This document shows, one piece after another, positions 1 to 64,000 of a stretch of DNA of 64,000 nucleotides. The first letter of the stretch is position 1. Every line of letters starts with the position of its first letter. A program made the position numbers and the translations under genes. Below the pieces are notes generated by a model. It was not told the DNA's origin, did no database searches, and saw only the letters and a program-made list of their open reading frames with translations. Source of the DNA: Cliona cf. orientalis. Its lineage: Eukaryota; Porifera; Demospongiae; Clionaida; Clionaidae. The DNA lies in the NCBI GenBank assembly GCA_963930775.1, contig OZ005689.1, forward strand, positions 1,674,001 through 1,738,000, read 5' to 3'.

Positions 1-2034
1 TGAAGTCCTCTTCTGCAGTAATTCTATCTGGTGACTGTCGGATGGACTCACCCGGCTTTTCTGCAACTAAAGGAACGTACTCTTTCATGGATTATGAGTC
101 TAACATGATTGTTGCCATGGCACATGGTGACAAACGTCAGGTAAGAAAGTATGCTTATTGCAAGTGCATGTATATATCATACATAAATACTGCTGATACA
201 TAGGTGAATCTGAAATCAACAAATATGGAAAGTCACCTGTTTGTTAAATTACTGGTGTTTCTTATTGATTCTGGAGTCTCAGTTAAAGAAATATGCACTG
301 ATGCAAATACACAGATTATTTCAGTGATGAGTGAGTTAGCTAATGATGTATGTTTGTACAATCATGGATAGACCTTTATTTTTAACTAGGGAAAAGAACT
401 GCATTTTCATCAATTTTGCATTCACTTGATGTGTGGCACAAAGCTGCTAAGCTGACTGCACGAGTAGCTAAGGTACTACCTTGAATTACGATCTTGTCTC
501 CATGACAGCGTGTGTGTGCATGTATGTATGTGTGTGTGTGAGTGTGTGTCTGTGTGGATGTGTGCATACATGTGTATATAACCCCTCTCATCATTGGCCT
601 ACCCTATGATGATCCATACCCCTTTGCTAGTCAATAATTTGCCAAAAAAAACTTTGGTTGCTAGGCAACAACCAGCACGTATGTGTGCATGCATGCGTAT
701 GCACATGTGAATGCATAATAGTTATCTGACAGTAATTGGGGTGCATGAGATGCATGGTCGAATGCGCCCCAATTACTGTTAGATAATTATTTGTTGGTAG
801 TTGACCTCTATTCATAATTGGCCTACTTTATGATGATCCAACCCCCCTTCCCATAGCCGTCAAATTGCCTATAAAAACTTTGGTTGCTAGGCAACTACCA
901 CCAAATGTAGTATTTGTGTGTACATGTAAATGTGTACCCGATGAGTGTATGTGTGCATTATACATTTAATATGTGTGTGCATGTGCACTTATACATGTAT
1001 GCTCATTACAATACTATTATAACATAAGAAGTTTGTATTCGATAATTATTGTGATATGTACAATGTCATGTATTATACAGGCATCAAAGAGTAAACAGAC
1101 CCAGTCATTACTTCAGTGGGTCGGTCCTATAAGAAACCACTTTTGGTACATTTGTAGGGAATGTGATGGAGACGAAGAGCTGATTAACGTATGAATAATA
1201 ATAATATTATACTACTTACATCCTGCATACGTATTGTACACCTACAATAATATTATGTCGAGTATTTACGATGTACTTGTCTGATTAGGAGCTATGGGTC
1301 AGCCTCATTCATCACTGCTGCAATAGTCATGAGTGGGCCACTGGAAAGTGTCGTCATGGTCCATTGTTACAACTGGACAAACAATGGCTAGACAGAGAAA
1401 GTCCTGCAGCAGAGAGTCTACGTGAAATCGTCTTTGACAAGAAATGGTTGAATTCTCTGAAGTACTATGTGCGTAATAGACATACTGGGTTGTTAGAGGT
1501 AAAGTTGTTTATACAATAGAGATGTTCTTTATCACAGTAGTGTTATCACTGTGTAGGTATTTCACAATTTGATGCTTTCATATGCACCAAAACGGATTGG
1601 CTACAAACATGACGCCTATGTTACCAGGATGCAGCTTGCATATTTGGACCACAATAACCACCTTAATCGCCCAATATTAAAGAATAGAGATGGTCATGAA
1701 GTGTATACCCGAAAGTGGGGAAAGCGTTCAGCTAGATGGCATATGGTCCCAGTACCTATTCCAAAGAAGTATGATTACATACCTGGTACGTATATAACAA
1801 TCATTGTACGTACTTAGCAGTTACCAATGTGTGATAATAATATTATATACAGAGTTGATTGCCAAGACCATGTACAGATTGCACATGGACATCAATGTCA
1901 CCAACTCTATTGGTATCAAAAGCAAAGATGCTGCTCGGTTGCCACCAAATATAGCAAGTATACCACCTCCAAGTACAGCTGACCTAGTGCAAACCCATGT
2001 CTCTCGCAAGGTTATGACAGCTCATGAAATTTAA
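1..2034 (+). CDS. Transposase-like protein, 5' end outside window, 7 exons
   Basis: C-terminal part of a spliced transposase-like gene. Exons by GT/AG and frame: up to 140, 204-330, 390-472, 1081-1188, 1289-1498, 1557-1785 and 1853-2034 (stop). Conserved-looking blocks are [28 protein letters not shown] and [13 protein letters not shown]. The aspartates in these three blocks could be an RNase-H-like catalytic triad; that is inference. A further block, [16 protein letters not shown], follows in exon 6. I know this family as unnamed transposon-derived proteins of hydra, sponges and fish. The gene lies inside an element whose right end at 3406 abuts TTAA, and it is tail-to-tail with the 2148-3152 gene 113 bp away. 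A TTAA-targeting superfamily such as Kolobok is possible but not proven. The open frame across seven exons argues it was functional recently. Confidence 0.72.
588..893. repeat. Tandem pair with internal palindrome, in transposase intron
   Basis: Two copies of an ~80-bp unit (about 588-670 and 813-893) share ATGATGATCCA and ACTTTGGTTGCTAGGCAAC. Between them, 717-790 forms a hairpin around CCCCAATTACTGTTAGATAA and its inverse. A TG-rich microsatellite lies just upstream at about 511-560. The pair sits in the 473-1080 intron, where I see nothing coding. Confidence 0.6.
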
Positions 2035-2147
2035 TCAACACTTTATTGTTGTCTTAATCAGCAAATTAATAATAATATTGAGTTATGTGCATACATGTGT
2101 GTAAGGGAATATTATTATTGTTTGAATCACTAGTCACTACAGCTGGA

Positions 2148-3152
2148 CTAACTCCACTCTTTAAAACCAACATAGTTTCCATCTGGTTCCGGATATCTTC
2201 GTCTTATACACCATTTGATGCATGAAGGAATTCGTCGCCGGTTTTTGTATCCAAGCTTTCCATGGAACCATAATATGTATTGCCGGTATGCCGTATTTCT
2301 AAATTTAGCAGGGGTATATATTTTGGGCATGTTCAGCCAGTCACAGTTATTAACAAGTGCAACTTCAAGAGTGTGCTTATCCAGACATACTTTTTCAAAT
2401 GATGGGTGTTCGTGATTCTTTTTGTTATTTTTACAACATACTCGATCTTCAGGATCAGCTTCTTCGTAACATTCATCACATTTGCACCAGCTAGGCTTTT
2501 GGTGGTCAGGCCCTATGTCAGTAGAGTGAGTTGCTGCAGTCAGTGATTGCCACAAATGAGGACACACTACTGCCATTTTTGCTAGCACAGCTTCAACATC
2601 AGCCTTGTCGTGTGTGGAACAGTATTGTTGAACCTGTGATATAATGTCATCATCAGGATCATCGTCATTGGGAATTACAGTATCAGTCTTATTTGTGCAG
2701 ATTGATTCTGTACAGGTACATTTTGTAGCATTACACTTTTTATTCTTGATGGCTAAACAGTAACAAGAAGTTGTGCTACAAGGATCTAACACGTCACATT
2801 GACAAAACTGCTCAGGTTCTTCATCACCACTACCTACTTCAGCCAATTCATCAGGGTTTACAGCTGCAGGCTCCATCTGATTGCTGCACTTCGATATTGA
2901 GCACTTGCACCTATCTCTGTGGCAACCTACATTGGCCTGCTTACAAGGACATCTAACAGTCTTACATGCTCCTCGGCATCTACATGATGGAAGAGAGCCT
3001 GGTACCACTGACCTACTGGATGTAGCTGTAGTTATTGTGGCTCCTGTTAGCTCAATAATCCTCTCTTCCTGTGTAACGAGCAGGGATCCTTCCGCGTCGA
3101 TATCCTCCAGTAAAGTAGCGAAGTCACTTTCATCGCCTAACGCCATGGCCAT
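2148..3152 (-). CDS. CXC-repeat plus P2X7-type C-terminal domain protein (334 aa)
   Basis: Single-exon gene starting at the ATG at 3152; a second ATG follows two codons later. Residues about 55-160 hold two tesmin/TSO1-like cysteine blocks (CRCRGACKTVRCPCK, then CKCSISKC; a second set starts CQCDVLDPCSTTSCYC). Residues about 215-334 match the zinc-binding cytoplasmic 'ballast' domain of P2X7: WCKCDECYEE, VCCKN, VCLDKHTLEVA, YRQYILWFHGKLG, RRRIPSCIKWCIR and a terminal YVGF. There are no P2X channel helices, so this is a stand-alone domain, as is common in invertebrates and fish. It lies inside the TTAA element, convergent with the transposase-like gene. Likely role: nucleic-acid or zinc-binding accessory protein of the transposon (inference). 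The domain call is firm, the function is not. Confidence 0.8.
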   Translation of the reverse strand: MAMALGDESDFATLLEDIDAEGSLLVTQEERIIELTGATITTATSSRSVVPGSLPSCRCRGACKTVRCPCKQANVGCHRDRCKCSISKCSNQMEPAAVNPDELAEVGSGDEEPEQFCQCDVLDPCSTTSCYCLAIKNKKCNATKCTCTESICTNKTDTVIPNDDDPDDDIISQVQQYCSTHDKADVEAVLAKMAVVCPHLWQSLTAATHSTDIGPDHQKPSWCKCDECYEEADPEDRVCCKNNKKNHEHPSFEKVCLDKHTLEVALVNNCDWLNMPKIYTPAKFRNTAYRQYILWFHGKLGYKNRRRIPSCIKWCIRRRYPEPDGNYVGFKEWS

Positions 3153-3194
3153 GGCAGCTAAAAAAAAAACTCTTGAAGGAGCGCATCGGACCTA

Positions 3195-3300
3195 TTAAAC
3201 ACGCTATAGCTAGCTAGCTACATGTAGCTACGCGTACGCACACGCGTAGGTACTAGCTAGTAGCTAGCGCGCGCGCGTGCGTGTACGTCAAGCTACGTAA
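3195..3300. other. Alternating purine/pyrimidine tract upstream of the CXC/P2X7-type gene
   Basis: Rich in TAGC repeats and an alternating GCGCGCGCGTGCGTGTACG run. It lies between the minus-strand start at 3152 and the transposon end, so it is probably that gene's promoter/5' UTR. Z-DNA-prone by composition; no specific factor site recognised. Confidence 0.3.
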
Positions 3301-3534
3301 TGTTTACGTACATTGCGCACGCATCGCGTCAACATTCGTCACCATTTGCGGTTGATTCAAAATAAAAATAGTAACATCCGGTTGCTTATATCGTGACACA
3401 GTTCCTTTAATACTAGAGAAGTGTTATTATATATTGTTATTTGATCATGTGCTTCTATATCCAAACAATAAGTTATACTCCGACTGGTTTAGACTGGATT
3501 CAGAGGGCATGGGTTTTAATGTTCTCATTCATAG

Positions 3535-22267
<18,733 letters not shown>

Positions 22268-22851
22268 ATTTCTGTGTACTATTAATCTACAATTGCTGAA
22301 ATAACAATATCTTTAATTTTGGAGTCATAGTCATAAAGTGTTTTAGTCCTTGTAGAGATGCACTCCATAGGGAAAGCGTGAGTGTTCAAGTGAAAATGAT
22401 GTGAAAATCTATATTATTGGGGATTTTTCACTTCCTAATTTTAAGGAAATTTACCAGAATCTGATAGATATGGAGACTGAAATTTCATCTCCTTAATGCT
22501 ATACCCTACCACCCTAGCCATACTTAGGCATATCCATTGCTTACTGATACACTGACATGGGAGTCAATATAACAATAGATATGGCATTAGCAAACTATTA
22601 CAATGTCATGGTTATGGTATATAAGGGTTTATAGTACATTGTAATAACTGGATACCGGTAATGAAATGCCATGTATAAAAAAATATGCAACTTTAAACAT
22701 TTAGAGTTAGAAGTAGAGCAAAGAAATACATAATATTAATTAATGTGGGGAAACAAAATTATCTAAAAAATCTATTAGTTCTGTCCTTAAGTAAGTTATC
22801 CTAGTTAACCAAAAATAAAATTTAGCTTATAATTACTTAGAGTAACCAATT
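22268..22851. other. Convergent intergenic region
   Basis: AT-rich gap between the tail-to-tail SRCR (+) and 22852-24330 (-) genes. An AATAAA at about 22812 could serve the plus-strand gene. Nothing else recognised. Confidence 0.4.
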
Positions 22852-24330
22852 CTATCCTCCGTCGATATTGATATCTACTCTGAGGAATCGACATTCTGAA
22901 TGTTGACCTTCAGGATCAAATCGATAAGGATAAATCATGACTAGATCTTCTTTGTCACATAGATTTGGTCTTTGCCTAAAAAAGCATTCCTTCTCTATCT
23001 CCAATTTCTTGTGTATTTCTCGAATCACACTCGGAAATTGAGGTTTAAGTTCACGGAATGTTGTATCTTCACAGCAGTCCGCTGGAACTGCAAAGAAATA
23101 TGGCGGAATCTGCATGTAAATAATATGCAGAAATTTCGGCAATTTCTTTTCTGGTCGTTGAATACCTACTTCAACGAAATGAGGAAATTCAATTCTTGGA
23201 TAATTGCGAGCGAGTGATTCACAATGATGATAAAGCAAATACATTTGCTCACAATGATCTTTTGCTGCAGATTCTTCATCGTACTCTTTTGAAGACATCT
23301 GCTGAGCAAGCTTGCACATCAGACTATGATGGTAGTCTAATTTTAGCATAGCTTTTTGAATGCCTAATCTGCAACTTGTACAGTCTCTACATTCAAAAAA
23401 GTGGTTAATCATTATTGAGCCTTGATAGGCACATCGATATAATATGACCACTAGAAGGGGAGCTGTAATATCATGCTCCTTGAACAAAATTTGCTGCTTT
23501 CCAAATTGTTCTGAGAAAGCTTTTTCCCACATGCTGATACTTGCATCAGTCTGTAGAGAAAACAACTTTCGATGTGGGGTCGTATTTTGGGAAGAGTTCA
23601 CTATTGGTGGCCCTTTCCTTTCTCCAATAAAATCTCCCCTATAATAGAGAGATTTTCGATGAAATGCAGTCAAAATGCATTTTCCAATTGGATGACCATT
23701 GACAAGGTCTTGCGTATAAGCAAGATTCTTAAGAGAGTGTTTGTGTGGGCTGGAAATGTGCTCCTTCCATCCTTTCACAATCACAATCTGCTGAGCTAGT
23801 AGCCTCCAGATGTCTCCACAAAGAACCTCTATTGGCGTACATCGCTGAAATCTACTTTCAGGTTGTATCAAGCTATTTCTAAGCTCAAAACAAAACCTTG
23901 AAACATTGAGGGACGAGTGATATCCAGTCACCATCTCTCCTCGGGAAACATTCGGTTGACCTGCCTCCGAATGAGAAAATGCAACCACATCTTGCACTCG
24001 CTGTGCAACTTGTGGCTCATTTTTGGCTGCTCCACAGAAATGTGCAGCATTCAGCAGTAGCTCAGGTGAACCTACATCTTCTGGAAAATGACTTGCACTT
24101 GAACCACTTGCATTACAAACTTCATCCTCTGAATTAGAGTCAGAATCAAATTCTGAAGTTGTTGGAGATTGTAGCTTATAAAAAGGCTTGCTTTCTTCAA
24201 CAGACTTGACAGAATGATCAAATAACTCATGTAGAGACTCTGCCTCTGCAATTGCAATGGGGTGTGAGGTCTTCATAATTTCTGGCTGAGCCGCCTCACA
24301 GGGCTCAGCCATTGTTCGTTTCAATGACAT
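22852..24330 (-). CDS. Unrecognised single-exon protein (~492 aa)
   Basis: Open frame continues to 24519 but without an ATG near its end. I place the start at ATG 24330 (MSLKRTMAEP) because a CCAAT box lies upstream at about 24450. Visible features: an acidic serine patch SEFDSDSNSEDE near residue 60, a Cys pair ECRDCTSC about two-thirds along, and a C-terminus rich in aromatic and charged residues (YIQI/YFFAVPADCC-like, FRFDPEGQHSECR-like). No signal peptide, membrane helix or domain family recognised. It has no internal stop and reads like a real protein. Alternative: an upstream exon joined at the acceptor TTTCCCTACAG just inside 24519. Confidence 0.6.
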   Translation of the reverse strand: MSLKRTMAEPCEAAQPEIMKTSHPIAIAEAESLHELFDHSVKSVEESKPFYKLQSPTTSEFDSDSNSEDEVCNASGSSASHFPEDVGSPELLLNAAHFCGAAKNEPQVAQRVQDVVAFSHSEAGQPNVSRGEMVTGYHSSLNVSRFCFELRNSLIQPESRFQRCTPIEVLCGDIWRLLAQQIVIVKGWKEHISSPHKHSLKNLAYTQDLVNGHPIGKCILTAFHRKSLYYRGDFIGERKGPPIVNSSQNTTPHRKLFSLQTDASISMWEKAFSEQFGKQQILFKEHDITAPLLVVILYRCAYQGSIMINHFFECRDCTSCRLGIQKAMLKLDYHHSLMCKLAQQMSSKEYDEESAAKDHCEQMYLLYHHCESLARNYPRIEFPHFVEVGIQRPEKKLPKFLHIIYMQIPPYFFAVPADCCEDTTFRELKPQFPSVIREIHKKLEIEKECFFRQRPNLCDKEDLVMIYPYRFDPEGQHSECRFLRVDINIDGG

Positions 24331-24445
24331 AACCTCGATGTGCAGTATCGATATACTCAACAGCACAGTATGAAGATGAAATGAGAGTGTAGCACCTTTA
24401 TTACTTGTAGATTTTTGAAGTACGGAAGTGATCATAATCATTTTT

Positions 24446-24455
24446 GACCAATCAG
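24446..24455 (-). promoter_or_regulatory. CCAAT box
   Basis: GACCAATCAG, 116 bp upstream of the ATG at 24330. Weak single-motif evidence, consistent with that start choice. Confidence 0.3.
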
Positions 24456-24550
24456 TTGCGAGAGAAGTGACATAATGGGGACACTGTAGGGAAATATCCA
24501 GGGACAGCCCATGGTGCAATAATACCAGTTCAGCATATTCATTATATGCC

Positions 24551-24790
24551 AGAGGTATGCTGATGTGGTTAATGAATAATGAAATTATAGTAATAGTAAC
24601 ATTGATCTGTAACTATGACGCACTTACATGGCTGCATGTGTGATGAATAATGGGAATATGATTATATTTACCATGTTTTTCTGCGTATATGAGTTTTTTT
24701 TAACTTTCTTACCTCCTCTAGATCCTCCTCAATCTCTTTCTCTCATGTGTGCACATTCATAATAATTATTATACACATGTGCACGCGTAA
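24551..24790. repeat. Dispersed ~235-bp repeat, copy 1
   Basis: CAGAGGTATGCTGATGTGGT through ACATTGATCTGTAACTATGA and CTCCTCTAGATCCTCCTCAA to a CA-rich end. A close copy in the same orientation is at 29490-29735. The rest of 24520-24903 shows nothing coding. Confidence 0.8.
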
Positions 24791-24903
24791 TATTAGACAC
24801 ACACATGCACACACAGAAATGCATGATCAAAACTTTCAGTAGCAATACAGGTTATTCAGCTGGTCGGATCTTGTGCCTGAATCCAGTAGGCAGGCAGTGA
24901 TAG

Positions 24904-25233
24904 CTAGTCACCTTCATCGCAATCAGGAATTAATGCCTCCCAGCTGGTGTTGGTCTGCTCTGGCAGAGAGAAGGCGCTAAAGGGAACATCCATGCAGAAC
25001 CTGGCCATCCTCATGATCCTCGACACAACCAGGAGGTGGATGGGGTGTGTGTGTGCGTCCCCCAGACCTGGTACCATGCTCATCCATGATGCATCGATAC
25101 ATCGCTCAAATGAGCACCCGTCCATTCTAGAGTCCACCTCATGGTCTGGACCAATGGCTGCTATCCTTCCCTCTCTGTCCACAGCTATGCTCAGCCCACT
25201 GGTCATGCCCACTGGGTGGGGGATAGGGTGCAT
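24904..25233 (-). pseudogene. Imidazolonepropionase-like (amidohydrolase) N-terminal fragment
   Basis: 109-residue frame whose first ~65 residues resemble the start of imidazolonepropionase (histidine catabolism): GLSIAVDREGRIAAIGP, then MVPGLGDAHTHP, which carries the metal-binding HxH of amidohydrolases. After HTHP the family's usual VWAGDR continuation is absent and the sequence is unrelated to its end at 24904. No further exon is seen up- or downstream. It could be a first exon reading into an intron, or a truncated duplicate; I favour a fragment. Another amidohydrolase is possible. Confidence 0.45.
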
Positions 25234-25750
25234 GAGTTTGCATTGAAGGTAAGGAGTTAATTGTTTAATTAATTAGGAGCATACCCCTTCCATAATTGCA
25301 TCCCGAGTCCCAATCAATAAAAAAAATTAATGGAAATCAAAATTAATCCATGAAAAACAGTCAACAACCCTTAATTAGCAAGCTTAGGTGAAGATTGTCC
25401 AGGAATTGTTTGTAGTGGATGGCTGTATTATGCATGTCATGACATTTTGTAGTAGCTTATTATAATTATACTAAATAATAATATTATTAATTATGCTGAG
25501 GTGTTGATTGTAGTAGAACACAGTCTCCCATAGTATACATGTACAGTGGTGATGTATGGGTGGCCTATTCCCATGATACACTGGCTTGATGAGTCTCATG
25601 ACAACATGAAGCAGTGTTGTTACTGAGAGAAAAAGAACAAGATTAGTACCGTTACGATAGCTACAAAATTAATTCTAATATCAAGGATATAATAATATGT
25701 CTCAAACATCAGCATAGTTATTATAAGTATTAATTTTTACTGTTCATCAT

Positions 25751-27278
25751 CTAATTGGACCAAAGGCTGAATGTGCCGTAACCAGAAGTGGTGTTGTAAC
25801 TATCCTGATGAGCTATGGACCTGCTCATTGACAAGTATGGTCTCTGGCTCTCTGGTGCAACTTTAGCATATCCTATCCAGGCCCCAAGGGAATGGTAGTT
25901 GACGTTATCGTTCCAGTACGACACAACCCATCCGATTGTGACGCCAGCTGGATCAAATTCTCCACGAAATGGAAAAGTTGAAGTGGGGCCTTCTTTGGTG
26001 ATCTGATACACACCAGCAAATGTTGCATTCTTGGTATTGATTTTGTCGATTACAATCTGTGCAGTTGTGTCGAGGTTGTACCATTTCTGTCCAGGTGCTA
26101 GGAGATCACCAACATGAATTTGACCTACATCAAAGATTAATACCGGTACATCAGATTCAGTTGACCTGGTTGACCATCATGAAGTTAGAATTCAGAGGCC
26201 ATGCAGCCAGGAGTACATTACAAGGAGTGTGCAACGCACACAATAGTAGTACAAACATCTCTTTCCAGATGTGACATCACAACCACCCTTGTACATGGGT
26301 CTGAATATCATTAGAAGGTACTTAAGTTGCAACCACTGAGTTACATTCTGTATAGCTGCAGTTGCAGTTAGTTAATTACCGTATCAAAACACTGATAGGA
26401 CAGTGCAGACACAACCTTCATGGCTTCATGGTTTTAGTGGTTGCATATTAATTATATTCTGTGATGTCAAATCTGGAAAGAAATGATTGTACTACTACTA
26501 TGTGGGTTGCACATTCCTAGTAATGTACTCCTGGTGCAGCTAAGACATTTGAATTGATATGCACTGGCCCTCAATAAAATAATTATATTAAATTTATAGC
26601 TAATAGATTAGCTATCATCTTCCACACTGGTGATACACTGTACCACATGCTATATACTGGGACCTGTTTACAGGATTGGATCAAAAACTGCTGAGTGTAG
26701 TTATAGCTGACCACAGTCATTCTTCACAACAATAACTGTTTTTAAGGTGGCTCAATCATGGCTCAATTAAGGTCATCACATGACCAGGTGGCAATTAAAT
26801 TTTTTGAGGTGCATACCTCAGTGTAGCTGCAATTGCACAGACTCAGTACAGTAGGGAAACATATTACAATCAATGTAATATCCTCAGGTTGACTAATTAC
26901 CCCCTCTCAGCGGCAGGTCCCTATAGCCTCTGTCAATAATAATATCATTACTAAACTGTACATAGATACACACACACACACACACACACACACGAAGCAT
27001 GTAGTAAAACATGACTGGCTGGGTATAAGATGTTAGGGCACCAACTACAATTTAGTTAGGAGATGCTCCCTGACACAGCACTTAAGAACATCAATAGAGC
27101 AATGCAAGTTTAATATCCAGGTAAACAACATACCACGAGCCCCTCCAGCTAGAGCGAGCGTTGCAAAGAGAATGCACACCAGAGCACCTGCAGCACAAAA
27201 CTTGAAGTGTGATGTCTGCTTGACTTGAATACGTCAGTGAGGCTTAATAGACATAAGATACTTACCTCGAATCGACAT
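25751..27278 (-). CDS. Secreted avidin-family protein, 3 exons, 146 aa
   Basis: Exon 1 27266-27278 (MSIR+G), exon 2 27134-27187 (hydrophobic ALVCILFATLALAGG), exon 3 25751-26124; all junctions are phase 1 and GT/AG. The first ~22 residues are a signal peptide. The mature part has the avidin/streptavidin beta-barrel signature: KWYNLDTTAQIVI, then FAGVYQITKEG, TIGWVVSYWN, HSLGAWIGYA and SGYGTFSLW. The strand-1 Trp and the AWIGY Trp are present. The Trp expected in the next strand (QWLL in streptavidin) appears to be Met/Ser here, and the later inter-subunit Trp is not evident, so biotin affinity may be altered (inference). Length fits the family (about 150 aa with signal). Confidence 0.85.
26218..26533. 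repeat. CAGGAGTACATTAC-type MITE, with empty site in the paralogous copy
   Basis: Termini CAGGAGTACATTAC and GTAATGTACTCCTG, continuing as GTGTGCAAC/GTTGCACA. TGCAGC flanks both sides. The second duplication copy reads straight through at about 61346 (CATGCAGCTATATGAC), which is the pre-insertion site. It lies in the avidin gene intron between exons 2 and 3. Superfamily probably hAT by end sequence, not proven. Confidence 0.82.
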
Positions 27279-27383
27279 AACCTGCTGTTGAACCACTAGA
27301 AGCGTTGACAATAGGTGGACAACGGTTCCGCGTACGTTGAGCATGCGCATTTGGGTCAATGGCGCGGTCACGGGACTACGCTA

Positions 27384-27396
27384 TTGCGCATGCGCG
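27384..27396. promoter_or_regulatory. NRF1-like palindrome upstream of avidin gene
   Basis: TTGCGCATGCGCG, matching the NRF-1 consensus, about 110 bp upstream of the avidin ATG. The same sequence is kept upstream of the second copy at about 62144-62156. Confidence 0.4.
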
Positions 27397-28076
27397 TTCG
27401 GACAAAATATTTGTTTTTTAAAGGCTTTCTAACTAATTCTGCTCACTTATTCAATTTTATTTACTTGCACTTGTATCTTTTTAATATAATTATTATATTA
27501 TGCACGTATTTATTTTGGTCTATGCCCATGCAAGTGGGCCTGCAAGACATGAATAATAATATTTCTTTCCGTTTCCATTTCCATTTTACCATGCCATGTA
27601 TGCATACTATATTGAACTTTGGTCATCTTCGCTGTCTGGGGACTCAGAATTGGCTCAAGTCTAAATTCAGTACTGGATACCAGCTGGCATTCAACTGTGC
27701 TCCAGGCTGCATCTCTGATGTAGAGCAGTTTGTCAGAAACAACTTGTGAAAGGCTGTGTGCATTGAAACATAATATATTATGCAGGTACATTGTAGGATG
27801 TAGCCTCATTCCCAGGCCCATTCCAAGCTTTCAAAATTTAATAATTGCATGTCCAGCTTTTCTGCATGCAATATGGGATGAGGCTGGGTATGGTGCATCT
27901 CATATACCCCAACTAACTTTTTATTATCAATGATCTACTCGATAGCTAGAAATTTCAGTTGCTTGATACATGGCCAATAAAATTAGTGAAAATAAAATTT
28001 TAATACTCCTGATGGAATAGCTAATTTATATTTCATGATTGTGTACATGTAGCTATGTGACTGTAGATTCGTGTAA
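27397..28076. other. Non-coding or unresolved stretch between avidin promoter and next exon
   Basis: Weak open frames exist on both strands at 27510-27821 and are also open in the second copy. Substitutions between copies do not favour either frame, so I call no gene. A GAGGCTGGG-type imperfect hairpin lies near 27800-27890. Confidence 0.4.
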
Positions 28077-28185
28077 CTACAAATTTGAGAAGGATGATTT
28101 GTGTGTGAGTGAGCTGTTTGAGATGCTGGACTCCGTCAAGGTGGAGATTGGGTCCCAGGGATACTGGACTGGGGTATCAAGATGA
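28077..28185 (+). CDS. Candidate terminal exon, unrecognised
   Basis: Acceptor GTGACTGTAG, phase 1, then DSCNYKFEKDDLCVSELF and MLDSVKVEIGSQGYWTGVSR with TGA at 28183. The same exon is open in the second copy at 62858-62976. No upstream exon with fitting phase was found, so this may be a fragment. 28186-28696 holds nothing coding. Confidence 0.35.
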
Positions 28186-28696
28186 CAACACTGGAGATTA
28201 GTATGGATAATGTGTAGGGGTAGGTAAAGTATGCTAATTTTTTGGCCTATAATGCTATTCTCAAATGCTCAAAAAATCCTAATAATGCTCCAGAAGTGCA
28301 CCTATAATTCCCAATACATTGCCCATTATGCTCAAGTTGAACTAACTACAATGTTAATAAAAACCCCCAATAGGAGACATGAGGAGACTCAGTTACACTA
28401 TCAGAGTGCAGCCATTTCAATTTTACATGTGTTCAGATTCAAAAGTGGGGTAATCAACCCTTTACGAGTCCATAATATTATTATGTAGCTAGTCCAGGCA
28501 TTATGATAAAGGTCGATTACCAATTGAGTTTCACGATTCGATACTTCTTACTGGGAAAAATTAATTATATTGGTCGTTTCAGAAAAGTAAATTGCTAGAG
28601 GAGTGTACCCTATCATTATTTTTTTTTTAATATCAGGCACTAATTTGCACAATAATTATTTATAATACAAAGTAAATCATGACACAGTGTGCATGG

Positions 28697-29490
28697 CTAC
28701 TGTACTAATGCTATGTCCACTCGTTGCTCAGCATCAAGACCACCAGCTACATACAAGTCCCCACTGGGGAGAACTGTACAGGTACAATGTGATCGTTTAG
28801 TAGGCAGCTCCCCAGCCTTGACCCAACTCCTGCTGCTAGGTTGATAATGGTAGAAGGCTGTGCTCTCAGGGTAGCTCTCTCCACCAATTGCCAGCAGAGC
28901 TCCATTGAAGGCTAACGCAGTGGAGCAACTCAGTGGTGTATCAGGTAGTGACTGCCATGGTGATGGTGTGGGTGGAGCACTTGCACTAGCTGGTTGGGAA
29001 ACAGCTTGAGAGATGAGGTCATCCAAACACACACTGAACACTTTCTTGGATGGTACACCTTCCATAGTGAAGCCAACCAAGAGATAACACATGTTACCAA
29101 TGATAGATGGTAGTGTGTCACTAAGTGGCTGAGGTAGTGATGCAGCATGGCACCATTGTGTCGAATCAGTGTCCAGGATCTCAACTCTTGAGAGACATCC
29201 TCTATCACCATACCCTCTCATCACCACCAGCCATCTTTTATTGTGGGCGGTTACTGATGGTGATTAACATGCTGTGGTCATTGGTGGTAAGGGGTGAGTT
29301 CATCTTTTTAATTCTTTATTCCATATTCACAGCTGGTTGGTCACCTTGAGAGATTGTCCATCCCTCCCGCCGACCAGTACTAGCTGGTTGTTGACAACAA
29401 CCATGGAGAACCTCGTGCATGTATATGAAAGGTAGTGTATCGTAGGAGTCCTGTTTAGGATCATAGACCATCACTATTTGTCCCTCCAGA
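28697..29490 (-). pseudogene. Kelch-repeat gene, decayed
   Basis: The C-terminal 28697-29253 frame is open with Kelch blades: WLVVMRGYGDRGCLSRVEIL, then ALAFNGALLAIGGESYPEST and VLPSGDLYVAGGLD. Upstream the Kelch reading continues (MVYDPKQDSYDTLP, then VVVNNQLVLVGGRDGQ, then THPLPPMTTA) but is broken by TAA at 29264-29266, TGA at 29300-29302 (where Trp is expected before THP), TGA at 29327-29329 and an apparent 1-nt insertion near 29430. Homology ends at 29490 where the dispersed repeat begins. The second copy (63600 onwards) is open as far as visible. Confidence 0.75.
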
Positions 29491-29735
29491 GGTATGCCGA
29501 TGTGGTTAATGAATAATAAATTATAGTACTAGTAACATTGATCTGTAACTATGACGCACTTAAGTGATTGCGTGTGTGATGAATATTGGGAACATGATTA
29601 TATTTACCATGTTATTCTGTGTACTTGAGTCGTTTGAACTTTTACCTCCTCTAGATCCTCCTCAATCTCTTTCTCTCATGTGTGCACATTCATAATAATA
29701 TTATACACATGTGCACGCATAATAATATTATTATA
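29490..29735. repeat. Dispersed ~235-bp repeat, copy 2
   Basis: Near copy of 24551-24790, starting CAGAGGTATGCCGATGTGGT. It directly abuts and appears to truncate the Kelch pseudogene. 29736-29875 is non-coding. Confidence 0.8.
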
Positions 29736-29875
29736 CACACACACACACTCCATGTGCTGCCATGACTCGACTGCGCATGCTCAACCTCGATGCAGGTAAG
29801 GGTCGCCAAGTCATGAAGTGCATACATATATAAAGCTATAGCTCTACATGAGTGCTGCTTCATTGGCTGAAGAGT

Positions 29876-30281
29876 ATGGCGATATAATCCAAATGTGACA
29901 AAATTATTAAAAGTCAAACTCAAGGGTGTAAAAGCACAAATTTGCATATGGAAGGGTGCAAAAGGTCAAAGCTACAAACTCAAGGATGCAAAAGTACGGA
30001 GCTGCATATGGAAGGGTGCAAAGGTCAAACCTGCAAACTCAAAAGCTATGGATGGCACATTAAATATAAGCTATTATTATAAAGTACAAAGTCAAAAGTA
30101 CAGTATTAATTGATAAACTAGTTCCTTGCATTTACAGGTTTGACCTTTTGCACCCTGCCATATGTAGCTCTGTACTTTTGCACCATTGAGTTTGCAGGTT
30201 TGACCTTTTGCACCCTTCCATATGCAGCTCTGTACTTTTGTACCCGAATTTTGATAATTTTGTCACGTTTGGATTGCCATA
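29876..30281. mobile_element. Foldback element with internal ~60-bp tandem units
   Basis: Arms of about 160 bp. The left starts ATGGCGATATAATCCAAATG; the right ends CACGTTTGGATTGCCAT. Each arm carries two tandem units of GCATATGGAAGGGTGCAAA ... TCAAACCTGCAAACTCAA. No coding capacity. Confidence 0.75.
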
Positions 30282-30284
30282 GAA

Positions 30285-30501
30285 GAGCGCGCGGGGTATA
30301 TATATATGTGCTCTAGAGAACTCTAGTTGGGGGTGGTAATCTACAATACTGGTATATACATGATTATGGAAAAATTTGGCGATGCTTTCACTGATCTATA
30401 ATACATATCTATGAATTTCTAAGATGTATAATACTTATAAAAATTTAATGATAGCTATATGCAGCAATGCTATCAATTACGGTGGGGGGTTTGATGATTT
30501 C
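30285..30501. other. Intergenic, with fragment of the CTAGAGCTCT MITE
   Basis: GAGCGCGCGGGGTATATATATATGTGCTCTAGAG near 30286-30325 matches, inverted, one end of the family at 60170-60563. Otherwise AT-rich with no feature. Confidence 0.4.
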
Positions 30502-30704
30502 TGTGGTAGCCGTGCACGCAATCGCCGCCAATGGTTGGCCAATATTTAATGTCGATAATACATTCCAATAGACAGCTCACAAAATAGTAAAATGCATGCA
30601 AATTTATAGGTACCAGTAAAAGGAAACCACAACAGGTAATTACAGGAAATAATAATGACAGGAAATAAATAAACACTTAATTAGTAATGTTCAGTGTTAC
30701 CCCC
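30502..30704 (-). repeat. 3' LTR
   Basis: Direct repeat of 34766-34968. Its plus-strand right edge reads TTACCCCC where the other LTR has TTACCACA, so the terminal TGT (as read in the element's orientation) is altered at the purine-tract junction. Confidence 0.9.
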
Positions 30705-30723
30705 TTCTCAAGTTTACAACATC

Positions 30724-33700
30724 TTAAATCTCATTCTGTCCATATCGTGCTGGGGGTGGCCTGCTTCGAGTTGAACGGCGAAGTGTGGGATTCGGTTGAT
30801 TTACGGAGGGTGGCACCACCGGTGGTCGACGTGGTAAGTTTACAGCAGACGGATCTGCCTCGGGTGGAGGAGAGTTTCCACCAACTGCTGGTGTGTTCAC
30901 TTCGGGTGCCAGAGTAGGTCCAAGCAGCGTATCCGAGACTTCCGTTTCTGTGACCGGCTCAGGGGAACTTTGAACTTCCCGTTTTCTCACGTGATCAATG
31001 TGTCTCTTCACCTTTGTTCCATCTTGCAACTGAATTTCGTACGACAGTGGACCTGTAACCTCGGTAATTATACCAGGTATCCATCTCGGATTTTTCTTGG
31101 TGAAGTTCTCAACATAGACTTCCTCATCCTTGGTAAACTTTCTCAATTCTTTCTTTCTGTCGTGAGACTCACTCTGTTTCAATTGTCTTTTCTCCACTCT
31201 CTCTCCAATCTCAGGATACAGTAGGTCAAAGCGTGACCTCAACTTCCTCTTCATTAACAACTCACATGGTGCTATGCCGGTGGTGGTATGAGGGGTTATC
31301 CTGTAGTCAAAGAGAAACTTCGATAGTCGTTCTTGGATTGATCCACCTTTTGTGCGTTTGATACCGAGTTTGAGAGTTTGTACGGCTCTTTCAGCTTGCC
31401 CATTAGACGACGGGTGGTATGGTGCCGATTTTACATGTTTGATTCCGTTTCGAGCCATGAACTGAGCAAATTCTTCACTGGTGAATGACGGACCATTGTC
31501 GGTTACGATGGTTTGAGGTAGTCCGTAAATCGTGAATACTGATCGTAATACTTCAATCGTTTTCGATGATGTTATTGCTGACATGATGTGGGCGTCGAGC
31601 CACTTCGAATGAGCATCTACTATCACAAGAAACATGTGACCCATATATGGCCCAGCGAAATCAAGATGAACGCGGCTCCACGGCTGACTCGGCCACTGCC
31701 ATGGATAGAGTGGTGCTAGTGGTGGTGATGCTCGGCTTTCTTGACACACCGGACACTGCTTAACAACAGCTTCAATTTCACAATCCATCTTTGGCCACCA
31801 CACGTAACTTCTTGCTAGAGACTTCATCTTTGTTGCACCTGGGTGTGTCTCATGGAGCTCCTCCAACACAGCGAGTCTTCCTTGCGGTGGTATGACCACT
31901 CGGGATCCCCATAAGACACATCCGTCCTGTACGCTCAACTCTTTAGCTCTCGACTGGTAGGGTTTGAACTCGTCCGATGCTGTCGATGGCCATCCAGTCA
32001 TGACGTATCGTCGTACTTTTGAGAGAGTTGGGTCTTTGTTCGTCCATTCCTTGATGGCTCTGGCGCTCACTGTAGTAGCTGACAAGTGGTTAAACAGGTG
32101 AAGAAGATCTCCCGGCACACGATCGGAATGTGTGGTTACTGGCCTTGGTAGGCGGCTAAGCGCATCAGCATTAGAGAGAGAAACACCGGCCTTGTGGCGA
32201 ATTGTGTACTGATAAGCGCTGAGGGTGAGCGCCCACCTCTGTATGCGGGAAGACGCCGTTTGTGAGATTCCTTTCTTCTCGTTAAAGAGGTAGGAGAGAG
32301 GCTGATGATCGGACTCGATAACAAAGGGTCTACCATAAAGGTAGTAGTGGAATTTCTTGACTCCAAAAATTATTGCAAGCCCCTCCTTTTCAATCTGGGC
32401 GTAATTTTTCTCGGCGGGTGATAACGTCCTTGAGGCATATGCTATAGGCCTTTCCTGGCCATCTTCCATCACGTGCGATAGCACGGCTCCGAGGCCATAT
32501 TGCGATGCATCGCACGCAAGCACCAACGGTTTTTTCTCGTCGAAATGAACTAGAAGTGAATTGTCCTGGAGTGCTTGTTTTGCCTCTTCGAATGCTTGGT
32601 TCTCACTATTGCCCCACGTCCATGGGACGCTCTTTTGTAGAAGTCGGTACAGAGGTGCTAATTTAGTGGATAAATTCGGAAGGAAACGGTTGTAGTAATT
32701 TATTATGCCAAAAAATGATCGTAGCTCGCTCACGTTGTGAGGTCTCGGTGCCTCTCGAATTGCTAGCACCTTCTCTGCGGTCGGATGGAGGCCAACTTTG
32801 TCGATAATGTGCCCCAGATATTCGACCTGGGAGTGCAAAAAGAAGCATTTTGATTTGTTAAGCTTTAGGCCTGCTGTCTCCAACTTTTGTAGTACTACAT
32901 CAAGGGTTTGAAGATGCTCGTCGATAGTCGAGCCTGAAATGAGGATATCATCGATATAGGTCGATACGCCCTTTATCCCTCGCATCAAGTTATCCATCGT
33001 TCGCTGGAAAATCGAAGGCGCGGATGACACCCCAAAGGGTAATCGGTTGTAGCGGTACAACCCCTTGTGGGTATTGACCGTCACGTACTCTCGGGACTGC
33101 TCATCAAGTGGCAGCTGGAGGTATGCTTGTGAGAGATCTAGTTTGGAGAACAATTTTCCCCCTGACAAACTAGCAAGGAGCTCGTCCACTCTGGGAAGTG
33201 GGTAAGAGTCAACGGGGCTGGCTTGATTTACAGTAAGCTTATAATCTCCACAAAGTCTCACTCCCCCATTCTGCTTTATTACAGGTACCACTGGGGCAGC
33301 CCATCTTGAGAACTGAATTGGAGAAATGATCCCCATGCTTTCCAAGTTGTCTAACTCTGCTTCCACTTTTTCTTTGAGGGCAAGAGGCACTGTTCTGGCC
33401 TTGTAAAACTTGGGTGTGGCATTGTTGTCTACATTTAACTTCACTGTCATGCCCTTCAGGCACCCCAGCCCCTTTTCAAACACTGCTGAGTGTCTCTCTA
33501 GGACTGTCTGGAGTGAATTTCCACCTTCCACTGTGTTAACCTCCCCTACCTTAAGGGTCACCTTCAATTCAGACAACCAATCTCTTCCCATTAAATCTGG
33601 CCCATTACCAGCTACAACTTGCACATACAACTCACGTTCTTGCTGACCATAACGAGCCACCACTGGGACTTGACCATACACTTGAATGTTATCACCACTA

Positions 33701-34746
33701 TAAGATCTCAATCTAAGGTCAGAGGGCTCCAGGCTGTTGATGCTTTTCTGCTGTGCAATTCTTTGATATGTGGTTTGAGTAATAACAGAGTAGGCAGCAC
33801 CTGTGTCCAGCTCCTTCTGCACAGCAACACCATTTATGGTCACTTTCCCTACAAGAGGCTGGCTTGCTGGGCTTCTCACAGTGAACAGTGTGTATGCACC
33901 ATCATCTTCTTCACTGTCGGTATGCTCCTCCTGAAGGTGGTGTGTCTTCTTAGGCATCTTTAGTTTAGACCTGCATGCTCTGACAATGTGCCCCCTCTTT
34001 TTACAGGCGTGACACACTGCATCCTTAAATCTGCACTGGGCGGGAGAATGTCCATCACCTCCACATCGATAACAGGGCATCTGTGTACTTGATTGTTTCA
34101 GGTTTTGTTTCCGTTGGCCCCTTCCCTTCTTAGGATGCATGGTACGGTTGACTTGGGGAGCGCTAGCAGTGGACTGTGTTGCGGGCTGAGTTTGAGGTGT
34201 GCCTGTAGCGGTAGGTGGGGTCAACTGCAGCTGCTTAGTGTTCGTTTCAGCAGATTCTATGGCCTTAGCCAGTTCCAAAGCTTTGTCATAGTCGAGCTTC
34301 TTCTCAGCCAGTAACCGGTTAGTGATGCCTTTGTGCCTGACACCACAGACCAATCTGTCACGCAGCATGTCTTGCAAGTTCTCCTTGTACTCGCAATGCT
34401 GGGCGATGTCACGAAGGGCGGCTACATATGCCGCGACTGACTCGCCTTCTTCTCTCGTTCGAGTGTTAAATTTGTAACGCTGCATTATGGCGGACGGCGT
34501 CGGGTCGAAGTGAGCCTTGACAAGTTTGACAATATCATCGTATGAAGTCGTGTCCAATTTATCTTCCTCGACCAAGTTTCTGATTATCTTGTATGTCGTC
34601 GCTCCGCAGGCTGACAACAAAATCGAGCGTTTCTTCGCTTCATCGGCTACATCGTTTGCCACAAAATAATAGTTCATACGTTGTGTATAGCTCGTCCAGT
34701 CTTCCGTACTGGAATCGAACGGCGCGAGAGATCCATGAGTAGCCAT
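30724..34746 (-). CDS. Gag-Pol polyprotein (1,340 aa)
   Basis: Retrotransposon polyprotein in one uninterrupted frame from ATG 34746. Order: gag-like region (residues 1-200), two CCHC zinc knuckles (about 225-258: CYRCGGDGHSPAQC and CHACKKRGHIVRAC), aspartic protease with LDTGAAYS (about 313), reverse transcriptase with FSKLDLSQAYLQLPL and YIDD (about 597), RNase H with ACDASQYGLGAVLSH, then integrase with an HHCC zinc finger (HETHPGATK ... CPVCQ) and the D,D-35-E core (LDFAGPY; VTDNGPSF; SSNGQAE). The RT-RH-IN order is that of Ty3/Gypsy. A single fused frame without shift means gag/pol ratio control, if any, is post-translational or by another route. All catalytic motifs look intact. Confidence 0.95.
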   Translation of the reverse strand: MATHGSLAPFDSSTEDWTSYTQRMNYYFVANDVADEAKKRSILLSACGATTYKIIRNLVEEDKLDTTSYDDIVKLVKAHFDPTPSAIMQRYKFNTRTREEGESVAAYVAALRDIAQHCEYKENLQDMLRDRLVCGVRHKGITNRLLAEKKLDYDKALELAKAIESAETNTKQLQLTPPTATGTPQTQPATQSTASAPQVNRTMHPKKGRGQRKQNLKQSSTQMPCYRCGGDGHSPAQCRFKDAVCHACKKRGHIVRACRSKLKMPKKTHHLQEEHTDSEEDDGAYTLFTVRSPASQPLVGKVTINGVAVQKELDTGAAYSVITQTTYQRIAQQKSINSLEPSDLRLRSYSGDNIQVYGQVPVVARYGQQERELYVQVVAGNGPDLMGRDWLSELKVTLKVGEVNTVEGGNSLQTVLERHSAVFEKGLGCLKGMTVKLNVDNNATPKFYKARTVPLALKEKVEAELDNLESMGIISPIQFSRWAAPVVPVIKQNGGVRLCGDYKLTVNQASPVDSYPLPRVDELLASLSGGKLFSKLDLSQAYLQLPLDEQSREYVTVNTHKGLYRYNRLPFGVSSAPSIFQRTMDNLMRGIKGVSTYIDDILISGSTIDEHLQTLDVVLQKLETAGLKLNKSKCFFLHSQVEYLGHIIDKVGLHPTAEKVLAIREAPRPHNVSELRSFFGIINYYNRFLPNLSTKLAPLYRLLQKSVPWTWGNSENQAFEEAKQALQDNSLLVHFDEKKPLVLACDASQYGLGAVLSHVMEDGQERPIAYASRTLSPAEKNYAQIEKEGLAIIFGVKKFHYYLYGRPFVIESDHQPLSYLFNEKKGISQTASSRIQRWALTLSAYQYTIRHKAGVSLSNADALSRLPRPVTTHSDRVPGDLLHLFNHLSATTVSARAIKEWTNKDPTLSKVRRYVMTGWPSTASDEFKPYQSRAKELSVQDGCVLWGSRVVIPPQGRLAVLEELHETHPGATKMKSLARSYVWWPKMDCEIEAVVKQCPVCQESRASPPLAPLYPWQWPSQPWSRVHLDFAGPYMGHMFLVIVDAHSKWLDAHIMSAITSSKTIEVLRSVFTIYGLPQTIVTDNGPSFTSEEFAQFMARNGIKHVKSAPYHPSSNGQAERAVQTLKLGIKRTKGGSIQERLSKFLFDYRITPHTTTGIAPCELLMKRKLRSRFDLLYPEIGERVEKRQLKQSESHDRKKELRKFTKDEEVYVENFTKKNPRWIPGIITEVTGPLSYEIQLQDGTKVKRHIDHVRKREVQSSPEPVTETEVSDTLLGPTLAPEVNTPAVGGNSPPPEADPSAVNLPRRPPVVPPSVNQPNPTLRRSTRSRPPPARYGQNEI

Positions 34747-34765
34747 CTTTTATCCTCGTCGCCAA

Positions 34766-34968
34766 TGTGGTAGCCGTGCACGCAGTCGCCGCCAATGGTT
34801 GGCCAATATTTAATGTCGATAATACATTCCAATAGACAGCTCACAAAATAGTAAAATGCATACAAATTTATAGGTACCAGTAAAAGGAAACCACAACAGG
34901 TAATTACAGGAAATAATAATGACAGGAAATAAATAAACACTTAATTAGTAATGTTCAGTATTACCACA
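34766..34968 (-). repeat. 5' LTR
   Basis: Plus-strand reading starts TGTGGTAGCC and ends ATTACCACA (TGTGGT/ACCACA inverted ends). Followed by the ATTTC target copy. Confidence 0.9.
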
Positions 34969-34973
34969 ATTTC

Positions 34974-35392
34974 TTTAATCAACATCCCTTAATTCCCTGG
35001 GGGCAAATTAATTTTTTCAAATGCCCTTCTTACTTAAGCAGCTGGAAGGTACGTATACAGAGGTATATACAAGTTTAATTATAATATTATATTAGTTGTT
35101 ATCCTGCATGCATGCATGCAGCTGCCCAATCAAGACACTAAGTACGTCTTTGATAAGTGTAGTAATTAACCATGCAGACTTGAGGCCATTCAACACTCGG
35201 ATCAGGAGGTATAATATTATATTATATCTCCCATCATAATGAACTATGTCATTGTGATAATAATATATATATATATATATATATATACACAATATAATAT
35301 TATTGAAGTGATGCTATGATATCAATACCCAGACATGCTCACTTTCATATTAATTTAAAAGCACAATAATTATTATACAAAGGTTAATATTT
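34974..35392. other. AT-rich intergenic stretch
   Basis: Contains a (TA)n run at about 35264-35288 and GCATGCATGC. No coding sequence or element ends recognised. Confidence 0.5.
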
Positions 35393-35626
35393 GAAGGGCC
35401 GAGAACCATAGTGGGCTAACCCCAAATTAAATGTGGGGAATTGTCTTATATAAAAAGCCCAAAAATGGACTAAAAACCATGCATTGTACTCTACCAAGTT
35501 GCTGAAATTTTCAGAAATGTGAATTTTCTGCAGCTCATGAAACACATTTTAAACATATTTTCAAGATTCAGGGGGGCTAATTCAACATTTGTGGGTTAGC
35601 CCACTATATATGGCTCTCAGCCCTTC
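35393..35626. repeat. Short TIR MITE
   Basis: GAAGGGCCGAGAACCATAGT ... GGGCTAACCC is mirrored by GGGTTAGCCCACTA ... TGGCTCTCAGCCCTTC. Non-coding interior. Confidence 0.7.
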
Positions 35627-35765
35627 ATTTTTTTCTTAAATGCATACACACAATAATAATTATGGCAAAATTTGCAGTACTAGTGATATCATACAATAAT
35701 CTCAACCAATAACTGATAAAAATTAATAACAAAAATGACATAATAATAACAATTATTAATTTTAA

Positions 35766-36284
35766 AGGCATTGTGCCACGATATAAGGGCTATTTTTAGT
35801 AAATTAGTGTCACACGTGATGTAACCGCGCCCATTAGATTGAAATCTGGCAGCCACTTTTCAATCAACGGTTGTAGTTCGCGGTAGCAGAACGCAATCGG
35901 CCCAAGAAAGGCTCGAGTGTTGGAGCTGGAAGATCTTCAGCTATAGCTAGCGGAGGAAGGTAAGAGATCTATCAGAAGGACGGGCAAGAGTCGGCTGTGC
36001 CTGAGTAGCGATGTTTTTGCCTAGCTAGATCTACCACATGCAAGGTAGTATACCACAAGTAGATTTACCTTTAGCGAGCGAGAGTAGGTCGAAAAGTAGA
36101 TAGAGATACCAGTCCTCTAGCAGCGCGACGAGTAGCTAAGTCCTTTCCTTGTCTTTCGATGGGTTCTGGCATCCACGAGGAGTGCGCGACAATATTTTGT
36201 ATGTGCGCTATTTTTGACAACGCGAGTCCGTATACTAGATCTAAATTTAGTAACAATCACCGCTTATATCGTGACACAATGCCT
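35766..36284. mobile_element. TTAA-flanked MITE related to the 1-3406 transposon
   Basis: 519 bp, TTAA on both sides (35762-35765 and 36285-36288). Left end AGGCATTGTGCCACGATATA; right end, reversed, AGGCATTGTGTCACGATATA. The right end of the coding element at 3406 has AGGAACTGTGTCACGATATA. The interior has no transposase frame, so it is a non-autonomous derivative or relative likely moved by the same enzyme. Confidence 0.85.
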
Positions 36285-36522
36285 TTAATGGTTATGAAGG
36301 GCCAATAATTAGTTACTGTTTGTGTCTACAATACTAGAGCTGTCACTTTCCGTGTTGACTTGCTCTTCTTCATTTGTGCCTGGCTTACTCTTTTGTTCAT
36401 CCAAGCCACTATTATTATAATGCAAAATAAACCACAAAATACACTGTCATCGCTAGGAATGTGTTCATTATCTAGTGTCATACCACTAGGTACATGCACA
36501 TTATGCTTTTTAATTAACGTCC
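36285..36522. other. Downstream flank of NLR gene
   Basis: Probable 3' UTR/intergenic sequence of the minus-strand NLR gene. A 36326-36541 minus frame exists but is not supported by any motif. Confidence 0.4.
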
Positions 36523-39500
36523 CTATTTTGCTATGCTCCATTTACACAAGCAACTCATCCCAGTACTGCTAGCTAGCTAGCTAGACTGTCTACTTACTAT
36601 AATGATGTGTCCGACTGTTTCCCAGCTGCTGATAGAGCTGCTTGACCAGTCTCGCCAATGAAGTTCTTGTGGATACTATGAATGAGAAAAAGGTGAATTA
36701 TACTTCATCACACTGGCATGCAGGGTAAAGATATCTCTGATGATGTACAATAATAGAACATCATCTATTAGTGTACTCATAATATTATTATGTAGCACAC
36801 TATATGGGCATTGATCCAGCTGTTCACAGGCAAAAGTACATAGCAATGTAAGCTTGTATCCTGATCTTATGTTTCTCAATTGACTGGAAGCTGGGACCCT
36901 GTGCCAATCTGACACACAGTCTTAACCATGATTAACTGGCCACCGGAAGTCCACCAGAAGCCTGCATGCAAACTATAATATTATTTCCTACATCCTATTT
37001 GATGGACAATGGTGCCAATAACAACATATTCTATATAGTGACAAGCATTCTCACCACTATCATAATTCTTCCATATAGCTACATGTACCGTGAACCAACA
37101 CTACTAGTATGCTGTTAGTGCCTATAAGATACCGTATTTCCTCGAAATCTCGCCGCACCTCGAAATCCCGCCGCCCTCGAAATGTCGCCGCATCTATCTG
37201 CCAACTCGTCCCAATAAATGCTGCCCTCAAAATCTCGCCGCATGGTAAGGGGTCGACAGCAATTTCCGTATGCGCACGGACATTTTACGTGCATACAACT
37301 AGGCTTATTATTGAAGCTGTGTACGTGTGTGCGTATTGATGTCTGTAGACGCCGCCCTCGAAATCTAGCCGCCCTCGAATTGTTGCCGCACCAAACGGAG
37401 CCTTGAAATAAAATCTCGCCACGGCGAGATTTCGAGGAAATATGGTAAGTTAGCTTACTACAAACACTGAAGGTTTGTCATTGTCTTCACTGCAGCTGAT
37501 ATTGCCTTGGCTCCATCATCACCAATGGAGTTGTCATCGAGGCTACATATGAAATGGAAATGTAACAAATGCGCACAATCACATTGACTTAGCTAGTATA
37601 TAGATAATAATTACATGCATAATATTATAAAGGTTCCAATTTTTTAACACATGAAGAGAATCAATTTAATTTATGTGGGGGTGCGGCAAAGAGTCCTACT
37701 TATTACTGGTACAATTGTGGCAGAACAACAAAATTAACCACGTTGTGCTGCATGGGCCTTAATCTGAGCCTGATATGAGCCAAATTATAAGTCATCTATT
37801 ACTGATTTTTACTTTTTGACAGGGATCGATATAAGAGCTACTCCTCTACACAAAGTCTACTTCATAGATTCTAGAGCACTTGACTTATAATTGTACTAAG
37901 TCATGGCTTAAAGAAGTCAGCCTTGTAGCTACATATTGATCATCCATGATTCAGAGCTGTTGTAGCAATATTATAGCTAGTTACAGTTTGACATAAGTGT
38001 GACAGCCGCGTAGAAACAAAATCACAAGGAACTTCTTTTGTTGAATTTGTGTACTAATGACCTTTGAAAACACTTGTCTTGTTCTTTTCCATCAAAACAA
38101 CAGCTATATTGTTCACGTTCAAGCATTTTATCAGTTAAGCCATCACTGACTTAGTGGGTGGAACCACGTACTTGCATTAGTATACGAACTTCTGTGTGCA
38201 ACACACATAGCTTTACTATAAAGTTTTAGTATAGCTATGTTGGTGATTGGGTAGCTATATTTTGGTAGAGACTTCAATTTTGCAGGAGCGGGCAAGAGTG
38301 CCCATTGATACCGTGCGCATGCGCAGATGGAAGTGGTTGCAGTGGCCACACCCCTCAAAGCAAGCAGCTCCAACTAAGTGTGCAATGGCGACGTTCTCGC
38401 TCTGTTCGAACGTTGCTACCGGGCTACTGACAGGTATGAACAGACCTCGCCTCTTGCTTCGCTCGAGGTTCGGTGGCTAGTGCCAGCGCCTGCTTAGCAG
38501 GCCTTTCGAAACGTGCGGCACTTTCGCGCCGATCGTTCGACATTGTGTCCCTAGCTGTAGCTATGGCCCGAGGCATTAAGGCCACTCTTCTTTGTGCACA
38601 CGGCCCTACAGTTCTGACCAATCCTGAGCCTTGTAGTGCGGCTCATTCATAGCAACCGGGTGCATCCAAGACGCGTAATATCCATGCCCCTCATGTAATG
38701 ACACGGACTATATAAGACTAATGACCGTCTGAAAAATATTTTTCGTTGTATATAGTATAATTATTATTATTATACTTGCAAGACAAAATATGAGGTTAGC
38801 TTACCGTAATAGCTGAAGATTTGTCATTGTTGTCATTGCTTTTGATATTGCCGTGGCTCCTTCATCACCAATGCAGTTGCCCCAAAGACTGTGAATGGAA
38901 AAGCACGTGAATGACGTTAGCTTCACCACGCTTGTTAGTGGGAATTTCAGTTCTGTTTGAGAATGAACATGAGTACATTAGCTAGCTATAGTGGACAGGG
39001 GTGCTCTATGCCATGTGAGATATGACCATTCTCTGCAATGTGCTTGGTAAAAGCTAGATATGCTTGTCCACTAATACATTGCCGCAAGTGTCTCCTTCCC
39101 AAGTGGTGGAGATGTATAGTGATGCACAGAGTGTCACATACTAAAGCTGGAGAACTAAAGCAACATATAGCTAAATTAAATTATTGTCAAAGTTCTGGAT
39201 TTAGCAGAGTAAAAACTCACACGCTTTGCAAGCTGAGCCAGTGCGAAGTGCACATCTCTACGTCCATGCATTTACCATGATAACACATGCACATGCATAG
39301 CTAGATAGTTTAACTCACTGTAATCCCTGAATAGTAGTCATTGACTTTAAGGCCTCTGAGAGAGTTATAGCACCTTCATGGCCTATAGAGTTACCACCGA
39401 GGCTGTGAATGGAAACAATTACTTAATTGTGGGGCCCATAGCCAACTGAGCAATTCAATGCATACATGCATGGGCAAGGTTGATAATGCTACTAGCTTAG

Positions 39501-42500
39501 AAGTCATAGATGCTCAGTTATTCTGACATAATATTATAAACATATCAGTACAGTGCAGGAGAGAACCGGGGGGGGGGGGGGGGGGGGGGGGGGCACAAGC
39601 AACTTGGACACTCTGCCCCACAAAACAATCCGTGCTACACTGTAAAAATAAACGTGTTATTTTAACACGCGTTCGCGTGTTAAATGAATGTCCTCTAAAA
39701 TAGCACACTATACACGTGTGTCAAATTCAAGTGTGTTGATAAAGCACGCATGCTATCCCCTTGTATGTTAAACCAGCACGCATGCTCATACCCTTGTATG
39801 CATGCTATCCCCTTGTATGTTAAACCAGCACACATGCTCATACCCTTGTATGTTAAATTGACACAATATAAAAAGGTAAATTTAACACGTAAGTTATTAT
39901 TACACATGATGACTTGTATACAAGAACTGAAATATGAATAAACACAAGAGCAAAAAACAATCAAGTGTGTATACACTGTATATACAGCGGAAAACAAACA
40001 AACAAATGGCGTCAAAGACATTTTGATTGTTCTCACTCTGCAATGGTCCACCCAACAGTTTGATAGAATCACCAATACTGATGACCTTGCACATTCATCT
40101 CGGTCAGAGTCTGATGATAATATATGTTCACACCTATAAAAGGGAAAGAAAGGAGACCTATTAGCTAGCTAATATTAAAGACTGGATAACAATGCCATGC
40201 CAGCACTCATAGCTAATTATACAACACAGAGCCAACTTATACACACCTCGGGTAAGTGGTGTCCACATGACTTTTGCCCACTTCTGATAGTAGCTAGCTG
40301 ATATATGTTCACACCTATAAAATGAAAAGAAAGGAGACCTCTGGATAACAATGCCATGCCAGCACTCATAGCCTAGTAATTATACAACACAGAGCCAACT
40401 TATACACACCTCGGGTAAGTGGTGTCCACGACTTTTGCCCACTTCTGATAGCTACCTGGAGCACATGAAAATAGTCACAGTAATAATTGTCATAGTTTAA
40501 TATACTAAGCTTTATCATGTATATATAGCTTACCTTTTTGTTCATATATGAACTTGCACTACAGAAACTCTCTCTATAAGCAAAAAGATATCAGGCTCAG
40601 TAACAAAAAAATATCGTTTATAGTGTCACGCCATTTTCTCACCTTTAAGTTGACTGTTGCTTGAAAGAGGACGTAAATTTAGATAGCTAAGTTGCCTTAG
40701 CACTGATACCGCTCTCCTCCAAGTTACATAGACAGCATCTTTCACTGCTAGCACCATGTCTTTACAGTTAAAAGCCAGCTTCAACCGCTTTTTTTGACTT
40801 GCAGCTGCCGTGTTCAATTCAAATTTGACTCTCTACTGAGCATGCTCATTAGAAAACGGTGCGCTTTAATTAGAATCGAGTGCGCTCGTCGGTACCGCGG
40901 TGCTGGATGCTATGAGCTTCATCCCAGTCTGCTGTTCAAGCCTTTGTCCCTTCTGCTGAAGTATATTTAGCATGACTACTGCTACTAGTATTAAAATTCC
41001 TCAAGTTTAGTAGCTAGAGTGTCGGAAGATTGGAAATCAGGCTATACCGTGAAGGAATACTATACTTGAATCATTATACTGAGCCTCCACACAGTCTTAT
41101 AAGCTGATTGGGCCCAGTGAACACTTGAATTATGAGTTGAACTTGACTCAATTAGACATTAACTGTTGCTGAGGTAGATTAAAATTAGTTTGGGTCATTC
41201 ACAGCAAGACTATTGCTTAGTGGGTAAGTTTGACACACTGAATGGGTACTACTAGTAACACACTGGTACATGCTTAGTGGGTTATTGTAACACACGGGTA
41301 CATACTTAGTGGGTTATTATAACACACTGGTACATGCTTAGTGGGTTATTATAACACAGTGGCACATCTGCACGCATGTTAAATAGTGTTTTGCGTGCAA
41401 TAGTAGCACACGTGTAGGTGCTAGTATGCTAATTTAACACACGTCGCACCATTTAGCACACATGCTACACGGTACATGCGTGTTACGGTAACACACTTGT
41501 TTTTACAGTGTAGGTGTGAGATTGTCAACTCACTTTAGTAGCCGTAGATTACTCATTGCTTTTAGAGCCTTGCAGGAAGCTTTAACTGCTTGGTCACTTA
41601 GTAAGTTTTCATGGAGCCTATGAATGAAATTCATAAAATTATTGTTATTCATGCATGGATGACAAATTAAATGATTCACTATAATATAACGGCCTTAATT
41701 GACTGTGAATTGCTATATAATTACTAGAATAATATAATATTATAATAACGAGTATTTTTTCAGGTGATCATTTTTGTTATCTGTGGATCATTACCTGGAG
41801 CCCAAAAAAGGGTCTATGGCTTTTGAATGCTCAAGATTAGACAAAACAGTAGGGTCATGTGCACAGCTATGGTGCATGGCTACAGATGAGATGCATTTGT
41901 CAGGATAAGGTGCTTGCACCTCGCACTTGTGGGCCAAGTTAACAAGCTTCTCATGAAATAAGAGGTGGAATCAGAACTGTTTTCAGTCATACCTGTTAAC
42001 ATTTTAAGAGTCTAGTAGACTAAGTACATTTGAGCAGAGCAAGAACATTGCTATTGCACATAGGTTCTTATTTCACGATACAGCTACCTACAGTGAGGGT
42101 TGAGCCCAATAGGTAGATACAGGCTCAAAGTTCACATCATTTGTATGCGATATTTGATGACTATGAGACTGTTACTTAGGTTTCTGTATTGCACCATTTA
42201 CTATGATCTTCCAACTTTGAATGGAAAATTTGGAGAAAAAATTATAATTAGTGGGAGCACATGTCAAGATAGTCTCATCCCCATGACCCCACCCTCAAGG
42301 AACATGCCAGAATTTCAAAAATTTGATCACATAATAATTATAGCTAAGGCCAATCTGAATGGAAAGACTAATTCGACCAACTAGTTAACCACTAACATAA
42401 AATTAATACCAACTCAAAACTTTACAATATATTATGCATTTTTAAGGCACCATGCATTCATGACAAGCCTCCAGTAGCTGAATCTAAATTTTATTACCTG

Positions 42501-45500
42501 CCCACTCAGTCCAACCTAACATTCTGTGCTTATGTTATTTCAAACAATTCTTCCATGTGGCCTAATGATATATTTACATGATATTATTTGTGCTTGTTTA
42601 TGCATACATAGAACTAGAACTTTCTGAGCACATAACATTGTCAGTATTTACCAAAAACATCTGCTTCATTGTTAGTCATATGATTAGTCAGTGCCGTATT
42701 CAGAGCCCTTGAACTTGCTTATGATACATACTCAGGGGTGTAGGAAGCAAAATTTGGTTGGTCAGACATAATGCCCCCCCCCCCCCCCCCCCCAAAAGAA
42801 AACCAGTTCCACTTAGAGGGGAATTCCTTGCCTGTGTAGCGGTTTACATTGCTACCAGGCAATAGGTCAAAGTTCATTCGCATTACTACCGTGCTTGTAT
42901 TATTAAAAGTGAGCACTATTCAGAACTTCAAGCAGAGTACTAGCTAAATTTCACACTAATACAGCAGGTAAGACTTTCATTTTCAATTGTAACATGAAGG
43001 CAGGCTCAAACATTGGTCCGGCGGCTGCCGGGTCTGCCGGACCTGTTCCTACGCCCCTGATACTACGTTAATAATAGTATTTGTTTACCTCAATTCCCGT
43101 AGATTTGTCATTGTCTTCATGGGGATTGAAATGCTCACAGCCCCTTCACTGCTGATTAAGTTTTTTGCAAGGCTACATAATTAAATTTATTATAAGCAAA
43201 ATTTATAGAATCTGACTTGGAAAGTCTAATATATATAGTTGAGTAATCTCATGAGTTGTAAACAAAACTCAATTAATATGTACGAGTGTAAATCGGACCC
43301 TCACTGCTGGTGGACAAGAGTAGATTAGGATAAGAGTGTTGAACTCACATAGAAAAGCCTGGAGACCAATCCCATAATTATAGCACTGTAAGCAAAATGA
43401 TGGGTAATAAGTATCACCAGCTGTGTACTTTAACTACTAGTAAGTGTTATGTAAACTCAGTCGCATATAGTATACTTCTGTTACTCTAGTCCGATACTGA
43501 AGTAGCTGCGTCACGACTGCATGGTTGCCACTTGTGTAAAGTGCCATGTACGGATTTCATTTAGCTACACGTCTGTGATGTCACTCCATTCTATACAGTT
43601 TTAACACTCCTATCCAAATCTACTCTTGCAGATGGACACCACCCTTACTACGGCAGGCAGACGATGAGAAGCTACTAATTGATTTTGAGTGGCCTAACCG
43701 TGCACGCATATTGCAGTATAGCTCTCTACCTCCACTCCGTGGGAATGATAAAGAAGTATATGTACTATGGCATAAAGCACCATATCACACAGACACAACT
43801 AGTAACCAGACACTACCACAATGGTCACTATGTTAACTTGCATTCAAATTAACCCAAGCTCATTGACAAGCTCTTTCCTACACATAGTATGCAGGCAGCT
43901 ACTAGGCATACTCAACCTACTTAAGACTCCGGAGTCCACTGTAATCTCCATCCTGTTTGAATAGTGTCTTGCAGCCATCATCACCGATATTACAGTGTTC
44001 AAGGTTTACTTCAAAGTCTTTGCCGTAGTTCAATACATAACCAACTGATAGGCAATCAGCTGGGTCAAGGTTGATCCAACGCAGATCCAGCTTTTGGTTG
44101 AGATCAGTAACTACTAACTGACAGAGTTTCTTATCCCGTGCCTCATAAAGACAGTGCAGTAGGTTAACTAGCAGAGGTTGTGATTCATGACCAAAGTTGA
44201 CACCAGTAGACTTTTGATGGATGTCGGGGGTGAACTCCACAATGTTTCGATGTTGAGTGCATAGTTTTGCTGCGTTAGCAACTATTTCTTTGATTCCAGG
44301 AGTCTTCAATTTTGTTTTGGCAGCATAAAACCGGAAAACAGCACTAAAGCGAGGACGCCCAAAGAGTTTAGTAAACTGCTCCACTTGTTGTTCATCATCT
44401 AGCTGAGTAGCCATGTGAACAGCTGCCAAAAGCTCCTGTATGGACAGGTGGAGGAAATTGTAGGAACAAGACAGCATTCCATACTTAGCAAAGCTCTCCA
44501 CTCCCTGAAGTAGACCAAGAGTGTTAAAACCATCATCAAGTTTAAATACTATTGTCTCTTCCATCACCCCTTCATAAGCTGTCATACAAATTTGTTTAAA
44601 GGGAGCTTCTATGGTCTGTGGAAGTTCTTCCAGTGACTCTATTACTGGAACTCTTTCTTTCGTAGTTTTCTTCAAGTGGCGATATATGCAATTACAGATA
44701 AGCGCAGAGAAGATGTCGAATTGTGTCTTTGGTAGTTCATTCTCACATTTAAATAGATGGACAAGGATGCTGGCATTCAAAGGAAGGTAACAGCTTCCTG
44801 CCACTGCAGGATTTTCTTGGATTTTCTGCTGCAGTATCAAAACCTTGCTGTTGTCGTTGTCCAAGCAGCCAGCAAAGTATTGTTGAAGTTCATCCTTTGT
44901 GAATCCCAAGATTTCAATTCGAGAGTTGACAAAGTTGAGAAGGCTCATAGAAGCTATGGGTCTAGATGTAACGATAAGTGAGCATTTGTGGAGTTTACTA
45001 GAGTTAAGAATATCTGTAATGATTAAACGGCCAGCTGCACTTTGTGATAGCTCATCCCACCCATCAAAAATTAAGAGGATACCCTGCCCATCACAAGCAC
45101 ACAATGCCTTAGCCACCTCTTCTCCCATGGAATCATCCCGTCGTGGTAGCATATCCGATAAGGTCTTTACATTTTGAACTGTTGGTTCTCGCAGTCGAAC
45201 CAGTATTACATGACTGTATTCTTGAAATAGCTTGCCTTCACCCCACTGATGGCAAATGTGTTGTGAGAGGGTACTTTTCCCACATCCAGGACCACCTTCA
45301 ATAAGTACTTTTATTTGATGACCTTTTTCCACCCCACTGAAGATGTTCTCAAGTTCAACTGGTACTTTCTTCCTAAGAATATCATCCACTTTGCCAGTAA
45401 TGGTACTTTGTATAAAGTCATCATCAAATTTTCTTTTCTCTACTTTTTCTGCTTTGATCATGGCCAATCGAAACACCTTATTTGTGACGGGGGGAGGCCA

Positions 45501-48500
45501 ATGATCTTTATCTTGGTAGCAGGCTTGTGTTTTTGCTTTGTATAGAGACATCAGATATTCAGTATATTCTCTGAATATACTATCATCAGTAGTAGCAGAC
45601 TTGCTTTCATGTACTATAGGGAAAACACAAACCCATGCAGATTTTTTTATAATAATAATTCAGGTGGGTGATTATTATAGCTATTGACTGCTTAGTCTGC
45701 AGTATATATATTTTTTATAATCTGAGCAGATTTGAGAATAGGATCCACTTCATCCACAATAAAACTTTCAATACAGACGGGTCGTTCATCTGGGAAGCTA
45801 AAGCTATGGTAACACATTTAACAATATGATTATCCTTTCCTCACAATGTAGTGAAATTTTAACGCTAAAAATGCCTGTCTTTACCTTGAACGACCACTTT
45901 GAAAGTGTCCTCTATTGATCTATATACCTCCATATGCACCGACTACTATTATAGTGAATAACTTCAGCGAGCATTAAAGTTAGGTGAATCAGCTCTCAGT
46001 TGGTATTGCCAAAATTAAAAGTATGTGACCTGAATTCTTAGTGACATAGGCACACTACATTAATCTAAATTGGCGACATTTTAATTTGATGATCTTCACC
46101 AAATTCGCCAAATCACCAATATTGCAAATTAAAAATCTCACCAATGTTTCCCGTTATGCAGCATACCTGAAAATGTTATTAAATCGGTGTGCATAGACGA
46201 ATGAGACCATTGATTATAATATGCAGTTATAATTTTATAACCGATATTATATTCATAGTAACTTTATACTAGTTAGTACTATGAATGCTTGTACTTAACT
46301 GCTGGTGGCTAATACTGTTATGTAATGTACCTGAATAGTACTATGATCTCAAGCTCCGTGGGTGCCTCTGAGATTGCAAGGACAGTTAATGCATGCATGC
46401 CTTCCTGGACTTCAGCACTGGTGATCCGCAGGATCAGCAGGCCCCTAATGTTAGAGGCTTAGGACTATTCTACTCTACCTGGACCCTTTTTTCTATTTAC
46501 CTTAAGATGACAAACTGCAATTTGGGTTTGAACAATGTGTTGTGAGTGCACTACTACAGGGTCGACAAAGTCCAATGTATTAAAGCTAACACATGTAGGT
46601 TAATAATCCCGGTTAGTGGGTACAATGTCATGTCTTTGGGCCAATGTACTAAAAATAATATCAAACATTAATTAATACCCACATAAAATAGTCACCTTAA
46701 GGTAATACTGTAGCTCCACAAGAGAGCAAACCACTGTGTAACTACATAATATTATACTGCACCTTGTAGTAGCGTAATGTGCCAATTACCGACAGGTACC
46801 AACTATCGGAAATACGGATATCGATTATCGACATAGGGCCTTAGTATAGGCAGTGGGCGTGGCGCGTTTAATAATAACTTCGCGTGGTCGATCGCGACTC
46901 GCTTCTCTGCTTCAGGCTGGACTTTTGAAGGTAAGTTTTGCTCCATTTGTGATAAGATGACCCTCACAGTGTCTTACTTTCTCAATACAGGGGCAAAGAC
47001 GCGATGGTGCTGTTCCCGAGGCGCTTCTGCCAAATTTGAAAAAACGATAAAGATCGAACAAGCTCACCTATGAACATGAAATTGTCTCAGTAGTTAGAGT
47101 TCATGATTATGCACCTGCTAGTATTTTTTATATAATTTTCTTACCCTTGGATTGCATGCACTGTGATGACAAAGCTCCAAGTGACGATAATTGATTGTAT
47201 TGAAAGTATACGGTGTGCCGATAATACGTACCGACTGTTGATAACTGGCATTCACAATTATAAGCTAAAATTGTCATTGCAGACGTATTTTGATCGGCAG
47301 CCCCCTGATACTTTAGGTACTTGTAGCCCTGGCGACGCCCTACCTGTTGGTCCAAGTTCGAAGTTCAAGCGATGTTCCTAAGCAACAGCACATGCGGGAG
47401 AAAACCGTATGTCGATAATTGGCACCTTACGCTATCATATCCTCCCAAAAATAAGCCCCCTTTGAAAATAAGCCCCTTCCCCTCTTTGACCTTCAAGTTC
47501 TTGCACAGGTATGTTTGCCTCGATTATAAGCCCCCCTCCCACCAAGTAGACTGCACATATACACGCGCGCGAGCACGTACGTATGTAACCCCACCCTTCA
47601 ATTGACTATGAGTACAAAGATTGATGGCGGCTTTCAGAAAAGCCTGTTTTGAAATCATTATGTTATGATGGCACTTCTAGCTTGGCGAAGACACTTGTGA
47701 GCCGGTCAAGATGCTTTTACTTTCCTCTAAAGACGTAGACACAAGTCCTTTTCCCACCGCCGATCCTCGTGTTGCCATCTACTTGACAGGTCATCTCGCT
47801 GCCGTTCTTTTACAGCAAACTCTGGATATTTCCCGCGGTACGTGACCAACGATGGTGGCTAAGGGGGGGGGCTTATATTTGAGGGAAAGTGCATATTCGA
47901 AAAAAAGCCTCCTCCCCAGTCTAGGTCATGTCTGCTGCTGAAAAAGGGGAGCTTATTTTCGGGAGGATACGGTACATGTAAAGCAATTTTGCTAGGCACC
48001 CCATTTGCAATGATCTTGCTAGGCTAGATACACACTCTTTCAAAATTAATGATTTAGCAGGAAACCTTAGGGGAAGGGCAGACAATCCATAATAGGCTAG
48101 TGGGCCCTCTTGCATGAGCCTATGGTACACACATCCACGCTAAATATTATAGTAGAGTAGTATGATGACTTGTCACCTGCTGCACTTAAGATATATTCAG
48201 ACTTGAGAACAGCAATTACAGCAGCACGAGTTGGCCTGGCCTTGGAATTTCTGAGCCACCCAGAGATCAGATCATTGAGGCAACCTTCAACCTTTTTGTT
48301 GTTTGCATCAATAGCATCCAGTGTGCCAGTGTCGATACCAAGCTCTGTGCCAATTAATTTCCATCTTGCACGATGATCCCATGCCAGATCAATAATTTCC
48401 CTTGTATTCTCAGGTGTGAGGAGCACTGCATGAACAATGTAGTGGTGTTACATCACATAAATTTAATAACCATCTCTTCATTTCACTCACCATCCTCTAT

Positions 48501-50138
48501 TTTTGTTTCTCTCTTACTAGGTTGTGATGGTTGTGTAGCTCCATCAGTATCATCAACTGTATCGTTTATAATGTGAAAGAGTTTACATACCCTCTAATAG
48601 TAGGCATGTAGCTATTCATGCTTACAGGGATACTGTAATTCTCCATGAAATTGTTTACATAATAATTTTTCATCTTAAGAAAGGCTGGTGGTCTAACTCT
48701 AGAAAGGATCAATACACACTGCAAACATGAGCTCAATGTTGATTTTCTACCTGTTGCAGGGTGGTTTGAGGCTATTTCCTTAGCAAGTTCATGACTATTT
48801 CCACCAGCTTTTCTGTCGACTGCCTCCACCAGCATCCTCCAGGTAGGGGGGCCAAACCTCTCTGCATTATACTTTTTCTGAAGCCAAAATTCTAATGTGT
48901 CACTGAGGGCTTGCTCAGCATCAGATTCGTCAGGGTATGCTTGTTGGATTAATTTTAAGTCTGCTGTTTTTAACCTCAGGGATCTACCAAGCGCAAAATA
49001 AACCAACTTAAGTGGTTGAACTGCTTCCAAAATATCTATCAAATCATCTTCACCTGTAAAAATAATTAATACTGATAATATTAAGAAAATAATATATAAT
49101 ATAAAAAATTATGGTGACTAACATAATATCTGTGTAGCATCAACACTGCCATAGTCAAGATCTGCATACAGTAAAACAAAATGGATTCTAATATGAATAC
49201 ATGCATCATTGCTCTTTACCAGGTCCTGGATTTTCTTCAATGTCACCAGATAGAAGCAGTAGAGAAGCAATGATAGAAGCAGTGACTGACAGGGTAATGC
49301 CCAGTATAGTATTCACTAGGTAGAGTATCCTCAAATCCTTTCTTCTCTTTGCCAATAAACTTTCATTTTGGTCCAATTTGAGATCAAAGACTTCCACTTG
49401 TTTATTGATCAATACCCGCAGGAGAGCAATAATTCTCTCCATGTCTTGAGCATGTATCACTACATTGTCAAGTGCATAAATTCAGTAATATCATCTAAAT
49501 TATCATTCAATAGCATTAGCTACATTTTCTAGCAACTAAACTAAAATTAATTAATGTCAACAATGATGATACTTTTATTTTTTTTAGTCAGTATTCACCT
49601 GCAGGGACAAGCCATGGAATTAAATTTATTGCAGGGTACATCATCTTCACAACGAGGAACATTATATAAAGCAGAAAGCTAGCATTAATAGGGGAATTAT
49701 AACTCTCTCCACAAATGACTGAGTGCCACTGAGAACATTTGAGAGAGAGATCAGTCAAAATCTTGAGAACTGATGTGAGAATTAGAGCCAATGTTAACAT
49801 GAAGACTTTCTGGTGTAATAAACCATACAAATCTTCAAACCAACCTACAACAAAAGTACACAATGCATTAAATAATTATCCATTACATTGTTTCTCTAGA
49901 TCCACTAACTTAATAGCTGACGATGATGTCTAGTTGCTATTACACCTCTTACTCCAGTGTTGATTCCAATCAGCATTATCAGCAAAATTATCATGGTCAC
50001 ACCTCGATTCAACGTTAACTCTTTATTAATGACTCTTGCTCCATGTCTGATGAATGACTTGATCTTATGTGGTCTACCCAGGACACACCATGAAGAACCA
50101 ATGCGGGCCCTCCACTCAGAAATACTCCAATATGGCAT
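36523..50138 (-). CDS. NLR receptor: 4 TM helices - 2A-like motif - Death - Death - NACHT - LRR (1,189 aa model)
   Basis: Exons on the minus strand: 50138-49946, 49844-49599, 49459-49220, 49161-49123, 49053-48751, 48556-48491, 48425-48177, 45613-43921, 43172-43089, 41617-41534, 39402-39319, 38888-38805, 37542-37459, 36675-36598, 36565-36523. Junctions are phase 1 up to NACHT and phase 2 after it; the sum is 3,570 nt, a multiple of 3 ending in TAG. Domains: helices in residues 1-217, GDIEENPGP at 218-226, Death about 245-335, Death about 363-445, NACHT from about 550 (GGPGCGKST, LLIFDGWDELS), LRRs from about 985. Sponge NLRs with Death/CARD-NACHT-LRR are known; the membrane-2A front is unusual. 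Start ATG 50138 is the first ATG in an exon that also has an acceptor at 50144, so an upstream exon is possible. The last exon is the least certain. Confidence 0.82.
36598..43172 (-). CDS. Six LRR exons of the NLR gene
   Basis: Five exons of exactly 84 nt (43172-43089, 41617-41534, 39402-39319, 38888-38805, 37542-37459) and one of 78 nt (36675-36598), all phase 2-2. Each encodes one 28-residue ribonuclease-inhibitor-type repeat, for example LWGNCIGDEGATAISKAM + TTMTNLQLL and LGGNSIGHEGAITLSEAL. The 78-nt repeat is degenerate (IHKNFIGETGQAAL). One exon per repeat allows repeat number to change by exon loss or gain. Confidence 0.85.
37131..37446. repeat. MITE ending 12 bp from an LRR exon
   Basis: ACCGTATTTCCTCGAAATCT at the left and AGATTTCGAGGAAATATGGT at the right; the interior repeats CCGCCCTCGAAATCTCGCCG. 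The right end lies 12 bp from the 3' edge (37459) of an LRR exon, next to its donor site. Confidence 0.75.
39568..39593. repeat. Poly-G tract
   Basis: 26 consecutive G in an NLR intron; length may be unreliable in sequencing. Similar runs are C at about 42774-42793 and G at 50563-50583. Confidence 0.9.
39638..41510. mobile_element. 1.87-kb TIR element with tandem arrays
   Basis: Ends CACTGTAAAAATAAACGTGT and TTGTTTTTACAGTG, TA on both sides. Inside are: a ~50-bp array with GTATGTTAAACCAGCAC (39740-39865); a ~180-bp direct duplication (40113-40452, ATAACAATGCCATGCCAGCA ... CACCTCGGGTAAGTGG); a ~41-bp array with TACATGCTTAGTGGGTTAT (41220-41350); and one possible minus-strand exon (40817 down to a GTGAGA donor near 40640, MNTAAASQKKRLKLAFNCKD). 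No transposase recognised. In an LRR intron of the NLR gene. Confidence 0.7.
42733..43059. repeat. MITE with CAGGGGTGTAGGAA ends
   Basis: CAGGGGTGTAGGAA at the left and TTCCTACGCCCCTG at the right. ATACT occurs directly outside both ends, suggesting a 5-bp target duplication. Contains the C run at about 42774. Confidence 0.75.
43306..43647. repeat. Foldback repeat in NLR intron
   Basis: GGTGGACAAGAGTAGATTAG ... AAGAGTGTT is mirrored by AACACTCCTATCCAAATCTA ... GGACACCACCC. No coding sequence in 43173-43920. Confidence 0.6.
43921..45613 (-). CDS. NACHT NTPase exon
   Basis: Single 1,693-nt exon. Begins with a linker (REYTEYLMSLYKAK ... HWPPP ... FRLAMI), then Walker A EGGPGCGKSTLSQHICHQWG, Walker B ILLIFDGWDELSQ, sensor-like SLIVTSRPIAS, winged-helix and helical-domain sequence (YGMLSCSYNFLHLSIQELLA) and a first leucine-rich repeat (VNLEHCNIGDDGCKTLF). 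Intact, no stops. Confidence 0.92.
46030..46167. repeat. Dispersed ~130-bp repeat, copy 2
   Basis: Same series of blocks as 19938-20070, in the NLR intron 45614-48176. 45614-46029 and 46168-46770 contain nothing I recognise. Confidence 0.6.
46771..47433. mobile_element. TIR element, AGCGTAATGTGCCAATTA ends
   Basis: Left AGCGTAATGTGCCAATTACC; right end reversed AGCGTAAGGTGCCAATTATC. The interior has a GTAAGT after a CTGGACTTTTGAAG block but no long frame. Directly abuts the next MITE. The target-site duplication is unclear. Confidence 0.65.
47438..47969. mobile_element. MITE, TATCCTCCCAAAAATAAGC ends
   Basis: Left TATCCTCCCAAAAATAAGCC, right GGGAGCTTATTTTCGGGAGGATA-type mirror with TAAGCCCC blocks repeated in both arms. 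Confidence 0.7.
48177..48425 (-). CDS. Second Death domain exon
   Basis: 83 codons, phase 1-1: LTPENTREIIDLAWDHRARW, KLIGTELGIDTGTLDAID, DLISGWLR, TRAAVIAVLKS. Typical Death domain as seen in many sponge proteins. It is joined to the first by a short polar linker exon (48556-48491). Confidence 0.8.
48751..49053 (-). CDS. First Death-fold domain exon
   Basis: 101 codons, phase 1-1. ILEAVQPLKLVYFALGRSLR, then DLKLIQQAYPDESDAEQALS and LEFWLQKKYN ... TWRMLVEAV: the six-helix Death pattern with the helix-5 Trp. The linker exon before it (49161-49123) is acidic (DLDYGSVDATQIL). Confidence 0.7.
49220..50138 (-). CDS. N-terminal four-helix membrane part of the NLR gene, exons 1-3
   Basis: Exon 1 (MPYWSISEWRARIGSSWC...) is basic and Trp-rich and ends in helix TMIILLIMLIGINTGV. 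Exon 2 holds KVFMLTLALILTSVLKIL and INASFLLYIMFLVV, separated by a Cys/Trp loop. Exon 3 starts with an amphipathic segment (MERIIALLRVLINKQVEVFD) and ends in ILYLVNTILGITLSVTASII followed directly by the 2A-like motif. If the motif works, this ~225-residue tetraspan product is released. It resembles no named family that I know. Confidence 0.72.
49221..49247 (-). other. 2A-like ribosome-skipping motif
   Basis: Encodes GDIEENPGP after SLLLLS, fitting the D(V/I)ExNPG|P consensus exactly. It lies at the very end of exon 3, and donor GTAAAG follows one base later. Known 2A sequences stop peptide-bond formation between the final Gly and Pro without ending translation. Confidence 0.85.
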
Positions 50139-50873
50139 ACCAGCTAAACCAGGTATATATTGCAGCTTCACTCAATAAGTGACTGTGTACAAACCTAAAA
50201 TGAGTGAACATACATTAATACAACAATATCAACCTAAACCTGTCCTCAACCCTCAGTCCTCAAGGGTGGGGTCTGGAATTGAGGCAAAACCATACTCAAG
50301 CCAGTGTAAGTACTAAACAGCTCCGTAAACTATGTTACAGTCATAGCAAACTGGGGTATAGGAGCAGATCTGGCTGATCTGGCAGATGTGGTGGCTGAAA
50401 GACCAATGCATGGTTGATCCTACCTTCATTAGATTATAGCTGAAGACTTTACTAATGCACATGTATATAATGTAGCTATCACAGCCAGTACTATAGTCAA
50501 CATTTCTGAATGAATGCACTGGAGTACCCTCCAAACATAGCCACTACTTTATAGGCTGGATTGGGGGGGGGGGGGGGGGGGGGAGGGCGAGGTATCACCC
50601 ATTGCATCTATGCGTTCTTCTGCAGTACTGTATATTAAGTATATCTCTATCCTTAATAAGGGCACACAATGGACCCTTGCTTAAAGGACGCCCCTCAATG
50701 GCAAATATCTGTGATATAACAGATAATTGTGAGCATCCATACAGTGGAGACCTTTCCATATATAATGGACACAATATTAATGTTGGTCCCATTTGAGTCT
50801 GCACAATAGACAATCACAACTCCCGTTAAAACCAGTAAGAATGAACAACAGCAGTTGTAATAAACCCCAGATA
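50139..50873. other. Upstream flank of NLR gene
   Basis: Likely promoter or first-intron sequence of the minus-strand NLR gene. Contains a G run at 50563-50583. No further coding exon recognised; short open frames on both strands lack motifs. Confidence 0.4.
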
Positions 50874-51258
50874 CAGTAGCGGTAAAAAAAAGTTGCAGTT
50901 TCCATTCCATTCAGCAACCGCTCTACGGAAATTAAACGCCCGTGTGAATGTGCACTGAATACGCACAACAAGGGAATGTACCTAAAAACTAAATTGCTCT
51001 TGCACGCGCACGCAGGCACCCAGTTTAGATTTGTGCACGACTGCGCTGAGCGCGTGCAAATGGCCATACGAAAGCACTACTCAACCGTCATCAAATTACT
51101 ACTCAACTTTGCACTGTCTGGGTATTTAAATTAGTGCATCTCAGTATATATCAACAGCACTACTCTCAAAGGATCTAGTAAACCACTTCATCATCCCCAC
51201 TCAAGTCTCAAAGGATCAAGCAGACCACTTCAACATCACAGGTAGCAGCTTCACAGAG

Positions 51259-53266
51259 ATGACCCTCAGGACTATCTTGGGTACCAGCAACAGAACCAAC
51301 AATGGTACACTGTAGTTTCTGGGTGACTGAACAGGTCTGCTTACATGTATCTTCCCATGTACATGTAGGTGTCTACTACTTGATCAAGAGGTTGGATGAA
51401 GATAGAGAATCCATTGTTCCCTGGACCAAGATAGTGACACCAGCACTAGCAGACAGAGCAGTTGGTACTATGTGCTCTGTGAAGGGATTTGAAAAGCACC
51501 TTTCCCAAATTGTGGCAATGGGTTAGTGGTCTATTTTATGCTTGAATATCCTACACCTGTACATGTACATGTATGTTAATTTACATGTGTGCATATTAAA
51601 TTGTAAGGTACAAAGGCTGAGATAGAGAAACAATTGGATGACAGCTGTCCTGGTGCTCCCCCAAGAAAGAAAGCCACAACAACCAAGGAGAATAAGGCAC
51701 CTAAGACACCCATCTGTCAGGAGAAGAAAACAACAAAGAACAAGGATAAATCTATAGGTAAAGAATTTCCATAAGAAGAGTCATGTACATGTTTAGAGCT
51801 GATGCATGATATGACATGTACTTGACTGTAATTAATTTTTCCCACTCAGCTGCAAAGAAATCAGGAAACATCATTACTATTACTGGAGGACAGTGTGTTG
51901 CCCCTCAACCAACTGCACCCTCATCTGAGACATCTGCTTCCCTTCAAACAACTGCACCTACTTCTACATCTACTGGCCTTCCACGTTCATCTTCATCAAT
52001 TGTGCCACAGAACACAGACATAGGCAGTACCAACCCCATGAACATTCCTCCACCTGACAACAACCGGTATGAGAAAGAAGAGGTTCCACCTCTACCACCA
52101 CCAATGCCACCACTGGATCCAATCCCCTCACCCGTGGCCCCAGTGTCCCTCTCCCCCCACCCAGCAGCTGTCCATAGGGGGCCCTATACAGCAGCAGTGT
52201 CCCTCTCCCCCCACCAGTGCCACCCAGCACCCATTCTGCTCTCCTCCCACCACTGCCCCTCAGCAGTGGTGTTGCTCTCCCCCACCTAACAGCAGTGTTG
52301 CTCTCACCACACTCAGCAGTAATGTCCCTCTCCCCCCACCCAATATCAGTGCTGGTCTCCTCCCACCTTTGCCACCTAATAAACAATGGTACAAGGTTGA
52401 TGCCCAGTCAGATCCTCGTGTGACAGTGATGGTGGCAAATCTCCTTCTCTTCTTAAGTCCAACTCCTATGAGAATGTTTTTTTTTTCAGATTCTGGTAAG
52501 AGGCATGTACATGTACATGTAATAACTTACTATTATTGCCCCTTAATTGTGTATTACTATTGTATATTGTATTACAGATCCCTTGTATCTGGAGGTGACA
52601 TTGCAGGAGTATGGTACACGGCTGGATAAGTTGGAAAGTACCATGGAAGCTGTCTTGGAGAGATTGACAAAGATTGAAGCAAGTCTTCTCAATGTCTCTC
52701 AAGCTCCACCACCACTGAGCTTAGCCAACCTACCACCAGTACCACCCAAGAGGCATACGCTTTCTTTAAGCCCTCTATCACCCAGATACGTGGATACTAC
52801 ATGTATCACATCTCCACCTCCACCCCCACCACGAAGAAAAACAGCTGTATACCTACTCCCAAAGGACTACCAAGCCAAGCACTAGCTTCCACACCATCAG
52901 GTAGCAAGCAAAGCTTTTCTAAGGCACTACCATCTTCAGCAATAAACAAGGACATATTGACTCCAGCAAACTTGGTGATTCAACAAAATCAAGGGCTTGC
53001 TGGTGAGGAAGGTAAAATGGGCACATTGGCTCAATTGCTTGCAAAGGAGAGAAGACGTGATGGTGCAATGCACTACCTATGGATATGGAGGAAAGCCTGG
53101 CCTGCCTAAGAAAGAGCTAGATGAGCTAAAGGAGACCGTGAGATCGTTATATCCTAAATATTGGAATGCACCTCATGATTTTGAGCTGGCATGGAACAAA
53201 TGTACAGAATCGATGAGTCAAGCCTGCAATCGACTAAGGGCAAAGCAGAAGCAACTTTTAAATTAA
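51259..53266 (+). pseudogene. BEN-domain-like, proline-rich protein gene, frame-shifted
   Basis: Exons 51259-51304 (ATG), 51369-51521, 51608-51757 and 51850 onward, all phase 1; another begins at 52578. Early part: YYLIKRLDEDRESIVPW, then a Lys-rich linker (PPRKKATTTKENKAPK) and a Ser/Thr/Pro-rich region. The 52578 exon has a short coiled coil (TRLDKLESTMEAVLERLTKI). The end (EGKMGTLAQLLAKE, EDVMVQCTTYGYGGKPGLP, LKETVRSLYPKYW) resembles a BEN DNA/protein-binding domain. The frame changes in the Pro-rich part (about 52200-52460), near 52840 and inside the BEN part near 53050, so it is probably a decayed gene unless these are sequence errors. Confidence 0.5.
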
Positions 53267-53332
53267 CTGTCCAGGACAAAAGCAAGCAAACATATATACA
53301 TTGACTTTAAACATTATAATATTATTGTACTA

Positions 53333-53736
53333 CAGTCCAACCTCGATTATCCGAACCTCGATTATCCGAACCCTCGATTATCCGAACTCGAGATCCGAAG
53401 AAAATGCAGGGTCAAAGTACACATTGTGACCACGTGACCCAATTGCGCATGCGCAGTAAACCGACGTCGCGCGAGAACCAGCTGCTGCGCTGCTATTAAA
53501 TCTAGTTCTAACACTCAAAGAAATAAAAGAAACGCAAGGTAAGTGTTCTATCAATCGAGGATGAGATTAAAATCGTCGAAATGCTCGATAAGTCTGTCAT
53601 ATGTACGTTTTTACATGCATGATCGACTTTGTGGGTGTGGCTTGGGCGTGGTCATCGTTATCCGAACTCCTTGCTTATCCGAACGGTTCGAGATTTCCCC
53701 TTGGCCAAAGGGGTTTGGATAATCGAGGTTGGACTG
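53333..53736. mobile_element. pogo/Tigger-type MITE
   Basis: CAGTCCAACCTCGATTATCC at the left, GGATAATCGAGGTTGGACTG at the right, TA at both sides (53331-53332 and 53737-53738). CTCGATTATCCGAA repeats three times at the left. The interior still reads IEDEIKIVEMLDKS (about 53556-53594), like the helix-turn-helix start of a pogo-type transposase, so it is an internal deletion derivative. Confidence 0.85.
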
Positions 53737-53952
53737 TAGTACTTGTGCATCTCTACACTGTACATATACACGTTACTACGGTAACCTTTTAATTAACCCA
53801 CATTGTAAAGATCATGAATGGTTTGATAGCTGAATGAACAATCTAACTCAAACATACATAATAGTTAAGGTACAATGTACATGTGGGCTACAAAAATCAA
53901 ATTTAGTAGCCAGTGGGCTCACCATTTAACTCTATCACGCTAGGAATTACTT

Positions 53953-55010
53953 TTAAAGATGATTTATGTACCTATTACATTTCTCAACTGTGACAGTTTC
54001 CCAAAACTTGCTTATCCCATCGACAAGCTCATCTTTGGTTCTGGGTTTGACTTCCTTACGTATAAATTCCTTCAATTCATGCCATAAATTCTCTATTGGA
54101 TTCATGTCTGGGAATCTTCCACCAATTTACACTATTGTGATCCAGGAAATCTCTTCCATGCAGTGATGTATGCTTTGGATGGTTGTCTTGCATGAAACGG
54201 TGGCTGAATGGGTACACTTGCTGGATGAATGGGAGTAGAGTCCTCTCTAAGATGCTGGTGTACAAAAATCTCTCTATGATGCCCTCGAAGATACAAATCT
54301 GAGTTCCACCTCATCTACTGATGCCAGCCCACACCTGAACTTTCACAGGATGTTTGGCCCTATACGTGAAACCAACAGATACATGTATGTATCATGTGTA
54401 GTAAAGCCAATAGTAGATTGTAGTTACATGTACCTGTATCTTTCATATGTACACATACACACATGTATTGACTTATCGAAGCTTTGGTTTGGGCCGTTGT
54501 CCAAGCTTGCGACAACAGAATCTTCTGTGATTCTGTAGCTGTACCGTGCATTCATCAGTCCAAATTACATCTTCAAAATCATCATTGGCATGTTGGATGG
54601 CCCACTCCCGGCGCTTCACCTTGTTGGCATCACAGATCAAGTGACAGTACGCACTTCCCCTGAAAAGTCCAACCGAGAGAAGTGCGGCATCTGAGGACAG
54701 TTCGCAGGGAGACATCATAGCGACTGTCATTAATCATTCTGTGCAACTGGTAAGCCGTAGTCTCATCATCACTTTGCATCTGCCGCTCCACTAGCTCCTT
54801 TATTTCAGCAGTTATCTTGGAGATCCACCCTGACCCTGGTCTTCATCTGATGCTTCCTGTTGTGTGGTATACCTTCAGAAACTTAGCAATCCCATATCTT
54901 GACACGCTTATCCCATCACTTTCACACAGTAGCTTTGCAATAGTGTAAGGCTTGTATCCCTGAGAGTGGTATCGAAGGATCCATAGCTTCGTGTAAGAGC
55001 TGTATACCAT
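53953..55010 (-). pseudogene. Tc1/mariner transposase, decayed
   Basis: From ATG 55010: helix-turn-helix (YHSQGYKPYTIAKLLCE), then REWAIQHANDDFEDVIWTDE with the first catalytic Asp, FMQDNHPKHTS with the second Asp, and PDMNPIENLWHELKEFI with the third acidic region; end TAA 53953. The blocks lie in different frames, with stops between, so it is non-functional. It lies within the TIR pair 50874-55676. Confidence 0.85.
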
Positions 55011-55630
55011 CTAAAAATGTAGAAACAAATGTATAAAATTCTACTGTGTTTGTAGTCCAAGATGAATGCACGCTAACAAGAAAGAGGCAGCAACAAAACC
55101 ATCAGTTTCATGCATATTATTACAATGTACATGTACCTTGATCATAAAATGCCAGTACTGTATTATAGGACCTGTGAGTGTGCATCTCAATAAAATAGAC
55201 TATAAAATTTAATGATACAGAGGGTAGCTAGGAAAGTTGTGACTGTATATGGATGTACTTGCCAATTTGAAAGAGTACCACTTCAAATCTGATAGCTTGC
55301 GTCCTGGTTCAAAGAGTTTAGCACTTCAATTTCAACACCTTGTTGGCTACAGTTGGGGAGTTCAGATTGTAGACAAGTGATGATCCTTCACAACACTGAG
55401 AGCCACCTAACAGTCCAATAATCGATCTTCCAGTGTTTAGGGAATCCCCAAGTCACAGTACAGCACAGTTGTTCAACTTGAGTGTGAGTGCAACTACAAA
55501 ACTGCTTACCCACTGCACGCGCACAGAAATGGAAAAGGCCATGAAACAGTATGGGCCCGCGTGCGGGCGCTTGGCAAATGGAAACGGTCTGCAATGCGGA
55601 AATTAACACATGTGTGCAAGCGCCCATAAA
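55011..55630. other. Non-coding, inside the TIR pair
   Basis: Would be the 5' flank of the Tc1/mariner relic. GC-rich near 55500-55600 (GCACGCGCACAG, GGGCCCGCGTGCGGGCGC), with some likeness to the GC-rich stretch near 51000-51060 by the left TIR. Confidence 0.35.
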
Positions 55631-56005
55631 ATAGTGTTGAACGGAACGGAAACGTCAACTTTTTTGACCGCTACTGTACATCTACGTCTCATGATCAAGT
55701 CCATTCCTTAGTACTGCAAAACTATGGACTTTAACATTACCTTGAAGTCCTACATACAGGCTATTGAGTTACCCACTGACAAAATTCCATATTTGATTGT
55801 AAAATGCATATGAAGGTATGCCATCTGAGCTGCTTATTATTGATTGTGCACATTTTATTGTAGAAAATAGTATATTATACTTCACAAAAATTATAGCGTG
55901 AACTACCAACTATCAGCCACACTTCAACTGCCCCTTGTTTCCATAATTTATGCTATTTAAAACACAATTCAAGTACCAACTTACAGAGCAAAGCCTCCTA
56001 TACCA

Positions 56006-57300
56006 TATACAACAATGTAGCTCCAAATTTTCGTGGTTCAAAATTTTCGTGAAATTGCTGAAAATCCCATAATTGAAAATTTTCGTAATAAAAAATTTTG
56101 TGATCGCCAGATTTTTTCGTGATTACCACTGCACTACAGCATCCGCGCGGACAATTCACGCTGTTGCTCCACCCACAATTGCACGTGGTTCGGTGTTAGG
56201 CTAGCATGCATGCTAGTGTGAAGAGAAAAGAAACTAGACAAGACTTAATATAGGGGCCTCTCTTTCTGCCTTTAGTGCCTTCTGCTGTCGTCTGTACTGT
56301 GTTTGGCCATCTCTTCAACGTGGTTGTTGTCTGATTCAATACAAGACGAAGGATGTTTGTTTGTACAAAGATCCTTGCGGATTTGGTAGGTAACTTTTGC
56401 TCATTTCTGAAAGTAAGCGTACAGACTCAGGTACGTTAAGGCCTGGGTACGTAGAGGTCAGAGCGTAATCACGTGCGCGCCATATATCCCTACGCGTTTA
56501 GTCACATAATCGCGATCATCGCCATATAGTTGCTGTACAAAGTTAGGAGGCAGTTGAGGCGGCGGTGAAATTATCTAGCTGAGGGCATCTATCCATCACA
56601 CGAGGGAAGTATTCTATATTTCGAGTTATAATTCCATTTGGCACGACGAAAGATGATTCGAGGTGGAAGATATTCAGGTATTATTATAAGTATGGACGCA
56701 TGACCACCAGGTTTCTTACACTTTGTGCTACTGTAGCTTTGTCTGCCAACCGATCTGCCTGCCAAATTTATTTCAAGTAGTTTGGCATAAGGGCTATCTA
56801 CTGAGCCTATAGAGACCGCCATCCTGGTTGATCTAGACCGCCGCCTCTTGCGATTTAGATATCCCGAAGGCCATCTTTTATGACGTCATAGGATCGAGAC
56901 TAATTAAGGGGTGTGGCCGAAAAGTAGTTCTGCGGTTTAAGGAAGAGTTGTTCTATCTCATGGTGAAAGTAAGGTGTCCATATCATGTTCCATTACAGAT
57001 ATTCAGGCTGTCAAAGCTATCCAAAAAAACACTCTGAAATGGGTGTCCCAGTCCTTAACTGGCCTGAGGAGTCTATACATCATTAGCAGCGATTCAATGC
57101 TTCGTTTCACAGTTCACACTTTCATTAGCCAACTTGCATACACGTACACACGATCGTGCTTGCGATGCACATGTGCACACAGAAGGTAGCTACGCCCACA
57201 ATAATACTAAATTTTCGTGAGGAAAATATTTGTGATCAGAACTCAAATCACGAAATTCACGAAAATATTGTGCCACGAAAATTTTGAGCTATACAGTATA
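56006..57300. mobile_element. 1.3-kb TIR element with AAATTTTCGTG arms
   Basis: Left TATACAACAATGTAGCTCCAAATTTTCGTG, right end reversed TATACTGTATAGCTCAAAATTTTCGTG; (AAA)TTTTCGTGA is repeated several times in both arms. The interior (56150-57180) has no recognisable transposase. 55680-56005 is unremarkable. Confidence 0.65.
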
Positions 57301-57690
57301 AGTCGATTGGTCTTTGGTTCGAATTATAAGTCCAAGAGTGAAGTTGGCAATAATAAACTAGTTACCATACCATAATATTACGCCATGCATATACTTCCGA
57401 CCCAACTTACAACTGTGAAGTCCTATAACTTGACCAATAAATATAATGTATATAGCTGGAAATCAGATTCAGCCCCACAAATGTGGAAGTGTAGTAGGAG
57501 TATAATATAATTATACTCTGCTATAGTATAACTATGACAATTTGCTATTTTCAGGTAGCTAGCTACTATCAAAAGTGGGCAGAAGTCATGTGGATGCTAT
57601 ACTTACCAGAGGTGTGTATAAGTTGGTTCTGTGTTGTATAATTATATATAGCTATGAGTGCTGGCATGGCATTGTTATCCAAGCAGTCAT
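57301..57690. other. Intergenic, nothing recognised
   Basis: AT-rich, with a GTGGGCAGAAGTCATGTGGA block near 57573 that also occurs, inverted, in the 40100-40450 array (CATGACTTTTGCCCAC). Confidence 0.4.
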
Positions 57691-58040
57691 CAGTGGCGTT
57701 CCCAGGATTTGAGGGAGGGGGGTGCTAAGACTTTCGGGTACGAAGCGCGAGCGCAAAACTTTCAGCCACGCCCCAAAAATGTTGACCACACCCCTAAATA
57801 AACAGGTTCTTGAAGGTATATAGCTGGCTGACAAAGAAGCCCAAATAGCAACGAGAAACTGCTGTTTTGGCAGCGAATTTTAGAGACCAGTAAGTTTATT
57901 GTTGGTATAGCTTCCATGGAGTCATCGATTATCAGTAATAATATTCGTCACTGAGCTACTGCATGAACTGGCTGTTGTGCCAGAGCTGATGGGGGTGCTC
58001 CAGCACCCTGAGCACTCCCCTGCATGGGTATATGCCACTG
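57691..58040. mobile_element. MITE with CAGTGGCGTT ends and 5-bp target duplication
   Basis: CAGTGGCGTTCCCAGGATTT at the left, GTATATGCCACTG at the right. GTCAT directly flanks both ends (57686-57690 and 58041-58045). Confidence 0.75.
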
Positions 58041-58049
58041 GTCATATTT

Positions 58050-58554
58050 ATATAGGTCCCCTTTCTTTCCATTTTATAGGTATAAACATATATCATCAGA
58101 CCCTGACTGACATCATGTGCAAGCTTATATTATGCGTATTGGTGATTCTTTGAATTAAGCCACAGTAGATGTAGCTACCTTCTATCAAGCTGTTTGGTGG
58201 ACCAGTGCAGAGTGAGAACAATAAAATGCCTTTGACACTATTATGTTTGTGTGCCACTGTACAGTGTATACACACTTATAATAATTGTTTTTTGCTGTTT
58301 ATGTTTATTCATATTTCAGTTCTTGTATATACGTCATCATGTGCAAAAATAACTTCAGAATCTGTGATAATTTTACATTATGTCAATTTAACATACAAGG
58401 GTATGAGCATGCGTGCTGGTTTAACATACAAGGGGATATCATGTGTACTTTATCAATACACTTGAATTTGACACATGTGTACAGTGTGCTATTTGAGAAG
58501 ACAATCAAATGACACGCGAACGCGTATTAAAATAACATGTTAATTTTTACAGTG
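58050..58554. repeat. Truncated inverted copy of the 39638-41510 element
   Basis: Reversed, it runs from CACTGTAAAAATTAACATGT through GGTCTGATGATATATGTTTA to ACCTATAAAATGGAAAGAAA, matching about 39638-40165. The second TIR and the tandem arrays are absent. Confidence 0.75.
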
Positions 58555-58595
58555 ATATATGCATGCACTTTTAACAGGTATCGATAAAGAACGTA

Positions 58596-58768
58596 TACCA
58601 TATAGAAGGAAACTTTCAAGGGAGAAAACTTTCACGGATCGGTAAGAAGTGACATTTTGTGGAGAAATTAAACTTTTACAGAATGTTTAAACCTACCATG
58701 CATGGGTGGGTACAGCACACCCAAATTTCATGAATATTTTCTCCCTCCAAGTTTTCTGCTATACGGTA
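58596..58768. repeat. Short TIR MITE
   Basis: TACCATATAGAAGGAAACTT at the left, AAGTTTTCTGCTATACGGTA at the right, with GGGAGAAAA in both arms. Confidence 0.65.
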
Positions 58769-60012
58769 ATATTGTTAAGTAAACTAATTTTAAATTAACT
58801 ATCTCAAAACCTATATGTGTGTACCTAACATTTGATTTCTATTGCCTCTTGTACAAGCTCGGATGGGCATTTGACCAGATCGAGGACATTTGTAACACAC
58901 CAAAAAAGCGTATGAGATTTCGTGTGAGATTTCTGGATTTCCGTTGGGTTTTCAAGATATCACGTAAGATTTCAAGGTAAGCTCAGTCAGTAGCTAGTAA
59001 CCAAGTAGGCCTATGGCATTTTGATTGCTTTACCCATCTGTAAAACATCAGAGCATAAAATCAAACTGGGAATCTCTTCCCAGAGAGGTATATAGCTAGC
59101 TATATAATGCAGATAGCTAGTTTAGAGCTGGCGTACGGCTATAGGCTTGAGTGCGTGCACGTACGTGTAGCTCACGTGATGAACGTGAAGGCAGAAATAT
59201 ACAAGAAAATATGGACATTTGGGTTGATTTCTAGATTTCAGATTTATGAAATTTCAAGATTTCTTTAAAGATTTCTGAAGGGCTGTACGATATTTCAGGA
59301 TTGTTTCAAGCCCCTTGGACCAGACCTGTCACGCTGTCACTGGTCCCCCTGGACTGTCCACTGCGCCATATTTGGTCCCCCCAGGACAAACCTGCCATAC
59401 AGACCCTGGAGTCTAACCCTACCGTACAAACCCTTGAGACTAACCCTAATAACCATTTATACCTGAACCCAGCCCCTAATCCCTCTTATAAATGGAAAGG
59501 GGGACTATGCATAGTTGCTATGGATAGGAGGAGGGGGGGGGGGCCACTTATAGTATGATAGACCTTTAATTAGGGTCTAATCAAATGCTCATCTCTTCCT
59601 GAGAGGGTGGAGGTCGTCCAAGCCAGCCCAACTATCATGCCAAAAAACAAAACAAAAAAAAAACTTACTTTAATAGCTGTGGCAAACAATTAATATGAGT
59701 CCGTTAATACGGAAGCAGCAGGTAGATCTACTAACAATCTTTCGTGTGGTAGCTAGCTCTTTTCGTGCGGCAGGTTCCAGACACGGTATTAGCTACTGAA
59801 TATAAGCGACGGTCAGACAGTGAGTCTATCAGCACAGAAGTGGCTGCGGCAATTCAATCGGTCGAGGAACGAACGAGAACGACACTCACTCGACCTTTAA
59901 CCAATTAACCCTTGGTATTGGAATTCGAACTTCCTGTAGAGTACAAGACTGAGATCATGGTCTATCGATGATCTAATTCTAGTATGGCGATTCTCTCAGA
60001 CTACAGTATTTA
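58769..60012. other. Intergenic stretch
   Basis: No gene recognised. 59290-59540 is C-rich with CTAACCCT repeats like the 18220-18540 minisatellite. A G run is at about 59534. 58890-59290 repeats AGATTTC motifs. Confidence 0.45.
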
Positions 60013-60169
60013 ATACACGTGATCATCCACGATAAACAGTCAACAACCCTTAGCAAGCTTAGATGTAAGCCTGGATTGGCCCAGGAATTGTTATAGTGGA
60101 TGGCTGTTAGCTACATAATTATTATTCATGACATGATATTTTGTAGTAGCTACTAAATTAATAAATTAA

Positions 60170-60563
60170 CTAGAGCTCTGTAGAGCACATAGCTACCCCG
60201 CGCGCTCTGGAGCCACTATAGCGTAGTATTGCAACACTCTGAGGCCTAGCTGTTTCATGACTTGATGACCCTTTCCAACACTGAGCTTGAGCATGCGCAG
60301 TCGCATCAGGTATTAAAAGAGTGGGTGTGGTCGATAAACCACAGGCATGCTGAATAGAAAATGCATGATTTGTAGCACTATTAAGCCTTTTTGAGCAATT
60401 CGAAGCGTGTACAAACCAGTTTTCACCGATATCTACCGATTGGGTGTGCTTACAGCACGCACAGATGCCTAGAACGCGAGATCTGGCGATTTTCGTGCCG
60501 ACGACAACAACAACAGAACGGACAAACCGATTGCTTTACCCCTTGCGCATGCGCGCGGGGTAA
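60170..60563. mobile_element. MITE inserted in duplication copy 2 only
   Basis: CTAGAGCTCTGTAGAGCACA, then TACCCCGCGCGC near the left and GCGCGCGGGGTA at the right. The corresponding place in copy 1 (about 25470-25500) lacks it. Same family as 10290-10660 and the fragment near 30286-30325. Confidence 0.7.
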
Positions 60564-60898
60564 TAATTATTATGCTAAGGTGTTGATTGTCGGGTGGCTA
60601 GCTGTGGTGGATAATAGTAGAACACAGTCCCCCATAGTATAGCTACAGTGGTGCTGCATGGGTGGCCTGCAGCTGGCCTATTCCCACGATGCACGTATTG
60701 AGCCTTGAGTCATGACAACATGAAGCAGTGTTGTTTTATACTGAGTGTAATTGGTGTTTATACAAAGAAAAAGAACAAGTACAGTTGTGATAGCTACAAA
60801 ATTAATTCTAATATCAAGAGTATATATAGCAAACGTAGTTTGGTAGTATCTCAAGCATCAGCATAGTCATTGTAAGTATTATTTTTACAGTTCACCAT

Positions 60899-62038
60899 CT
60901 ACTTGGTCAAAAGGCCGAATGTGCCATAACCAAAAGTGGTGTTGGAACTATCCTGATGAGCTATGGACCTGCTCATTGACAAGTACGGTCTCAGGCTCTC
61001 TGGTGCAACTTTAGCATATCCTGTCCAGGCCCCAAGGGAATGGTCGTTGACGTAATCGTTCCAGTACGACACGACCCATCCGATTGTGATGCCAGCTGGA
61101 TCAAATTAAACTCTCCACGGAATGGAAAAGTTGAAGTGGGCCCTTCTCTGGTGATCTGATACACACTAGCGAATGTTGCATTCTTGGTGTTGACTTTGTC
61201 GATTACAATCTGTGCGGTTGTGTCGCACTTCTGTCCAGGTGCTAGGAGATCACCAACATGAATTTGACCTACATCAAAGATTAATACCGGTACATCTGAT
61301 TCAGTTGACCTGGTTGACCATCATGAAGTTAGAATTCAGAGGCCATGCAGCTATATGACATTTGAATTGATATGCACTGGCCTAATGGATTAGCTAGCTA
61401 TCATCTTCCACACTCCGGGTGATGCACTGTACCACAATAATTCATTCTACTGGGACCTGTTTACAGGATTGGATCAAAAACTGCTGAGTGTAGTTATAGC
61501 TGACCACAGTCATTCTTCACAATAATAACTGTTTTTAAGGTGGTTCAATCATGGTTCAATTAAGGTCATCACATGACCAGGTGGCAATTAAATTTTTTGA
61601 GGTGCGTAGCTGCAACTGCACAGACTCAGTACAGTAGGGAAATATAGCTACAATCAATGTAATATCCTCAAGTTGACTAATTACCCCCTCTCAGCGTCAG
61701 GCCCCTACGTATACAGCCTCTGTCAATATTAAACATAGATACACACACACACACAGCATGCAGTAAAACATGACTGGCTGGGTATTATGATGTTAGGGCA
61801 CCAACTACAATTTAGTTAGGAGATGCTCCCTGACACAGCACTTAAGAACATCAATAGAGCAATGCAATTTTAATATCCAGGTAAACAACATACCACGAGC
61901 CCCTCCGGCTAGAGCAAGCGTTGCAAAGAGAACGCACACCAGAGCACCTGCAGCACAAAACTTGAAGTGTGATGTCTGCTTGACTTGAATACGTCAGTGA
62001 GGCTTAATAGACATAAGATACTTACCTCGAATCGACAT
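60899..62038 (-). pseudogene. Avidin-family gene, broken paralogue
   Basis: Exon 1 62026-62038 and exon 2 61894-61947 match copy 1 with splice sites kept. Exon 3 (60899-61268) has a 9-nt deletion that turns GQKWYNLD into GQKCD, removing the strand-1 Trp, and a 5-nt insertion near 61107-61117 (AAACT) that shifts the frame before the second half of the barrel. The shifted frame meets a stop soon after. The downstream part still aligns with the intact gene, so loss is fairly recent. Confidence 0.8.
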
Positions 62039-62857
62039 AACCTGCTGTTGAACCACTAGAAGCGTTGACAATAGGTGGACAAAGGTTCCGCGTACGTTGA
62101 GCATGCGCATTTGGGTCAATGGCGCGGTCACGGGACTACGCTATTGCGCATGCGCGTTCGGGCATACCACCATGGACCCTTGACGTCAAAAATTAAATTT
62201 GTGTTTTTAAAGGCTTTCTAACTAATTCTGCTCACATATATATTTACTTGCACTTGTATCTTTTTAATATTATGTACGTATTTATTTTGGTCTATGCCCA
62301 AGTGGGCCTGCAAGACATGAATAATAATATTTCCGTTTCCATTTCCATTTTACCATGCCATGTACGCATACTGTATCGAACTTTGGTCATCTTCGCTGTC
62401 TGGGGACTCACAATTGGCTCAAGTCTAAATTCAGTACTGGATACCAGCTGGCGTTCAACTGTGCTCCAGGCCGCATCTCTGATGTGGAGCAGCTTGTCAG
62501 AAACAATTTGTGAAAGGCTGTGCGCATTGAAACATATTATTATGCAGGTACATTGTAGGCATCCCCAGGCCCATTCCAAGCTTTCAAAGATTTAATAATT
62601 GCATGTCCAGCTTTTCTGCATGCAATATGGGATGAGGCTGGGTATGGTATAATTTTTCAAAGGAGGTACTTTGCAAATGGTGCATCTCATAATTATTATA
62701 CCCCAACTAACTTTTTATTATCAATGATCTACTCGATAGCTAGAAATTTCAGTTGCTTGATACATGGCTAACAAAATTAGTGAAAATAAAAATTTTAATA
62801 CTCCTGATGGAATAGCTAATTTATATTTCATGATTGTGTACATGTATGTGACTCTAG

Positions 62858-62976
62858 ATTCGTGTAACTACAAACTTGAGAAGGATGATTTGTGTGTGAG
62901 TGAGCTGTTTGAGATGCTGGACTCCGTCAAAGTGGAGATTGGGTCCCAGGGATACTGGACTGGGGTATCAAGATGA
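62858..62976 (+). CDS. Candidate terminal exon, second copy
   Basis: Paralogue of 28077-28185: acceptor GTGACTCTAG, DSCNYKLEKDDLCVSELF, then GSQGYWTGVSR and TGA. Kept open with a Phe/Leu change. Function unknown. Confidence 0.35.
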
Positions 62977-63599
62977 CAACACTGGAGATTAGTATGGACA
63001 ATGTGTAGGGGTAAGTAAATTATGCTAATTTTTTGGCCTATAATGCTATTCTCAAATGCTCAAAAAATCCTAATAATGCTCCAGAAGTGCACCTATAATT
63101 CCCAATACATTGCCCATTATGCTCAAGTTGAACTGACTACAATGTTAACAAAAACCGATATGAGACACGAGGAGACTCAGTTACACTATCAGAGTGCAGC
63201 CATTTCAATTTTACATGTGTTCAGGTTCAAAAGTGGGTTAATCAACCCTTGTGGCTCCATTGCATATGGTAAGGGTCATTATGTATGTAAGTAGCCTACT
63301 TAAGTTATGCAATGTTATGTAATCGTCAAATGCTTTAAAGTGGCATAACTTGAAAATGAAAACAGATGACAAATTACTTTAAAGTATTTACAGAACCATT
63401 TTCCATATTCACCTGTGTCTGTACCAATTGAGTTTCACGATTCGATACTTCCTACTGGGAAAATTTAATTATTGGTTGTTTCAGAAAAGTAAATTGCTAG
63501 AGGAGTGTACCCTATCATTATTTTTTGAATATCAGGCACTTATTTGCACAATAATTATTTACAATACAAAGTAAATCATGACACAGTGTGCATGCATGG

Positions 63600-64000
63600 C
63601 TACTGTACTAATGCTATGTCCACTCGTTGCTCAGCATCAAGACCACCAGCCACATACAAGTCCCCACTGGGGAGAACTGTACAGGTACAATGTGATCGTT
63701 TAGTAGGCAGCTCCCCAGCCTTGACCCAACTCCTGCTGCTAGGTTGATAATGGTAGAAGGCTGTGCTCTCAGGGTAGCTCTCTCCACCAATTGCCAGCAG
63801 AGCTCCATTGAAGGCTAACGCAGTGGAGCAGCTCAGTGGTGTATCAGGTAGTGACTGCCATGGTGATGGTGTGGGTGGAGCACTTGCATTAGCTGGTTGG
63901 GAAACAGCTTGAGAGATGAGGTCATCCAAACACACACTGAACACTTTCTTGGATGGTACACCTTCCATAGTGAAGCCAACCAAGAGATAACACATGTTAC
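63600..64000 (-). CDS. Kelch-repeat protein, C-terminal part, runs off window
   Basis: 131 visible residues, identical to copy 1 except for one Ser-to-Asn change (SQPANASAPP). Kelch blades ALAFNGALLAIGGESYPEST and VLPSGDLYVAGGLD, stop at 63600. The region that carries stops in copy 1 lies beyond the window, so it is not known whether this copy is intact. Confidence 0.75.
   Translation of the reverse strand, partial: NMCYLLVGFTMEGVPSKKVFSVCLDDLISQAVSQPANASAPPTPSPWQSLPDTPLSCSTALAFNGALLAIGGESYPESTAFYHYQPSSRSWVKAGELPTKRSHCTCTVLPSGDLYVAGGLDAEQRVDIALVQ

Follow-up and report, generated by a model that had tools for sequence, protein, structure and literature searches.

The window analysed here, a stretch of 64,000 nucleotides from the sponge Cliona cf. 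orientalis, carries on its minus strand a gene model in which three leader exons ending in a 2A (StopGo) motif are followed by the exons of an NLR-type receptor. The features are, in the order of transcription:

49946..50138, minus strand: leader exon A, MPYWSISEWRARIGSSWCVLGRP..., with a basic N-terminus that precedes the first hydrophobic stretch; both the start codon and the donor are predicted
49599..49844, minus strand: leader exon B, with the second and third hydrophobic stretches of the gene model
49220..49459, minus strand: leader exon C, with a basic loop, the fourth hydrophobic helix, the 2A motif and a phase-1 donor
49221..49247, minus strand: 2A/StopGo core GDIEENPG/P, where the peptide bond between model residues G225 and P226 is predicted to be left out
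48751..49053, minus strand: exon D, which follows the 2A site directly and holds the first Death-like domain (Pfam Death below cut-off, E=0.03)
48491..48556, minus strand: exon E, a short linker exon, a phase-1 open frame between acceptor and donor
48177..48425, minus strand: exon F, second Death-like domain, which matches after exon D in paralogues
43921..45613, minus strand: exon G, which encodes the NACHT NTPase domain (Pfam NACHT E=1.5e-22) and the first part of the LRR region
37467..39404, minus strand: three short LRR-like exon matches (39404-39321, 38890-38795 and 37544-37467), putative parts of the NLR gene

A sequence-only reading of this DNA had reported a 2A-like motif in an NLR gene without naming the strand. 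The motif is present: GDIEENPGP is encoded on the minus strand by 27 bases (GGTGACATTGAAGAAAATCCAGGACCT, window 49247-49221). The core octapeptide DIEENPGP (49221-49244, minus) fits the pattern (D/G/C/N)(V/I)ExNPGP and is directly preceded by LLLLSG, so that both the G before D and the L-rich hexapeptide of the StopGo class are found. In these three respects (core, G before D, LLLLSG-type hexapeptide) it resembles the L-rich class of viral StopGo sequences (Li et al. 2026, PMC12846837; this and the other papers given by PMC number are cited from excerpts), where LLLLSG-like sequences are among the classes reported to precede viral 2A cores. The viral motifs lie in polyproteins, however, whereas here we are dealing with host-type genes with introns.

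The motif sits at an exon end, as claimed. The bases after it read G/GTAAAG, a phase-1 splice donor, and no stop separates the motif from this donor in the window copy. The following exon starts behind ...TTTTACAG/GT in the same phase, and the frame continues into EDDLIDILEAV.... With an open frame upstream and a phase-1 splice to the Death exon, the motif in the gene model thus shares its frame with the coding sequence before and after it. Its proposed place between a membrane helix and the Death part also holds: by Kyte-Doolittle hydropathy the last hydrophobic stretch of exons A-C ends directly before SGDIEENPGP, and Death-like exon D comes next after the 2A exon with phase-1 continuity. 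The model reaches the G of NPG at residue 225, in line with the predicted leader of about 225 residues.

This leader is intact over its 225 residues, begins with a basic N-terminus and shows four hydrophobic stretches in exons A-C (Kyte-Doolittle). The weakest boundary of the gene model is the predicted donor of exon A (49946/49945). Exon A has an ATG of its own and a consensus start MPYWSIxEWRARIGSSW...; it matches 46 places in the genome, including the window, none of which (0/46) contains an internal stop. Exon C has at least 29 matching places, while exon B shows weak matches at the expected place in L003, L004 and L044 and is unmatched in most other loci. An AlphaFold2 model of exon C consists of a helix (40-79) followed by coil, with a mean pLDDT of 66.8. 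The topology of the leader is ambiguous, since the basic AKRRKDLR that precedes the last helix hints that this helix may end outside; the four hydrophobic stretches need not correspond to four spans. A Pfam search of the leader gave no convincing domain. Conservation of its first ~28 residues is good even in copies in which the remaining exon A diverges, and for this reason the leader probably acts as a protein with a role of its own. Perhaps, and this is speculation, it regulates the receptor or serves as its partner in the membrane.

On the receptor side, the NACHT domain of exon G scores above the Pfam cut-off (80.7 bits against 26.7). The Death-fold domains at the N-terminus are recovered by mixed profiles; taken singly, they fall below the Pfam cut-off (exon D) or find no Pfam match (exon F). 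When exon D was combined in a profile with its paralogues and with Death exons from other 2A genes, this profile hit the FADD death domain in the PDB (E=2.5e-4); the mixed-family profile of exon F hit FADD there as well (E=7.8e-6). The end of the NACHT exon holds a partial LRR (Pfam LRR_6, E=0.086). A generic LRR query produced the three downstream LRR-like matches (tblastn, E from 4e-5 to 7e-4), whose edges look splice-like by eye; the one at 38890 extends past a donor into a stop. C-terminal LRRs in the window gene are probable. The Death-Death-NACHT portion of the Death-Death-NACHT-LRR gene that had been claimed is therefore borne out, while its LRR portion consists of short or partial matches whose joining is predicted. 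The NLR of ~960 residues is plausible, with 771 residues assembled between the 2A site and the end of the NACHT exon.

A 2A motif follows on the same strand within 7.6 kb of 45 of the 46 exon A loci, and within 3.4 kb of 43 of them (distances were measured to 47 motif places chosen near exon A loci from the genome pattern matches). At the remaining locus, L153, no 2A was found. Order, strand and intron phase of the leader and receptor exons are constant in the paralogues. In all 33 loci compared side by side, the window included, a phase-1 GGT lies at most 6 codons after the last motif. Exon D has a match in 30 of these loci, and 28 of the 30 matches start immediately after an AG of the matching phase; in the other two (L043 and L056), the matching-phase AG lies slightly upstream of the match, as judged by eye. 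It could be argued from the ATG of exon A that exons A-C are a separate gene for a small membrane protein that lies upstream of the NLR by accident. The 2A exon that trails nearly every exon A, the phase-1 joins into exon D and the missing stop before the donor leave this reading barely credible, and we rejected it.

The leader exons are under purifying selection. Among 14 paralogues dN/dS is ~0.22 for exon A and ~0.41, thus looser, for exon C; these values come from pairs with dS >0.1 (of 91 pairs, 59 for exon A, 86 for exon C and 78 for exon D). The exon D set includes L004, whose exon D loses the frame in the second half, which raises dN for that exon. Since synonymous differences between the window and its paralogues are near saturation, no dN/dS is given for the window itself. 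Over the 9 motif codons, the window differs from each of the 14 paralogues by 5–7 synonymous changes; non-synonymous changes number 0–1 in 11 paralogues, 2 in L044 and ~3.8 in L061 and L062.

The same constraint is visible in other homologues. A profile of exon C stripped of the motif gave 243 database matches, and 119 of the 120 listed carry D[V/I]ExNPGP, the window's own exon (P0234) and 14 sequences identical to other copies in this genome being among the 119. The exception (P0159) is 97% identical to L050 and diverges just before the motif. Even among the 53 listed homologues that are less than 85% identical to every copy compared, all 53 have the motif. Variation in the 119 is confined to the V/I position (V 107, I 12) and to x (E 105, R 7, K 4, Q 2, S 1), which are positions that 2A tolerates, while G, D, E and NPGP are kept. 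This pattern indicates that the motif is conserved by selection.

These observations bear on the view that the motif is inactive and that the gene product is one NLR, bound to the membrane by a multi-span N-terminus. Sponge and sea-anemone NLRs that contain transmembrane domains have been taken as membrane-bound (PMC12909245, PMC5094078), and antibodies showed a membrane-located NLR in sea cucumber (PMC13133943). However, a single protein leaves unexplained why substitutions fall at V/I and x but spare G, D, E and NPGP, and why the same octapeptide stands at the exon end of leaders that look unrelated by eye. We therefore consider it very unlikely.

Searches for relatives of the leader elsewhere returned nothing in the viral contigs or in the bacterial and archaeal genome contigs searched. 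Among proteins of NLR length, 2781 candidates gave no leader match at E <= 0.001, probably because the database holds mostly single-exon ORFs for such genomes. NPGP was absent from all 120 listed NACHT homologues (of 1601), but judged by length these are mostly lone NACHT exons, so that the absence counts neither against the leader nor for it.

The window gene belongs to a much larger set. GD[V/I]EENPGP occurs at 28 places in the 216.8 Mb genome, compared with none for the reversed pattern, in agreement with the earlier statement that chance is unlikely. The wider patterns D[V/I]ExNPGP and [D/N][V/I]ExNPGP gave 152 and 160 sites, respectively, and again none when reversed. With 0 matches in every reversed control, a chance origin was rejected. 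After removal of duplicate rows for single sites seen in two loci, 147 sites were read, of which 128 look like leaders of intron-bearing genes, a gene-like label that was assigned by exclusion. A donor-like phase-1 site lies within 6 codons at 125 of these 128, compared with 13 and 1 for the other two phases, and [LIMFV]2-x-[SAC]G precedes the octapeptide at 127; the D position is N in 5. The octapeptide ends exons of leaders without visible relationship. Two 2As in tandem occur in some copies. Many sites precede Death-domain genes, including ankyrin and GTPase-like Death genes that are not NLRs. Beyond what the earlier reading had described, the window gene is thus one of a large set, and the 2A device reaches past NLRs.

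Mobile elements share the 2A tail as well, at 13 Helitron-like and 6 PHD-finger non-LTR sites (the latter L029, L036, L105, L131, L137 and L141). The Helitron label is unconfirmed, Pfam having given only DUF6570 (E=0.011) and a helix-turn-helix for this class. Odon et al. 2013 reportedly described 2A in non-LTR retrotransposons. The motif of those elements is the same as in the receptor genes and in the PHD-finger elements of this genome; they are mobile elements, though, while the genes considered here encode host receptors. The shared tail could mean that the 2A leader was captured from a Helitron-like or non-LTR element and is now decaying. This seems unlikely, as all 46 exon A places found have an open frame and dN/dS is below 0.5 for exons A and C. 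Moreover, window exon C matches the element loci in the 2A tail only, except for one longer but weak match to the non-LTR locus L036 (55 residues, 38%). We rejected decaying capture on account of the open exon A and the low dN/dS; an old origin of the leader from an element is possible.

The sequence makes it likely that a working 2A splits the product of one mRNA into two proteins: a multi-helix membrane protein of 225 residues, and a separate NLR whose first residue is proline. Each computable consequence of this two-protein reading that was tested was borne out. At NPG, the nascent helix and the 2A tail in the exit tunnel would block formation of the Gly-Pro bond. The leader would be released and then inserted into a membrane, and the same ribosome would resume at Pro226 to make a separate NLR, most likely cytosolic, with a free N-terminal Death domain. 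In a minority of cases the ribosome may not skip, which would give a fused, membrane-directed NLR, or may stop. In this way the leader would be produced in step with the receptor yet not left attached. As for activity, four StopGo motifs assayed, the L-rich motif 6 among them, were ~93% to nearly 100% active, and chimeric 2A sequences are often inactive (PMC12846837); one sea urchin NLR 2A was ~80% active in vitro by estimate (PMC4981915).

Partial skipping could also be there by design, an idea put forward for the 2As of sea urchin NLRs, with a cytosolic NLR from skipped translation and a membrane-anchored or lumen-facing NLR from unskipped translation, in a ratio set by the motif. Dual targeting has been shown for SpNLR2A6 reporters (PMC4981915), the last helix of the leader resembles a signal anchor, and N at the D position could tune the ratio. 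Nevertheless, a long leader as conserved as exon A indicates far exceeds a 26-residue signal, and skipping rates like those of the assayed motifs leave little fused product. Such a switch is a tentative idea that we hold to be less probable than not.

That 2A occurs in animal NLRs is already known from the sea urchin, and the precedent cited in the sequence-only reading stands, activity having been shown for SpNLR2A6 (Roulston et al. 2016, PMC4981915). As in SpNLR2A, the 2A-like motif comes just after an N-terminal hydrophobic stretch in a Death-NACHT-LRR architecture, the LRRs being probable in the window gene. In contrast to the characterised leader there, a 26-residue signal sequence, the one here is long, conserved and multi-helix, with exons of its own: rather than lying within a signal sequence of ~26 residues, the 2A ends at residue 225–226, after four hydrophobic stretches. 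Also unlike SpNLR2A as described in that excerpt, there are sometimes two 2As, and related tails stand before ankyrin and GTPase-like Death genes. The combination of transmembrane stretches with NACHT is shared with the transmembrane NLRs of sponges and sea anemones, which in the anemone have several such stretches at the N-terminus (PMC12909245, PMC5094078). The excerpts read each of these as one membrane-bound protein, whereas the 2A here predicts two.

The four-helix leader on a two-Death NLR had been thought undescribed, and the literature searched agrees: the papers listed included no multi-helix or long conserved 2A leader, no double 2A in an NLR or other tandem 2As, and no 2A in sponge NLRs, in non-NLR Death genes or in Helitrons. 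Such cases may well be listed by Rao et al. 2025 (Cell Rep. 44, 115822), whose title announces a survey of 2A sequences in eukaryotes and viruses. In the excerpt of PMC5890393, the only sponge paper found with both terms 2a-like and NLR, 2a-like occurs in protein names. Cellular use of StopGo is called never or only rare in the excerpt of PMC12846837; here a single genome has 128 gene-like sites among the 147 read.

It may be that 2A skipping is a standard gene-building device in this sponge, a proposal on which we are evenly divided. More than 120 gene-like sites would then carry exchangeable phase-1 modules, each a membrane or signal leader plus 2A, before at least three kinds of Death receptor (NACHT-LRR, TRADD-N-like/ankyrin and Roc-like GTPase), some with two 2As and hence three products. 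Each receptor would be produced together with its leader, a conserved membrane protein, and at least some NLRs of early animals that are called membrane-bound would be two proteins.

If the 2A is active, multi-helix NLRs of early animals, for which reports infer membrane-bound receptors from predicted transmembrane domains (PMC12909245, PMC5094078), would have to be reread as a free receptor and a released membrane partner. The natural variants in this genome (N for D, as in GNVEENPGP of L044; a double 2A, as in L041/L042; a copy without 2A, L153) are suited to the study of how skipping is controlled.

The sequence GDIEENPGP is present on the minus strand (49221-49247), at the end of exon C in a gene model that we assembled from splice signals:

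50138-49946, minus strand, exon A (leader)
49844-49599, minus strand, exon B (leader)
49459-49220, minus strand, exon C (leader)
49053-48751, minus strand, exon D (first Death-like domain)
48556-48491, minus strand, exon E (short linker)
48425-48177, minus strand, exon F (second Death-like domain)
45613-43921, minus strand, exon G (NACHT)

All junctions from exon A to exon G are in phase 1, and the model protein, taken through exon G, is 996 residues long, with the predicted 2A break after G225. The sequence-only reading had placed a multi-helix product of about 225 residues before the motif and a membrane helix right in front of it. The model agrees on both points: four hydrophobic stretches (19-residue Kyte-Doolittle window >1.6) lie upstream of the predicted break, within residues 40-67, 73-99, 119-144 and 191-220, and the last runs up to SGDIEENPGP. 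AlphaFold2, given 30 exon C sequences, predicts for this exon a helix to its residue 79 and coil after it, with only moderate confidence. The NACHT domain is clear and is followed downstream by three short LRR-like matches. The two Death-like exons gave weak or no domain matches when each was searched alone; profiles of each, built from the window exon, its paralogues and the Death exons of other 2A genes, matched solved structures of the FADD death domain.

A chance origin of the motif had been judged unlikely, and pattern counts over the whole genome (216.8 Mb, 149 contigs) bear this out. GD[V/I]EENPGP has 28 matches, D[V/I]ExNPGP 152 and [D/N][V/I]ExNPGP 160 (108 + 52, with 100 of the 108 places listed), whereas the reversed patterns gave 0 matches in each case.

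Including the window's own copy, the genome has 46 matches to exon A, 0 of which contain internal stops. Measured to 47 motif places picked near exon A loci, a same-strand 2A lies within 7.6 kb downstream at 45 of the 46 (within 3.4 kb at 43); at the 46th, L153 (C4:11324300-11327300), the nearest is 16 kb off, beyond another exon A. Direct reading of this locus revealed exon A and a Death-like exon, with no 2A visible between them, and it may be a natural copy that lost its 2A exon. For exon C, at least 29 matching places were found. In a side-by-side comparison of 33 sequences (the window and 32 loci), exon A is present in 31 and an exon D match in 30, while a phase-1 GGT follows the last 2A within six codons in all 33. 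The two without exon A in the stretch compared are L002 and L007, the latter with a short, hydrophobic leader. The exon D match begins directly after an AG of matching phase in 28 of 30. Where the stretch extends far enough, a second Death exon and a NACHT follow in L006, L007, L039 and L044, and a NACHT in L043. Among 14 paralogues, exon A has a dN/dS of about 0.22 (59 of 91 pairs), exon C one of 0.41 (86 of 91) and exon D one of 0.33 (78 of 91), the last inflated by one out-of-frame row. Window exon A is 55-66% identical to its paralogues in full-length matches and exon C about 33-46% in the longer ones; judged by its sequence, the window gene is a divergent family member. Exon D of L004 matches in two frames, split near residue 50, which suggests a frameshifted or misassembled copy, and in L056 the pre-2A helix is tandemly repeated (three copies of DVALSVAASVILSLLL), making the hydrophobic stretch longer.

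A profile of eight exon C sequences with the motif removed, searched against 5.8 billion proteins, gave 243 matches. Of the 120 listed, 119 have D[V/I]ExNPGP where it is expected, P0159 being the sole match without it; E, R, K, Q and S occur at x, and V and I interchange. One listed match (P0234) is the window's own exon, and a further 14 have sequences identical to other copies from this genome. Fifty-three of the 120 are less than 85% identical to every copy from this genome that was compared, and all 53 have the motif. The listed matches outnumber the exon C places (29 found), so some probably come from other genomes or from other haplotypes.

Sorted by what follows the motif, the 147 of the 160 sites that we read comprise 13 Helitron-like ones, 6 PHD-finger non-LTR elements and 128 gene-like ones. 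The last label was given by exclusion, and only a sample of sites was followed downstream as far as a receptor. A phase-1 donor-like site lies within six codons after the motif in 125 of the 128 (other two phases: 13 and 1), and [LIMFV]2-x-[SAC]G directly precedes the octapeptide in 127, x being mostly L (61), E (29), S (17) or T (10). Several leader families, unrelated-looking by eye, have the 2A tail alone in common. N replaces D in 5 of the 128, a residue that belongs to the expanded 2A core motif described in PMC12846837. This exchange is seen in L067, L124, L144 and L145 (C2, 1.33-1.41 Mb) and L044; the C2 copies read NIELNPGP in 5 of 6 listed, and L044 reads NVEENPGP.

What lies behind the 2A leaders varies. 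NACHT was found in L039 and L044 (match to window exon G), L069 (Pfam, E=3e-19) and L068 (by eye). A TRADD-N-like domain follows the leader of L040 (Pfam E=4.5e-5; 23.6 bits vs cut-off 23.7), with others recognised by eye in L065, L066, L067 and L071; ankyrin repeats occur in L067 (Pfam, E=2.9e-74) and, by eye, in L066 and L071. L070 has a weak Roc-like GTPase match (Pfam Roc E=0.013, under cut-off). The Death-like exons in between match those of the window in L009, L010, L011 and L017, fall just under the Pfam cut-off in L040 and L069, and were seen by eye in L066 (no Pfam match), L067 and L070-L072. No NACHT was found in the stretch read after the 2A leader of L040, L065, L066, L067, L070, L071 or L072; these seven Death-like loci represent two kinds, TRADD-N-like/ankyrin and Roc-like GTPase, assigned mostly by eye. 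One leader type, FDVAQAR...RLHAYHSV, is shared by L071 (ankyrin kind) and L070 (GTPase kind), suggesting that phase-1 exon modules have been exchanged between gene kinds. A large NACHT-exon cluster lies at G000:C6:8.97-9.78 Mb (103 of 490 candidates scored). Two listed 2A sites are nearby, at 9127282 (L072, with a Death-like exon and no NACHT within 5 kb) and 9294534; most NLRs of the cluster seem to be without a 2A leader.

Anatomy, frame and conservation were observed directly; the mechanism we propose draws on established 2A biology. By analogy, the nascent chain within the exit tunnel would prevent the Gly-Pro bond, the upstream product would be let go and the ribosome would go on translating. 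The motif-adjoining helix would still be in the tunnel at that moment, so that it would act as the upstream element of the 2A; once released, it would become the leader's final membrane segment. The strongly basic start suggests that the leader N-terminus is probably cytosolic; the side on which the last helix ends (cytosol or outside) would determine the destination of unskipped NLR.

PMC4981915 reports 2A-like sequences in sea-urchin NLRs, as the sequence-only reading had stated: about 35% (85/241) have them at or near the N-terminus, a later count gives the 26-residue form in 14 of 87 NCBI entries, and one is estimated to be about 80% active. Sea-anemone NLRs with 3-5 N-terminal transmembrane domains (PMC5094078) and sponge NLRs with transmembrane domains (PMC12909245) have been interpreted as membrane-bound; we found no mention of 2A-like sequences in the main text of the latter. 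PMC12846837 describes an LLLLSG-like upstream class, finds all four assayed motifs active (L-rich motif 6 included) and rates cellular 2A use as never or rare. The original observation is sound, and wider than stated. While 2A in animal NLRs is already known, this case stands out by a membrane leader that is conserved, by how many sites there are and by its extension to Death-domain genes of other kinds; 2A activity is predicted, and any function of the leader is putative.

Successive 2As and putative mobile elements were also seen:

L041 (C10), about 1226 and about 1596, tandem 2As
L042 (C10), about 1172 and about 1376, reverse strand, tandem 2As
L023, L026-L028, L030-L035, L037 and L038 (C1, 18.0-34.1 Mb), Helitron-like repeated element

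The paralogues L041 and L042 carry DVERNPGP and then DVEMNPGP or DVETNPGP, with a hydrophobic stretch before each 2A and a Death exon after the second; three products would be predicted if both 2As work and share one spliced frame. The C1 element encodes a hydrophobic leader that carries DIEVNPGP (in L030 DIELNPGP) and is followed by helix-turn-helix-like repeats, with a Pfam match to HTH_28 in L031. One stretch of it resembles Helitron Rep; the Helitron label found no confirmation in Pfam, and a literature search for 2A-like together with Helitron found no report. In the window itself, matching inverted ends at about 53334-53745 (cagtccaacctcgattatccgaa ... ttggataatcgaggttggactg) look like a pogo/Tigger-type DNA transposon remnant, and broken ORFs at 54077-54842 (minus strand) resemble a Tc1/mariner transposase.
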